Positions 1 to 45,979 of a DNA stretch of 45,979 nt are shown one piece after another (position 1 is the stretch's first letter; each line of letters begins with the position of its first letter). The notes beneath the pieces were generated by a model. That model searched no databases and had not been told where the DNA came from. It was given only the letters and a program-made list of their open reading frames with translations. The stretch is from a virus, in IMG/VR virus record IMGVR_UViG_3300042923_000305, positions 1 to 45,979 of that record; one strand, given 5' to 3'. The translations under genes were made by a program, and so were the position numbers.

Positions 1-127
1 AATCGCAGAACTGGAATACAAATACTCAAATTGCAAACTGTACGCGCACCTCATATCAAGCCATTTCCGCAAGCAGCAACGCTATCACGAGTCCATGGCT
101 GAACAAGAGTACGCCAACGAGTACGAG
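1..127. repeat. Terminal direct repeat, left copy
   Basis: Bases 1-127 are identical to 45853-45979. An exact repeat of 127 bases is the usual overlap left by a k=127 assembler when it closes a circle, so I read it as evidence of a circularly complete contig, not as a biological terminal repeat. It lies inside one open reading frame that continues correctly across the join. Confidence 0.95.
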
Positions 128-328
128 AGAATCCGCGACGATAAGGAAAGCAAACGTAGCGCAGCAGACGCGGCGGTCATATCACGCAGAGCCAAAGGTA
201 AGCAAATGCAGTTGGCTGGGAATCACGAAGCGGATTATCTACGTTGGAACGGTATAGCAACCAGCTATGAATCAATGATCAATAGTTTGAAAGATGCAAT
301 CAAGGCTATCGCAAAGGAAGGTGGTTGA
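2..328 (+). CDS. Unknown charged protein, C-terminal part of junction-spanning gene
   Basis: This is the 3' part of the gene that starts with ATG at 45716. Joined across the circle it gives about 154 residues. The product is soluble, rich in Glu, Lys, Arg and Tyr, and probably helical, with no motif I recognise. It follows the ERF annealing gene with an ATGA overlap (45716-45719) and precedes the Lar-like gene by one base, so it belongs to the early recombination operon. A role beside ERF is inferred from position only. Confidence 0.8.
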   Translation: MAELEYKYSNCKLYAHLISSHFRKQQRYHESMAEQEYANEYERIRDDKESKRSAADAAVISRRAKGKQMQLAGNHEADYLRWNGIATSYESMINSLKDAIKAIAKEGG

Positions 329-329
329 C

Positions 330-548
330 ATGGAACTCAAAACTTGTCCGTTCTGTGGAAGTAAGGCAGAGCGAAAAACAAACAGAAAAACTAGATTAGG
401 AGGATATTCCGCTGTCGTGGGTTGCAAAAATAAAAAATGCCCTGCTCAAATCGAACAGGCAACTATATACGGCACGGTTGAAATCGCTTATCAGTATGCC
501 GAAGAAGTATGGAACAAAAGGGTACCTATTGCGAATGAGGAGGTATAA
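330..548 (+). CDS. Lar-like zinc-finger protein (restriction alleviation family)
   Basis: A 72-aa protein. The N-terminus MELKTCPFCGSKAE is the hallmark of the Lar/restriction-alleviation family: a CPFCG knuckle near residues 6-10, a second cysteine pair (CKNKKC) about 30 residues later, and a conserved W-N near the C-terminus. The ATG at 330 is preferred because the CPFCG start is canonical and an AAGGAAGGTGG-type site lies just upstream. In enterobacterial phages Lar modulates type I restriction; many Bacillota homologues carry only the zinc ribbon, so the function here is uncertain. Confidence 0.7.
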   Translation: MELKTCPFCGSKAERKTNRKTRLGGYSAVVGCKNKKCPAQIEQATIYGTVEIAYQYAEEVWNKRVPIANEEV

Positions 549-550
549 GG

Positions 551-877
551 ATGGCTATACCCTACCCCAAAAGTAAGCAACTCGCCAGCGTGCGTACAAG
601 CCTCACACAGCGCCAGATGGGAGAGATAAGCACAAAGGTAGACAAGCAACTAAAAGCCCGTTCAGGCAACGTCTGTGAGCGCTGCAAGTGTGCTAAGGCG
701 GTACAACGCGCTCACCTTGTCCGGCGCTGGAAATTGACGCATAAAACAACGGTAAATGACTTAGCTCATCTCTGTGTACCCTGTCACCAATGGGCTGACC
801 AGAGCGGTAAAGTTGGAAGAGAGTGGCTAGATAAATTTCAGGAGAGGTTGATGGAAAATGACCGAGGAAATGAATAA
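551..877 (+). CDS. Small HNH endonuclease-like protein
   Basis: A 108-aa protein with HNH-type spacing: a CERC zinc knuckle at about residue 42, an AH pair about 12 residues on (first H of HNH), then N-D and LCVPCH at about residue 77, supplying the second cysteine pair and the last H. The N-terminal 35 residues are basic. It sits in the early operon, away from the terminase genes, so it is unlikely to be the packaging-associated HNH; a nicking or recombination-related role is possible. The 3' end overlaps the next gene by 20 bases. Confidence 0.65.
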   Translation: MAIPYPKSKQLASVRTSLTQRQMGEISTKVDKQLKARSGNVCERCKCAKAVQRAHLVRRWKLTHKTTVNDLAHLCVPCHQWADQSGKVGREWLDKFQERLMENDRGNE

Positions 878-1073
878 AAGGATTGCCGAATTGAAGGAAC
901 TCCATGTCAGATCAAAGCCGGAAATGCTTATATTCTTTAAAAATTTGGAACGTGCTCTCAACGAAAAGTCATTGTCAAAACTTACGCATATCGCAGTCGG
1001 CTTACCCGCTGTGCTCAAAGGTTACGACTGGGTAATTGATGAATTGTTTGCGGAAATTGAAAGGCTGTCTTGA
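858..1073 (+). CDS. Unknown small helical protein
   Basis: A 71-aa product starting ATG 858 after GGAGAGGTTGATGGAAA, overlapping the HNH-like gene. It looks mostly helical, with charged N- and C-terminal segments and a hydrophobic centre, and has no signal or clear membrane helix. No family recognised. Its neighbours are early accessory genes. Confidence 0.6.
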   Translation: MTEEMNKRIAELKELHVRSKPEMLIFFKNLERALNEKSLSKLTHIAVGLPAVLKGYDWVIDELFAEIERLS

Positions 1074-1145
1074 TCTGCCGAAGGCCATCGAACCGAACGA
1101 ATCCGCTTAACGAAGTGGAGGCCGTATAAGGGTTGAATCATTTAT

Positions 1146-1197
1146 CCCCCTTAATAGGGGGCCAAACAAAATTATCAAGTTTAGGCCCATAGGGGCC
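1146..1197 (+). other. Pair of short GC-rich hairpins in an intergenic gap
   Basis: CCCCC-TTAATA-GGGGG (1146-1161) and GGCCC-ATA-GGGGCC (1184-1197) follow each other in the 149-base gap before the YopX gene. Neither is followed by a T-tract, so neither is a standard intrinsic terminator. They may be RNA processing or stability elements; this is inference. Confidence 0.4.
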
Positions 1198-1222
1198 AAT
1201 ACAACCAATAGGAGGCGTACAG

Positions 1223-1681
1223 ATGGGCAGAGAGATTAAGTTTCGAGCATATGACAAGGAAACTGGAGAAATGAGTTATGACTTCCTTGACAAGCAATGG
1301 TTAAACGTGGCTATTAATTCGCCCTATGTTGAATTGATGCAATATACCGGACTAAAGGACAAAGAAGGCCGGGATATCTACGAAGGGGATATAGTTCAAA
1401 AAATCTTAAACGATTCCATGGATTCATCAGAAATTACAGATTTAAGACAATGGTCTGAAGAAAATAAAGTGTTGTTCCATATAGTCCACGGTGACGGATG
1501 GATGACATACTCATACCTTGGCCAGAAAGGTATCGTAAGCATGGAGGTTTTTAGATTTTGGTTAAAGGGCGAAGACTTTGGCTACGAAGGTGAACATTTG
1601 CAAGAACCAGATGATTATGTAGTCATCGGCAACATATACGAGCATCCCCACCTCCTGCAACCCAATAGAGAGGAGCAATAG
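1223..1681 (+). CDS. YopX family protein
   Basis: A 152-aa protein with the family's signature blocks: N-terminal REIKFRAYD, the central LMQYTGLKDKEGRDIYEGDIV block at about residues 46-66, and a C-terminal VIGNIYEHPHLL. YopX proteins are common in Gram-positive phages and resemble small beta-rich domains; no activity is established. The start ATG 1223 follows AATAGGAGGCGTACAG. A second, shorter YopX gene lies at 6154. Confidence 0.9.
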   Translation: MGREIKFRAYDKETGEMSYDFLDKQWLNVAINSPYVELMQYTGLKDKEGRDIYEGDIVQKILNDSMDSSEITDLRQWSEENKVLFHIVHGDGWMTYSYLGQKGIVSMEVFRFWLKGEDFGYEGEHLQEPDDYVVIGNIYEHPHLLQPNREEQ

Positions 1682-1687
1682 ATCGAT

Positions 1688-2002
1688 ATGACCAAATACG
1701 AAGATTGGGAATTGTGCGGCATCTATGTAATCGACCATTGTGAAGACTCGGAATCAGCGGAAGACAAGTCAACCGTGATGTGTATCGGGATTAACCCGGA
1801 AGAGGCACTTGCCGTCGTCGCTCCGTTTTATGCAGATGATTATGACAGCATGCCTGCGCTGCATGTGGAGGACGGCGTAGACACCTTTAACATGCTGATG
1901 GATTACGACAACATCACCCGAATCCCTTACATCGTTAAACGATCTGGTGCGCCGGTTAAATGGCAGATTGTGGCCCAGCCTATTTCGGGGGAGGAGCAAT
2001 AA
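1688..2002 (+). CDS. Unknown acidic protein
   Basis: A 104-aa, strongly acidic protein, probably alpha/beta, with several short beta-like segments. No motif recognised. It starts six bases after the YopX stop, behind a GAGGAGCAATAG-type site, so it is translated from the same message. The same GGAGCAATA leader recurs before the next gene. Confidence 0.65.
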   Translation: MTKYEDWELCGIYVIDHCEDSESAEDKSTVMCIGINPEEALAVVAPFYADDYDSMPALHVEDGVDTFNMLMDYDNITRIPYIVKRSGAPVKWQIVAQPISGEEQ

Positions 2003-2004
2003 CC

Positions 2005-2538
2005 ATGGAAGAAAAACGTGACCTTGCAGCAGACCTCAAGTTAATCACAATCATCCCACGCGCCCCACGCGCCCCCATAGACCCAACACATGACATTATA
2101 GCCCCACATGCCCTAAGACGGGCTATAGCGGCAGAGACGGCGTTGGCAGAGGCACAGGAAGCACGCCGCAAAACCATATCGGAGTTGCCGGAAGAATTGT
2201 TTAGCAAGGCGGCAGAACTTGATCAAATCAAAGCCGGGAATCATCCAGATTGGGCATTACGCAGCACTGAGGACTTGAGGGACATACACCTATTGGAATC
2301 TCAGTTAGCAGAGGCACAGCAGACCATAGCCCGGATGAGGACGGCGCTCTTGGAACTTCCGGTTAAAGCGGTTGAAATTGACAGTTTCGCCGATTGCGAT
2401 ACCATCAGCCCGTTTCCTATGGAAAATCCGACAGCGGATGAGCAACTGGAGTGGTTTGATGAATACTGTGCAGCCCAGGCGGAATATCTCGAAGGATTGG
2501 TAGCGGATATCCTGGAGGAAGGGAGTACCCAATCATGA
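2005..2538 (+). CDS. Mosaic helical protein A, shares a 92-base module with the gene at 8156
   Basis: A 177-aa product from ATG 2005 (GGGGAGGAGCAATAACC upstream). The middle (about residues 55-110) contains LPEELF, IKAGNHPDWALRSTEDLRD and LLESQLAEAQQTIARMR, repeated almost unchanged in the gene at 8156. The first 40 residues are Pro/Arg rich; the C-terminus is acidic and aromatic. The AEAQQTIA segment is a predicted coiled coil that also occurs in the gene at 9202. No function known; the pattern fits a rapidly recombining phage accessory family. Confidence 0.75.
   Translation: MEEKRDLAADLKLITIIPRAPRAPIDPTHDIIAPHALRRAIAAETALAEAQEARRKTISELPEELFSKAAELDQIKAGNHPDWALRSTEDLRDIHLLESQLAEAQQTIARMRTALLELPVKAVEIDSFADCDTISPFPMENPTADEQLEWFDEYCAAQAEYLEGLVADILEEGSTQS
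2230..2321 (+). repeat. 92-bp dispersed direct repeat, copy 1
   Basis: This segment matches 8393-8484 with five mismatches by eye (87/92). All the differences are silent or conservative, so the copies are recent or under purifying selection. Both copies encode the same reading frame. Confidence 0.9.
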
Positions 2539-2945
2539 ACCCAAAGGACATGACAGATCAGCAGCTTAATCTTAAACTTGCCCGGATGTGCGGGTATGAA
2601 GAAATATCTGAGCAGGAAGATATGTGGGTACGAAAGCAGCGAAACGACTACAAAGGCAAAGGTGTCGTTGTGCTGTACGGTGACCACTACGTAATCCGCT
2701 CCGGCGGTGAGTGCAGGGATTGGTCGCCTTGCACTGACTATAACGCCGCACATGAGGTACAGGCCGTAGCTTTAAAAGCAGACTGGGTAGCCTATTTTAC
2801 GGCAGTCCAAGAGCTTATGTACGGCGAGGGTACCGATTTTGCGGAGCATTTCTATCGGATCATCGACATGCTGAACGCCAGGCCCCGGCATCTTTCCGAG
2901 GCGGCGTATATGACACTACAGGAGGTATCAACCCATGAAACGTAA
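2535..2945 (+). CDS. Phage ABA-sandwich domain protein
   Basis: A 136-aa protein. The N-terminal half fits the small phage ABA-sandwich domain: MTDQQLNLKLARMCGYE at the start and WSPCTDYNAAHEV at about residues 64-76. The C-terminal half is helical and may be a second domain. Function unknown. It overlaps the preceding gene (ATGA at 2535) and is the last substantial gene before the convergent repressor-like gene at 3008. Confidence 0.7.
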   Translation: MNPKDMTDQQLNLKLARMCGYEEISEQEDMWVRKQRNDYKGKGVVVLYGDHYVIRSGGECRDWSPCTDYNAAHEVQAVALKADWVAYFTAVQELMYGEGTDFAEHFYRIIDMLNARPRHLSEAAYMTLQEVSTHET

Positions 2946-2988
2946 ACGCCCATGGAAACGCTGGCTAGGCCGCAAAAAGTTGGCATAG
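2935..2988 (+). CDS. Possible 17-aa Arg/Lys/Trp-rich peptide
   Basis: ATG 2935 follows a perfect AGGAGG at nine-base spacing and opens 17 codons (MKRKRPWKRWLGRKKLA). Nine residues are Lys or Arg and two are Trp. It overlaps the end of the previous gene. The strong ribosome binding site is the only argument for translation; it may instead be a remnant. Confidence 0.35.
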   Translation: MKRKRPWKRWLGRKKLA

Positions 2989-2995
2989 GAAAGTT

Positions 2996-3016
2996 GGGGA
3001 ATGGTGGTCATTCCCC
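2996..3016. terminator. Hairpin between convergent genes
   Basis: GGGGAATG-GTGGT-CATTCCCC forms an 8-bp perfect stem between the rightward operon end and the leftward Xre gene, whose stop codon lies within it. The downstream run is only partly T-rich (TTCTTCC), so it is a moderate terminator at best. Confidence 0.55.
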
Positions 3017-3217
3017 TTCTTCCCAAACTAATATGTCTCCCGGCTGGCATTGGAAGTATCGGCAGAGTTTATCCAGCGTCTTGTAATCAATGCCCTTTCC
3101 ATCGTCATCATACAAATTGGTTAGAGACAAACGGCTAATTCCTGTTTGTTCTGACAACTGCCGGATACTTCTAATTTTCTTTTCACCCATTAAAACGTTT
3201 AAACGGGACTTAATCAT
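3008..3217 (-). CDS. Small Xre-family (Cro/CI-type) DNA-binding regulator
   Basis: A 69-aa single-domain helix-turn-helix protein. IRQLSEQTGISRLSLTNLY gives the two HTH helices, followed by a typical YKTLDKLCRYFQCQPGDILVW tail. Several ATGs lie in tandem; ATG 3217 has the best spacing from AAAAAGGTGATC. It is divergent from the ribbon-helix-helix gene and the replication operon, with facing promoters in 3218-3363, so it probably controls replication-gene expression. It is separate from the main immunity repressor at 40908. Confidence 0.85.
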   Translation of the reverse strand: MIKSRLNVLMGEKKIRSIRQLSEQTGISRLSLTNLYDDDGKGIDYKTLDKLCRYFQCQPGDILVWEEGE

Positions 3218-3247
3218 CATGATCACCTTTTTATCTTATTACTTATT

Positions 3248-3275
3248 ACTATAAAGTATGCCCGGCTTATTGTAA
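3248..3275 (-). promoter_or_regulatory. Leftward promoter for the Xre gene
   Basis: On the minus strand: TTACAA (-35, 3270-3275), 16-bp spacer, TATAGT (-10, 3248-3253), about 30 bases upstream of the Xre start. Confidence 0.55.
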
Positions 3276-3304
3276 TTATATATAGCTAAATTGCATTATA
3301 TACA

Positions 3305-3333
3305 TTGCCAAATGGTATCTAGTAAGTTACAAT
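3305..3333 (+). promoter_or_regulatory. Rightward promoter for the replication operon
   Basis: TTGCCA (3305-3310), an exact 17-bp spacer and TACAAT (3328-3333), the best promoter in the gap and correctly placed for the gene at 3364. Confidence 0.7.
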
Positions 3334-3340
3334 TAACTTA
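3323..3340. promoter_or_regulatory. Operator-like inverted repeat over the -10
   Basis: TAAGTTA-CAAT-TAACTTA is a perfect 7-bp inverted repeat centred on the -10 region of the rightward promoter. A protein bound here would block the promoter. Likely ligands are the adjacent Xre or ribbon-helix-helix protein. Confidence 0.5.
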
Positions 3341-3363
3341 GCGAATTTAAGGAGGAACAGAAC

Positions 3364-3522
3364 ATGAGCGACGATGTTGCACAAGTCAAAACGTTTCCTT
3401 TGCGCTTGCAACCTACATTCAGCGAAACCGTTTCAAAGGCGGCGAAACTGACTCCCTATACAAAGCACGATTGGGTGGTTCAGGCGATCAAGGAAAAGCT
3501 CGAACGCGATCAAGCGATGTAA
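3364..3522 (+). CDS. Arc/ribbon-helix-helix-like DNA-binding protein
   Basis: A 52-aa protein behind AAGGAGGAACAGAAC. A short beta strand (VKTFPLRLQ) is followed by two helices (FSETVSKAAKL and KHDWVVQAIKEKLERDQ), the ribbon-helix-helix order. Such proteins bind as dimers through the paired strands. As first gene of the replication operon, next to a palindrome over its promoter, it is a candidate autorepressor. A second such gene lies at 29356. Confidence 0.65.
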   Translation: MSDDVAQVKTFPLRLQPTFSETVSKAAKLTPYTKHDWVVQAIKEKLERDQAM

Positions 3523-3534
3523 GGGGCTGATTAA

Positions 3535-4389
3535 ATGGGTGGTGCCTTCCTTACAAGCAGAGAACTATTTGATAATCCCATATGGAAAAACGTTGTTGAC
3601 TTCCGACTATTTTTCCTCATTTATGGACAAGCAGTATTTTTAGAAGAAGGATATCAACAAGCAGAAAACTTGTTTTTGAATCGTGGCGAATGGTGCAGAT
3701 CAATACGGAATTTGCAAAACGATTTGGAATATATTGAGAATCGCCAGATAAAAAGATACTCACTTTCTGTGCTGAGCCGTTGCATTAAGAGGTTAGAACA
3801 GTCGCAGAGGATATGCACGAGATCGCATGAACTTGGAACAGTGTTTACAGTGGTAAATTATGAGCAATATCAAGCATTTTCAAGCTACAAAAAAGATAAC
3901 TTGGAACGGAACTTGGAACAGTCGGGGAACAGTGGAGGAACAGTGGAGGAACAGTCGGGGAACAATAATAATAAGGGTATTAAGGGAAATAAGGATAAGA
4001 AGGATAAAGAACTAAAACCTATTGTCATTCTGAGCGAGTCAGATTCCGCGTTTGAACAGTTTTACAACGCTTATCCTAAAGGATCGGGAAGTGTGAGAAA
4101 AAAATCATTGGAGAGTTGGAAGAAGGTTTGGAAGGGCGAGGATGATATGGCCGATATTTTGGATGGGATACAAAAGTATGTAGACCATCAAAACTCATTG
4201 GGACTTAACATTTGCTCGGCACAAGTATTCCTAAACCAAGAACGTTGGAAAGATGATTGGACAACCAAAGGAGGGGCTAACCGTGAAAAAGAGAGGGGAG
4301 GGAATAGATTTCAATCTGGCGCTGGAGCAAATCCGAAAAAAAGCGGCGATGTACCAGCAGAGTGGGAAAGCCTCATCATCGGGATATAA
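3535..4389 (+). CDS. Replication initiator / replisome organiser (DnaD-like role)
   Basis: A 284-aa protein. The N-terminal ~120 residues (ISRELFDNP-like start, IWKNVVDFRLFFLIYGQAVF, SVLSRCIKRLEQ) look like the winged-helix domain of Bacillota phage initiators. A low-complexity Asn/Gly/Lys linker (about residues 125-160) follows, then a helical C-terminal domain (FEQFYNAYPKG, SWKKVWKG) of the kind seen in phage DnaD/DnaB-like loaders. The DnaC-like ATPase gene comes next and overlaps. The linker region encodes five 11-bp direct repeats that probably form the origin. Confidence 0.75.
   Translation: MGGAFLTSRELFDNPIWKNVVDFRLFFLIYGQAVFLEEGYQQAENLFLNRGEWCRSIRNLQNDLEYIENRQIKRYSLSVLSRCIKRLEQSQRICTRSHELGTVFTVVNYEQYQAFSSYKKDNLERNLEQSGNSGGTVEEQSGNNNNKGIKGNKDKKDKELKPIVILSESDSAFEQFYNAYPKGSGSVRKKSLESWKKVWKGEDDMADILDGIQKYVDHQNSLGLNICSAQVFLNQERWKDDWTTKGGANREKERGGNRFQSGAGANPKKSGDVPAEWESLIIGI
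3903..4016. other. Putative replication origin: 11-bp iterons plus AT-rich tract
   Basis: GGAACA recurs at 3915, 3926, 3937, 3948 and 3959, exactly 11 bp apart (consensus GGAACAGTSGR), with extra GGAAC at 3903 and 3908. An A-rich purine tract follows (3964-4016). The period of 11 is not a multiple of three, so the repeats are read in different frames; selection therefore acts on the DNA, not the protein. One helical turn per repeat would place bound initiators on one face. Origins inside initiator genes are known in Gram-positive phages. Confidence 0.7.
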
Positions 4390-5176
4390 ATGCGAGAAGT
4401 GCAAGGACACCGAAACCATCCACACGATGGAATGGGTGACGGAAGAAGGTTACCTCAACAGCAAAGGGGATCCGATGCTGTTTGAAAAAGCTGTGCTGAA
4501 ATTATGCGATTGCTACTATGCACGAATGTTTGACAAGTATAACGCTTCAGCCGGGATGAAAGAGGACGAGCGCGGACACACCTTTAAAAACGCGACGATT
4601 GACGATCATAACCGGAAGTTCTTTGAAATCGCCATTGACTTTGTGAAGAACATTGAAGCCCATCGGCAGTGGGGCACATGGCTATACATCTTCGGAGACG
4701 AAACGCGATTGAAGGAGAAAGAACAGCGCGCATACGGAACCGGAAAAACTTACTTGATGCAATGCATTGGTAATGCACTAACATACCGGAAGATTCCGGC
4801 ACTATACATCAAAGAGGAAAAGCTATTCCAAGACATAAAGGACACATACAACCAAGACAGTGACGATACAGAGTCCGAAGTCCTAAATCGCTATTACAAC
4901 GTGCCTATCCTGATGATTGACGATATGTTTACCGCATCTTACAAGGATTGGGCCGAAGGAAAGTTATTTAGCATCTTGGACAACCGTCTGAACAACAAGA
5001 AAATCACGATCATAACCAGCAACTACGCGCTTGATCGAATCAGCAGCAGGTTGCCTCTAAACGGAGGAAAGATTGCCAGCCGGATATTGGGCGAGTCGCA
5101 ACTGCTTGAAATGATCGGGCCGGATCGGAGGATGGCAAGGGCACGTGAAAACAATGATCGACGAAATGGATTTTGA
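4283..5176 (+). CDS. DnaC/DnaI-like helicase loader ATPase
   Basis: About 297 aa from GTG 4283, chosen because AAAGGAGG lies eight bases upstream; ATG 4253 in the same frame lacks a site. The N-terminus holds a cysteine cluster (CEKCKDTE about residue 35 and LCDCYYARMF about 73) as in DnaI. The AAA+ core has Walker A YGTGKTYL (about 151-157), Walker B ILMIDDMF and a sensor-1 TSNY. It should load the replicative helicase at the origin together with the initiator. No phage helicase gene is seen, so host DnaB/DnaC is probably recruited. Confidence 0.88.
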   Translation: MKKRGEGIDFNLALEQIRKKAAMYQQSGKASSSGYKCEKCKDTETIHTMEWVTEEGYLNSKGDPMLFEKAVLKLCDCYYARMFDKYNASAGMKEDERGHTFKNATIDDHNRKFFEIAIDFVKNIEAHRQWGTWLYIFGDETRLKEKEQRAYGTGKTYLMQCIGNALTYRKIPALYIKEEKLFQDIKDTYNQDSDDTESEVLNRYYNVPILMIDDMFTASYKDWAEGKLFSILDNRLNNKKITIITSNYALDRISSRLPLNGGKIASRILGESQLLEMIGPDRRMARARENNDRRNGF

Positions 5177-5279
5177 CGCTGAAGAAGCATGCAAAGCCAT
5201 GCGTGAAGAAATAGCTTGGGAGATGCGGCAAATGTGGCTGGATGATTACGAAGAAGAGTGGGAGCGTGAACCATCTTGA
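5154..5279 (+). CDS. Unknown very acidic 41-aa protein
   Basis: ATG 5154 opens 41 codons, overlapping the loader gene by 23 bases and the next gene by four. The product is dominated by Glu, Asp, Met and Trp. Tight overlap on both sides suggests translational coupling. Short acidic phage proteins often inhibit host factors, but nothing here shows that. Confidence 0.5.
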   Translation: MIDEMDFDAEEACKAMREEIAWEMRQMWLDDYEEEWEREPS

Positions 5280-5581
5280 AATGGATGAAAGTAGGAAAAG
5301 TTGAACCCGAAAAGAACAAAGAATACTTAGTTTGGGTAAACGAAGACCGCTTGGTTCACGAAGGCGAAGAAATTGAAGATGACATATGGGAAACGGGCTA
5401 CCACTGGGTTGCATTTTATGTTTTGGACTCAGACCAAACAAGCAGCCTTTGTGGGCAATGGGTATGGCAGGAGTGGTCGGAGAGAAGACACGTACCCAAC
5501 GTTACACACTTTGCTGAAATCACAAAGCCGGATGATTACGAGGATGAAAGGGAGTATGAACATGGAAATGGGCATTTTTAG
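5276..5581 (+). CDS. DUF551-like protein
   Basis: A 101-aa protein from TTG 5276 (TTGA overlap). The N-terminal W-M-K-V...P..NKEYLVWV and the C-terminal VTHFAEITKPDD follow the DUF551 layout, in which a beta-rich domain ends in a THW.PLP-like block. No activity is known for the family. The TTG start is supported by the stop overlap and a GGGAG site; ATG 5285 is an alternative. Confidence 0.55.
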   Translation: MKWMKVGKVEPEKNKEYLVWVNEDRLVHEGEEIEDDIWETGYHWVAFYVLDSDQTSSLCGQWVWQEWSERRHVPNVTHFAEITKPDDYEDEREYEHGNGHF

Positions 5582-5792
5582 AGAAAGTGGATGGAAAGCA
5601 GAAGTAGAAATACTCGAAGACAAGTCTAACGACAAAGAAGAACGTTACCTGCTGAAAGTAATGAAGACGATTCGCGAAAGTAACTACTTTGGATCTAGAT
5701 CAGACGGGGAAGTGTTTGAAGTAATGGCTTCTCGCAAATACAGGTATTTTGTAGATTGGCACTTGGAAAAAATTAAAATAAAGGGAGTATGA
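5562..5792 (+). CDS. Unknown small protein
   Basis: About 76 aa from ATG 5562 behind AAAGGGAG; an ATG six bases earlier is also in frame. Alternating charged and hydrophobic residues suggest a small beta-rich fold. It overlaps the previous gene by 20 bases. No family recognised. Confidence 0.6.
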   Translation: MEMGIFRESGWKAEVEILEDKSNDKEERYLLKVMKTIRESNYFGSRSDGEVFEVMASRKYRYFVDWHLEKIKIKGV

Positions 5793-5794
5793 CC

Positions 5795-6151
5795 ATGGCA
5801 ATGACGAAAAAAGAACAAGCTGCAATGGATGAATTGTGCAAGCAGTTGGCTTTGGCTAAAGCATTAAGATTTACGGACCATGTAGATAAAGACGTTTTCC
5901 CGCCAGAAGAATTTATGAAACTATCTACGGGTTGGGTTTACAACGCTCATACATTGGAAGTATCCGTTGCTTGTAGTAGTGCTGTATCTCATGGTATCGG
6001 TATAACCGATCGCACAACAACGCAGCGTCCAATACGCATGTACTCTACCAAGATTTTAGCATTGCAAGCGTTGCGAAACGAGCTTGAGCAAATGTATGCT
6101 ACTAAACTTGCTTATGTGGATAAATGCATTGCATCCGAAAGGGGAGTATGA
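5795..6151 (+). CDS. Unknown 118-aa protein
   Basis: Starts at ATG 5795 in the context GGGAGTATGACCATG, identical to the context of the next gene; an in-frame ATG six bases upstream is possible. The N- and C-termini are helical and the centre is beta-like (GWVYNAHTLEVSVACSS). No family recognised. Confidence 0.65.
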   Translation: MAMTKKEQAAMDELCKQLALAKALRFTDHVDKDVFPPEEFMKLSTGWVYNAHTLEVSVACSSAVSHGIGITDRTTTQRPIRMYSTKILALQALRNELEQMYATKLAYVDKCIASERGV

Positions 6152-6153
6152 CC

Positions 6154-6534
6154 ATGCGTGAACTTAAATTTAGGGCTTGGGATAAACAGGACAAGAGGAT
6201 GATCGTCGATCAGCAAGATTTTATTCCGTTACTGGTAACAAACAAAGGTGTATTCCGACTTAACCCGCATCATCAGGAGCCGTTGTGGGTGTTGGTTGAA
6301 GGGGATAGGTTTGAGATCATGCAGCATCTGGGCATGTGCGACAGAACACACAAAGATTTATACATGGGCGATGTTATAAAAAGTGAATGTTATGAAACTA
6401 TTGGCAAAAAGTACGTAATCGACGACATGGCTAGTTTTAATTATTTAGCTGTTGATCTGGCATTGCACATGGACGACTTTGAAATTATCGGAAACATCCA
6501 TGAAAACCCTGAACTACTGGAGGAAACCAGATGA
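6154..6534 (+). CDS. YopX family protein (second copy)
   Basis: A 126-aa protein opening MRELKFRAWDKQDKRMI, with IMQHLGMCDRTHKDLYMGDV in the middle and IIGNIHENPELL at the end, the same three blocks as the YopX gene at 1223 but clearly diverged. ATG 6154 follows GGGGAGTATGACC. Two YopX genes in one phage are common. Confidence 0.9.
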   Translation: MRELKFRAWDKQDKRMIVDQQDFIPLLVTNKGVFRLNPHHQEPLWVLVEGDRFEIMQHLGMCDRTHKDLYMGDVIKSECYETIGKKYVIDDMASFNYLAVDLALHMDDFEIIGNIHENPELLEETR

Positions 6535-6791
6535 AATACAAAGATGATCTTAAAGCTTGGTCCGAGATTTTGCAGAAAACAGAAAAAGTAAACGAGATGC
6601 AGCCCGTAACCGCCTTGACAATCAACCTGACAACAAAAGAGTTTCGTAAAATTTTGGAAACTTTCGACCAACTTTTAGAGGAACGCCAGTTGCTGGCAGA
6701 GGCGCTATCTTGGATATATGCAAATACAGACGAGGATGGAGCATATAAAACGTCCAGAGAGACGCTAGGAAAGATAGGTGAGATCTCATGA
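6531..6791 (+). CDS. Unknown helical protein
   Basis: An 86-aa protein overlapping the YopX stop (ATGA at 6531). Mostly helical and charged; the C-terminal segment LLAEALSWIYANTDEDG loosely resembles the ...ALEFYA.EENY tail of the mosaic accessory proteins at 7355, 8156 and 9202. Confidence 0.6.
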   Translation: MKYKDDLKAWSEILQKTEKVNEMQPVTALTINLTTKEFRKILETFDQLLEERQLLAEALSWIYANTDEDGAYKTSRETLGKIGEIS

Positions 6792-6967
6792 CACTCCTAA
6801 ATGACCCCGTATGCAACGTAATCTCAACAATCATCCGGTGCTATCAGCTTGAGCCGGAACAGGAGCGCCGGAAGGAAATGGAACGGCTGATGCGATCGGT
6901 TGGATCGGCAATGGAGGCTATATCGGAAAGGGGGCGCGATATTGAGGAACGAGGTCAGCAAGTATGA
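6788..6967 (+). CDS. Unknown 59-aa protein
   Basis: ATG 6788 overlaps the previous stop (ATGA) and opens 59 codons. The second half is a charged helix (EPEQERRKEMERLMRSVGSA). No family recognised; coupling to both neighbours supports it being real. Confidence 0.55.
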   Translation: MTLLNDPVCNVISTIIRCYQLEPEQERRKEMERLMRSVGSAMEAISERGRDIEERGQQV

Positions 6968-7166
6968 AGATTTAGCCGCGACGATAGCTTTATCGGGCAT
7001 AAAAGAAAATATTCTGATGGAGTCATGGGAATACCGCGAAGGTAAAACGTTTCAAGATGTAAGGGCGGCAATTGTTAAAGGACGAAAGAAAGGAAACGGG
7101 AAATTTGAAAGGGAAATGATGGAGATTGGATATTGCCTTGAACGAGTGTTAAAGCCAAAAAAGTAG
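6942..7166 (+). CDS. Unknown 74-aa protein
   Basis: Start taken as TTG 6942, which has AAAGGGGG seven bases upstream; no ATG gives the full conserved-looking region. It overlaps the previous gene by 26 bases in another frame. Mostly helical, basic at the end. Confidence 0.5.
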   Translation: MRNEVSKYEDLAATIALSGIKENILMESWEYREGKTFQDVRAAIVKGRKKGNGKFEREMMEIGYCLERVLKPKK

Positions 7167-7178
7167 AGGAGAACGCAT

Positions 7179-7343
7179 ATGGATGAGAAACAAACCCTTG
7201 TTGAATACCTAACTAGCTTTGCCGGAGAAAGCGACACCCACCCAGAAGTCCGGCGCTTTATCGAAGACTTGATGATCAAGATCGAATTTGGTCACTTTGA
7301 AGAGGACGAACCGAAAGAAGATACCGATTGGGACAACGCTTAG
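7179..7343 (+). CDS. Unknown acidic 54-aa protein
   Basis: ATG 7179 follows AGAGGAGAACGCAT. Acidic, helical in the first two thirds, with an Asp/Glu tail. No family recognised. Confidence 0.55.
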   Translation: MDEKQTLVEYLTSFAGESDTHPEVRRFIEDLMIKIEFGHFEEDEPKEDTDWDNA

Positions 7344-7354
7344 GAGGTTAGATG

Positions 7355-7597
7355 ATGAGTAAATTAGCGGAAGTGAAAGAATATGCAGCAATGTGTGCAA
7401 AGACAGGTTTCAAGTACCACAATGCAGTTCAAGACGTTAACTACCTCTTATCCATCATAGAAGAAAAGGACAAGGCGCTGGATTTTTATGCAGATGAATC
7501 AAATTACGACCAAAACGAAGGTGCCTTTAACCCTGAAATCATTGATGAACGCGGTGAATTGGCCCGTACAGCCCTTAAATCCACTAAGGAGGAATAA
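7355..7597 (+). CDS. Mosaic accessory protein (ALDFYA tail family)
   Basis: About 80 aa. Two adjacent ATGs occur (7352, 7355); 7355 has better spacing from AGGAGG. A short helical head is followed by the tail KALDFYADESNYDQNE...DERGELARTALKSTKEE. The same tail closes the gene at 8156 and, diverged, the gene at 9202; the DNA around the stop codon and next ribosome site (7571-7593) is repeated at 8753-8775. Function unknown. Confidence 0.7.
   Translation: MSKLAEVKEYAAMCAKTGFKYHNAVQDVNYLLSIIEEKDKALDFYADESNYDQNEGAFNPEIIDERGELARTALKSTKEE
7571..7593 (+). repeat. 23-bp repeat spanning a C-terminal tail and the next ribosome site, copy 1
   Basis: The bases encoding ALKSTKE and the following AAGGAGGA are identical at 7571-7593 and 8753-8775. 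The repeat carries both a protein tail and the ribosome site for the next gene, a plausible recombination joint for swapping whole genes. Confidence 0.85.
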
Positions 7598-7599
7598 CC

Positions 7600-7950
7600 T
7601 TGAAGGTTGGAGATACGGTTTACCTTGAACGTGCAGGTAACAATGCAAGGTACGAGCAGGGAATAGTCCCTCACGTAATTATGAAAATAGGGAAAAAGTA
7701 CTTTTACGTATCACCACCAGGAAGAGAGAAAAGCGAGATTTTTTGGATAAAGTTCTACAACGACAGCAAAAGACAGGTGACTAATTACACCGCAAACTGG
7801 GAGTTCCACGAAACAGAGCAGTCATACATTGATCAAGTTCGCAAGAATCAGCTAGTGGAGAAAATAAGAAGCTCATTCGGGCATTGGGGCGAAATAAAGT
7901 TTTCGCTTGAAAAGCTTGAACGTATAAACGCTATTTTGGAGGAGGAATAA
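7600..7950 (+). CDS. Phage beta-barrel-like protein
   Basis: A 116-aa protein from TTG 7600 behind AAGGAGGAATAACC. The first half, MKVGDTVYLERAGNNAR...VPHVIMKIGKKYFYV, reads as a small beta barrel common in Gram-positive phages; the last third is a charged helix. No biochemical role known. Confidence 0.65.
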   Translation: MKVGDTVYLERAGNNARYEQGIVPHVIMKIGKKYFYVSPPGREKSEIFWIKFYNDSKRQVTNYTANWEFHETEQSYIDQVRKNQLVEKIRSSFGHWGEIKFSLEKLERINAILEEE

Positions 7951-7952
7951 CC

Positions 7953-8159
7953 ATGGGGCCAGGAAGAGAACCAAAGGAATGTGGAAACTTGGAACTAATC
8001 AGCGAACTAATGGACTGTGTAGAAGGGGGGGACGTGGAATTCAGGCTGCATTACATTGCAGAGATTGAACGCCGCTTGAATGCAGGTATGCCAGAGATGG
8101 CAGAAGATGCAAAAGAATATTGGTGGAGCACACATACTTACGAGGAGGAAGAATTATGA
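7953..8159 (+). CDS. Unknown acidic 68-aa protein
   Basis: ATG 7953 follows GGAGGAGGAATAACC. Acidic and mainly helical, ending in an acidic aromatic stretch. It overlaps the next gene by four bases. No family recognised. Confidence 0.6.
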   Translation: MGPGREPKECGNLELISELMDCVEGGDVEFRLHYIAEIERRLNAGMPEMAEDAKEYWWSTHTYEEEEL

Positions 8160-8788
8160 CACCAGAAACTCTAAAATCCACATGCATAATGTTCCGAACT
8201 GAGTTAGAACGTCAAGGCGCATCATTAGGCATCATGTCCGTATTCCACAGCATGTGCAGTTACTTAGGCGGAGAAAGCAGAGATTTGAATCGGGCGTTGG
8301 CTGATCTGGCTGTAGAACAAAAGGCACGGCGTAAGGCAACGATGGACTTGCCCAAAGAACTGTTCCAAAAGGCCGGGGAACTGGATGAAATTAAAGCCGG
8401 GAATCATCCAGATTGGGCATTACGCAGCACTGAGGATTTGAGGGATATACACCTGCTGGAATCTCAATTAGCAGAGGCACAGCAACTACGGGATGAAATT
8501 TGGAACGTGGTGAAAGAGCGCGGAGAGGAAAAAAGAAAGGCAGAATTAGAACTGTCTGAATTGAGAGAAGCGGCAACAGAAGAAATCCGAAAACGCGATC
8601 TTTGGCTAGAAGAGGCACAACAGACCATAGCCAGGATGCGGAAGGCGCTGGAGTTTTATGCAAACGAAGAAAACTACTGTCGATCTGATCTTGAACGAGA
8701 ACAAGGATACGCACAAGAAGTAATGTGGGACAGAGGGATTATAGCTCAAGCCGCCCTTAAATCCACTAAGGAGGATATACAACAATGA
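8156..8788 (+). CDS. Mosaic coiled-coil protein B, shares modules with genes at 2005, 7355 and 9202
   Basis: About 210 aa from ATG 8156 (GAGGAGGAAGAATT upstream). The N-terminal ~55 residues appear unique. The middle repeats the IKAGNHPDWALRSTEDLRD module of the gene at 2005. A long coiled coil (about residues 120-165) comes next, then EEAQQTIARMRKALEFYANE (shared with 9202) and the ALKSTKE tail (shared with 7355). It is effectively a concatenation of parts found elsewhere in the genome, which suggests repeated recombination between accessory genes. Confidence 0.8.
   Translation: MTPETLKSTCIMFRTELERQGASLGIMSVFHSMCSYLGGESRDLNRALADLAVEQKARRKATMDLPKELFQKAGELDEIKAGNHPDWALRSTEDLRDIHLLESQLAEAQQLRDEIWNVVKERGEEKRKAELELSELREAATEEIRKRDLWLEEAQQTIARMRKALEFYANEENYCRSDLEREQGYAQEVMWDRGIIAQAALKSTKEDIQQ
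8393..8484 (+). repeat. 92-bp dispersed direct repeat, copy 2
   Basis: Partner of 2230-2321; five mismatches by eye. Confidence 0.9.
8753..8775 (+). repeat. 23-bp tail and ribosome-site repeat, copy 2
   Basis: Identical to 7571-7593; see that entry. Confidence 0.85.
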
Positions 8789-9189
8789 CATTCATCCCCT
8801 ACAGCAATGAGCGAGGCGCACAGTTAGCTTTGACCGTTGACAAACTTGGACGAATCCAACTGAGCGCAGAACTGCGGAGAAAGCTAGATTGTCACAACAA
8901 AGAAATTAACTTATACCTTTTCTTCGATCCAGACGGAAGAAAGATTGGCATAGCAAAAGATTACCCCGGAAAAAATATCAAAACGTTCAAATTTGACCAG
9001 TCAAGAGGGTACACTATTGCGCTGAACTTTTTGAATGACAATGATATCGAATACCGTACAGGAGCGGTCAGATACCAATATGAGCGAACGGAAAACGGAA
9101 TCTTGTCATTTGCAGCATCGCGCCAATATGCCGGAAATAAGCAACTCTTTCGGCAAGAGAAGAACGGCAATCTCGAAAAAATAAGCTAA
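8785..9189 (+). CDS. Unknown protein with AbrB-like N-terminus
   Basis: A 134-aa protein. LTVDKLGRIQLSAELRRKL (about residues 16-34) resembles the swapped-hairpin AbrB/MazE DNA-binding fold (V...GRI.LP.ELR). The rest is beta-rich and basic and not recognised. The AbrB assignment is from a short motif only. Confidence 0.5.
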   Translation: MTFIPYSNERGAQLALTVDKLGRIQLSAELRRKLDCHNKEINLYLFFDPDGRKIGIAKDYPGKNIKTFKFDQSRGYTIALNFLNDNDIEYRTGAVRYQYERTENGILSFAASRQYAGNKQLFRQEKNGNLEKIS

Positions 9190-9201
9190 GGAGGAATAAC
9201 C

Positions 9202-9477
9202 ATGACACCAGAACGGAAAGAAGAGATCAGACGAGAAAATGAAGAGTTGAAGAAGAAGTTAAAGGTAAACGCAGTACCAAGCCTTGTGAGAAAGAGCGGA
9301 CATATAACCGAGTTGCTGGCTGCTCTAGAAGAGGCACAACAGACCATAGCCAAGCAACGGAAGGCGCTGGAGTATTATGCAAGCCAGATGTGCATACAAC
9401 CCCAAGACATAGGATTGAACATTGGATATATCGCCAGAAAAACGTTGATGGAGTTGAAAGGGAGCATCGAAGCATGA
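9202..9477 (+). CDS. Mosaic coiled-coil protein C
   Basis: A 91-aa protein. A Glu/Lys/Arg-rich coiled coil (about residues 1-25) is followed by LEEAQQTIAKQRKALEYYAS, the module also found at 2005 and 8156, and a variant of the ARKTL tail. ATG 9202 has AAGGAGGAATAACC. Confidence 0.7.
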   Translation: MTPERKEEIRRENEELKKKLKVNAVPSLVRKSGHITELLAALEEAQQTIAKQRKALEYYASQMCIQPQDIGLNIGYIARKTLMELKGSIEA

Positions 9478-9680
9478 AATACAACGGAGCCAACCGGACT
9501 TATATCCCCCATCCCATCATATATGCTCCTGAGCCTCCAGGACCGTGCGTAACGCGCATGATGACCGAAGAGGAGCGTTTATACTACAACAGCTTAAAAC
9601 CCTACGTAAGGGACTCCAAAGTCAGCACACTGGCACCCAACAAATGGGACCAGCAGAATAGGAAGAAGGCATTCCGGTGA
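9474..9680 (+). CDS. Unknown 68-aa protein
   Basis: ATG 9474 overlaps the previous stop; the end overlaps the next start (GTGA at 9677). Pro/Tyr-rich N-terminus, basic C-terminus. No family recognised. Confidence 0.6.
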   Translation: MKYNGANRTYIPHPIIYAPEPPGPCVTRMMTEEERLYYNSLKPYVRDSKVSTLAPNKWDQQNRKKAFR

Positions 9681-10057
9681 ACCCAACCTGCCCCAAATGC
9701 AAACAGTACATGAGCAAGCGCCATGTATGCAAGCCAAAAGCAACAAAGACAGAGCGAGTAAAACGTCCGCCATCGCGACGACAGTTACGCAAAAACGAAA
9801 TTATATGCCCGCATTGTCGGTTTTTGTACACTCGCGAAATGTACGACCGTCACGAGTGCGATGGACACAAGCCAGCCGAGGAACACGCACTCAAGCGCAT
9901 GGATTACGGTATTCCCGTTGACCCGGATACGGTGCATTACATAAAGTTGCACATTGACCGGATGCCGCGCAAGCAAATGGCGAGAGCGCTCAACATGAGC
10001 AAAGTTAAGCTTAACTTTCTCATTGTGCAGGAAATCGGGCTGAAAGCGGAGGGATAG
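9677..10057 (+). CDS. Double zinc-finger protein with C-terminal helix-turn-helix-like segment
   Basis: A 126-aa protein from GTG 9677. It has two CxxC...HxC fingers: CPKCKQYMSKRHVC (about residues 5-18) and CPHCRFLYTREMYDRHEC (about 44-61), separated by a very basic linker. The last 40 residues (MPRKQMARALNMSKVKLNFLI) look like a helix-turn-helix. It is likely a nucleic-acid-binding regulator, translationally linked to the DUF1064 gene. Confidence 0.65.
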   Translation: MNPTCPKCKQYMSKRHVCKPKATKTERVKRPPSRRQLRKNEIICPHCRFLYTREMYDRHECDGHKPAEEHALKRMDYGIPVDPDTVHYIKLHIDRMPRKQMARALNMSKVKLNFLIVQEIGLKAEG

Positions 10058-10058
10058 C

Positions 10059-10457
10059 GTGGAACACATGAGCGCAGCAGAGTATCAAGCATTGCTCCAA
10101 AAGCCGCAGAAGAGTAAATACGGATCAAAGCGGGTGGAATACGAAGGCAAAAAGTTTGACAGCCAAGCGGAGGCCAACTATTACGCACAGCTTAAATACC
10201 TTTGGTTGGCTGGGGACATATTGCAAATTGAATTGCAACCCGAATACGTGCTGCAAGAAGCCGGAGTAGACAACGAAGGCAACAAGATCAGGCAGATTAT
10301 CTATCGCGCCGACTTCCGGGTTTTATACCGCAACGGCAAAAGGGAAGTGATCGACGTAAAAGGCCATCGCACGAAAGAATACTTACTCAAAATCAAAATG
10401 CTTCGCAAAAAGTACCCGGATATCAACTTTAGGGAGGTAAACGCGAATGAAGTATAG
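10059..10457 (+). CDS. DUF1064 / PD-(D/E)XK nuclease-like protein
   Basis: A 132-aa protein. The family core is visible: FDSQAEANYYAQL with a likely catalytic Glu (about residue 39), then YRADFRVLYRNGKREVIDVKG (about 88-109), matching D...E/D-x-K of the restriction-endonuclease fold. DUF1064 proteins are common beside phage recombination genes and may resolve branched DNA. GTG 10059 has GGAGGGATAGC; ATG 10068 is an alternative start. Confidence 0.8.
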   Translation: MEHMSAAEYQALLQKPQKSKYGSKRVEYEGKKFDSQAEANYYAQLKYLWLAGDILQIELQPEYVLQEAGVDNEGNKIRQIIYRADFRVLYRNGKREVIDVKGHRTKEYLLKIKMLRKKYPDINFREVNANEV

Positions 10458-10647
10458 CTGGACATGTAAAGGTGTGTCTGTGGGCTTCACCAGTGGTCGT
10501 GTGGGATTCATCTACATGCTGGATGAACAAATACCCCAGATCGAGGACAAACCGCTCTATCGCCCTCCTAGAGCGCCATATGGGGCATACTATGGATTGC
10601 CGATAGATGCATGGTTTAGTCAACCGATTAAGAGGGATGTGATATGA
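10447..10647 (+). CDS. Unknown 66-aa protein
   Basis: Starts at ATG 10447 after AGGGAGGTAAACGCGA, overlapping the DUF1064 gene by 11 bases. Rich in Gly, Pro and Tyr in the second half. No family recognised. Confidence 0.55.
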   Translation: MKYSWTCKGVSVGFTSGRVGFIYMLDEQIPQIEDKPLYRPPRAPYGAYYGLPIDAWFSQPIKRDVI

Positions 10648-10946
10648 GAGAGGGGGATTGGGTATACGGTGAGGTGATAAAGGACGGACTATGCATGTTT
10701 CGGGGGTTTGTGCTAAATGCTGGCGCGTATGTATCAAGAGTGAAATGCACTCATCCAATCGACATCCCAGAAATTGTTGTTGCAAACGATGACCTACACC
10801 TTTGCAGCGACGAATCGTTTCACATTGGCGACATCCCGGCGCTCATTGATTTGGCACTCATGACAGGTGATCGCGAATGGTTTGAAAAGCTGCAAATTGA
10901 GTTAGAATGGTGGAAAAAATCCGGTGAAATACTGGGTAAAAAATGA
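10644..10946 (+). CDS. Unknown 100-aa protein
   Basis: ATGA overlap at 10644. The first half is beta-like (GDWVYGEVIKDGLCMFRGFV); the second half reads IDLALMTGDREWFEKLQIEL, a short-helix pattern often seen in phage IDEAL-like proteins. No function known. Last gene of the 5.2-10.9 kb operon. Confidence 0.6.
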   Translation: MREGDWVYGEVIKDGLCMFRGFVLNAGAYVSRVKCTHPIDIPEIVVANDDLHLCSDESFHIGDIPALIDLALMTGDREWFEKLQIELEWWKKSGEILGKK

Positions 10947-10974
10947 AGAAAAACCGCATAGGTACGCTGTTTTG

Positions 10975-10983
10975 TGGTATAAT
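10975..10983 (+). promoter_or_regulatory. Extended -10 promoter
   Basis: TG-G-TATAAT (10975-10983) is a perfect extended -10; no good -35 is seen. It lies in the 96-base gap before the coiled-coil gene at 11043 and may start a separate transcript. Confidence 0.55.
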
Positions 10984-11042
10984 GGGATTATAATTATCGG
11001 AAGATTGGGAATATTCAAAATTTGACATAGGGGCGTGTCCAA

Positions 11043-12083
11043 GTGACCGAATTGCAAGCGAGATTGGCAGAAAAACAGAACGAATTGAACGAGATTAACC
11101 AGCGCGAAGCAATTGACCAGGAAGATTCAAACCGCCGCATTAAGTTGATCAATGAAATCAGCGAAATCGAACTTGAAATTAGCCAAACCGCAGAGCGTGA
11201 ACAAAAGTTTGCGGAGCATATCGATGGGCTGCTGGCACAGATTCAGGAGCTTGACCCATTCGGCGCGATGTTCCCCCGCGAGCAGTTTAACGGTACCTTT
11301 GGCCTGACGGAGTACGGCGAGTATCAAAAGCAGTTTAACGGGCTGCTGTACGGTATCCTAACCGATCAGCAGATGGAATTGTTTAGCCAGCACAAGGACG
11401 AGCTTGCACAAAAAGACCTGGAGATCGCCGCGCTGAAAGAAACGGCACGCGCCGCAAAAGAACGCGAAATCCAGCAAATTTGGCAGAACGATCAATTGCA
11501 AGATCAATTGAACCGACAGGAAATCGTGCTGCAAGAAACGGAAAAACGTGCGGATGCCGTAGAGGATCGGCTTGCTGAAACGGAGCGCCAACTTGGTGAA
11601 ATCAAAGCTGAACGCAACGCGCTGCAATCCCGGCTGGATACCATGACACAGCTTGCACAGAGCGAGAAGCCACAAGCGGCACCAGTGGTGAGCCAAAGCC
11701 TAAGCGAGCGTATTGCAGCTTTGAAGCCTGTAAAGAGCCTGAAAGATATGGCAGCGGATGACCTGATCAAACGCTTTGAAGACCGCCAAGCAAACGGAGG
11801 GAAGGTTGAATTCCAAGTGCCTTCGCTGCCGGAAGCGGCGACGTTTCCTGTCGCTGAGTCTCAAGACAATCGGATTTCTGACGAAAGTGCCGAAACAGGT
11901 GGTGAGACTGCTGACGCGGTAGGGTTTCAAGCGCCAGAAGTACCATTTTCCGGGGCCTATAGATACACCTCTGACGGCGAGATGGAAGGAACGGATGCTG
12001 AAAGAATGGATGCAACAGAAGCGCGATTCCGGGAAATTGAGCGGAGATTGAATGCGCTGGAGAATCAGCAGGTGGTGGCGTAA
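11043..12083 (+). CDS. Long coiled-coil protein
   Basis: A 346-aa protein from GTG 11043. Residues about 1-60 and 115-205 are heptad-rich coiled coils (many Glu, Gln, Lys, Leu). A short globular block lies between (about 75-115: FGAMFPREQFNGTFGLTEYG). The C-terminal part is acidic and ends in another short coil (FREIERRLNALENQ). It is not in the virion operon, so scaffold or tail roles are unlikely. The ribosome site is weak. Function unknown. Confidence 0.75.
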   Translation: MTELQARLAEKQNELNEINQREAIDQEDSNRRIKLINEISEIELEISQTAEREQKFAEHIDGLLAQIQELDPFGAMFPREQFNGTFGLTEYGEYQKQFNGLLYGILTDQQMELFSQHKDELAQKDLEIAALKETARAAKEREIQQIWQNDQLQDQLNRQEIVLQETEKRADAVEDRLAETERQLGEIKAERNALQSRLDTMTQLAQSEKPQAAPVVSQSLSERIAALKPVKSLKDMAADDLIKRFEDRQANGGKVEFQVPSLPEAATFPVAESQDNRISDESAETGGETADAVGFQAPEVPFSGAYRYTSDGEMEGTDAERMDATEARFREIERRLNALENQQVVA

Positions 12084-12622
12084 TGGCTAAATACCGCAAA
12101 AAGCCTGTAGTAGTGGATGCATTTCAATTGAATGATTGGCGTAATAAATTTCCTGATTGGTTTGAAGAAGCTGTGAGAAATGGGAAAGCACAGGTTTTTG
12201 CAGACTCTGGTGAATTTGCGGTGTTGATTCATACTTTAGAAGGTACTATGGGTGCTGTAGAAGGAGACTATATCATCCAGGGAGTAAACGGAGAAATCTA
12301 CCCATGTAAACCGGATATATTCGCCAAGACGTACGAACCACACATGGAGGAAATGCTCCAGTCCATTTATTCTCTTCTTACTGGTCCGGAAGTTGAAGAT
12401 AATCCATTGGATTTGGAAAGAATTGATGAAGTTGCAAGGTTAGAAATGGAAAAACGGTATGCCGGATATGAATTTGAACAGTTTGGATCAGGCTTTGGTA
12501 TGGAAGATGGCGTAAGAGAAGTGGAGTACAAAGTAATTTTGCCCGACAAATCAGAATTTTTTGTTACCATCGCTTACAACACCAACAACGATACATTGAG
12601 CGTTCATGAAAGGGTAAACTAA
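12083..12622 (+). CDS. Phage conserved protein (KYRKKPVVV family)
   Basis: A 179-aa protein. MAKYRKKPVVVDAFQ at the start, EGDYIIQGVNGEIYPCKPDIFAKTYE at about residues 58-83, and a variable C-terminal half. The first ~85 residues are a widespread phage domain of unknown activity. The C-terminal half (YKVILPDKSEFFVTIAYN) looks like a second beta domain. TAATG overlap with the preceding gene. Confidence 0.75.
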   Translation: MAKYRKKPVVVDAFQLNDWRNKFPDWFEEAVRNGKAQVFADSGEFAVLIHTLEGTMGAVEGDYIIQGVNGEIYPCKPDIFAKTYEPHMEEMLQSIYSLLTGPEVEDNPLDLERIDEVARLEMEKRYAGYEFEQFGSGFGMEDGVREVEYKVILPDKSEFFVTIAYNTNNDTLSVHERVN

Positions 12623-12628
12623 TTTTAG

Positions 12629-12665
12629 TTTGGGAAGGTATTCTCTTAGGGAAGTCCTTCCCAAA
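12629..12665. terminator. Perfect 10-bp hairpin after the rightward operon
   Basis: TTTGGGAAGG (12629-12638) pairs perfectly with CCTTCCCAAA (12656-12665) across a 17-base loop. No T-tract follows on the plus strand, so it may act with the neighbouring hairpin between converging transcripts. Confidence 0.6.
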
Positions 12666-12672
12666 TAAAAAA

Positions 12673-12688
12673 AGCCCCGAAAGGGGCT
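12673..12688 (-). terminator. Intrinsic terminator of the leftward cassette
   Basis: AGCCCC-GAAA-GGGGCT; read leftward, the stem is followed by TTTTTTTATTT, a textbook terminator placed at the stop of the last leftward gene. Confidence 0.85.
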
Positions 12689-12845
12689 ACACAATAGACG
12701 CTAATTTATCTGCATGCTGTTGCGCCTGATTGTAATCGTAAAAATCAGGACCAACCTTGCACCAATCAACAGACTTGTAATAATCAACGTCGCAATCAGC
12801 TACGGCAGCAATTAAATCGCCATCGGTCATAATTGACCATTTCAT
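12687..12845 (-). CDS. Unknown 52-aa protein of leftward cassette
   Basis: ATG 12845 (another ATG nine bases upstream is in frame) follows AAAGGATGACTGCA. Acidic, with several Asp/Tyr residues in the centre (DCDVDYYKSVDWCK). No family recognised. Third gene of the leftward cassette, ending inside the terminator stem. Confidence 0.6.
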   Translation of the reverse strand: MKWSIMTDGDLIAAVADCDVDYYKSVDWCKVGPDFYDYNQAQQHADKLASIV

Positions 12846-12876
12846 TGCAGTCATCCTTTCTATCACTATCTGCCTA

Positions 12877-13059
12877 TTAGTCAGGATTTACGGGTTTTAC
12901 AATGTGAGATACAGTCTCAGGCAACCAAAGCGGCGTTGAGCCATTAACAGTAAAGTCAGGTGGTGGATAGTTACCGCGCATAACCTCAACGTTGATTTGG
13001 CTGCGGTGTTTGCCAGTGGCGCGGGCAATGTCGGCTTGGGTTATAAGGTTAATTGTCAT
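12877..13059 (-). CDS. AlpA/MerR-like helix-turn-helix protein
   Basis: A 60-aa protein from ATG 13059 (GGGGAGAAG upstream). ITQADIARATGKHRSQINVEV gives a helix-turn-helix, followed by PPPDFTVNGSTPLWLPETV, the wing-like layout of AlpA/excisionase-type proteins, in which a residue pair such as PLW leads into the recognition segment. It could regulate the cassette, but an excisionase role with the distant serine recombinase cannot be excluded. Confidence 0.65.
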   Translation of the reverse strand: MTINLITQADIARATGKHRSQINVEVMRGNYPPPDFTVNGSTPLWLPETVSHIVKPVNPD

Positions 13060-13288
13060 CTTCTCCCCATCCTTCAATGGTGCAAGTATTGCCCATGCCA
13101 TCTTCCCAACGATCAGCAATCGGGCAACCGCCTTCGTTAAGTTCTTTGATGCAGTTGTTCATATCGTCCAAGTCACCGGGGGTAATGGTGCCGAGAAGCT
13201 TGCCGTCATGGTTGTAACAAACAAATTCGTGCAAGTCTGCGTCGATGCTTACGGCTTTAACAGTTACGTTTTTAGTGGTCCATTCCAT
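13049..13288 (-). CDS. Unknown acidic 79-aa protein, first gene of leftward cassette
   Basis: ATG 13288 follows GAAAGGATGATTATC. N-terminal strands (TTKNVTVKAVSI) and an Asp/Glu-rich C-terminus with three cysteines (C54, C66 region). No family recognised. Overlaps the HTH gene by 11 bases and lies about 60 bases from a near-consensus promoter. Confidence 0.65.
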   Translation of the reverse strand: MEWTTKNVTVKAVSIDADLHEFVCYNHDGKLLGTITPGDLDDMNNCIKELNEGGCPIADRWEDGMGNTCTIEGWGEDDN

Positions 13289-13347
13289 GATAATCATCCT
13301 TTCGGCTCATCCGCTGTATGCGGCTTATCGCTTAACTTCTTGATACA

Positions 13348-13376
13348 AATATAACACGGTAGATTAACACTGTCAA
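13348..13376 (-). promoter_or_regulatory. Strong leftward promoter
   Basis: On the minus strand: TTGACA (13371-13376), 17-bp spacer, TATATT (13348-13353). This is one of the best promoters in the window and should be recognised by the host vegetative sigma factor without phage help. Confidence 0.85.
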
Positions 13377-13423
13377 CAACTATTTTTAGATTATTTTGGA
13401 TATACCCATAAGGGGAGATAAGC

Positions 13424-13666
13424 ATGAACGACAGATTTTTCAAAGGATACAAACCAAATTTCTTTTTCAAAACAACGGATGAGCCTCTTCCCATAGGAAT
13501 TGTCATGCCGTGGGAAGAAGAGGCGCTTTTGAAAGAAATGAAGGATAAATTTCAGCAAAAGTTTGAAATATCGTATGAGGAATATAAAAGAAAAGCATAT
13601 GCGGACGTATTAAAACATCCACTAACCAGCGAAGTATACAAACCTAGAGAGGAGGTTAAACCATGA
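13424..13666 (+). CDS. Unknown 80-aa protein
   Basis: ATG 13424 after AAGGGGAGATAAGC. Aromatic N-terminus (FFKGYKPNFFFK), then a charged helix. Overlaps the ArpU-like gene by four bases, so the two are coupled. No family recognised. Confidence 0.65.
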   Translation: MNDRFFKGYKPNFFFKTTDEPLPIGIVMPWEEEALLKEMKDKFQQKFEISYEEYKRKAYADVLKHPLTSEVYKPREEVKP

Positions 13667-14208
13667 ACATGGACACGCGAAAGCTACTATACAAGTCCGA
13701 GCAGATAAAACAAGCCAGACAAAATGCACTGATAGCCATTGACACGCTAGAGGACCGCGATAGACGCTATCGCAATGACCTGAACTGGTTTATACGTGGA
13801 AGTGTCCCAAGCGACCGCACAGCGGCTGTTGTGATCTCAGAGGAGGACACGGTTAGCAAGATCGAGTATCTACGCTGGATTGTGCGAGAGCTAAACGTAA
13901 TCATTGATGCCATCAGCCGGGCAGCGGCGACACTTAACCCGGAGTTGCATGAGTTGATTAAACTGCGATACTTCGACGATGGATCGGTTACCGCTGTTAC
14001 CATGAAAATGGGCATCAGCGAAAGCGCCTATAACCACAAGCACGGGATAGCGTTAAAGGCCATGACGGCCTGTCTCAACCCGTTGTGCATTACGGAGGAA
14101 CATTTGGATGGGCTGCTATTTGAGCCTTACAAAAAGCGTCTGGATGCGTTGGGAAAACCAAAAAGCAGAGAATATCGAGGGAAAATCAAAGGTTCGACGG
14201 CATCTTGA
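13663..14208 (+). CDS. ArpU-like late transcription regulator
   Basis: A 181-aa helical protein. The N-terminal 100 residues are helices typical of the ArpU/RinA family, and LHELIKLRYFDDGSVTAVTMKMGISESAYNHKHGIALKAM (in separate halves, about residues 92-132) is a sigma-region-4-like helix-turn-helix. In Gram-positive phages such proteins sit before the terminase genes and activate or control late transcription. Position here is the same: a promoter, structured RNA and the late genes follow directly. Confidence 0.75.
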   Translation: MNMDTRKLLYKSEQIKQARQNALIAIDTLEDRDRRYRNDLNWFIRGSVPSDRTAAVVISEEDTVSKIEYLRWIVRELNVIIDAISRAAATLNPELHELIKLRYFDDGSVTAVTMKMGISESAYNHKHGIALKAMTACLNPLCITEEHLDGLLFEPYKKRLDALGKPKSREYRGKIKGSTAS

Positions 14209-14210
14209 CG

Positions 14211-14219
14211 TGTTATACT
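14211..14219 (+). promoter_or_regulatory. Extended -10 promoter for the tRNA-like RNA
   Basis: TG-T-TATACT (14211-14219) is an extended -10 immediately after the ArpU-like stop. The -35 is poor (TTCGAC at 14193, 15-bp spacer), as expected for an activator-dependent late promoter. Confidence 0.55.
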
Positions 14220-14241
14220 GGTATTAGTGAGAAGCAAGGCA

Positions 14242-14362
14242 ATGTGGATGGCGGAATAGGTAGACGCATGAGTCGATAAGGTTTGCAAATTGTGGGATAG
14301 CCAAAAGACCACGAAGATCGTAAGATAGCAAACCGTGCAAGGTGCAAATCCTTGCCCACATT
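14242..14362 (+). ncRNA. tRNA-like element without a normal anticodon arm
   Basis: The ends fold as a tRNA: acceptor ATGTGGA (14242-14248) with CCCACAT (14355-14361), one A-C mismatch; T8-G9; D arm GCG-GAATAGGTAGA-CGC (14251-14267) as in tRNA-Leu; T arm CAAGG-TGCAAAT-CCTTG (14338-14354). Between D and T arms lie 70 bases where a tRNA-Leu has about 32. They hold a perfect 7-bp stem GGTTTGC/GCAAACC (14280-14286 with 14328-14334) and inner hairpins, but no 5-bp stem with a 7-base loop and U33. It does not encode CCA. A decoding function is therefore unlikely. Confidence 0.6.
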
Positions 14363-14454
14363 GATTAAGGTGACAAGTCCACCCGACCCAAGTTGAAGTT
14401 GAGTCTTGCGCGGCATGGGCATCACATAAGGGATCGGGGCTATCCCGGTTGATC

Positions 14455-14480
14455 GAGGGGCCATAAACGGCCTCTCTTTT
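14455..14480 (+). terminator. Intrinsic terminator after the tRNA-like RNA
   Basis: GAGGGGCC-ATAAAC-GGCCTCTC (8 bp, one G-T pair) followed by TTTTATTT. It lies 25 bases before the next gene, so it could be bypassed by antitermination. Confidence 0.8.
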
Positions 14481-14505
14481 ATTTACTATGAGGAGGATGA
14501 CGAAG

Positions 14506-14739
14506 ATGAAAACGAACGATTGGGAAGGTTTCAAGGAATCAGTTATGCCTGTATTGCGCGAAATCATCAGCAAAGAAGTTGTCGCAGAAGTAGAGAAGTT
14601 TTACAAGCAGAAAGAAACAAGGTTGCACAACATTATGGTATACCTTGATCTGCTCTACAAATCACAACAAGCTGGACACGATACGCACCGGGAAATTGAA
14701 CAGGCGTTAAAACAATATCGAGAAGAAGCAGGAATATAA
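14506..14739 (+). CDS. Unknown helical 77-aa protein
   Basis: ATG 14506 has GAGGAGG at nine-base spacing; earlier in-frame ATGs are too close to the site. Almost entirely helical and charged. First gene after the structured RNA. No family recognised. Confidence 0.65.
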   Translation: MKTNDWEGFKESVMPVLREIISKEVVAEVEKFYKQKETRLHNIMVYLDLLYKSQQAGHDTHREIEQALKQYREEAGI

Positions 14740-14746
14740 GCAAAGA

Positions 14747-14783
14747 AACAAGCACAGCAGCCATTGAGCCGCATGTGCTTGTT
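14747..14783 (+). terminator. Hairpin, possible attenuator
   Basis: AACAAGCACA (14747-14756) pairs perfectly with TGTGCTTGTT (14774-14783). The following TTGTGATAA is a weak T-tract, so termination is probably partial. Confidence 0.5.
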
Positions 14784-14804
14784 TTGTGATAAGGAGGCAC
14801 ATAC

Positions 14805-14999
14805 ATGCTACGTGTCAATCCACAAACAGGCACCATTAACTTAAACGGACATATCATCACCCGTAAGGATGCGACAGAGATCCAAAACGCATTTTGGTTG
14901 CATGACCAGTCCGAGACCATGCGCCGCGTAAAAGAGCAACAGATGGGCCGTAAGCTGCAAAAGCGTGAGGTTGAGACGCATGAAAGGTATGGGGGATGA
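14805..14999 (+). CDS. Unknown 64-aa protein
   Basis: ATG 14805 after AAGGAGGCACATAC. A short beta-like start (INLNGHIITRKDATEI) and a basic helical tail. ATGA overlap with the next gene. No family recognised. Confidence 0.6.
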   Translation: MLRVNPQTGTINLNGHIITRKDATEIQNAFWLHDQSETMRRVKEQQMGRKLQKREVETHERYGG

Positions 15000-15142
15000 A
15001 GCGCCGCAACTGGGTAGCGGGCATAGGCGTAGGCTGCGTATGCTTTGCTGGATTCGTATCTGAACGCAATTTACTGGTAGGAATACTATTTTTAGTTGTG
15101 GGATCGGCAACAATACGCTATGCATTGGAGGATGGACGGTGA
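14996..15142 (+). CDS. Small membrane protein (48 aa)
   Basis: ATG 14996 overlaps the previous stop. After a basic start (MKRRNW) come two hydrophobic segments, VAGIGVGCVCFAGFV and LLVGILFLVVGSATI, so the product is probably a two-helix membrane protein. It is far from the lysis genes; function unknown. Confidence 0.65.
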   Translation: MKRRNWVAGIGVGCVCFAGFVSERNLLVGILFLVVGSATIRYALEDGR

Positions 15143-15588
15143 GCAAAATGGTAGTAGACGGAGTAAGGGAACACATTCATAACGGCGGTGTCTCCTTCGA
15201 GGTGACAAATGCTAACGGGCCAACTATTAAAATTAGCGCCGATCACTTTGGCAATGTAACAAATCAAATTAATTTGCACGTAACAAGACAATCGTTGCTT
15301 AATCTGGCGGCAATGTTTACAGAGGCAGCACAAGCGGAATACGACGAGCCTTACTGCTGTGCGAGTGAATCCCATGTAGTTGATAAAGAGACCGGAAAGT
15401 ATAAGCAAGGAGAATGGACAGAGGAAGAAAAGGAACAAATCATTCAACTCATGAGCAACGCAGAAGGGAAAGAGATCGTTCGCACGGAAAACGGGATCAA
15501 AACAGCAGATGGATACAAGAGTTGGCCTTGGAACGGGCTGTACAATGACTTTAATAAGGTTGGAAGCTTAGTAAACGGTGCGCTATGA
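15139..15588 (+). CDS. Unknown 149-aa protein
   Basis: GTG 15139 (GTGA overlap). The first half is beta-rich (GVSFEVTNANGPTIKISADHF), the second acidic and helical with a Cys pair (YCC). No family recognised. Part of the pre-terminase small-gene run. Confidence 0.65.
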   Translation: MSKMVVDGVREHIHNGGVSFEVTNANGPTIKISADHFGNVTNQINLHVTRQSLLNLAAMFTEAAQAEYDEPYCCASESHVVDKETGKYKQGEWTEEEKEQIIQLMSNAEGKEIVRTENGIKTADGYKSWPWNGLYNDFNKVGSLVNGAL

Positions 15589-15755
15589 AACCTGAAGCAC
15601 CTCCCTTATACCGCACACTAACCCTACGCTATGACATGGCTAATGATCGCGCAGAGTATGATAACCCCGATGAGATGACGTATATCGAGGTTTTAGGCCT
15701 GATCAAGTACATTGAGATGATGTTGACGGCTGAGATTGTGAAGGATTCTGAATAA
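15585..15755 (+). CDS. Unknown 56-aa protein
   Basis: ATG 15585 overlaps the previous stop. Ends in a hydrophobic-charged helix (LGLIKYIEMMLTAEIV). No family recognised. Confidence 0.6.
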   Translation: MKPEAPPLYRTLTLRYDMANDRAEYDNPDEMTYIEVLGLIKYIEMMLTAEIVKDSE

Positions 15756-15851
15756 TTATGCAAAGTTTATGCAAAAAGTGGTCAAAAAAGCGGCCTTTAT
15801 ACTTTGAATATTGAATAAACAGCGAATAATCGAGTTTTAGAGGTGAAAATT

Positions 15852-15998
15852 ATGAAGATTGATCAACAACAATCAATCAAGGCTATGCAAAAGAGCAAGA
15901 GGAAAGTAAAACCGCAATATTATTTTGTAATAAGCACCGCACAGTATAAACAATGGGAAAAACGTGTGGTTTATCAAGGCAGGCAGATCATCTGTTAG
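15852..15998 (+). CDS. Unknown basic 48-aa protein
   Basis: ATG 15852 follows GAGGTGAAAATT. Lys/Gln-rich start, then YYFVISTAQYKQWEKRVVYQ. The 96 bases before it contain no gene; a TATACT at 15798 could be a -10 but lacks a good -35. Confidence 0.5.
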   Translation: MKIDQQQSIKAMQKSKRKVKPQYYFVISTAQYKQWEKRVVYQGRQIIC

Positions 15999-16010
15999 GA
16001 GGTGCTAAAT

Positions 16011-16145
16011 GTGACTCATGAATGCGAAGAGAACGACACAAAAGGGTTAGGGGAATGGAAAGTATTTTATGATGATGGAGAATGGTGGCTAAGGTCAGAT
16101 GATGGGTGTTACACGCAAGTTCGTTACTGCCCGTTTTGTGGATAA
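16011..16145 (+). CDS. Unknown 44-aa protein with C-terminal CPFCG
   Basis: GTG 16011 has AGGAGG eight bases upstream. Trp/Asp-rich, ending in YCPFCG; with Cys5 and Cys33 these residues could bind zinc. No family recognised. Confidence 0.55.
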   Translation: MTHECEENDTKGLGEWKVFYDDGEWWLRSDDGCYTQVRYCPFCG

Positions 16146-16171
16146 AAACTATAGTGAGGAGGTTAACCGTA

Positions 16172-16384
16172 ATGTCGAAACGTGAGATTTACGTATATCC
16201 AGCAGAAGAACCAAAGATGACAAAAGACCACAATGGGCTGCCGGGTATGGATTTCGGTTCAAACATCTACATTGACCGCGAAACAGAAGTTTATGACGTT
16301 GACGGCATAAAGCTGACAGCTACACAGGCTAAATGGTTGGCATATGTTTATAACGCATATCAAAAGGATAAAGACAAACGTTGA
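16172..16384 (+). CDS. Unknown 70-aa protein
   Basis: ATG 16172 after GAGGAGGTTAACCGTA. Beta-like centre (NIYIDRETEVYDVDGIKL) and a Tyr/Lys-rich helix at the end. Sits 12 bases before the small terminase. Confidence 0.6.
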   Translation: MSKREIYVYPAEEPKMTKDHNGLPGMDFGSNIYIDRETEVYDVDGIKLTATQAKWLAYVYNAYQKDKDKR

Positions 16385-16396
16385 GGAGGTAACCAC

Positions 16397-16897
16397 ATGG
16401 CAGGAAGACCAAGCAAATATGAATCCAATGTAAAGCCGAAACTCCTGCTGATCGAAGCATGGTGCAGGGATGGATTAACGGATGCCGATATATGCAAAAA
16501 CATCGATGTACACGTCGGAACATTTTGTGAGTATAAGAACAAATATCCCGAATTACGGGAAGCCTTAAAGCGTAGCAAGGAAGCAGCGGACATTTTAGTC
16601 GAGAACATGCTATATAAACGGGCCATGGGATACGAGTTTACCGAAGTGACTGAGGAGTTAACCGAGAATGGCATGGTCGAGACAAAACGAGTCAAGAAGC
16701 AAATGGCCCCTGATACAACGGCTCAGATATTCTGGCTTAAGAATCGCAGGCCGCGAGAATGGCGAGATAAACAAGAAGTCGAAGCCATAAACCACAACAT
16801 GAATACAGACGTAACCGCCATGACTCCAGAAGAACGGAGGGAGAGGATTGCAGAGCTTGACCGAAAGCGAAGAATTGGAACTGCTGAAACTACTTGA
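16397..16897 (+). CDS. terS: Terminase small subunit
   Basis: A 166-aa protein. The N-terminal segment (MAGRPSKYESNVKPKLLLIEAWCRDGLTDADICKNI, read in pieces) is a helix-turn-helix DNA-recognition domain of small terminases, followed by LREALKRSKEAADILVENMLYKRAMGYEFTE-type oligomerisation helices and APDTTAQIFWLKNRRPREWRDK, a block found in many small terminases. It should bind the packaging site and feed DNA to TerL, which overlaps it by 50 bases. ATG 16397 follows TGAGGAGGTAACCAC. Confidence 0.9.
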   Translation: MAGRPSKYESNVKPKLLLIEAWCRDGLTDADICKNIDVHVGTFCEYKNKYPELREALKRSKEAADILVENMLYKRAMGYEFTEVTEELTENGMVETKRVKKQMAPDTTAQIFWLKNRRPREWRDKQEVEAINHNMNTDVTAMTPEERRERIAELDRKRRIGTAETT

Positions 16898-18386
16898 GGA
16901 AGAGGAACGGTATCAAGCTGCCACTAATTACTATGAGTACGTAAAATACACACACGGAAGAATGTACGGATACACACGGCATGGTGAGTACATTTGCAAT
17001 GTGTTAAATGATGCTATAGAAAAGCGTGTTCAGATGTTTTCTGGGAATGCACCAATTGAGACACAATATATTATGCTCAGCGTTCCGCCGCAACATGGTA
17101 AGTCGATGCATGCTACTGAAACGTTCCCTAGCTACTTCCTAGGGCGCTTTCCAGATGAAGGGGTTATCGAGGTTTCCTATAACGAAGGTTTTGCCGAGAA
17201 GTTCGGAGGACGCAATAAAGACAAGATGACCGCATATGGCAAAGATTTATTTAATGTCGAGGTATCCAAAGACACGCAGTCTAAAAGCGAATGGGCCGTA
17301 TCTGTGGACGGAAATAAGACTCGCGGAGGTATGATGTCCAGAGGGATCATGTCCGGGGTAACCGGATCATCTTGGGGCGATTGCATCATCATTGATGACC
17401 CGATCAAGAACCGCGAGGAGGCCAACTCTGAGACAATCAGAGAGAAGCACTGGCAGGAGTGGCAAGACTCCATTTCTACCCGTATCCATCCCGGTGCGAT
17501 TGTGATTCTGATTATGACGCGATGGCACGAGGATGATCTATGCGGCAGACTGTTAAATCCAGAGTATGCCAAACCTCTACCATGGAAAGTAATAAACCTT
17601 CCCCTAGAAGCTGAGGGAAACGACTTGTTAGGGCGAGCAGTTGGAGAACCGTTATGGCCAAACCGATATGGATATGACTTTATCGAAGTGCGTAAAGGAT
17701 ATCCTGCTTCCTTTAACGCATTATACCAGGGTAGACCAACCGCCCAAGAAGGGAACATGGTCAAGCGGGATTGGTGGAAATACTACGAAAGCAATCCTCC
17801 ACGATGGGATCAGCTTATCCTATCCGTAGATGCCAGCTTTAAAGATACCAAGGACAGCGCAAAATGCTCCATACAGGTGTGGGGCAGACATGATGGGTAC
17901 ATTTACATGGTGGACAATAACACCGCTAGAATGGACTTTGTAACGACTATACGGGCCATCATGAACATACTTCAGAAGCATCCAGCTATCGGAGCCAAGT
18001 ACATTGAGGATAAAGCCAACGGATCAGCGATTATCTCCATGCTCAACAAAAAGATAGGCGGTTTTATTCCGGTCAAAGCTGACAGCGGTACAGGCGGAAA
18101 AGAAGCGCGGGTATCCGCAATTAGCCCGTGGATTGAATCAGGAAATGTGTGGTTACCGCGTCATCAGGAATGGGTGCATGATTTTGTGGAAGAAGTCGCA
18201 AGTTTCCCGAACGGTCAGTACGCAGACCAAGTGGATGCCATGAGCCAAGCACTGGCGCAGTTAATCCCGGCAATAGGTGTTGGCCTTAACCCATGGGACG
18301 CAAACCCTGATATTAAACATAAAAAGGCCGAGCTAGATGCCTTTGACGATTTTGCAGAAAGTGAGTCTGGAAGCGCATGGGGGTGA
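16848..18386 (+). CDS. terL: Terminase large subunit
   Basis: A 512-aa packaging motor. Walker A is SVPPQHGKS (about residues 79-86) and Walker B CIIIDDP (about 180-186); a motor-coupling TRWHEDDLCGRL follows. The nuclease domain begins at LSVDASFKDTKDSAK (about 325) with its catalytic Asp and continues to DQVDAMSQALAQL near the end. TTG 16848 lies in GGGAGAGGATTG inside terS. Cleavage mode (headful or site-specific) cannot be told from this alone. Confidence 0.93.
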   Translation: MQSLTESEELELLKLLEEEERYQAATNYYEYVKYTHGRMYGYTRHGEYICNVLNDAIEKRVQMFSGNAPIETQYIMLSVPPQHGKSMHATETFPSYFLGRFPDEGVIEVSYNEGFAEKFGGRNKDKMTAYGKDLFNVEVSKDTQSKSEWAVSVDGNKTRGGMMSRGIMSGVTGSSWGDCIIIDDPIKNREEANSETIREKHWQEWQDSISTRIHPGAIVILIMTRWHEDDLCGRLLNPEYAKPLPWKVINLPLEAEGNDLLGRAVGEPLWPNRYGYDFIEVRKGYPASFNALYQGRPTAQEGNMVKRDWWKYYESNPPRWDQLILSVDASFKDTKDSAKCSIQVWGRHDGYIYMVDNNTARMDFVTTIRAIMNILQKHPAIGAKYIEDKANGSAIISMLNKKIGGFIPVKADSGTGGKEARVSAISPWIESGNVWLPRHQEWVHDFVEEVASFPNGQYADQVDAMSQALAQLIPAIGVGLNPWDANPDIKHKKAELDAFDDFAESESGSAWG

Positions 18387-18390
18387 TAGA

Positions 18391-18639
18391 GTGGATTACT
18401 ATATACCAAGTTTCTGGATTGCGTTAACGGTCTTATTGATGTCCTTACCCATCGCTCATTATTACGCTGCATATAAAACTGCACAGAAGAACGCGGAGTT
18501 TCAAAAAGACACCATTAGCCGCCTCATTAACCGTGAGCCTGTTACCTATCAAGAGGTTAACCAAACACCACCACAGCCAAGCACAGAGCGTTACAACGCA
18601 TGGGGCAATGAGATTGTGGACATAAGAGATTCCGATTAG
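18391..18639 (+). CDS. Small membrane-anchored protein
   Basis: About 82 aa from GTG 18391 (GGGGGTGATAGA). One N-terminal membrane helix (FWIALTVLLMSLPIAHYYAA) and a hydrophilic tail with a Pro/Gln-rich part. Lies between terL and portal. Function unknown; a membrane-linked role in late infection is possible. Confidence 0.6.
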   Translation: MDYYIPSFWIALTVLLMSLPIAHYYAAYKTAQKNAEFQKDTISRLINREPVTYQEVNQTPPQPSTERYNAWGNEIVDIRDSD

Positions 18640-18660
18640 TCGCTAACGCGGCTTTTTATT
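18638..18660 (+). terminator. Intrinsic terminator before the portal gene
   Basis: AGTCGC-TAAC-GCGGCT (one T-G pair) followed by TTTTTATTTTG, directly after the membrane-protein stop. Short stem, probably partial. Confidence 0.6.
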
Positions 18661-18678
18661 TTGCGCTGGGGGTGACGT

Positions 18679-20841
18679 ATGGCAAAGCTATTAGACAAAG
18701 CCGCTGAGATGTTTGGCGAGGTCAAGGGGATATTTAACAGCACAGAGCCGCCAAAGCCAAACGACGAAGAAATCAACACACCGGATCAACAAAAGCTCTA
18801 TCAAATGGCTGAGTATGACTACAACGTATTCCGCAGCAAACGCCAGCCATTCGAGGACATATGGCGCAAGGAACAGCAGATGTGGGTAGGAGACCACTGG
18901 AAAGGCTTGAGAGCTCCGGACAACGGACCATACCCTGAACGTATGGAGTATGTAGGCAACTACGCATGGAGCCAAATAGAGTCTGTTGTAGCGCGTCTTA
19001 CAGGGTGGGTACCAACGCCTGACTTTGAAGCCACTGAACCGGGGGACGACGAGAAAGCCGCATTGCTCAATGTATTTATGCCGTGGGAGCTTAACCGCAT
19101 CAAGTTTAAGCAAAAACACATTCGAGCCGTTAGGCGCATGGTCATTCACGGTACACTGCTGTACAAGGTAATCTATGACCCAACAGTCGAGGGTGGCAGG
19201 GGAATCAATCGCTACAACGGGCAAAACGACATCATCCCGCTTAACTTTGGCTCATTCTTTCCTGACCCAGCGATTAAAGACTTTATCGACATGCAAAAAG
19301 GCCGGGCGCACATCATCAACAACCTGCTGACATTGGATTACATACGGCAACGGTGGCCGGAGCAGGGTGTCAAGGTAATGGCCGACAACAAGTCAAGCGA
19401 TACGGAAATCTTTGATATTGACGGCGAGACGATCACCGGAACAAGCAAGAACAACGAAGACAACCGGACAACCGTCAATGTGCTGGAATATTGGTACAAG
19501 GGTACACCTAAGTACATGAGTACCGAGGACCAACAGCTATTTAAAGAACTGGCTGCATCCAACCTAGCCGAAGGAAAAGACCCGTTAGAAGCTGAGCAAA
19601 AGTCAAAGGGACAGGCAAAGGGCATTCATTGTCTGTATGTTACGACAAACGGCGTTTTTCTGGAGCATAAATCCTATGTGTATGATCATGGTCAATATCC
19701 CATCGTAGCCCGGACATTATTCCCCGAGGAAAACAACCCATGGGGCAAGGGTTATATGCGCGACATGATCGCACCGCAGACGTTTTACAATCGATTTGTT
19801 GAGTTGGCTATCGAGGTTACCGCCAAGATGGGCAATAGCGCCATCATATACGGAACAGGGGCCAGCATAACCGAGGCGTTTAAAACGATATGGAAGCGAT
19901 TTAGGAGCAAACCTGGGGCTATGTTGCCCGTACAAGGTGACGTGAATCAAGTCAAAGAGCTTCAGGGCGTACCGCCTAACCCTGGCATCTACCAGTACAT
20001 TCAACACTTCCTGGAGATGATGCAGAAGATACCGGGTATGTTTGACTCTGCAAACGGTGCATCTAATCCCAACGTCACCAGCGGACGGCAGTCAGAAGCG
20101 TTGATATCGGCAGCGCAGGGTAGGCTATCCAACTCTGCTGAACTCATCGAAGATGCCGTGCAAGAGGTCATTGAGCAGTACATCGAATTGTGCGCTCAGT
20201 TTTACTCGACTGAGAGAGTGGCGCGTATCACCGGAAAGGATGTTTCGTTCAGCCGCGAGGCCATCGTTTCGCAGGCACCGACCAATTACGACACCGGAGA
20301 GGTGATGGTTAATCCAATGACAGGCGAGGAAACGCCACAGGAGATTCCAGTTATTGAAGAATACGTGCCCCAGTTTGACGTAAAGGTAAATATCGGCGTT
20401 GAAAAGCCGAGAGACCGTGAATATTACATCCAAACGGCGTTTAACCTGCTGAAATCCATTGATCCAGCCACAGGAATGCCGATGATCGACGCACAAGGCG
20501 TGAAATATACCGTCGAAAATGGTCGTATGGAGCCGATGAGCGTCATTGAAGAACGAATGAACGTTGCTCAACAGCAAATGATGCAGATGCAGCAACTACA
20601 ACAAACGGTTGAACAGCTTACGGCTGAGCTACAAGCCTCACAAGAGCAACTAGGCGCAACCGTAGACGTAGCAGCAGAAGCTCAGTTACGTGACCAGACG
20701 GGTATGGTAGAAGCTGAAAAGGCGCAACGCGATGAAGTCATGAAGCAAAGCGATACAGAGCATAAGCGCAACATGGATATGCAGAAGATGGACCTGGAGC
20801 GTCAGAAAGTAGCGCTTATGGGCCAACGTAACCAAATGTAG
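18679..20841 (+). CDS. Portal protein, P22-like
   Basis: A 720-aa protein, close to the P22 portal in length (725). An N-terminal alpha/beta region begins with YDYNVFRSKRQPFEDIWRKEQQMWVGDHW (read in pieces, about residues 48-76) and has a conserved-looking NYAWSQIESVVARLTG. A mid-protein segment carries NPWGKGYMRDMIAPQTFYN. The C-terminal ~110 residues are a Gln/Met-rich coiled coil, as in the P22 barrel. Twelve copies should form the vertex for DNA entry and tail attachment. Confidence 0.88.
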   Translation: MAKLLDKAAEMFGEVKGIFNSTEPPKPNDEEINTPDQQKLYQMAEYDYNVFRSKRQPFEDIWRKEQQMWVGDHWKGLRAPDNGPYPERMEYVGNYAWSQIESVVARLTGWVPTPDFEATEPGDDEKAALLNVFMPWELNRIKFKQKHIRAVRRMVIHGTLLYKVIYDPTVEGGRGINRYNGQNDIIPLNFGSFFPDPAIKDFIDMQKGRAHIINNLLTLDYIRQRWPEQGVKVMADNKSSDTEIFDIDGETITGTSKNNEDNRTTVNVLEYWYKGTPKYMSTEDQQLFKELAASNLAEGKDPLEAEQKSKGQAKGIHCLYVTTNGVFLEHKSYVYDHGQYPIVARTLFPEENNPWGKGYMRDMIAPQTFYNRFVELAIEVTAKMGNSAIIYGTGASITEAFKTIWKRFRSKPGAMLPVQGDVNQVKELQGVPPNPGIYQYIQHFLEMMQKIPGMFDSANGASNPNVTSGRQSEALISAAQGRLSNSAELIEDAVQEVIEQYIELCAQFYSTERVARITGKDVSFSREAIVSQAPTNYDTGEVMVNPMTGEETPQEIPVIEEYVPQFDVKVNIGVEKPRDREYYIQTAFNLLKSIDPATGMPMIDAQGVKYTVENGRMEPMSVIEERMNVAQQQMMQMQQLQQTVEQLTAELQASQEQLGATVDVAAEAQLRDQTGMVEAEKAQRDEVMKQSDTEHKRNMDMQKMDLERQKVALMGQRNQM

Positions 20842-20867
20842 GACCTGTGCAGTCGTGTGCAGGTCCT
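20840..20867 (+). terminator. Hairpin after the portal gene
   Basis: AGGACCTG (20840-20847) and CAGGTCCT (20860-20867) form a perfect 8-bp stem. Only TTTG follows, so it may tune rather than stop expression of the capsid genes. Confidence 0.55.
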
Positions 20868-20923
20868 TTGTTATGCCTATTCCCAGCGCCAACCATAGCG
20901 CCATTTGATAAGGAGTGTTACCC

Positions 20924-21880
20924 ATGAGTGAAGAAATCGCCAACCATAGCGACGATATTCAGCAAGATACAGAAACCGAAGCAGTTTATGAAAGCTTTGG
21001 TGTAACGCCAACAGTTAAGAGTGAAGAAATTGAATTCCCGAGCATGGATGAACCTGACGAAGAACCCGAGGGCGAATCGGATCCCACCACAGAACCGGAA
21101 CAGCCGAAGGGCATCAAAGTCAAGTACAACGGAGAAGAAAAGCTTGTCAGCGAAGAAGAAGCCCCTACATTGCTCCAGAAGGGCCTTAACTATGACAAGG
21201 TGCAACAACGTCTCCAAGAGCAGCAAACGGCATTAGACAGGGTGGCACGTCTTCAGGGGTACAACAATCACGCCGAGCTTGTAGCCAACCTGGACAAGAT
21301 TGAGAGCGAGCAACGGCTAGCCAAAGAACGCCAGTTTGCAGAGCTTGAACAACGCATGTTAGACCAGCTTCTCGCTTCCGGTGTTGATGAGGACGTAGCA
21401 AGAGATTACGTCAATAACAATCCTGTTGTACAAGAAAATCGCAGATTTAAACAACAGTTGGAACAGGAACAACAGATTAAGCAAAAAGAAGCCGAAGACC
21501 GCGCCGGAGCAATGAGGTGGTCTGAGTTCTTCTCTGCTTTTCCACAATTGGAAAATGAGTGGAATGAAGCTCATGCCAAAGGCGAAACGGCCAAATGGAT
21601 TACGGACGAATTCGGCGACTACATCGTCAAGGGATACCACCCCACAGACGCTTATAAACTCGCTAACATGTCCTCCATTCAGGCGCAGCAAAAGAAGCAA
21701 ACAGAACAAAAGATTATCAAGCAACAGCAATTAGGCGCACGGGCAAAGGTGGAGTCAAACGGCGTTTCGGAAATCGAAAATGATGCTATTTCGCCTGTCC
21801 AGGTTGCGCTTGCTGAGATGTACGGTGTTTCGCCGGACAGCGTTCGCAAACAACAAAAAATCATTCAAAGCAGGAGGTAA
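20924..21880 (+). CDS. Scaffolding protein
   Basis: About 318 aa from ATG 20924 (AAGGAG upstream). The layout is typical of scaffolds: a very acidic disordered N-terminus (residues 1-65), a long Gln/Glu/Arg coiled coil (about 85-200) and a helical C-terminus ending in basic residues (QKIIQSRR), the usual coat-binding end. It precedes the decoration and coat genes. Confidence 0.82.
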   Translation: MSEEIANHSDDIQQDTETEAVYESFGVTPTVKSEEIEFPSMDEPDEEPEGESDPTTEPEQPKGIKVKYNGEEKLVSEEEAPTLLQKGLNYDKVQQRLQEQQTALDRVARLQGYNNHAELVANLDKIESEQRLAKERQFAELEQRMLDQLLASGVDEDVARDYVNNNPVVQENRRFKQQLEQEQQIKQKEAEDRAGAMRWSEFFSAFPQLENEWNEAHAKGETAKWITDEFGDYIVKGYHPTDAYKLANMSSIQAQQKKQTEQKIIKQQQLGARAKVESNGVSEIENDAISPVQVALAEMYGVSPDSVRKQQKIIQSRR

Positions 21881-21884
21881 TCAC

Positions 21885-22313
21885 ATGGCTTTTGTATGGC
21901 ATCAGAACTCAGATTCGCGCCTTCCCAAGATCATCAGCAACATCCCGTTTACAGCTTCCACTACCTTCACCTATGGTCAAGCCTTGATTGTATCGAGCAG
22001 CACAGGTAAGTGGGTAACTGCCGTAGCAGCCGGGCCGATTGGCGGTATTTACAACGGTCCTACAGTAACCACTCCAGCTAGTCCCGACCAGTACCCAGAG
22101 GTCATTGAGGCGCGTCCTGGCGATGAGTTTACCGTGGATTATGTCGGCACACCGGACGCAACGTTCCTTCCCGGAATGGCATCTGCTGACATCTCATCTG
22201 GCGGTCTCACGCTCAATTCGGCTGACGTTACTGGCGGTCCATGCGCGATCTTGTCTGTAAATACAACAAAGACTCAGGCGGTTGTACGTATCAAAAACCG
22301 CCAGTTTAGCTAA
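21885..22313 (+). CDS. Head decoration/stabilisation protein
   Basis: A 142-aa beta-rich protein (many Thr, Val, Gly, Pro) from ATG 21885 behind AGGAGGTAATCAC. No signal peptide. Its place between scaffold and coat matches phage decoration proteins of gpD-like function. No sequence motif secures this. Confidence 0.65.
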   Translation: MAFVWHQNSDSRLPKIISNIPFTASTTFTYGQALIVSSSTGKWVTAVAAGPIGGIYNGPTVTTPASPDQYPEVIEARPGDEFTVDYVGTPDATFLPGMASADISSGGLTLNSADVTGGPCAILSVNTTKTQAVVRIKNRQFS

Positions 22314-22328
22314 GGGGAGGCGTAAACC

Positions 22329-23321
22329 ATGACCATTTCAACGGGAACTTATAAATCCATGAAGGAAATCAACACGATTTACGAACCGATTGTACGCAGC
22401 GTGTACACCCAATCGGTTGAAACGCAAAAGGATTACATTCCACTGCTTTGCTCGGTTAACAAAACGACCAAAGAACGTGAACATTATGAAGGTGTCGGCG
22501 CTCGCGGCCTGATGAAGCCGTGGGCCGATAGCGGTAAATCGGTGTACTACGAAGACCGGGAGAAGCATTTCCCATCGCAGATTCCGCAAGTGAAGTACTC
22601 GGCTGGTGTGCAGATTGACCGTGACTGGTACGACTTCAACAAGCACCAGGAAATTAAAAGCGAGGTTACCAACCTTGCCGACTCGGTGTACAACACCCGC
22701 CAGCTTCAAATTGTGGAACCGTTCAAAAATGCGTTTACCACAACCGGAACTGACTACAACGGTACGACGATCATCGGCGGCACCGCCGTTCCCGACGGTA
22801 AAGCGCTCTGTGCAACGGATCACCCGTACAGCCCGACAAACTCCACCAACACCAACGACAACCTGACTTCCCTTTCGCTGGATTATGATTCGTGGCATGA
22901 GGTTCAGGTGCGCGGCCAAAACTGGACGGATTCCAAGGGAAACAAAATGCCTGTTATGTTTGACTGCTTGATGGTATCGCCGCGGCTTATGTCCATTGCC
23001 TATCAACTTGCAGGAATGAACGCCAAACAAGCCGACAATGCTTCTGCTTTGTATGTGCCAGAGCAAGCCAACTTTAGCCTGAACATCTATCGCGGCACGT
23101 TTGACGTAATTGTCAATCCGTACCTGCCGAATGCCTACAACTGGTTCGCTATCAACAAGTCCCGGATGCGCCGTTACCACCAGTGGAATGAGTTCCGCAA
23201 ACCGGATTTCAAGAACGAAACGGACTTTGATTCTGAGGTATTTAAATATGCGGTTGTCGGTCTGTGGGGCCATGGCATTCAGGACTGGTCCTGGATCATT
23301 GGCAGCAATGCATCATCCTAA
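22329..23321 (+). CDS. Major capsid protein (HK97-fold, gpT/coat-like)
   Basis: A 330-aa protein. The N-terminal arm is followed by a beta-hinge-like part, a P-loop region with Gly/Thr-rich YNGTTIIGGTAVPDGKALCA, and a C-terminal segment TDFDSEVFKYAVVGLWGHG, which resembles Mu gpT-type head subunits. High-usage codons and a GGGGAGGCGTAAACC ribosome site fit an abundant product. It should form the icosahedral shell over the scaffold. Confidence 0.85.
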   Translation: MTISTGTYKSMKEINTIYEPIVRSVYTQSVETQKDYIPLLCSVNKTTKEREHYEGVGARGLMKPWADSGKSVYYEDREKHFPSQIPQVKYSAGVQIDRDWYDFNKHQEIKSEVTNLADSVYNTRQLQIVEPFKNAFTTTGTDYNGTTIIGGTAVPDGKALCATDHPYSPTNSTNTNDNLTSLSLDYDSWHEVQVRGQNWTDSKGNKMPVMFDCLMVSPRLMSIAYQLAGMNAKQADNASALYVPEQANFSLNIYRGTFDVIVNPYLPNAYNWFAINKSRMRRYHQWNEFRKPDFKNETDFDSEVFKYAVVGLWGHGIQDWSWIIGSNASS

Positions 23322-23334
23322 GGGGGCGTAATCA

Positions 23335-23688
23335 ATGAGTAAATACGGAGTTGATTATACTTCGAATAAAGGTAAAGGCATTGTAATTGCGGACGGATTT
23401 CAAACAACCTCAGGCGTAACGGTGCCTAAGGTTGTTTTGTCCGGCACGATTACAGTGGACCCGCCGTCTTTGACAACGGGAGCATTTGCCGAAGGAGATG
23501 CCACCATCACTGGTGTAGCATTGGGAGATAAGATAGATTTGTTTCCACCTTACGACACCCAAGGCGTTATTTATCAAGCTACTCCGGCTGCTGCAAATAC
23601 GGTAACCATCTCATGGACCAGTTGCTCAACAAGCACAATTAACCTCGCTGAAGGAACATGGGGTTACACGGTGACAAGGAGGGCTTAA
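23335..23688 (+). CDS. Beta-rich virion protein, possibly Ig-like decoration
   Basis: A 117-aa protein following the coat gene. Thr/Ser/Gly-rich strands (VVLSGTITVDPPSLTTG, NTVTISWTSC) look like an Ig-like or decoration fold. Position suggests a head surface protein. No specific family recognised. Confidence 0.6.
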   Translation: MSKYGVDYTSNKGKGIVIADGFQTTSGVTVPKVVLSGTITVDPPSLTTGAFAEGDATITGVALGDKIDLFPPYDTQGVIYQATPAAANTVTISWTSCSTSTINLAEGTWGYTVTRRA

Positions 23689-23689
23689 C

Positions 23690-23872
23690 ATGAGCCAATG
23701 GACCGTAGGAGAGCGAGGGCAAATCCGAGAAAGCAAAGAAAAGCAACGCATGAATCATGTGCCATCGTTTAAAGTCGACGATTCGATGAACGAAGGGCAA
23801 AAAAACATGGTGAATGCCTACAACCAAATGCGTCAAATGTTGCTTGACAACGACTTGATGAAAAAGAAATAG
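23690..23872 (+). CDS. Unknown 60-aa protein
   Basis: ATG 23690 after ACAAGGAGGGCTTAAC. Hydrophilic, helical C-terminus (NMVNAYNQMRQMLLDNDLM). Placed among head genes, directly before a strong terminator. Confidence 0.6.
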   Translation: MSQWTVGERGQIRESKEKQRMNHVPSFKVDDSMNEGQKNMVNAYNQMRQMLLDNDLMKKK

Positions 23873-23892
23873 GGGGCTTCGGCCCCTTTTTT
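23873..23892 (+). terminator. Intrinsic terminator after head genes
   Basis: GGGGC-TTCG-GCCCC followed by TTTTTTCTTT: a stable UUCG tetraloop hairpin and T-tract. Downstream tail genes may depend on read-through or antitermination, giving more head than tail protein. Confidence 0.9.
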
Positions 23893-23907
23893 CTTTAGGA
23901 GGTACTA

Positions 23908-24090
23908 ATGCCATTACATCTTGCAGAATTAAAGAAACACACGGAACAAAACGAAAAAATCATTCAACAGAATGAACGCATCATTGCCCTGTTAGAATCC
24001 AAGAAAGCAGGTGAACCAGTTGTACGAAACAAGGAGATTAGCGGTGTCAAGCGGCAGTATACTAAACGCGGCAGCGGTGTACACAAGTAG
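23908..24090 (+). CDS. Small coiled-coil protein
   Basis: A 60-aa protein from ATG 23908 (TTTAGGAGGTACTA). Residues 5-32 are a heptad-rich coil (HTEQNEKIIQQNERIIALL); the tail is basic. Overlaps the next gene by 47 bases. Function unknown. Confidence 0.6.
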   Translation: MPLHLAELKKHTEQNEKIIQQNERIIALLESKKAGEPVVRNKEISGVKRQYTKRGSGVHK

Positions 24091-24364
24091 TTCTATCGAC
24101 GGCCAAAAGTATGTCAGATTTACCGGGAAAGTTTATTCCGACCAAGGCGGAAGCTTGGAGATTCAACAGGCTGACCCGGCAGGAGATGGCACACATACAC
24201 CCGGAACGTTTCGCACATTGACCACAGTAGCCGTCACAGGTGGGACTGTGGCAAAGTTTGACGAACCTCTGCTGTGCCAGTATGTCAGACTGAAATACAC
24301 CAACGGTGCAACCAATCAAACGACATTTGAAATCAGCGGTTATCTAGCACCAAATGGCGTGTGA
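24044..24364 (+). CDS. Beta-rich virion protein
   Basis: About 106 aa from GTG 24044 (AAGGAGATTAGCG upstream). Strand-rich, with Ser/Thr/Gly (SSSIDGQKYVRFTGKVYSD, LLCQYVRLKYTNG); resembles discoidin-like or decoration beta-sandwiches. Position between head and tail adaptor genes suggests a virion component. Confidence 0.6.
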   Translation: MSSGSILNAAAVYTSSSIDGQKYVRFTGKVYSDQGGSLEIQQADPAGDGTHTPGTFRTLTTVAVTGGTVAKFDEPLLCQYVRLKYTNGATNQTTFEISGYLAPNGV

Positions 24365-24377
24365 AAGTAGGTGAATT

Positions 24378-24965
24378 ATGTCAACGCTACATCAAATACG
24401 CTTCTTGATTGAGCGGCAAGTCAAAGAAGAATTAGAAGATGCCGATGTCTTGAACTGGTGCAATGAAGTTAACGCAGACATTGGCACAAACATCAACGTC
24501 CCGGCTGACGCTTATTCCATAACGCTCAATACCACAGACCTTGAATATGCACTACCCGCAAATTTGAAGATAATCAATCGTTTAAGATTGCAAAGCCTGA
24601 TTGATCAAGGAATTGATGCGGAGATTGTCTGCAATTACCGGATTTACAACGGGAATTTGATTCTGCCGCGTGTCTTATGGATCGCGCCGGATGAATTGGT
24701 TGTGGACTATTACAAGCATCTAACCTATTTCACGGACATCATGGACGATATTGACATACCAGATCGGTTGCAAACGGTTTACACGTTTTACGGATTCATG
24801 AAATATTACGGAATGCCTAGCATTGTTGCAAATATGGGCGAGCTATCGTCTAGGCGAATGGCTGACAACTACGCCGGAATGTATGCCAATATGCGCAATC
24901 AGGTTATATCCTATTACTCGCTGAGCGACGAACCTACTGTAGTGGATGGGGGTTGGGGCCGATGA
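24378..24965 (+). CDS. Head-tail adaptor / head completion protein (first)
   Basis: A 195-aa mostly helical protein. Features such as FLIERQVKEELEDADVLNWCNEVN at the start, YALPANLKIINRLRLQS in the middle and a helical C-terminus match short-tailed phage adaptor proteins that bind the portal (gp4-like position). It follows the head genes and precedes a second adaptor-like gene at 25135. Confidence 0.65.
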   Translation: MSTLHQIRFLIERQVKEELEDADVLNWCNEVNADIGTNINVPADAYSITLNTTDLEYALPANLKIINRLRLQSLIDQGIDAEIVCNYRIYNGNLILPRVLWIAPDELVVDYYKHLTYFTDIMDDIDIPDRLQTVYTFYGFMKYYGMPSIVANMGELSSRRMADNYAGMYANMRNQVISYYSLSDEPTVVDGGWGR

Positions 24966-25135
24966 AAACCTATCGCTTTGCAATAGCTAGAAAAGAAAAT
25001 GGCAAGTGGATAGAATCGCCTACCCTCACGCCTGAAGTCACTGCCAATACACCGACAGAGGCCATCTACAGCGATATCATTGTCAATTACATGCGCGAAC
25101 ATGCAGGTTACCGCATCTTTAAGGTGGTGACATAA
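24962..25135 (+). CDS. Unknown 57-aa protein
   Basis: ATG 24962 overlaps the previous stop. Charged, alpha/beta (YRFAIARKENGKW, AGYRIFKVVT). Between two adaptor-like genes. No family recognised. Confidence 0.55.
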   Translation: MKTYRFAIARKENGKWIESPTLTPEVTANTPTEAIYSDIIVNYMREHAGYRIFKVVT

Positions 25136-25797
25136 TGCCGCAATTTTACACGTTAGGTGAGCTTGCAGCCATTATCAAAATGCGTAACGCCATGGATATT
25201 GAGGACCTGGGCAGCGAAGCAAATCAACTTACGTTTATTGCCTATTACGTCAACATTTCCATGTGGGAGCTTGCTAAACTCGCAGACTGGTCAGTCGAAA
25301 GCGACGCTATGACCTTATCGGCAGACGGCAACGTCACATTTACCGCTTCCGGCATAGCGATCACCGACATGTACGAACCTAAACGCATCATGTACACCGT
25401 TGGAGGAGTGGAACGTAGCCTGAGAAAACGCTCAAGCGACGAGGACACAGTAGGATGGTGGAGGGAGTCCCAAAACAGCCCAATTCACATAAAAGGCTTT
25501 AGCGCTTCTCCTGCGTTGCCTAGCACTGGTTACAAGTTGAAGTATCTGAAATACCCCAAGAAAGTCAGCATCGAGTCCGACGAAATTCAATTCCCGCCAC
25601 AAGGTTATGAGACGCTAATCAACATGGTATCGGCTAAGATCAAGGAAGCCAAAAACAGCCTGCAAGATGCCGAGTACCTAAACGGAAAAGCTAAAACAGG
25701 TTACAACAACGTGGCTCAAGCTGGCATCAGCGCACGGGGTACCGGATCAACGGGGCAACCAATCGGCATAAATGATGCAACACAGGCAAAGGGGTGA
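25135..25797 (+). CDS. Head-tail adaptor-like protein (second)
   Basis: A 220-aa protein. TLGELAAIIKMRNAMDIEDLG starts helical, then beta segments (MTLSADGNVTFTASG, MYEPKRIMYTVGG) and ETLINMVSAKIKEAKN, followed by a flexible Gly/Thr tail. This alternation resembles tail accessory proteins stacked under the portal in podoviruses. Confidence 0.65.
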   Translation: MPQFYTLGELAAIIKMRNAMDIEDLGSEANQLTFIAYYVNISMWELAKLADWSVESDAMTLSADGNVTFTASGIAITDMYEPKRIMYTVGGVERSLRKRSSDEDTVGWWRESQNSPIHIKGFSASPALPSTGYKLKYLKYPKKVSIESDEIQFPPQGYETLINMVSAKIKEAKNSLQDAEYLNGKAKTGYNNVAQAGISARGTGSTGQPIGINDATQAKG

Positions 25798-25801
25798 GAC
25801 G

Positions 25802-27358
25802 ATGGCGACCAACCAGTACCAAGAGGTTAGAAGCCTCGTCAAGCCCCTGTTAGGATTAAACTCAGCCGCAGCGCCTACCACCCTAACACCGGGCCAATGG
25901 CGCTACATGCTCAACGCCTACCAACCCAGCAAGATCGGAGCCATATCCAAACGCCCCGGCACCGCACCAGTGACGGAAACGGACATCGGGCCAATCAAGC
26001 ACATTACCGCGTATCGCTCAGCCACAACAGCTAAAATACTGGCTTCGTCCGGTACATCACTATACAAGTACGCCTCAGACGATCTCACAGCCGTTACGGG
26101 TACGCTCACAAGCGCAGATGTGTATGACGTTGACTTTATCGACTCGACCGTCACAAGCCGCAAGGTGATCGCAGACGGCGGATCACTCAAGGCCTATCGG
26201 GATGACACAGAAACGGTTTACACGATCACCCCAGCGGCAGACGATCCCGGCCCGGCACCGCCAAATTACTTAGATGAGTTGACCGCAATCAAATATGTGT
26301 TTGCCTACTCCGGTCACTTGTTTGTTTGTGAGGGTGACGATACATGGTATTACCTCAAGCGATACACCTTTGATTACCTGCCATCTGTACAATACGAGCG
26401 CTGGGTATATCAAAACGATTACATGATGGGGCCGGGAATCGCTTTTGACAACGTTTGTCTGTTTCCAATGCGCCGGGGCTGGGGAATCTTACTGGGATCA
26501 ACATTCGATGATTTCCAGGGTAATTTGTTCCTCAACACCACAAAAGGCGTGATTGCTGCACGGACGCCGCAGCGCATCACCTACCCGGATGGTACGCAGA
26601 CGATAGCCTATCTGTCGGACGATGGTGTGCAAGAGATTTACGACACCGGATTCCAGGACACAGGTTCCCGCCGCTACTCCACTCGTTCGCTGATGGAAAA
26701 CAAGATCGATTGGGATGGTATCGGCCTATCTGACGCCGAGAAACAGGCCGCTACGGCTTACTTCGATGGCAAGCTAAGTTTATACCTGCTAGCCTTCTCA
26801 AAAGGCTCAGAACGGCTCGTATACGCCTACGACACACGTAACCGCGAGTGGTATCCATGGAGCAACATCAAAGCATCATCCATGATCAGAGTGGATGATC
26901 TTTTTTATGCCGGAGCAACAGGATTCCTGCACAAGTTCGACGATGAGTTAACGACTGATTGGGATGACTTCGATCAGACAGACGGCGATCCAGTAGCTAT
27001 GGCGCTGGCAACCGATGTCATGCAACTGGAATACAGCGGCTATCAATCGTATCTTGATTATTTGGTCGTGAGCGCCCGAAATTATAACATTACTTCAACG
27101 CTGGACGTTGCTGTGGTGACCTACAACACGACTGTTGAGTATGAGGAAGCCTTACAAAACCAGTTTATGGTATGGGGTACGGGCATATGGGGAGTCGGCG
27201 TATGGGCTAACCTAGACTTCACGGACTTCGTAGGCGCACCTAAGCGGTTATTGTTCAAGAAACGTTCGTACTATTTTCAAATATTGTTCAAAAATGAGAA
27301 AGCGGAGCCTGTCGAGTTTCATCAGTTTGGAATTTATGGCAGAGTATCGGGGGGATAA
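25802..27358 (+). CDS. Tail hub / stabilisation protein, propeller-like
   Basis: A 518-aa protein from ATG 25802 (AGGGGTGAGACG). Repeated strand motifs such as KILASSGTSLYKY, GHLFVCEGDDTWYYL, GVQEIYDTG and ERLVYAYDTRNREWYPW have the spacing of beta-propeller blades. Similar long propeller proteins form the hub or plug (P22 gp10-like position) of short tails. It is followed by the tailspike, as expected. Confidence 0.72.
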   Translation: MATNQYQEVRSLVKPLLGLNSAAAPTTLTPGQWRYMLNAYQPSKIGAISKRPGTAPVTETDIGPIKHITAYRSATTAKILASSGTSLYKYASDDLTAVTGTLTSADVYDVDFIDSTVTSRKVIADGGSLKAYRDDTETVYTITPAADDPGPAPPNYLDELTAIKYVFAYSGHLFVCEGDDTWYYLKRYTFDYLPSVQYERWVYQNDYMMGPGIAFDNVCLFPMRRGWGILLGSTFDDFQGNLFLNTTKGVIAARTPQRITYPDGTQTIAYLSDDGVQEIYDTGFQDTGSRRYSTRSLMENKIDWDGIGLSDAEKQAATAYFDGKLSLYLLAFSKGSERLVYAYDTRNREWYPWSNIKASSMIRVDDLFYAGATGFLHKFDDELTTDWDDFDQTDGDPVAMALATDVMQLEYSGYQSYLDYLVVSARNYNITSTLDVAVVTYNTTVEYEEALQNQFMVWGTGIWGVGVWANLDFTDFVGAPKRLLFKKRSYYFQILFKNEKAEPVEFHQFGIYGRVSGG

Positions 27359-27360
27359 CG

Positions 27361-29304
27361 TTGGGAGACCCAATTAATCGCACAGCCAAAACGGCGCTAG
27401 ACGCCAATCTGGTCAATAGCGTTACATCAGACGCAACAAAGATAGCAGCAAACAACGATGTACTATATGACTACGTAGACGGGCTTAATGCAGCACAAGA
27501 CGCACATGCATCCAATGAAACAATGGCACATCCAGATGGATCAGTGACAACGGTGAAGATCAGGGATGCCAATGTGACAACAGCAAAAATTGCGGATGGA
27601 GCAGTTACGCGGCCTAAGATTGCTGCCGGGGCTGTAGGATCATCGCAGCTTGACGCTACGTTACTGACAAACTTTGGTGATATTGCGGTGCAAGCGGAAT
27701 TTGATCGTCGTGGGGTAGATGTCTTAAAATACGGTGCGGACCCTAGCGGTTTAACCGATAGCACTTCTGCCTTTTCTTCTGCTATATCTGCATCAAATGG
27801 TTCTATAATTGTTCCATCTGGGACATTCAAAATATCAAGCCTGACTATAAACAAACCGCTATCAATATATGGGTCAGGTCTCAAAAACAGTATTTTGTTG
27901 ATAGATAACACTTTGAATAACGTGGGCATTAGAATAACAACAAACTGGATCAATTTATTTGACATTTGCATTAAATCTTCTGGTACAAAAGCAGACGGAA
28001 ACAATGTACAAGGTGTTTTATACGACAAAGGTTCTTCTGGAAGCATCGGTTATTCGCAAGTGGAAAGAGTACAATTTTTAAATTTTAGCGGCAGCGGTTT
28101 AAGTGTTGTTAATGCTATTGATCTTAGCATAAGCCGAATAAATACAAGTGGGAATACAATTGGAATATCTTCAACTAACGGATATGGAACATCCGGCGGC
28201 ACAACAATTAATATTATTGATCATTATTCTTCTAATGACACAACATCAATAACGCTAAATAACACAACGACAAGTTTACTTATACGGCCAATTTTTGAGT
28301 TTTGCAATGTAGGAGTTTTAGCTGTTTCTTCCAGGTTTACTACTTATTCACCTTATTTTGAAAACGTTACAACGTATGATCACGACTTAACCGACGCTAT
28401 AATGACAAAGATTGGAGATGGGAGAACAGATAAAGGAGATAGAATAAATTGGGTAAACCAGGGTTCTACTAGTCGAGGTGGAAATGAATTTTCTAGGTAT
28501 GACACTCGCACTCAAAAATTTAGCATGTACGAAGTAAGAGGTTTAAGAGAAAAAGAACTAAGAGCTTATACGTATATAGATGACAGCGATGCCCGTAACA
28601 CTGGTGGATATAAGTATGACGGAAGTCGTATCTTACCATTTATCACTGCACAAAATATGCTTAGAATTGATTCTTGGAATTATCCATACGATACGAACAA
28701 AAAAGCAGTATACTTTCATCGAACAGGCGGTGGAGACCCAGCGTATTGCTATCAGACCGTAAATCTACCAGCAGCATCATATCAATTTGTTGCGGGTATA
28801 GAGACTACGGGAACGATAGGTTTATCACAAACCTCAACTTTTGTTGTTACTGACACAGGTGGAAATGTTATATATACGCATGCCACAGACCCAAGCGCAA
28901 CACAGGCTGACGAGAGATTGCAACTGTTAGACATCAGTTTCACAATTTTGTTAACAGCAGACTATCAAATTCGCATTTATTCTAACGGTTCCCCTATGTC
29001 TACTTATTTATATGGACCGTGTTTGTTTAGGACAGACCGCACAACCTCGCCTAATACTGCTCATGACGAAGCCATGAGAAATTGCTTTATTCTTATCGGG
29101 CATTTGTCAACAATACAATCTGGATACGATTATATGGGTGACGGAAAAAAGACAATTTATGGGACAAGATCGAATCAACCAGCTACTACCACAGGATATA
29201 AAGAAGGAGATAGGTATGAATATACCGACCCAATTGCTGGAGGCTACTCCGGAGTTAAATGTTTGGCTAATACATGGAAAGGGTACGGCATGCTAGAAAG
29301 TTGA
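27361..29304 (+). CDS. Tailspike with pectate-lyase-like beta helix
   Basis: A 647-aa protein from TTG 27361 (GGGGGGATAACG). The first ~110 residues carry tandem TTVKIRDANVTTAKIADGAV-type repeats, a phage tail-fibre linker. A receptor-binding beta helix starts at GVDVLKYGADPSGLTDSTSA (about 118-137), the standard start of the pectate-lyase superfamily, and runs to about residue 370. The C-terminal part contains a carbohydrate-module-like region and ends in TYKEGDRYEYTD-like sequence. From about 27730 the DNA is visibly more AT-rich than its neighbours, suggesting a swapped receptor module. It probably degrades or binds cell-wall or capsular glycans. Confidence 0.85.
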   Translation: MGDPINRTAKTALDANLVNSVTSDATKIAANNDVLYDYVDGLNAAQDAHASNETMAHPDGSVTTVKIRDANVTTAKIADGAVTRPKIAAGAVGSSQLDATLLTNFGDIAVQAEFDRRGVDVLKYGADPSGLTDSTSAFSSAISASNGSIIVPSGTFKISSLTINKPLSIYGSGLKNSILLIDNTLNNVGIRITTNWINLFDICIKSSGTKADGNNVQGVLYDKGSSGSIGYSQVERVQFLNFSGSGLSVVNAIDLSISRINTSGNTIGISSTNGYGTSGGTTINIIDHYSSNDTTSITLNNTTTSLLIRPIFEFCNVGVLAVSSRFTTYSPYFENVTTYDHDLTDAIMTKIGDGRTDKGDRINWVNQGSTSRGGNEFSRYDTRTQKFSMYEVRGLREKELRAYTYIDDSDARNTGGYKYDGSRILPFITAQNMLRIDSWNYPYDTNKKAVYFHRTGGGDPAYCYQTVNLPAASYQFVAGIETTGTIGLSQTSTFVVTDTGGNVIYTHATDPSATQADERLQLLDISFTILLTADYQIRIYSNGSPMSTYLYGPCLFRTDRTTSPNTAHDEAMRNCFILIGHLSTIQSGYDYMGDGKKTIYGTRSNQPATTTGYKEGDRYEYTDPIAGGYSGVKCLANTWKGYGMLES

Positions 29305-29329
29305 AAAAATCACTGGAATAATGTATACT
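29301..29329 (+). promoter_or_regulatory. Promoter of the protease cassette
   Basis: TTGAAA (29301-29306), exact 17-bp spacer, TATACT (29324-29329). It overlaps the end of the tailspike gene and is placed for the ribbon-helix-helix gene at 29356. Confidence 0.8.
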
Positions 29330-29367
29330 TTATCCATACCAAAGGAGGATGGAATATGGATAAAGTA
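29326..29367 (+). promoter_or_regulatory. 13-bp perfect inverted repeat flanking the ribosome site
   Basis: TACTTTATCCATA (29326-29338) and TATGGATAAAGTA (29355-29367) are perfect inverted repeats separated by 16 bases that contain AAAGGAGG. The left arm overlaps the -10 and the right arm covers the start codon. It can act as a DNA operator pair for the ribbon-helix-helix protein, or as an RNA hairpin that traps the start codon in the stem and the ribosome site in the loop. Confidence 0.75.
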
Positions 29368-29511
29368 ATCACCACGCGCAAAACAACAATCAACGTACGC
29401 TCGGATATGGACGCATTAATCAAAAAGTACCAAGAAGACAACAAAATCAACAGTTTCTCAACTGCTCTATGGGAACTTGTTCGCAAAGGGTTAAAAGGTG
29501 GCAAGCTATGA
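29356..29511 (+). CDS. Ribbon-helix-helix (Arc/CopG-like) regulator
   Basis: A 51-aa protein. TTRKTTINVRSDMDALIKKY gives the beta strand and first helix; NSFSTALWELVRKGLKGGK gives the second helix, the usual ribbon-helix-helix order. Its start codon lies within the inverted repeat of its own promoter, a layout typical of autorepressors. The protease start overlaps its stop (ATGA at 29508), so both are made from the same message. Confidence 0.75.
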   Translation: MDKVITTRKTTINVRSDMDALIKKYQEDNKINSFSTALWELVRKGLKGGKL

Positions 29512-30131
29512 AAAAGACAATATTAGCTTTATTTGCCGTCTCACTCTTACTCCTCTCCATGCCAGCATCAGCTTCCGAGCCGACACAAGAGGAACGCAAC
29601 ATCAGCAACATCAAAAACGCCATGAACTCAACCGTAGTCGTATCCGTGCCATACGGTGAACTAGCTCCCGGTGCTGGATTCTACGTCGCTGAAAATCTCA
29701 TCCTCACCTGCGAGCACGTTGTCCGAAACGGTACGCCAGAAATCACCACCAAAGACGGACAGCGCACCATGGGTAAGGTGGTCATGACCGACTCATCGCG
29801 AGACCTCATGCTGATTGAAACCAACGTAAAAGGCACACCCTTAAAGTTGGGCGCTAAACCTAAAGTTGGCAGTAACGCCTTTGTTATTGGGCATCCGCTT
29901 AAACGCAATTACTTTGTCACACAAGGGATTGTATCCAACACCGAGCTAACCGACTGGATTATCTTAGACGCGCAGGTTTACGTGGGCAATAGTGGTGGGC
30001 CAGTCATCAATTCAGCAGGCGAGGTAATTGGCATCATGAAAGCACATTGGCTTGAGATGGACTCTTATTCCATCGCTGTCCCATCCAATAATATCCAAAA
30101 CTTTTTAGACAGCTACTACCTCTACCACTAA
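29508..30131 (+). CDS. Secreted trypsin-like (S1/HtrA-type) serine protease
   Basis: About 207 aa from ATG 29508. A clear signal peptide, MKKTILALFAVSLLLLSMPA, with likely cleavage after ASA-S (about residue 23). The catalytic triad is visible: His70 in TCEHVV, Asp99 in SRDLML, Ser162 in GNSGGP, with FVIGHP between. The protein has the trypsin core but no PDZ domain, and it should act outside the membrane. A signal peptide is unexpected in a virion-operon gene; with its own promoter and regulator it looks like a lysogenic-conversion gene. Confidence 0.85.
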   Translation: MKKTILALFAVSLLLLSMPASASEPTQEERNISNIKNAMNSTVVVSVPYGELAPGAGFYVAENLILTCEHVVRNGTPEITTKDGQRTMGKVVMTDSSRDLMLIETNVKGTPLKLGAKPKVGSNAFVIGHPLKRNYFVTQGIVSNTELTDWIILDAQVYVGNSGGPVINSAGEVIGIMKAHWLEMDSYSIAVPSNNIQNFLDSYYLYH

Positions 30132-30141
30132 GGAGGACCAT

Positions 30142-31644
30142 ATGGCTATAAATCCGCAACTGGCAGCAGAGATTAAACGAAAAGCCGCAGCAGGGATTGA
30201 GCTCACCACACCAACCGCCGCAAGCACAGCCTTATACAACCAATACAAAGCCGCTCCAGCATCCGGGGCGGCTTCTTCTATGCCCAAACCGCCTACAGCA
30301 GCCGTAGACACATCCGTTTACGGAAACAATGGCTCAGGCTCAGCAGCACTCAAAACAGCCTCCAATGACCTCCTACGCAGCGGTAATGCCGATGCTATCA
30401 ACGCTGCTATAGCAGATGCCCAAAACAAACTCAATAACCGCGCCGGGGCTGGCATGGACACCAGTAATCAAGCGTTATGGATCAGCAAACTGCAAGGTGC
30501 TTTGCCCCAGCAACAGCCTGTAGCCGTCACACAGCCCCAACAAGTTGCCATGCCTAGCTACGGGGATAACCGAGCATATAGCGTAGGCACAAACGCTGAC
30601 AGGACCGCAGAGGCCGCTAGACAGGTGGCAGCAGCTTTGGCAGAAAAGCAACGTATAGCCGGTCAACAGAAGACGAGCCTTGCCACCACATTTGCCAACC
30701 AATTAAATGACATCCAACAAAATCGGACGCTAGAAAATGTCGGACAGGCACGAGTAGCTAATCCGTTCAGTGGTCGAACAAGCTGGGATCAAGGCGTTCA
30801 GAACATGGAACGTGCCGAAGCGGACAGCCAGTTGAACAACCTCTATAACACCAACGTAGCAAATGTGGATGCAGCATTAGCGGACTTCCAAAACCTGTCG
30901 ATCACTGAGCAACAGCGCATTGTCGACCAATTGGCGCGCGATGATAGGCAATTCGGCCTTGATGTAGCCGCACAAACCGGAAACTGGGGCGAAAATGGTC
31001 AAGTACGCACTCTTGCCGGGCAACAGTTTGATTACCAGAAGGGACAAGACCAGATAAGGAATGACGCTCAATACGGAGGTATTTTCAACGGGAAACCTAC
31101 TGCTGACCAAGCGCAGCAGAATATCGCCAACCAGCAATGGCAACAAGCGTTTAACGCTCAAAACGATCAATGGAAACAAGAGTTTGCGCGCTCAGGCTCC
31201 CAGTGGAAAGCCGAGTTTGATCAAAACGCCAAGCAATACAATCAGAATTATGCGCTCCAAAAACTGATGACCGACCACAATATCACGCAAGATCAAGCGC
31301 AGTTGGTGATTAGTCAGCAAAATGCTGATACATCCTCAGCAAGTCAGGCTAATTCGCAAAACAGCGCTTATATCAACCAACTCATGAACATATGGGAAAT
31401 GACTGGCGTAGCTCCTGCGGGTATTCCAGGTGTTCAGCAAGGAACGCCCGTAGCTCAAAAGGGATCAACAAAAGACACAATTGACCCTAAAGAATCAACT
31501 AATAATTACAACATGCTGATGGACGATATAAACCAAAAAGGTGTAGATAAAGCAACGGCCCGTAGATTACTAGAAGCAAATTCAGCTTATTTAACAGATT
31601 CAGATTACTCAAAATTTAGCAGTTATATTAACGATAATTTCTAG
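30142..31644 (+). CDS. Internal virion / DNA ejection protein (500 aa)
   Basis: A 500-aa Gln/Ala/Asn-rich protein from ATG 30142 (AAGGAGGACCAT). The N-terminal 130 residues are Ala/Pro-rich and flexible; residues about 155-420 are mostly helical with many Gln, including QNDQWKQEFARSGSQWKAEF repeats. The composition and position after the tailspike match podovirus ejection proteins. No enzymatic motif seen. Confidence 0.7.
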   Translation: MAINPQLAAEIKRKAAAGIELTTPTAASTALYNQYKAAPASGAASSMPKPPTAAVDTSVYGNNGSGSAALKTASNDLLRSGNADAINAAIADAQNKLNNRAGAGMDTSNQALWISKLQGALPQQQPVAVTQPQQVAMPSYGDNRAYSVGTNADRTAEAARQVAAALAEKQRIAGQQKTSLATTFANQLNDIQQNRTLENVGQARVANPFSGRTSWDQGVQNMERAEADSQLNNLYNTNVANVDAALADFQNLSITEQQRIVDQLARDDRQFGLDVAAQTGNWGENGQVRTLAGQQFDYQKGQDQIRNDAQYGGIFNGKPTADQAQQNIANQQWQQAFNAQNDQWKQEFARSGSQWKAEFDQNAKQYNQNYALQKLMTDHNITQDQAQLVISQQNADTSSASQANSQNSAYINQLMNIWEMTGVAPAGIPGVQQGTPVAQKGSTKDTIDPKESTNNYNMLMDDINQKGVDKATARRLLEANSAYLTDSDYSKFSSYINDNF

Positions 31645-31657
31645 GAGGTGGATAAAC

Positions 31658-34600
31658 GTGGTTGTGCGCTTAAAAGACCTGGATTCAAAAGAGAATAAGA
31701 AGACAGGTCTTGTTCGTTTATCCGATCTGGACCCCAAGAAAAAAGAAGTCGATGTCAAGCCTACGTTAAAGCCATTTAACGATGTTTCAAACAGCATCAA
31801 AAGTGGAATTAAACGCAGTGAAGTGGCCCCAATAGGAAACAGTACGCTGAAAAACGTATCTCGTGGCGCTGAGACGATTGCCAACAAGTTCCCGGCAGAA
31901 ACGCCAAAAAACACGGGCAAAGTGACGGCAAAAAGCTTTGTCCAAGGATTGCTCAAAAGTAGCGTTAAAGAACCTTTCCAGATGCTTGATTATGTTGGTG
32001 CAAAAATTGCCGAAAAATCAGCGCCAACCGCTCCATATCTAGGAGGAGTAACGGATAAGTATGGCAATGCTAACCCCCGGCAACGGACTATTCAGATGGC
32101 AAAAGAAAGCGGACTAGACACCAGCGGGAGCAAAACACTAGATCGCTACGGAGACACAATTGGAGTAATTGGAGCAATGCTATCTAACCCTTCTCGCGGA
32201 CCAAATGTTGCTAATGTTCAGGACATTGGAGCAATACAAAGACTTTCCACATTGGCAGGAATGGAAGCAGGAAATTTAGTTCCTAAAGCACTCGCTCCAT
32301 TAACAAGCAGAATAGCTTCAGGCATTGGCAGAGAGTTGCCAACAGGAGCTATACAAGGTGCTTCGTATGGGTTAATGACTGGAGACGGATCGGTAAAAGA
32401 TATAGCAAAAGAAACTGCATGGGGTACTTTAGGCGGCGCTGCTGCTGGTGGACTTGGAGGAGCGTTTTCAACGGGAATTCGCAAACTGGCAGGTACCAAG
32501 GTAGGAGCAGCATTTGAAAACTTTATGAGTCGTTCCCAAGCCATCCCAGAAGAGTTAGAAACCGCTGCCCGGCAAGCCATTGACACCGCAGATAATCCAA
32601 CTGGCCGGACACTGTTGAAAGACTTGGTTACGGAGCGCATGACACCGCCGCTGGAGAATCCCAACGAATTAGCCAAGTGGCTGCAACCGCACCTGGGTGA
32701 ATCGCTGAATGAAATCCGCAAACTGTCCTATGACGATATGGCAGAGCTTGCCGCAGATGTACGCGCCAACCTGAAGACCTATGATGTCGCTGAACAGGTG
32801 GCGCGTGAGCGCGGCGTAAGCGTCGATGATGTGCTAGGAAACAGGGTTGATCCAATACCCTCTCCTACGGTGCCTGAGCCTAGTATGGGAACTATTGCTC
32901 CCGATCCTACCTTCGCCATGCAGGAGACACCACAGACCATGCAGCGCGGCTTTGTTAACACTGTGCAGCAGTCTGAAAATGCGTCTCCGCAGCTACAAAA
33001 GGGTATATCTGCAAATTACAAAAACCAATTAGACAACGGAAACTTTTCGCCTGAATTGCAACAGAGTATAAGAAATACTGACCAGTCATACGACATTAAA
33101 ACAAACAAAGCAACTGTAGAAGCAGCAAACGCGGCTGTAAACAACCTACCCGAAGCAGAAGCGCGGTTTCTAAACAACACAAGTGGTGGAGCCGAACACA
33201 TCGCAACCGGATACCGACTAATGCAAAAATTAGACGCTTCTGGAGAACATGAACGAGCGCTAACGATTGCTAGAAAACTTGCGTCTGACTTAACCGAAAG
33301 CGGTCAAACAGTACAAGCAGCTTCCATTCTTTCGCGTCTAAGCCCCGAAGGACAGCTGTTGAACCTGATAAAAGTGGCAGAGCAAAATGGTAAAGTCGTA
33401 TCAACTGCTGACAGTATCAAGTTTAAAGCCTTGGCTGAACAGGTGCAGAAAAACTCTGGTTCTGGAATCAGAGCAAACCAATTCAATGAAATTCTTAACA
33501 GGATTGAAAAAGGCGAAGATGTGAGCGTTGCTGATTTTAAAAAGTTGTCGGACTATTTATCTGGTGCTGAAAGCCTAGCTAAGTCGAAAAAAACTCCTAA
33601 ATTATCAGATGATTTGCCCGTTGAATTTAAGGATGCAAGAAAGCGAGACAAGATTGTTTCATTTTTGGATGATGCAGAGCAAGCGGCACTTGCCAGAATT
33701 GCAGCTAGAAAAAATCGTTTAAACGCTTTTCCGATTGATGAATGGGCAGACCATGCTATTGTTGTTTCGGCGCAAATTGCCAAAGGTGTCATAAAGGCAT
33801 CAACGCACGTTGAAGACCTTGTTAAAATGTTTGGCGAAGAAATTCGTCCGGTCGCTACAGAAGTTTTTCGTAAGGCTCAGGGACTTGTTAAAAGTGTTTC
33901 TGGAGGAATATCCGAGAACGACATAACAAAAGCGTCGCAATCGCTTCGTAGACTTTCGGGCGAGGCTGCAAAAGAAAAAGCAATTGTTGTGGAAACCGCA
34001 AACCATGTAAAAAAACTTATTGCTGATTCAAAAGCGGGAAATCTTGACCCTGCCGACATCCAAAAGCTTAGGGATTATGCCGATGAAGTCGCGGATATGT
34101 TGGAAGGTAAACCAAAGCGGGAAATTAGCCAAGAACAACGTTTTCTTCAATCGGTAAAGTCATTGTCAAAGAAAATTGCACAAGCTGATGAACAATCTAT
34201 TCCAAAGGATCAAGCAAACCGAGAAATTTCAAGTTTGCTTCGCACGATTACTAAGATATCCGATGAAGGAACGCAAAAACTTAAAGTCGAACCTTTAGAT
34301 ACAAACGCATTAAATAATATTGCTTATGATGTAATGGAAAAAACGAAACCCAATCCTAAACCAACGACTCTGCAAGAAAAAATTGTTGAAAAGTATTTAA
34401 AACAGCAAGAAAAAGAAGGTGTTACGGTAAAACCGGAAGATATCGATAATCTTCGGCAACTTGCAAAAAATATTAATCGCCTTTCAGGAGATTCAAAAGT
34501 TGAAGCGGACATTGCTATGCAAAAGATACTAAATAGCTACGAAAAATCTTCTGTTTGGGATAAGAGTCAGGCCATCCGTTACATGGGGATGCTGCTTAAC

Positions 34601-36355
34601 ACAGGTACACAATTGGTAAACGCAGCTTCAGGGCCTATAATGAGCGCGACAGGTTACGCAGCAGATATATTTGGAACTATGCTTGACACAGGAATCAGCA
34701 AAGCGCTTAAAACGCCAAGAACTACAACGCTTTATGGATCAAATCCGTTAAAATACATTGCGCGTTACATGAAAGGTCTGAAAACAGGCGGTAAAGCTGG
34801 CGCACTTGGTGTCAACCCAGCCGGGATACAAAGCACGAATGAAATCAGAGGATTAGCTTTCAAAAGCCCCAAAAATCCCGTAAGCTTGTTAGAACGAGGA
34901 TTAGGCGCAGTTTCAAAAGGGCCTGACTATGCAACGTATAGCGCGGTTTACAAATCGGAAATAGAAAAGCAAGGTTATCTTGACGCGATTAACAAAGGCA
35001 TAAAAAGAAGCGACAGACAAGCAATTCGTTCTCATATCGAAAATTTTGTCAACGATCCGCCGGAATCTGCAATGCTGCAAGCTGACCGAATTGGTAAAAA
35101 CACAACGTTTCAGCGTTCAGATAGTACAGGCGGCAAGATTGCAAATTATTTAAACAGCGGTCCACCAGCAGTAAAACCTGTTGTTAACGCTGTTTTCCCT
35201 TTTGTGAGAACGCCAATAAACATGGCATCTAGCGCTGTTACTTTAACCCCTGCCGGAATTATAAAAGGATTATTCCAACTGACCAGCAAATCAAAAGCAT
35301 CTCAACGTGAAGCAATTAGAACACTTTCGCTAGGAATAACAGGTTCAGGCGGTATTGGTGTTCTTGGTTATTACCTAAGCGATTTAGGGATTATAACTGG
35401 AGCCAATGACAGCGGTGATAAAGATGTAGACGCAATCAGGGAGCAAGCAGGTCTGGGGAAATATAGGTTTAACACATCAGGCATGCAGCGATACCTATCG
35501 GCTTTGTTAGAAGGAGAGGGAGACGAAGCGGCAGAACGTGCTGCAAAATATCGCGAAGGTGACAAAACTTTTGATTACAATAAACTACAGCCTTTGGCCT
35601 TCCCCTTTGCAATAGGGGCGAGTTTGGGGAAAAACAAACAAAGAACGCCATTAACACGAGCAACAAGCGCCGCCGTGGACGCTTACGGATCTTTGTATGG
35701 CATGTCTACGCTTAAAGGTGTGCAAGACGTTTTCCAGCCTTCCTACGGCGGTACAGTAGGCGAGAAAGCGCTAGGCGCACCATCACGTATTGCTGAATCA
35801 TTTTTTAAGAGTTTTAGTCCGTCCGCGCTGGCGCAAGAGGCAAGAAGACAAGACCCGATTGTCCGCAAAACGCCTTACAATGATGGCATTGTCAATGATG
35901 TGTTGGGGTATTACAAATCACGCACTCCTATATTGTCAAAGACGTTGCCAGCCAATAAAACAACACTTGGATTAGACAAAAGAAACGCTCCAGGATTTAT
36001 GGGGCAGTATGTAAATCCTTACAGGTCGGAAGTATCTGCTTACAGTGAAGCTGCTGTTATTATTACCGAACTGATTGATAAAACTGGCGATACGTCTATT
36101 GCTCCGTCCGCTCCTCAAAAGAAGGTAACAGGCAAAAAACGTGGAACCAACGAATCGGTAACAATCGCAATAGAACCGGATCGTTATGAACAGTTGCAAG
36201 AAGAACTTGGACAAGCAATCATTAGCAAAATCCTTTCCTTGCCGCCTGGACTGTCCGATGAAAAGAAGGTTGACCGCATTAAAAAAATCTATTCAGACGC
36301 AAGAGAAAAGGAAATGAACAAAATCAAAAAGGAATTGGGAATAAAAACAAACTAG
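31658..36355 (+). CDS. Giant internal virion / ejection protein with LPD38-like C-terminus (1565 aa)
   Basis: The largest gene. GTG 31658 follows GGAGGTGGATAAAC. A Gly/Ala-rich segment (WGTLGGAAAGGLGGAFSTG, about residues 250-268) may insert into membranes. The middle (about 400-960) is long, helical and Lys/Glu/Ser-rich; several stretches there are more AT-rich than the flanks. The last ~450 residues hold NTGTQLVNAASGPIMSATGY, PVVNAVFPFVRTPINMA, QPLAFPFAIGASLG and RTPILSKTLPANKTTLGL, the order of the LPD38-type domain of large phage polyvalent proteins. It should be ejected with DNA and help form the conduit across the envelope. Confidence 0.78.
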   Translation: MVVRLKDLDSKENKKTGLVRLSDLDPKKKEVDVKPTLKPFNDVSNSIKSGIKRSEVAPIGNSTLKNVSRGAETIANKFPAETPKNTGKVTAKSFVQGLLKSSVKEPFQMLDYVGAKIAEKSAPTAPYLGGVTDKYGNANPRQRTIQMAKESGLDTSGSKTLDRYGDTIGVIGAMLSNPSRGPNVANVQDIGAIQRLSTLAGMEAGNLVPKALAPLTSRIASGIGRELPTGAIQGASYGLMTGDGSVKDIAKETAWGTLGGAAAGGLGGAFSTGIRKLAGTKVGAAFENFMSRSQAIPEELETAARQAIDTADNPTGRTLLKDLVTERMTPPLENPNELAKWLQPHLGESLNEIRKLSYDDMAELAADVRANLKTYDVAEQVARERGVSVDDVLGNRVDPIPSPTVPEPSMGTIAPDPTFAMQETPQTMQRGFVNTVQQSENASPQLQKGISANYKNQLDNGNFSPELQQSIRNTDQSYDIKTNKATVEAANAAVNNLPEAEARFLNNTSGGAEHIATGYRLMQKLDASGEHERALTIARKLASDLTESGQTVQAASILSRLSPEGQLLNLIKVAEQNGKVVSTADSIKFKALAEQVQKNSGSGIRANQFNEILNRIEKGEDVSVADFKKLSDYLSGAESLAKSKKTPKLSDDLPVEFKDARKRDKIVSFLDDAEQAALARIAARKNRLNAFPIDEWADHAIVVSAQIAKGVIKASTHVEDLVKMFGEEIRPVATEVFRKAQGLVKSVSGGISENDITKASQSLRRLSGEAAKEKAIVVETANHVKKLIADSKAGNLDPADIQKLRDYADEVADMLEGKPKREISQEQRFLQSVKSLSKKIAQADEQSIPKDQANREISSLLRTITKISDEGTQKLKVEPLDTNALNNIAYDVMEKTKPNPKPTTLQEKIVEKYLKQQEKEGVTVKPEDIDNLRQLAKNINRLSGDSKVEADIAMQKILNSYEKSSVWDKSQAIRYMGMLLNTGTQLVNAASGPIMSATGYAADIFGTMLDTGISKALKTPRTTTLYGSNPLKYIARYMKGLKTGGKAGALGVNPAGIQSTNEIRGLAFKSPKNPVSLLERGLGAVSKGPDYATYSAVYKSEIEKQGYLDAINKGIKRSDRQAIRSHIENFVNDPPESAMLQADRIGKNTTFQRSDSTGGKIANYLNSGPPAVKPVVNAVFPFVRTPINMASSAVTLTPAGIIKGLFQLTSKSKASQREAIRTLSLGITGSGGIGVLGYYLSDLGIITGANDSGDKDVDAIREQAGLGKYRFNTSGMQRYLSALLEGEGDEAAERAAKYREGDKTFDYNKLQPLAFPFAIGASLGKNKQRTPLTRATSAAVDAYGSLYGMSTLKGVQDVFQPSYGGTVGEKALGAPSRIAESFFKSFSPSALAQEARRQDPIVRKTPYNDGIVNDVLGYYKSRTPILSKTLPANKTTLGLDKRNAPGFMGQYVNPYRSEVSAYSEAAVIITELIDKTGDTSIAPSAPQKKVTGKKRGTNESVTIAIEPDRYEQLQEELGQAIISKILSLPPGLSDEKKVDRIKKIYSDAREKEMNKIKKELGIKTN

Positions 36356-36375
36356 GCTCCTACGGGGGCCTTTTT
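36355..36375 (+). terminator. Intrinsic terminator after the ejection genes
   Basis: GGCTCC-TACG-GGGGCC (one T-G pair) followed by TTTTTAG, at the stop of the giant gene. It separates virion from lysis genes. Confidence 0.8.
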
Positions 36376-36390
36376 AGATTGGAGGAAACC

Positions 36391-36555
36391 ATGATTAGAT
36401 TTGAGTTTTACTATGATCGAGACACCGGAGAAGAAATTAAATTGCAGGATTTCGATGATCTTGTGGCTATCCATGGCATCGACAAAGTAAGCGACTGGAT
36501 CGAGGTGGTGACTATACCCAATGACACCGCACAAAATCAACTGGAAAACGTTTAG
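36391..36555 (+). CDS. Unknown acidic 54-aa protein
   Basis: ATG 36391 after ATTGGAGGAAACC. Aromatic and acidic, alpha/beta. It overlaps the membrane-protein gene by 35 bases. First gene of the lysis cluster; such XkdX-like short genes are common there but the sequence does not match clearly. Confidence 0.6.
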   Translation: MIRFEFYYDRDTGEEIKLQDFDDLVAIHGIDKVSDWIEVVTIPNDTAQNQLENV

Positions 36556-37153
36556 CGCCAGCCTAGCAGCCATCGGAGTAGTGGTCATTGCTTACTCCGA
36601 CATTATCATTGAAGTGGCTGGGAAGGCCGCACAGGACGCGGAGAAGGGGATTACCGTAGGCACCATAGGCGCGATTGTCTACGGGATCAACCGCAAGCGC
36701 AGACGCAAAGCATTTGAACAACGTGATCAACGGTGGGAAGCCAAAATAGACGCAATCGGGGAGGCCGTAGGGTGGAATTTACCCGCAAGTGGATCGAAGA
36801 AAACGGAAGCGACGAGCTTAAAGCAATGCTCAAAATCATCGATGGAGGGGAATCGTATGAAAGCATGGTTAAAACGGTTAGGGAGCCGAAAGTTTATCTC
36901 TTTGCTGGTGTTCACCGGAATCAACGTAGCAACGATTGTCGCTAAATGGATGAACGTAGAGGTTACGGCAGATATGTTAAATGACTGGACCACAACGGCC
37001 CAAGTGTTTGCTCAATTGCTCGGTATGGGCTTGTATGTATGGGTGGAGGGCAGCATCGACAAGAAGACAGTAAAACCGGATGTTGTAGCACCAGAAGGGA
37101 GCGCCACAGATGGACTACAAAAACCCGCAGATATCAACGAGTCTAATAAATAA
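36521..37153 (+). CDS. Long membrane protein reading through into the holin (210 aa)
   Basis: One open frame of 210 codons. The N-terminal third has an amphipathic start, a membrane helix (FSASLAAIGVVVIAYSDII) and ITVGTIGAIVYGINRKRRRK, like a small holin. Residues about 85-112 are of low-quality, Ser/Lys-rich composition. From Met113 the frame is the 98-aa holin with its own ribosome site. The two parts may be one holin/antiholin pair or two genes whose separating stop was lost. No ribosome site stands out before 36521. Confidence 0.5.
   Translation: MTPHKINWKTFSASLAAIGVVVIAYSDIIIEVAGKAAQDAEKGITVGTIGAIVYGINRKRRRKAFEQRDQRWEAKIDAIGEAVGWNLPASGSKKTEATSLKQCSKSSMEGNRMKAWLKRLGSRKFISLLVFTGINVATIVAKWMNVEVTADMLNDWTTTAQVFAQLLGMGLYVWVEGSIDKKTVKPDVVAPEGSATDGLQKPADINESNK
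36772..36945 (+). CDS. Possible overlapping 57-aa protein in an alternative frame
   Basis: GTG 36772 has GGGGAGGCCGTAGG upstream. The first 35 residues (KWIEENGSDELKAMLKIIDG) look like genuine coding sequence, better than the 210-aa frame at the same place. It could be a separate gene, or the true C-terminus of the upstream membrane protein if a frameshift joins them. Confidence 0.4.
   Translation: MEFTRKWIEENGSDELKAMLKIIDGGESYESMVKTVREPKVYLFAGVHRNQRSNDCR
36857..37153 (+). CDS. Holin-like membrane protein (98 aa)
   Basis: ATG 36857 has a strong GGAGGGGAATCGT. Basic N-terminus (MKAWLKRLGSRK), a first membrane helix (FISLLVFTGINVATIVAKW), an acidic turn and a second helix (AQVFAQLLGMGLYVWV), then a charged tail: the class II holin layout. 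The endolysin gene overlaps its 3' end by 44 bases. It should form the membrane lesion that releases or triggers the amidase. Confidence 0.75.
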   Translation: MKAWLKRLGSRKFISLLVFTGINVATIVAKWMNVEVTADMLNDWTTTAQVFAQLLGMGLYVWVEGSIDKKTVKPDVVAPEGSATDGLQKPADINESNK

Positions 37154-37865
37154 GCTTGGAATTAAGCAGATTGTAGACATTCGCGACAAACTTCCGGTTA
37201 ACCCTAACTATACTTGGGCGCAGTTGGCCGGAGTGCGTCCGCTGGAATCGCTGACAACAATCGTAAACCATCACGATGCCTACCCGAAAAAGAACCGAGT
37301 TGATAAGCCAGACCTTAACCTTGCCATTGAGATAGCCAATGACCACATCAATAAAACAGCCGATCATGCAAGCGGGGAAGCAGGTTTCCCCTATGAATTT
37401 TGGATTCGCAACGGTACGGCTTACTGGTGTAATGATATCCTTCCGCGTAAATATTGCGTATCCGGGAATAACGGCTACACGGTCAATGTGTGCGTATCTG
37501 GCGACTTTGCGACTCATGACAGCCTGACCGATATGGAGCGTAATTTACTGTATGCACTCAATATCATGTTGCAAGAGATACTGCCTAACTATAAGGCGCT
37601 GGTGGGGCATAATCAGCTACAGGCCAAGTCATGCCCTGGCTATGACATGAACCGCGTCCGCAAGGACATTGAGGCGATTAAACTGGAGATGTCGCTGGAC
37701 AACACGCCAAACGATAACCTTGCACGGGTGTTTACGATGGGAGCGCGGTTCAACGATCTGTACGCTAGGGCTACCAATAATAACGACCGATACCAATCCG
37801 AAGCTCAGCGGAAAATATTGCTGATGGAGGAAGATTGGAAGGCGAGAGGCATTATCCCCAAATAA
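37110..37865 (+). CDS. N-acetylmuramoyl-L-alanine amidase endolysin
   Basis: A 251-aa Amidase_2-type enzyme that cleaves the lactoyl-alanine bond of peptidoglycan. IVNHHDAYPKKN (about residues 51-62) gives the first zinc histidine; HNQLQAKSCPGYDM (about 171-184) gives the second histidine and the zinc cysteine. The amidase core spans about residues 40-190. The C-terminal ~60 residues are helical and may be a wall-binding or oligomerisation part; no SH3 or LysM repeats are evident. No signal peptide, so it depends on the holin. Confidence 0.9.
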   Translation: MDYKNPQISTSLINKLGIKQIVDIRDKLPVNPNYTWAQLAGVRPLESLTTIVNHHDAYPKKNRVDKPDLNLAIEIANDHINKTADHASGEAGFPYEFWIRNGTAYWCNDILPRKYCVSGNNGYTVNVCVSGDFATHDSLTDMERNLLYALNIMLQEILPNYKALVGHNQLQAKSCPGYDMNRVRKDIEAIKLEMSLDNTPNDNLARVFTMGARFNDLYARATNNNDRYQSEAQRKILLMEEDWKARGIIPK

Positions 37866-37868
37866 CAA

Positions 37869-37888
37869 AGGGGCCTTTATTGGCCCCT
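37869..37888. terminator. Bidirectional terminator between lysin and recombinase
   Basis: AGGGGCC-TTTATT-GGCCCCT, a 7-bp perfect stem between converging genes. Read leftward it is followed by TTTGTTATTT, so it is stronger for the recombinase transcript. Confidence 0.75.
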
Positions 37889-37951
37889 CAACTAGAATAT
37901 TATATACAAACTATCATGCATGGATTCCCATACACCCCAAAACGTATATGA
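37889..37951. other. Probable attP region (by position)
   Basis: Only 63 bases separate the terminator from the recombinase 3' end. The stretch contains imperfect, partly symmetric arms (ATATAC at 37903 and GTATAT near 37943; CATGGA and CCATAC between), as expected for a serine-recombinase attP of about 50 bp. The 5' side of the recombinase gene leaves no room for attP. No core dinucleotide can be assigned from sequence alone. Confidence 0.35.
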
Positions 37952-39442
37952 TCAGCAGTAAACAACCTCTGTAATAGTCACATCGAGGAACTTATTTTTG
38001 CGGCCCACAACCGGAACATCTTCGGGGTGATAGAGTACAACCCTCTCAAAAATAGTCTGCATTAATTCCTGACGATCCTTATCGTCGGCAGCTTCCCAAA
38101 TGTCTGCAAAGTTCTCCAGCAACTCCATGTTTTCCGGCGAGCTTATCCCAGCCGCTTCAATTTGTACCGCTCGAATCTGATCTGATACATACCGCTCCTT
38201 TTCATCTTCTTCCTTTTTTCTCTCTCGATAATCTGACTCGCTTACCAAGTCTTCAACAAGCATGTATTGCCACTTTTTCTTGCGTTCCTGTATGCTTCGT
38301 AATTCCTTGTTTAAACGTTCTATATCTGTTTGCACACGATTTTCCTTTACTTCTATGGTCGCGGCAATCTCTTTCATTAACTCGGACTCTGCTGCGATAT
38401 TCCCAATGTGTTGCAAAATTAGCATTTCTGCTAAATCTTGCCTGACCATCGGCATTTTACAACCCGTTCCATTTTGTTTATTACCACAAATGTAAGAAAA
38501 CCCGCCTTTTTGCGACCCGTCTTTTTGCTTATTGAAATGCGGCCGTCCTGACATGCGTTTTCCACAGTATCCACAGATTAATATTCCCGTAAACCAGTAT
38601 TCGCGCTTTTTGGAATAACCCGCAAATGATCGCTTCTTCATTCTGGCGTTATGCTCCAAGAACTCTTCCCATGAGTAGGTTAATTCTTGAGATCCGTTCT
38701 TTAACATATGTGGCGCATCATTTTTCTTACGAGTCAAGTATTTCCCATTCTTTTTCTTGCCGCCATACCTCAGCTTTCCAGCATAGTAGGGGCTGTCAAG
38801 CACGTAATAAACGGATTGGGATGACCACAAAAATCCCCTTCGTAGTAGTCCCAACCCATTTAGGTGCTTGGCTGTTGAGAAAAACCCGTTACCCTCCATA
38901 TAAAACCTGCGTAACTCTCGGCATGTTTCATATTCTGCTAGTACTAAGGCACCAGCACTATCATATCCAAATGGGATTGGACCGCCTGGGCGCATTCCCT
39001 CTTCCACCATCTGCTCCATGCCAAATCGCACACGCTCCGACAGGTTGTTTCGTTCCCACTCTGCCAGAGCCGCAACAATAGTAATAAACAGTTTGCCCAT
39101 GGCTGTTGTGGTATCGTAAACCTCTGTTGCCGACTTAAACTTGATGCTATACCGTTCAAACGTTTCCAGCAGTTTGTACAAGTCCATAACCGACCGGGTT
39201 AACCGATCTAGCTTGTACACTAAAACAACGTCAAAAACGCCGTCTTGCGCGTCTGCAAGTAGGCGTTTAATCTCCGGTCGTTCTAAATCTTTCGCGCTCC
39301 GGCCCTCTTCGATGTAATAATTCACAACTTCCCATTCTTGGCTATGACAAAACGCGACTAAACGACTCTTTTGCGCGTCTATCGAATATCCCTCTTGTAC
39401 TTGCTCATCAGTCGACACGCGAATGTAGACAGCTACTCTCAT
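37952..39442 (-). CDS. int: Large serine recombinase (integrase)
   Basis: About 496 aa from ATG 39442, chosen because AAGGAG lies upstream and MRVAVYIRVSTDEQ is the canonical start; a longer frame lacks a site. Ser10 in YIRVSTDEQ is the catalytic nucleophile; VLVYKLDRLTRS closes the resolvase core. A recombinase domain follows (GPIPFGYD...), then a zinc ribbon (CGYCGKRMSG...CGNKQNGTGCK, about 305-345) and a long coiled coil (about 375-440) as in phiC31/TP901-type integrases. It should integrate the phage at attB; excision would need a directionality factor not identified here. Confidence 0.93.
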   Translation of the reverse strand: MRVAVYIRVSTDEQVQEGYSIDAQKSRLVAFCHSQEWEVVNYYIEEGRSAKDLERPEIKRLLADAQDGVFDVVLVYKLDRLTRSVMDLYKLLETFERYSIKFKSATEVYDTTTAMGKLFITIVAALAEWERNNLSERVRFGMEQMVEEGMRPGGPIPFGYDSAGALVLAEYETCRELRRFYMEGNGFFSTAKHLNGLGLLRRGFLWSSQSVYYVLDSPYYAGKLRYGGKKKNGKYLTRKKNDAPHMLKNGSQELTYSWEEFLEHNARMKKRSFAGYSKKREYWFTGILICGYCGKRMSGRPHFNKQKDGSQKGGFSYICGNKQNGTGCKMPMVRQDLAEMLILQHIGNIAAESELMKEIAATIEVKENRVQTDIERLNKELRSIQERKKKWQYMLVEDLVSESDYRERKKEEDEKERYVSDQIRAVQIEAAGISSPENMELLENFADIWEAADDKDRQELMQTIFERVVLYHPEDVPVVGRKNKFLDVTITEVVYC

Positions 39443-39456
39443 AACGGCGGCACTCC

Positions 39457-39672
39457 TTAAAATAACGATATCTCCAAAGGATAGCATGTGTATGGATCAG
39501 GGCATAGTGGGTAATCATTGGCTAACGCTACGTGTGACCACTCCAGCGCGCTATTGTAGGCCGGAGCAGCGCAAGAGAGGTTAGGACATACCCCAGGCAC
39601 AAACAAGCCGTCATGCGTCCATTGCGAGTTCAGATAAGCATGTTCACAGCGTTTGCACCAGAGATAATTCAT
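39457..39672 (-). CDS. Small zinc-ribbon-like protein
   Basis: A 71-aa protein with WCKRCEHAYL (CxxC, residues 6-9) and VCPNLSCAAP (second Cys pair, about 28-34), plus two later cysteines. It lies between the recombinase and the DUF4046 gene, all leftward and overlapping or closely spaced. A directionality-factor role for such a small linked gene is possible but unsupported by sequence. Confidence 0.6.
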   Translation of the reverse strand: MNYLWCKRCEHAYLNSQWTHDGLFVPGVCPNLSCAAPAYNSALEWSHVALANDYPLCPDPYTCYPLEISLF

Positions 39673-40244
39673 CTTCGATTCACTCCCTTTGTGTATTCTC
39701 TTCGCTTGTACGCTTCTCGCTCAAATTCCTCGTATTTGAAATTATGTTCAGGGAACGCATAAGCGATAACCCTGAATATGCTGTGATCTCCCCACGAATG
39801 ATCCTGAATGTTGCGGTGAGACGTTATAATATTGCCCAAACCGTGATTCCGGAAAAACGGAAGTGATGCATTCCTAACAATTTCCTCTCGGCTGTAATCC
39901 AGCTTATCAATAAAAAGCCACCTCAACACCTCTACCATCGTCTCGTCTCCCCAGTATTCATTAGGGACACGCGCCATTTCCCATGGCTTTATTTCTAGTT
40001 CGGAAAAGGCATGGACCACAGCAGCGTAGGTACTGCCTTTGTACCAAACGTTTAACGCTCCCTTTAAGCGGTATTTGATCATTTTTTTGGTAGTCAGGTT
40101 GCAAATATCCTCGCGTGTCCAACCCAGTTTAACCGACAGATGCCGCAGACAGAGTGGACAAATGGTATCATCTTCCCATGTGCGTAACGGAAACTGCTTG
40201 CGCTTCCCACTCAAAATCTCTTCGTAGATACCTATAATATCCAT
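39669..40244 (-). CDS. DUF4046-domain protein
   Basis: About 191 aa. ATG 40244 is preferred (GAGGTG four bases upstream) over ATG 40271. It carries two diverged repeats of the domain: one with WTREDICNLTTKKMIKYRLKGAL, the other with PNEYWGDETMVEVLRWLFIDKL and ASLPFFRNHGLGN. DUF4046 is found in Bacillus-group bacteria and phages; role unknown. Together with the zinc protein and the recombinase it forms a leftward operon. Confidence 0.72.
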   Translation of the reverse strand: MDIIGIYEEILSGKRKQFPLRTWEDDTICPLCLRHLSVKLGWTREDICNLTTKKMIKYRLKGALNVWYKGSTYAAVVHAFSELEIKPWEMARVPNEYWGDETMVEVLRWLFIDKLDYSREEIVRNASLPFFRNHGLGNIITSHRNIQDHSWGDHSIFRVIAYAFPEHNFKYEEFEREAYKRREYTKGVNRR

Positions 40245-40276
40245 ATCGCACCTCGTGTATAAATAGTCCATATAAT

Positions 40277-40286
40277 GGGTATACCC
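40277..40286. promoter_or_regulatory. Perfect GGGTATACCC palindrome in the divergent gap
   Basis: A 10-bp perfect palindrome directly beside TATAAT (40271-40276), between the leftward DUF4046 and rightward LytTR genes. A candidate operator for either transcript. Confidence 0.45.
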
Positions 40287-40298
40287 TCATAAAAGGGG

Positions 40299-40625
40299 GT
40301 GATCACAATTAAAGAGAGAATGCCACTGTTTTTAGATGGCAAGGTGCATTGGGTGGACCTCGAAGAAATCCTATACCTGTCCGCTAAAGGCCACAATGTT
40401 GCGATTCAAACGCTTAAAAAGCGATATCGGCCGCCACAAAGTTTGCGCGATTTGGTGACTATTTTGACTCCGTTTGGCTTCGACGATCTCAGCAAAAATT
40501 CGCTTGTTAGACTAGATAAAATATTTATTTTTGACAGACGGACAAAAACAGTATTTTTCGACAAAGACAGAAAAATTGAGGGAATACGTGTAAGTCGGAG
40601 CAACTTGGATAAATTACCCTATTGA
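40299..40625 (+). CDS. Stand-alone LytTR-type DNA-binding protein
   Basis: About 105-108 aa, consisting only of a LytTR-like domain: VHWVDLEEILYLSAKGHNVAIQ (strands 1-2 and the usual D-I-x-Y-h block), SLRDLVTILTPFGFDDLSKN (helix) and LVRLDKIFIF...FFDKDRKIEGIRVSR (final strands, with the R-x-N/D-h-I motif). No receiver domain is present. The start is unusual: a perfect AGGGGGTGATC site lies eight bases before ATT 40308, while GTG 40299 overlaps that site and ATG 40320 is too far. LytTR proteins regulate competence, bacteriocin or virulence genes in Bacillota. It sits between integrase operon and repressor, so a lysogeny role is likely. Confidence 0.72.
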   Translation: MITIKERMPLFLDGKVHWVDLEEILYLSAKGHNVAIQTLKKRYRPPQSLRDLVTILTPFGFDDLSKNSLVRLDKIFIFDRRTKTVFFDKDRKIEGIRVSRSNLDKLPY

Positions 40626-40770
40626 TAACGGTTCGCGCTGCATGTATGGGCGTAAATCGTTATTTTTCTGTTCGCAAAATTCGACACACAAACACCCATG
40701 TTAGGTTTATACTGTCTGTATGTTGCCTGTGAAAGTGGTTACAAAGTGTGATTATAATTATTTACAGAAA

Positions 40771-40800
40771 CATACGTTCCCTTTTATACTGATCATACCT
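40771..40800 (+). promoter_or_regulatory. Promoter for the 42-aa ORF, directed toward the repressor gene
   Basis: TTTACA (40771-40776), 18-bp spacer, TATACT (40795-40800). A transcript would start near 40807 and run into the 3' end of the leftward repressor gene. Confidence 0.6.
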
Positions 40801-40822
40801 ACATAATGGGAGAGTGTCAGCA

Positions 40823-40951
40823 ATGAAAAATAAGGAGTTGGACGTTACTGAAATCTTAGGAGATATTGACGATCTGCCGGAAGAGTTGCAAGAAAGAATT
40901 AAGGATTTCATTTTAAGGCTTTCCGAGTCGCAAAAATTGCCTGAGAAATAG
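40823..40951 (+). CDS. Acidic 42-aa protein convergent on the repressor
   Basis: ATG 40823 follows GGGAGAGTGTCAGCA and opens 42 codons: an acidic helix-rich product (DVTEILGDIDDLPEELQERI at residues 7-26, and a second helix IKDFILRLSESQKL). It overlaps the repressor 3' end by 44 bases on the opposite strand. No signal peptide, so an arbitrium-type secreted peptide is unlikely. It may be an anti-repressor-like peptide or simply the product of an antisense transcript. Confidence 0.55.
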   Translation: MKNKELDVTEILGDIDDLPEELQERIKDFILRLSESQKLPEK

Positions 40952-41294
40952 CGATGAATTCCCGCGCTTCGTTTTCAGTAAGTTGCTTTCCCTGGAATGA
41001 AAAAGAGAAGTGCTTTAAAAGATCATCCGAGCCAAGGTCAATGCTTGCTATAAAATCCTCGGCATTGTTTGAAAACGCCTTTTTTGGGTCGGATGTTCTT
41101 CCTAACAAATAGTCTGATGATACATTAAATAATTTGCAAAACGTGACGATCTCCTCCGCTTGTGCAGAACGTTTATCATTCTCAATCCTCGAAATTACAC
41201 TGTTGTTAATTCCGGTCTTTTCCTCAATATCTAACTGTGACCATCCTCGTCGTTCCCTCAAATATTTAATTCTTTTTCCAACTGTTCCAAACAT
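40908..41294 (-). CDS. CI-like repressor, Xre family
   Basis: A 128-aa protein. The N-terminal helix-turn-helix is KRIKYLRERRGWSQLDIEEKTGINNSVISRIEND (read in two parts, residues 7-41), followed by the usual YLLGRTSDP linker. The C-terminal ~60 residues (LTENEAREFIAISQAIFA) are helical and may dimerise; there is no LexA-type peptidase domain, so induction must work by antirepression and not RecA-driven cleavage. It is divergent from the Cro-like gene across four palindromes. Confidence 0.87.
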   Translation of the reverse strand: MFGTVGKRIKYLRERRGWSQLDIEEKTGINNSVISRIENDKRSAQAEEIVTFCKLFNVSSDYLLGRTSDPKKAFSNNAEDFIASIDLGSDDLLKHFSFSFQGKQLTENEAREFIAISQAIFATRKALK

Positions 41295-41337
41295 TATGTA
41301 CCCGCCTTTCTATTTTAACAATTTTAATTTTAATTGA

Positions 41338-41354
41338 TTTTCTGGATTAGAAAA
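41338..41354. promoter_or_regulatory. Operator O1
   Basis: TTTTCTGGATTAGAAAA, an imperfect member of the family TTTGCTGAATCAGCAAA; nearest to the repressor gene. Confidence 0.6.
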
Positions 41355-41359
41355 GTTTT

Positions 41360-41376
41360 TTTGCTGAATCAGAAAA
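41360..41376. promoter_or_regulatory. Operator O2
   Basis: TTTGCTGAATCAGAAAA, one base from the consensus palindrome; 22 bp centre-to-centre from O1. Confidence 0.75.
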
Positions 41377-41382
41377 TATGTA

Positions 41383-41411
41383 TTGACTTTGCTGAAACAG
41401 CAAGGTATATT
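41383..41411 (+). promoter_or_regulatory. Early rightward promoter (PR-like)
   Basis: TTGACT (41383-41388), exact 17-bp spacer, TATATT (41406-41411). O3 fills the spacer, so bound repressor or Cro must block polymerase. Confidence 0.88.
41388..41404. promoter_or_regulatory. Operator O3, inside the PR spacer
   Basis: TTTGCTGAAACAGCAAG, near-perfect palindrome between -35 and -10 of PR. Confidence 0.8.
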
Positions 41412-41424
41412 TGTATTAAGAACA

Positions 41425-41441
41425 TTTGCTAAATCAGCAAA
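41425..41441. promoter_or_regulatory. Operator O4, over the transcript start
   Basis: TTTGCTAAATCAGCAAA, near-perfect palindrome between the PR -10 and the Cro-like ribosome site. Confidence 0.8.
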
Positions 41442-41456
41442 CAGGAGGTGATCATA

Positions 41457-41684
41457 GTGCAAGAGATTGATTTGGCTCTAATTAAAAGCCGTAGAAAAGA
41501 AATGCGGTTAACATTGCAAGATATGGCTGATGAACTGGGCTTTAATGACGCATCTACGTATTGGAAATACGAAAAAGGTATGTATAAATTCAAAGCCGAT
41601 CACGTTCCGGTTGTTGCTGCAAAGTTAAAAATTAAAATGAAGGACATTTTTTTTAGCCCAGGCCTTGCTAAAATAGCAAAGTAA
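41457..41684 (+). CDS. Cro-like Xre-family regulator
   Basis: About 75 aa from GTG 41457 (AGGAGG eight bases upstream). EMRLTLQDMADELGFNDASTYWKYEKG is the helix-turn-helix (read in two parts). The tail FKADHVPVVAAKLKIKMKDIFFS is typical of small Xre proteins. It should bind the same palindromes as the repressor and favour lytic growth. A fifth palindrome lies within its last codons. Confidence 0.85.
   Translation: MQEIDLALIKSRRKEMRLTLQDMADELGFNDASTYWKYEKGMYKFKADHVPVVAAKLKIKMKDIFFSPGLAKIAK
41664..41680. promoter_or_regulatory. Operator-like palindrome O5 before the antirepressor
   Basis: CTTGCTAAAATAGCAAA matches O4 in both half-sites and lies inside the 3' end of the Cro-like gene, 21 bases before the antirepressor start. 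Bound repressor could act as a roadblock. Confidence 0.6.
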
Positions 41685-41701
41685 TGAAAGGAGAATGAAC
41701 C

Positions 41702-42463
41702 GTGAGTCTACCCCAAATATTTGATTATCAAGGAATGCAAGTCAGAACAACAATGATTAACGGTGAACCATGGTTTGTTGCAAAAGACGTTTGCGAGGTT
41801 CTGGGCATATCAAATCATCGGGATGCAATTTCCAGACTGGACCATCGGTTCAGGGATGAAGTCGGAGTTTCCGACGCCATCGGCAGAACGCAAAGCACCC
41901 TTGTTTTAAATGAACCTGGACTATACAAACTCACGTTCAGAAGCAATAAACAAGAAGCTGAAAAATTTGGTGATTGGGTTTCTATCGAAGTGCTCCCTTC
42001 CATTCGCAAGCATGGCGCGTACATGACAACGGAAACCATCGAAAAGACGCTTTCTAATCCAGACTTTATCATCGGGCTAGCTACCAAGTTAAAAGAAGAA
42101 CAAGCGGCCTTGCGGGAAGCTGAATCCGTAATCGCAGCACAACAGCAGAAATTGAAGGAGCAAGAAGCACCAGTTGCCATCTACAATCTTGCCATAACCG
42201 CTGGGAACACCTTGAGCATGAACGAGGTAGCCAAAAGCCTGAACACGGGCCGTACAAGGCTGTACAAGTTTCTACGGGACGAGAAGGTGATCATGCAAGA
42301 CTCCACATTGCCCTTTCAACGCTTTGTAGACGCTGGATACTTCAAAGTAACGGAACGCCCAAGAGCCAGCGGAGACACGGTTGTGGTCGATCCAGCAACA
42401 CGGGTAACTGCAAAAGGCTTTGATTATGTAGCCAAACTGTTTACGAGGAGGACAGGCGCATGA
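41702..42463 (+). CDS. ant: Antirepressor (BRO-N plus KilAC/ANT domains)
   Basis: A 253-aa protein from GTG 41702 (AAAGGAGAATGAACC). Residues 1-105 form a BRO-N domain (VRTTMINGEPWFVAKDVCEV, GLYKLTFRSNKQEAEKF, WVSIEVLPSIRKHGAYM). A coiled linker (about 125-160) leads to a KilAC/ANT domain (LSMNEVAKSLNTGRTRLYKF, VDAGYFKVTERPR, TRVTAKGFDYVAKLF). Phage antirepressors of this type inactivate a CI-like repressor, which fits a repressor lacking a self-cleaving domain. First gene behind Cro in the early operon. Confidence 0.9.
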   Translation: MSLPQIFDYQGMQVRTTMINGEPWFVAKDVCEVLGISNHRDAISRLDHRFRDEVGVSDAIGRTQSTLVLNEPGLYKLTFRSNKQEAEKFGDWVSIEVLPSIRKHGAYMTTETIEKTLSNPDFIIGLATKLKEEQAALREAESVIAAQQQKLKEQEAPVAIYNLAITAGNTLSMNEVAKSLNTGRTRLYKFLRDEKVIMQDSTLPFQRFVDAGYFKVTERPRASGDTVVVDPATRVTAKGFDYVAKLFTRRTGA

Positions 42464-42561
42464 ACCCAGGCATGTCACCGCAAGCATGGCGCAAGTTTCA
42501 CATTCTGGCGCTAAAGATCAGTCGCAAGGCTCACGCCGCAAAGCTTTCTAAAACCGCTTAA
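42460..42561 (+). CDS. Unknown basic 33-aa peptide
   Basis: ATG 42460 overlaps the antirepressor stop (ATGA) and has GAGGAGGACAGGCGC. Basic and helical (AWRKFHILALKISRKAHAAKL). The strong site and coupling support translation; function unknown. Confidence 0.5.
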   Translation: MNPGMSPQAWRKFHILALKISRKAHAAKLSKTA

Positions 42562-42587
42562 ACCATTGTACCAAAAGGAGCCAGCAA

Positions 42588-42737
42588 ATGGATATTAACA
42601 TCACACAACTGTTGCTCCGTAAACTGCTATTTGATCAAGCACAATCGCAAGAGTTAAAGGCAAAGCTCGCAATGCAGTGGTTTGAGCATGATGCTCAGGC
42701 GCTGATTGATAAATTATCTGAGGAGGAAAAGAAATGA
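42588..42737 (+). CDS. Unknown 49-aa helical protein
   Basis: ATG 42588 after AAAAGGAGCCAGCAA; ATGA overlap with the next gene. Amphipathic helices throughout (LLLRKLLFDQAQSQELKAKL). No family recognised. Confidence 0.6.
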   Translation: MDINITQLLLRKLLFDQAQSQELKAKLAMQWFEHDAQALIDKLSEEEKK

Positions 42738-42952
42738 GAAAGGAACCAGAAAAGGGAAAACTGGATGCACTCGTTTACCTGATAAGGTGTGACGGCCAGT
42801 TGCTTTTTGCGACACCAGACGCAAACAAAGCAGTTGCCGAAAGCATCAAATACTCGATGGACTGTGTCGAACATGAATTAGAAGTTTGGATCGGTGGCGA
42901 GGTGGTAGGAACGGTTGAACTGCATGGGAAGATCCAAACGATATTTAACTAG
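42734..42952 (+). CDS. Unknown 72-aa protein
   Basis: ATG 42734 with GAGGAGGAAAAGAA. Alpha/beta pattern: a strand (DALVYLIRCDGQLLFAT), a helix (NKAVAESIKYSMD) and two strands. No family recognised. Confidence 0.6.
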   Translation: MRKEPEKGKLDALVYLIRCDGQLLFATPDANKAVAESIKYSMDCVEHELEVWIGGEVVGTVELHGKIQTIFN

Positions 42953-42970
42953 ATTAAAGGAGGAAAAGAA

Positions 42971-43129
42971 ATGACGAAAATCGGATTGTTTGTTAACGGA
43001 GAACTGGTTGTAGAATACCCGTTTGGTCCTGAGTTTTTCACCGAGTCGCTTACCGAAGCTGCATATTTAACGACTGAAAGCGGAATATTCCACGAGGTCA
43101 AAATTTTCGAGGACGAAACCAATGGCTAA
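42971..43129 (+). CDS. Unknown acidic 52-aa protein
   Basis: ATG 42971 after AAAGGAGGAAAAGAA. Begins KIGLFVNGELVVEYPFG, beta-like, then acidic. Its end overlaps the zinc-finger gene by eight bases. Confidence 0.6.
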   Translation: MTKIGLFVNGELVVEYPFGPEFFTESLTEAAYLTTESGIFHEVKIFEDETNG

Positions 43130-43403
43130 ACGTCAACCCTTACCAATTATCCCCGTACCCATGCAATACCGTAACCCTAACATAGCAACATGCGGTAACT
43201 CAGGTTGTAGCGCTCACATTATCCGAGACAGCGAAGAACACGTACACAGCCGCGTAACAGGCAAATACTACTGTGATAAAACGTGTGTGGTGCTGGGCGA
43301 GGCCCGGATGCATCCCGATCACGAAGACTTGTATGTGTTTGAAGGCGAGTTGAAGTCTGAACGTCAAATCCTAGTTGAACTGGAGGTAGTGAGCCATGGG
43401 TGA
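43122..43403 (+). CDS. Small Cys/His-rich protein
   Basis: A 93-aa protein. CGNSGCSAHI (about residues 24-33) and YYCDKTCVV (about 49-57) supply four cysteines around several His, so zinc binding is likely. The C-terminus is acidic and beta-like. No family recognised. Confidence 0.6.
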   Translation: MAKRQPLPIIPVPMQYRNPNIATCGNSGCSAHIIRDSEEHVHSRVTGKYYCDKTCVVLGEARMHPDHEDLYVFEGELKSERQILVELEVVSHG

Positions 43404-43617
43404 ACAAGCGAGGAAATTTGCAGCTTATCTCAAGCAACAAGCATGGTACGCATCAGAAGTGGCAGACATGATCGAACGGGGAGATATGGAAGGGGCAGAA
43501 AGCCTTTACTGGGGACTCGACCTGGATACCGGATTCTGGCGCGACAAAATGGCGCAAGAAGGGCAAGAACTGCTGAACCATGAGCATGTGGTAGCAGTAG
43601 AGCGGAGGACGGCATGA
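43396..43617 (+). CDS. Unknown acidic helical 73-aa protein
   Basis: ATG 43396 with GGAGGTAGTGAGCC. Helical with Trp/Tyr residues (YLKQQAWYASEVADMIERGD). Overlaps both neighbours by a few bases. No family recognised. Confidence 0.6.
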   Translation: MGEQARKFAAYLKQQAWYASEVADMIERGDMEGAESLYWGLDLDTGFWRDKMAQEGQELLNHEHVVAVERRTA

Positions 43618-43814
43618 CCAGCAATCAGGTGCTTTATACGGTCGCTAAGGTTGGGAAGTCGCTGAACCGTCCGCAAGTGGTCAGATGGTGCCTTAAAAAG
43701 CGCCAGCAGCAGCTTCGTAAAAGTTGGACGTTAGAGCCGATCAGCAGCGAGGAACGCGAGGTTATCTTGGAGAGGATTAACCAGACTGTAAATCAGAGGA
43801 GGGTACGAGGATGA
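43614..43814 (+). CDS. Unknown basic 66-aa protein
   Basis: ATGA overlap at 43614. Very basic (VVRWCLKKRQQQLRKSW); may bind nucleic acid. No family recognised. Confidence 0.55.
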   Translation: MTSNQVLYTVAKVGKSLNRPQVVRWCLKKRQQQLRKSWTLEPISSEEREVILERINQTVNQRRVRG

Positions 43815-44008
43815 AAGTAAAGTTTACCGATGTAGGTCGGCTCAAAAAGTCGTGGGAAGTAGAGACAAAGGAAATTGACTACAACTTCCTATATCGTCAA
43901 GTCAAGAAGAACGGAGCGCTTCATTCTTCCGACTTGGATTTTTACGACAACGGGACCATTACTGCCGGAGGTCGCAGAGTTGGGATGTTTGAGGTTGCCG
44001 AACCATGA
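43811..44008 (+). CDS. Unknown 65-aa protein
   Basis: ATG 43811 after AGGAGGGTACGAGG. Beta-rich (VKFTDVGRLKKSWEVET, GTITAGGRRVGMFEV). ATGA overlap at its end. No family recognised. Confidence 0.6.
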   Translation: MKVKFTDVGRLKKSWEVETKEIDYNFLYRQVKKNGALHSSDLDFYDNGTITAGGRRVGMFEVAEP

Positions 44009-44190
44009 AACCACTACTCCCCCAACGTGAACACGACTCCATATTAGCCAGTCTCGCAGCCATGCACCAACAAATGCTTGAATACAACGACATGAGAGGA
44101 TTGGAGGTGAAAGAGAATGGATATGGCACAGTATGCAAACGCACTGTTGAAGCAGTACGCCCAGCAAACGATTGTGGATGCAATGATTAA
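44005..44190 (+). CDS. Unknown 61-aa protein
   Basis: ATG 44005 overlaps the previous stop. The first half is a helix (HDSILASLAAMHQQMLEYND); the second half, which overlaps the gene at 44117, is of poor coding quality, so the real end or frame is uncertain. Confidence 0.45.
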   Translation: MKPLLPQREHDSILASLAAMHQQMLEYNDMRGLEVKENGYGTVCKRTVEAVRPANDCGCND

Positions 44191-44242
44191 AATGCAAAAA
44201 GCAGCCGCGCAAACGGCTGCCCAACAAACCACGGCTAAGTGA
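44117..44242 (+). CDS. Unknown Ala/Gln-rich 41-aa protein
   Basis: ATG 44117 has a strong TTGGAGGTGAAAGAGA. Entirely Ala, Gln, Lys and Met helix (AAAQTAAQQTTAK at the end). Overlaps the preceding frame by 74 bases. Confidence 0.5.
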   Translation: MDMAQYANALLKQYAQQTIVDAMIKMQKAAAQTAAQQTTAK

Positions 44243-44291
44243 TTTTACCTATTGTAGCACAAATTACGGATGCCGAAAAGGAGTCCTAACC

Positions 44292-44528
44292 ATGGAACTA
44301 ACAATATCACAAGTTGGTAAAAGGTGGTTCATTGTTTGCGGCAAAGAAGTACAAGTTGAAGCAACTTATGAAATTTGGGAGGACTGGAAAGACGATTGGA
44401 AGAGAAAAAAACGGTGGGTTGTTACAGGCAAAGGATCAAAGCGTTACAGAGTGCAGATTGTAGAAGCGTTGGAAGAATACTTGCGAACGCAAACGGTAAG
44501 GAGTCCTAACCATGAACAATCAAACTGA
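44292..44528 (+). CDS. Unknown 78-aa protein
   Basis: ATG 44292 sits in the context AAGGAGTCCTAACCATG, duplicated exactly at the next gene's start (44498-44514). Trp/Lys-rich, strand then helix. No family recognised. Confidence 0.6.
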   Translation: MELTISQVGKRWFIVCGKEVQVEATYEIWEDWKDDWKRKKRWVVTGKGSKRYRVQIVEALEEYLRTQTVRSPNHEQSN

Positions 44529-44784
44529 TATAGCAATAGCGATGGGAAAACATTTAATTAACACACGTGATACCACTTTGAAAATCGCAAAAGAGTTTGG
44601 AGTTTCAAAAACAACAGTGCTACGAATGCTCAATGTGGTGCTGCCTAATGTCAGCTATGACTTAGCGACCCAGTGCAGAGTGATTCTTGATTATAACAAA
44701 TCTGTAGCTTACATTCGCGGTGGAGAAGGCAACAAGATAGCGCACAGAAAAGCCAGGCGTTCAGAAGGTGACAGCCATGCATGA
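44512..44784 (+). CDS. SpoIIID-like sporulation transcription regulator
   Basis: A 90-aa protein matching SpoIIID along most of its length: GKHLINTRDT at the start, the helix-turn-helix IAKEFGVSKTTVLRML (about residues 24-39), LPNVSYDLA, and the signature ILDYNKSVAYIRGGEGNKI (about 60-78), followed by a basic tail. SpoIIID controls mother-cell genes during sporulation in Bacillus and relatives. Length is like the host protein (about 93 aa). ATG 44512 has AAGGAG. Being in the early operon, it is probably made in lytic growth and may steer host sporulation or phage genes. Confidence 0.85.
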   Translation: MNNQTDIAIAMGKHLINTRDTTLKIAKEFGVSKTTVLRMLNVVLPNVSYDLATQCRVILDYNKSVAYIRGGEGNKIAHRKARRSEGDSHA

Positions 44785-45031
44785 ACGCACCAGATACCTT
44801 ATACAGCATCGCACCACTAAAACCTATATCCAAGCCAGCATTGAGCATAACGGGCGTATGGCGACCGTAGCGGACCCCTGGAAAGCATGGGGAACCACAA
44901 CACCAGATGATGCGCTGCATGTGCTGGAGACAAGCCCCTACATGCCAGAAGACCGGGAGAGTTACCGGATTGTCAAGGTAATCGATACGAGGGAGGTAAG
45001 CGAGGATGAATCTGTTCCAAAAGATCGTTGA
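44777..45031 (+). CDS. Unknown 84-aa protein
   Basis: ATG 44777 chosen over GTG 44768 because AGAAGG is better spaced. Small alpha/beta protein (TRYLIQHRTTKTYIQASI at the start). Overlaps SpoIIID-like and ERF genes. No family recognised. Confidence 0.6.
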   Translation: MHERTRYLIQHRTTKTYIQASIEHNGRMATVADPWKAWGTTTPDDALHVLETSPYMPEDRESYRIVKVIDTREVSEDESVPKDR

Positions 45032-45719
45032 AGTCCGTAAGGTTGCCGGAGGATTTACCAAAGACGCTCACAGTTACGGCTATTCTTACGTGTCTGGCAA
45101 TCAAATTCTCAGCAAGATCAAGGACAAAATGAACGAGCTTAACCTTGTATTGCTCCCATCAACCCAAGTTGGTGAACACCATACACACGCTTACAAGACA
45201 GCCAAAGGCAAAGACACCATAGATTTTGTAGTCAAGGGCGAAATGGCCTACACCTGGATCAACGGTGACGAACCGTCTGAACGCGAAACGGTATCTTGGG
45301 CCTATTACGGTCAGCAGGATGATATTTCAAAAGCATATGGATCGGCTCTGACATTCAGCGAACGCTACTTTCTTTTGAAGTGCTTGGGGCTGAACACGGA
45401 TGAAGATGATCCCGACGCAAAACCAGAAAAGACGTTTCAACCTCCTGCAACGGTCGCACAGTCCTCTAATTCCAAGCCTAGCACAAATGCCAAACCAGAA
45501 GCTAAAAATGCTCCAGCGGCTTCCGTGGACGGCGAGAAGGCAACAACTGGACAAGCGAATATGCTGAAACTCAGGTTGAAAGATGCTGGTTGCTCCCTGG
45601 AGCGATTAACTGACCATTTTGGTTACACAATCTCCACTACAGCGGACATTCTGAAAAAGGATGTTAATCCGGCGCTTACATTCATCGCTGAATACAAGGC
45701 AAAGTTGGCTGCATCATGA
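45006..45719 (+). CDS. erf: ERF-family single-strand annealing protein
   Basis: A 237-aa protein. The ERF core is residues about 1-140: YGYSYVSGNQILSKIKDKMN, LNLVLLPSTQV, YTWINGDEPSERETVSW, and the family hallmark GSALTFSERYFLLKCLGLNT (about 113-132). A Pro/Ala/Ser linker follows, then a C-terminal helical domain with TTGQANMLKLRLKDAG and HFGY. ERF proteins anneal single strands in phage recombination and help circularise DNA. ATG 45006 has GGGAGGTAAGCGAGG. Confidence 0.9.
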   Translation: MNLFQKIVEVRKVAGGFTKDAHSYGYSYVSGNQILSKIKDKMNELNLVLLPSTQVGEHHTHAYKTAKGKDTIDFVVKGEMAYTWINGDEPSERETVSWAYYGQQDDISKAYGSALTFSERYFLLKCLGLNTDEDDPDAKPEKTFQPPATVAQSSNSKPSTNAKPEAKNAPAASVDGEKATTGQANMLKLRLKDAGCSLERLTDHFGYTISTTADILKKDVNPALTFIAEYKAKLAAS

Positions 45720-45979
45720 GCAAAGAACTGCTAGAAACCCTTGAAACCTACAAAGCCCTCGAAGACGAGCGCATGCACGACTTTATCTACAAACACAACA
45801 ACATCCTACGGGAGATCAATAAAGTCGATCTCCCCGGATGCACCCCTTTCCAAATCGCAGAACTGGAATACAAATACTCAAATTGCAAACTGTACGCGCA
45901 CCTCATATCAAGCCATTTCCGCAAGCAGCAACGCTATCACGAGTCCATGGCTGAACAAGAGTACGCCAACGAGTACGAG
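45716..45979 (+). CDS. Unknown charged protein, N-terminal part of junction-spanning gene
   Basis: ATG 45716 overlaps the ERF stop (ATGA). The frame runs off the window end and continues in phase at position 2, ending at 328. See the entry at 2-328. Confidence 0.8.
   Translation, partial: MSKELLETLETYKALEDERMHDFIYKHNNILREINKVDLPGCTPFQIAELEYKYSNCKLYAHLISSHFRKQQRYHESMAEQEYANEYE
45853..45979. repeat. Terminal direct repeat, right copy
   Basis: Identical to 1-127. Confidence 0.95.

Follow-up and report, generated by a model that had tools for sequence, protein, structure and literature searches.

Genes and features of the locus

The DNA analyzed in this work (hereafter: the window) is the entire 45,979-nt stretch of the IMG/VR virus record IMGVR_UViG_3300042923_000305. 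Positions 13663-14208 (+) encode a late transcription regulator of the ArpU/RinA-like type (PHROG 36, E-value 7.8e-12; PHROG 248, E-value 3.7e-07), and 32 nt beyond its stop codon begins a tRNA-like RNA, which occupies 14241-14363 (+) including the discriminator base. Between the two lies an extended -10-like motif TGTTATACT (14211-14219, +), recognizable in the sequence as a possible late promoter. The first-pass annotation had considered it an extended -10 promoter; the motif is present, but a two-hexamer scan found no promoter near 14211-14219, and we regard a promoter at this motif, upstream of the RNA, as plausible. The segment after the motif, TATTAGTGAGAAG (14214-14233), is common to the window and the late leaders of Listeria phages A118 and LP-LmcIH1-8 (counterparts at 1520-1550 of locus L467 and 1922-1940 of locus L002), which hints at a common late promoter. 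Downstream of the RNA, the intrinsic terminator proposed earlier was confirmed by terminator analysis (at 14455-14476, or 14455-14484, +, as a feature made up of an 8-bp stem and a T run). The terminase genes follow about 2 kb downstream of the RNA, with the small subunit (16397-16897, +; PHROG 309, E-value 1.5e-60) as the first of the packaging genes, and the large subunit at 16848-18386 (+; PHROG 38, E-value 6e-103).

Structure of the tRNA-like RNA

The acceptor, D and T arms of a tRNA-Leu-like cloverleaf, already noticed in the first-pass annotation, are present, and we corrected their boundaries from 14242-14362 to 14241-14363. The acceptor stem is formed by AATGTGG (14241-14247, +) and the perfectly paired CCACATT (14356-14362, +), in agreement with the covariation of the acceptor in the family described below. 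One extra base, A14248, separates it from U8-G9 of the tRNA frame (14249-14250, +; invariant columns of the alignment), followed by the D arm GCG-GAATAGGTAGA-CGC with G18G19 (14251-14267, +; assigned from the alignment). The anticodon region is replaced by a segment of about 66 nt (70 according to the earlier description, which is otherwise borne out), closed by a perfect 7-bp stem of GGTTTGC (14280-14286, +; folding, shuffle p 0.008) and GCAAACC (14328-14334, +; folding and the statistic for a helix next to the T arm); folding places two inner hairpins within it, including TTGTGG/CCACGA (14290-14314, +). The stem stops 2 nt short of the T stem, the usual spacing in the family and within the 1-4 nt taken as the criterion for its closing helix. 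The linker between the D arm and the closing stem covers 14268-14279 (+), and for the window RNA the linker-swap test did not support (p 0.58) the pseudoknot from linker into loop that is seen in many relatives. The T arm (14337-14355, +; alignment and loop survey) comprises a 6-bp stem GCAAGG/CCTTGC and a loop TGCAAAT with G at position 55. The discriminator base is G14363 (G73), with no CCA after it.

The covariance model of the family, in which the window RNA is one of the 75 training rows, reported it as the sole match in the window (65.1 bits, E-value 2.4e-15), and the complete family frame, i.e. a covarying 7-bp acceptor, U8, D arm, 6-bp T stem and G55 loop, is present. Single-sequence folding gives weaker support (z -2.35). 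ARAGORN called neither a tRNA nor a tmRNA gene in the window, and the comparison with Rfam 15 returned no match at the gathering score and only two chance hits at E<=10. A decoding tRNA was rejected, in keeping with the earlier view that the RNA cannot decode normally: it has no 5-bp anticodon stem, 7-base loop or U33, and it combines a 7+6 bp stack with TGCAAAT, as opposed to the 7+5 bp and TTC of true tRNA-Leu. The element is a real RNA, tRNA-shaped, with its decoding arm replaced.

A family of RNAs with a constant frame

A sensitive nucleotide search against phage records matched nothing but the two arms, D and T, and the phages in question were unrelated. At these places, phages of Listeria, Latilactobacillus, Leuconostoc, Bacillus (phi3T), Lactiplantibacillus and Enterococcus proved to have the same frame around another middle. 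Pattern and covariance searches together identified at least 322 non-identical members after identical middles had been dropped (the matches of the IMG/VR pattern scans being a lower bound), almost all of them from Bacillota phages or prophages. When prokaryotes were scanned with a single genome for each species, 72 stretches came up, again nearly all from Bacillota, with a few from oddly binned metagenome genomes. Matches were found in 6 of 301 genomes of Bacilli, 1 of 196 of Clostridia and 1 of 198 of Bacteroidia, counts that include the seed genome of each draw and that contradict the idea of a cellular gene. A second search, of named phage records, listed matches that carry no tRNA annotation, the underlying feature being 'none' or a protein gene; members, so far unannotated RNA genes, are present in Listeria phage PSA, Bacillus phage phi3T (at about 50.2-50.3 kb of KY030782.1), Enterococcus Schiekvirus phages and Lactobacillus phages Sha1 and phiJL-1. 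We found no description of the family in Rfam 15 or in the open-licence literature, and within the scope of open-licence papers the window RNA is a member of a large, newly described family of tRNA-like RNAs. This widespread family with exchangeable middle domains is the main point beyond the reach of the first-pass annotation.

The family frame consists of a 7-bp acceptor of free sequence, U8, a tRNA-Leu-like D arm and a 6-bp T stem with the loop UGCAAAU and G55, so that acceptor and T stem amount to 13 stacked pairs, not 12. Compensatory changes, on whose presence in the stems the earlier proposal depended, were found: among 75 members that differ in their middles, pairing holds in 99.1% of the cells of the acceptor, D and T stems, and double changes number 312, versus 81 after shuffling and 35-72 in the slid controls, the 75 alignment rows being preselected for pairing. 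The pairing requirement dropped few sequences, since, of the 253 raw matches to the pattern, 5 or more of the 6 T-stem pairs are present in 249 and 6 or more of the 7 acceptor pairs in 242; the acceptor occurs in 115 different sequences. In loci fetched by the frame pattern, 205 members with the 6-bp T stem and TGCAAAT do not overlap in stem length with 14 true tRNA-Leu genes (5 bp, TTC). With the T loop left free in the search, G55 was found in 119 of 120 cases. The covariance model assigns at least 53 bits to members in bacterial genomes and at most 39 bits to tRNA genes, including genuine tRNA-Leu. These results show that, in hundreds of phages, selection maintains the frame for its RNA structure. 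They also dispose of a decayed tRNA-Leu gene or a chance fold, which the likeness of the D arm sequence to tRNA-Leu might suggest, but which is refuted by perfect covarying stems in hundreds of phages, a near-invariant G55 loop and a uniform 6-bp T stem.

Some members depart from the common plan. A divergent copy with an altered D loop and the T loop TGAAAAT (38.7 bits) is found in Listeria phage LMTA-94 (L469, 1387-1528), and also in A511 and P100; in phages of this type it stops a few bases before tRNA-Asn. Enterococcus phage phiFL3A (L471, 1494-1547) has a minimal 54-nt version, from which almost the entire middle is gone. Three loci (L328, L343, L339) have a long insertion in the D loop, instead of or besides the one in the anticodon region, and in eight loci (L092, L102, L112, L238, L259, L295, L323, L449) two different members occur together.

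The exchangeable middle

The middles of the 322 members fall into 260 clusters of unrelated sequences. Counting all copies, the middles are unrelated in 16 of 28 pairs of loci that share 600-1100 of the 1200 nucleotides of their two flanks, and in 1 of 18 pairs that share more than 1100 of 1200. Conversely, middles about 98% identical occur with different acceptors and in flanks without similarity (e.g. L128 versus L147/L283). The middles are thus shown to be exchanged between phages like cassettes, a behavior for which we know of no precedent in the open-licence literature. With a common frame and different swapped-in cores, phages seem to employ the tRNA shape to carry small RNAs that can be exchanged.

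The middles fold modestly better than shuffled sequences (mean z -0.67, n=260), and in 36% a helix that ends beside the T arm reaches p<=0.05. An H-type pseudoknot between linker and loop is indicated in 16% of the testable middles, where the own linker beats swapped linkers at p<=0.05 (5% expected); with this partial support, and none for the window RNA, the pseudoknot was rejected as a universal feature. One recurring payload, found with several acceptors, shows 19 double-change cells, two compensated helices and invariant loops, which argues against filler. For the window RNA, covariation of its own is not countable, because no close relatives of its late regulator were found; as its middle also has no relative among the 322 members, a payload function of this particular RNA is suggested by analogy. 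T-arm-like segments, such as GGTTCGAATC or GGTTTGATTCC, were observed within the middles of L112, L137, L187 and L200.

Genomic neighborhood of the members

About a third of the sampled members come after a late-transcription regulator, as in the window. In 103 sampled members, the upstream neighbors include PHROG 248 transcriptional activators (31), PHROG 36 (28) and PHROG 2198 (12), these counts being overlapping. The downstream neighbors of members vary, HNH endonucleases and small terminases being the commonest. Other members are found in tRNA arrays of virulent phages, inside operons and near SPbeta-type genes. Of 255 members, 65 have a tRNA gene no more than 500 nt away, on the same strand in every case, and 36 members are located within 40 nt of a predicted gene start. 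A sigma-70 promoter of their own was rejected as a general feature, given the inconsistent placement of -10-like motifs upstream of the members.

As to the bases that flank the members, we found preferences but not rules: U at -1 in 47%, A73 in 58% and U74 in 56%. CCA is encoded in 1 of 260 members, versus 135 of 443 named tRNAs that ARAGORN reported in the same loci; the ends of ARAGORN tRNAs are uncertain, so only the CCA counts were used from this comparison. Judged by sequence, the member flanks resemble the tRNA processing sites of Bacillota.

ROOL RNA was identified in 6 of 50 carrying records (G003, G006, G007, G036, W01, W02); in locus L151 it lies at 667-1248, directly upstream of a member at 1262-1384, and in L012 it is nearby. 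An obligate partnership was ruled out by 40 further loci without ROOL. GOLLD was found in 1 of the 50 carrying records, as a sub-threshold match. In Enterococcus phage EFDG1 (L472, 2144-2494) an Rfam-matched phage tmRNA abuts the 5' end of the tRNA-like RNA. PMC12282133 describes non-coding transcripts of extremely high abundance close to the tRNA region of Listeria phage CKA15; its relative LMTA-94 gives a ROOL match, below threshold, in the neighborhood of the tRNA genes, so the CKA15 transcripts may be ROOL.

Comparison with known RNAs

Among the closest known RNAs is bacterial tRNA-Leu: the D arm of the family is nearly identical to that of tRNA-Leu, and U8, the 7-bp acceptor, G18G19 and C56 are common to both. 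However, the family has no anticodon arm, a 6-bp instead of a 5-bp T stem, G55 instead of U55, a free acceptor sequence and almost never an encoded CCA, and the window RNA is not called by ARAGORN. G at position 55 is also found in the staphylococcal peptidoglycan tRNA-Gly, which has a GUGC T loop, but that tRNA retains the anticodon arm and accepts glycine. The likeness to tmRNA consists in the retained acceptor and T arm, the replaced anticodon arm and the frequent pseudoknots; the family RNA is, however, far smaller, has a full D stem, G55 and no tag reading frame, and does not match the tmRNA model, and for the window tmRNA is rejected by both ARAGORN and Rfam. The Listeria leader RNA rliG (RF02415) occupies the same late-leader place after the late regulator in Listeria phages, but A118 has rliG without the tRNA-like RNA, which PSA and LP-LmcIH1-8 do carry at this late-leader place. 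The rliG model matches the leaders of A118 and L002 but not the window, and the ROOL (RF03087) and GOLLD (RF02032) models likewise found no match in the window. The closest working likeness is artificial: in the engineered tRNA scaffold used for RNA expression in bacteria, arbitrary RNA replaces the anticodon arm of a constant tRNA frame. The family differs from it in being natural and phage-borne and in its non-standard T arm.

Predicted function and alternatives

We propose that the members are phage-encoded, tRNA-framed small RNAs, processed by the host into stable molecules that display an exchangeable, trans-acting payload; we give this reading an even chance of being correct. The constant frame with its likeness to tRNA-Leu (acceptor, U8, D arm, 6-bp T stem, G55 loop) is kept across phages, and structured segments swapped between them stand in for the anticodon domain. 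Host RNase P and RNase Z would recognize the frame at its 5' and 3' ends, respectively, and release a stable RNA of roughly 80-200 nt from a late leader, tRNA array or operon transcript. Excision of the frame from any transcript would also explain the varied genomic contexts. The non-standard frame, with its 13 stacked pairs, G55 and no anticodon, would keep the RNA out of translation. The payload may then work in trans. Its presumed target would be a component of the host or of a phage and would not be the same for every phage, which is what a role in conflict or specificity leads one to expect; the exchange of payloads points to a target that varies among hosts or rivals. Points against the reading are the modest folding scores of the middles, the small share of them with a supported pseudoknot, the lack of relatives of the window RNA's own middle, the looseness of the A73 and U74 preferences, and the G73 and extra base before U8 in the window RNA. 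If this is true, unannotated RNA genes of well-studied phages belong to one shared system that uses the tRNA shape as a vehicle, an extensive natural collection of structured RNAs, already selected for activity within Gram-positive cells, becomes available, and the question why phage late leaders and tRNA arrays hold so many odd RNAs becomes testable.

A serious, if unlikely, alternative is that the frame is only processing punctuation, which cuts or protects the surrounding transcript, with the middle as drifting and recombining filler. tRNAs are known to punctuate mitochondrial RNAs, and the placement of members within leaders, amid tRNAs or immediately before genes (the 36 close to predicted starts), the hypervariable middles and the flanks that look like tRNA processing sites would all be consistent with such a role. 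Filler would, however, be expected to shrink or decay, whereas the recurring middle keeps its invariant loops and compensatory changes, a closing helix adjoining the T arm is general, and intact, nearly identical middles recur in unrelated frames.

We consider it distinctly unlikely that the members are mimics or decoys for host factors, i.e. mimics in translation or of synthetase substrates, or a sponge against tRNA-targeting defenses with a middle varied against cleavage. The very tRNA-Leu-like D arm and the intact G18G19 and C56 speak for it, as does the fact that LeuRS needs no anticodon. Work cited in PMC12851939 adds that phage tRNAs answer anticodon nucleases. The RNAs offer no anticodon loop as bait, and hundreds of structured middles would be superfluous for a decoy. 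The 13-bp acceptor/T stack is also unlike a substrate of EF-Tu. Of the host tRNA enzymes that the first-pass annotation had suggested might be recruited, those of maturation agree with the member flanks (U at -1, A73, U74, no CCA) and could act on them, but mimicry of a Leu-tRNA synthetase substrate is unsupported as a general function, since the Leu identity element A73 is present in only 58%.

A cis-regulatory role as late-operon leader, in which the RNA would control read-through of the terminator at 14455 by binding either the late regulator or an antitermination complex, appears improbable. The window RNA is indeed located directly after the late regulator and ahead of the terminator, and 31 of the 103 sampled upstream neighbors match PHROG 248, overlapping with other regulator families. 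Nonetheless, the middle changes where the adjoining regulator stays similar, and the many members elsewhere, in tRNA arrays of virulent phages, in operons before other genes or near SPbeta-type genes, leave the antitermination leader suggested earlier unsupported as a general function.

It is very improbable that the RNAs are bacterial Y RNAs (YrlA-like) that act as partners of a Ro60 protein. YrlA is similar in being non-decoding, having a tRNA-like part and occurring in phages; work cited in PMC12282133 indicates that Y RNAs imitate tRNA and that phages contain them, and that article itself proposes, for a Listeria phage, Y RNAs and an Rsr-like protein near the tRNA region. The family differs in its hypervariable, exchanged middle, and neither partner was found: the TROVE/Ro60 domain was detected in none of the 50 carrying virus records (the Deinobacterium control was positive), and Rfam scans of the window and about 60 member loci found no match to a Y-RNA family. 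A phage-encoded Ro60 partner is thereby largely refuted; one encoded by the host is possible.

Taken at its broadest, our proposal of a host-processed RNA with a trans-acting payload would mean that phages of Bacillota share a natural tRNA-scaffold system, in which a host-processed frame with swapped payloads gives rise to hundreds of trans-acting RNAs directed against components of the host or of rival phages, with a second frame, of class-I-tRNA type and with long replaced middles, in some of the same phages. We put this wider statement forward tentatively, as falling somewhat short of an even chance. The RNAs of this second type have class-I tRNA frames with a normal T loop, often the acceptor CGGAACG, and a long replaced anticodon region. 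They were observed at position 85 of L096, 3887 of L323, 1106 of L337, 6322 and 8082 of L049, 5449-5553 of L102, and 2156-2295 and 2435-2556 of L182, and some of them share loci with members of the family.
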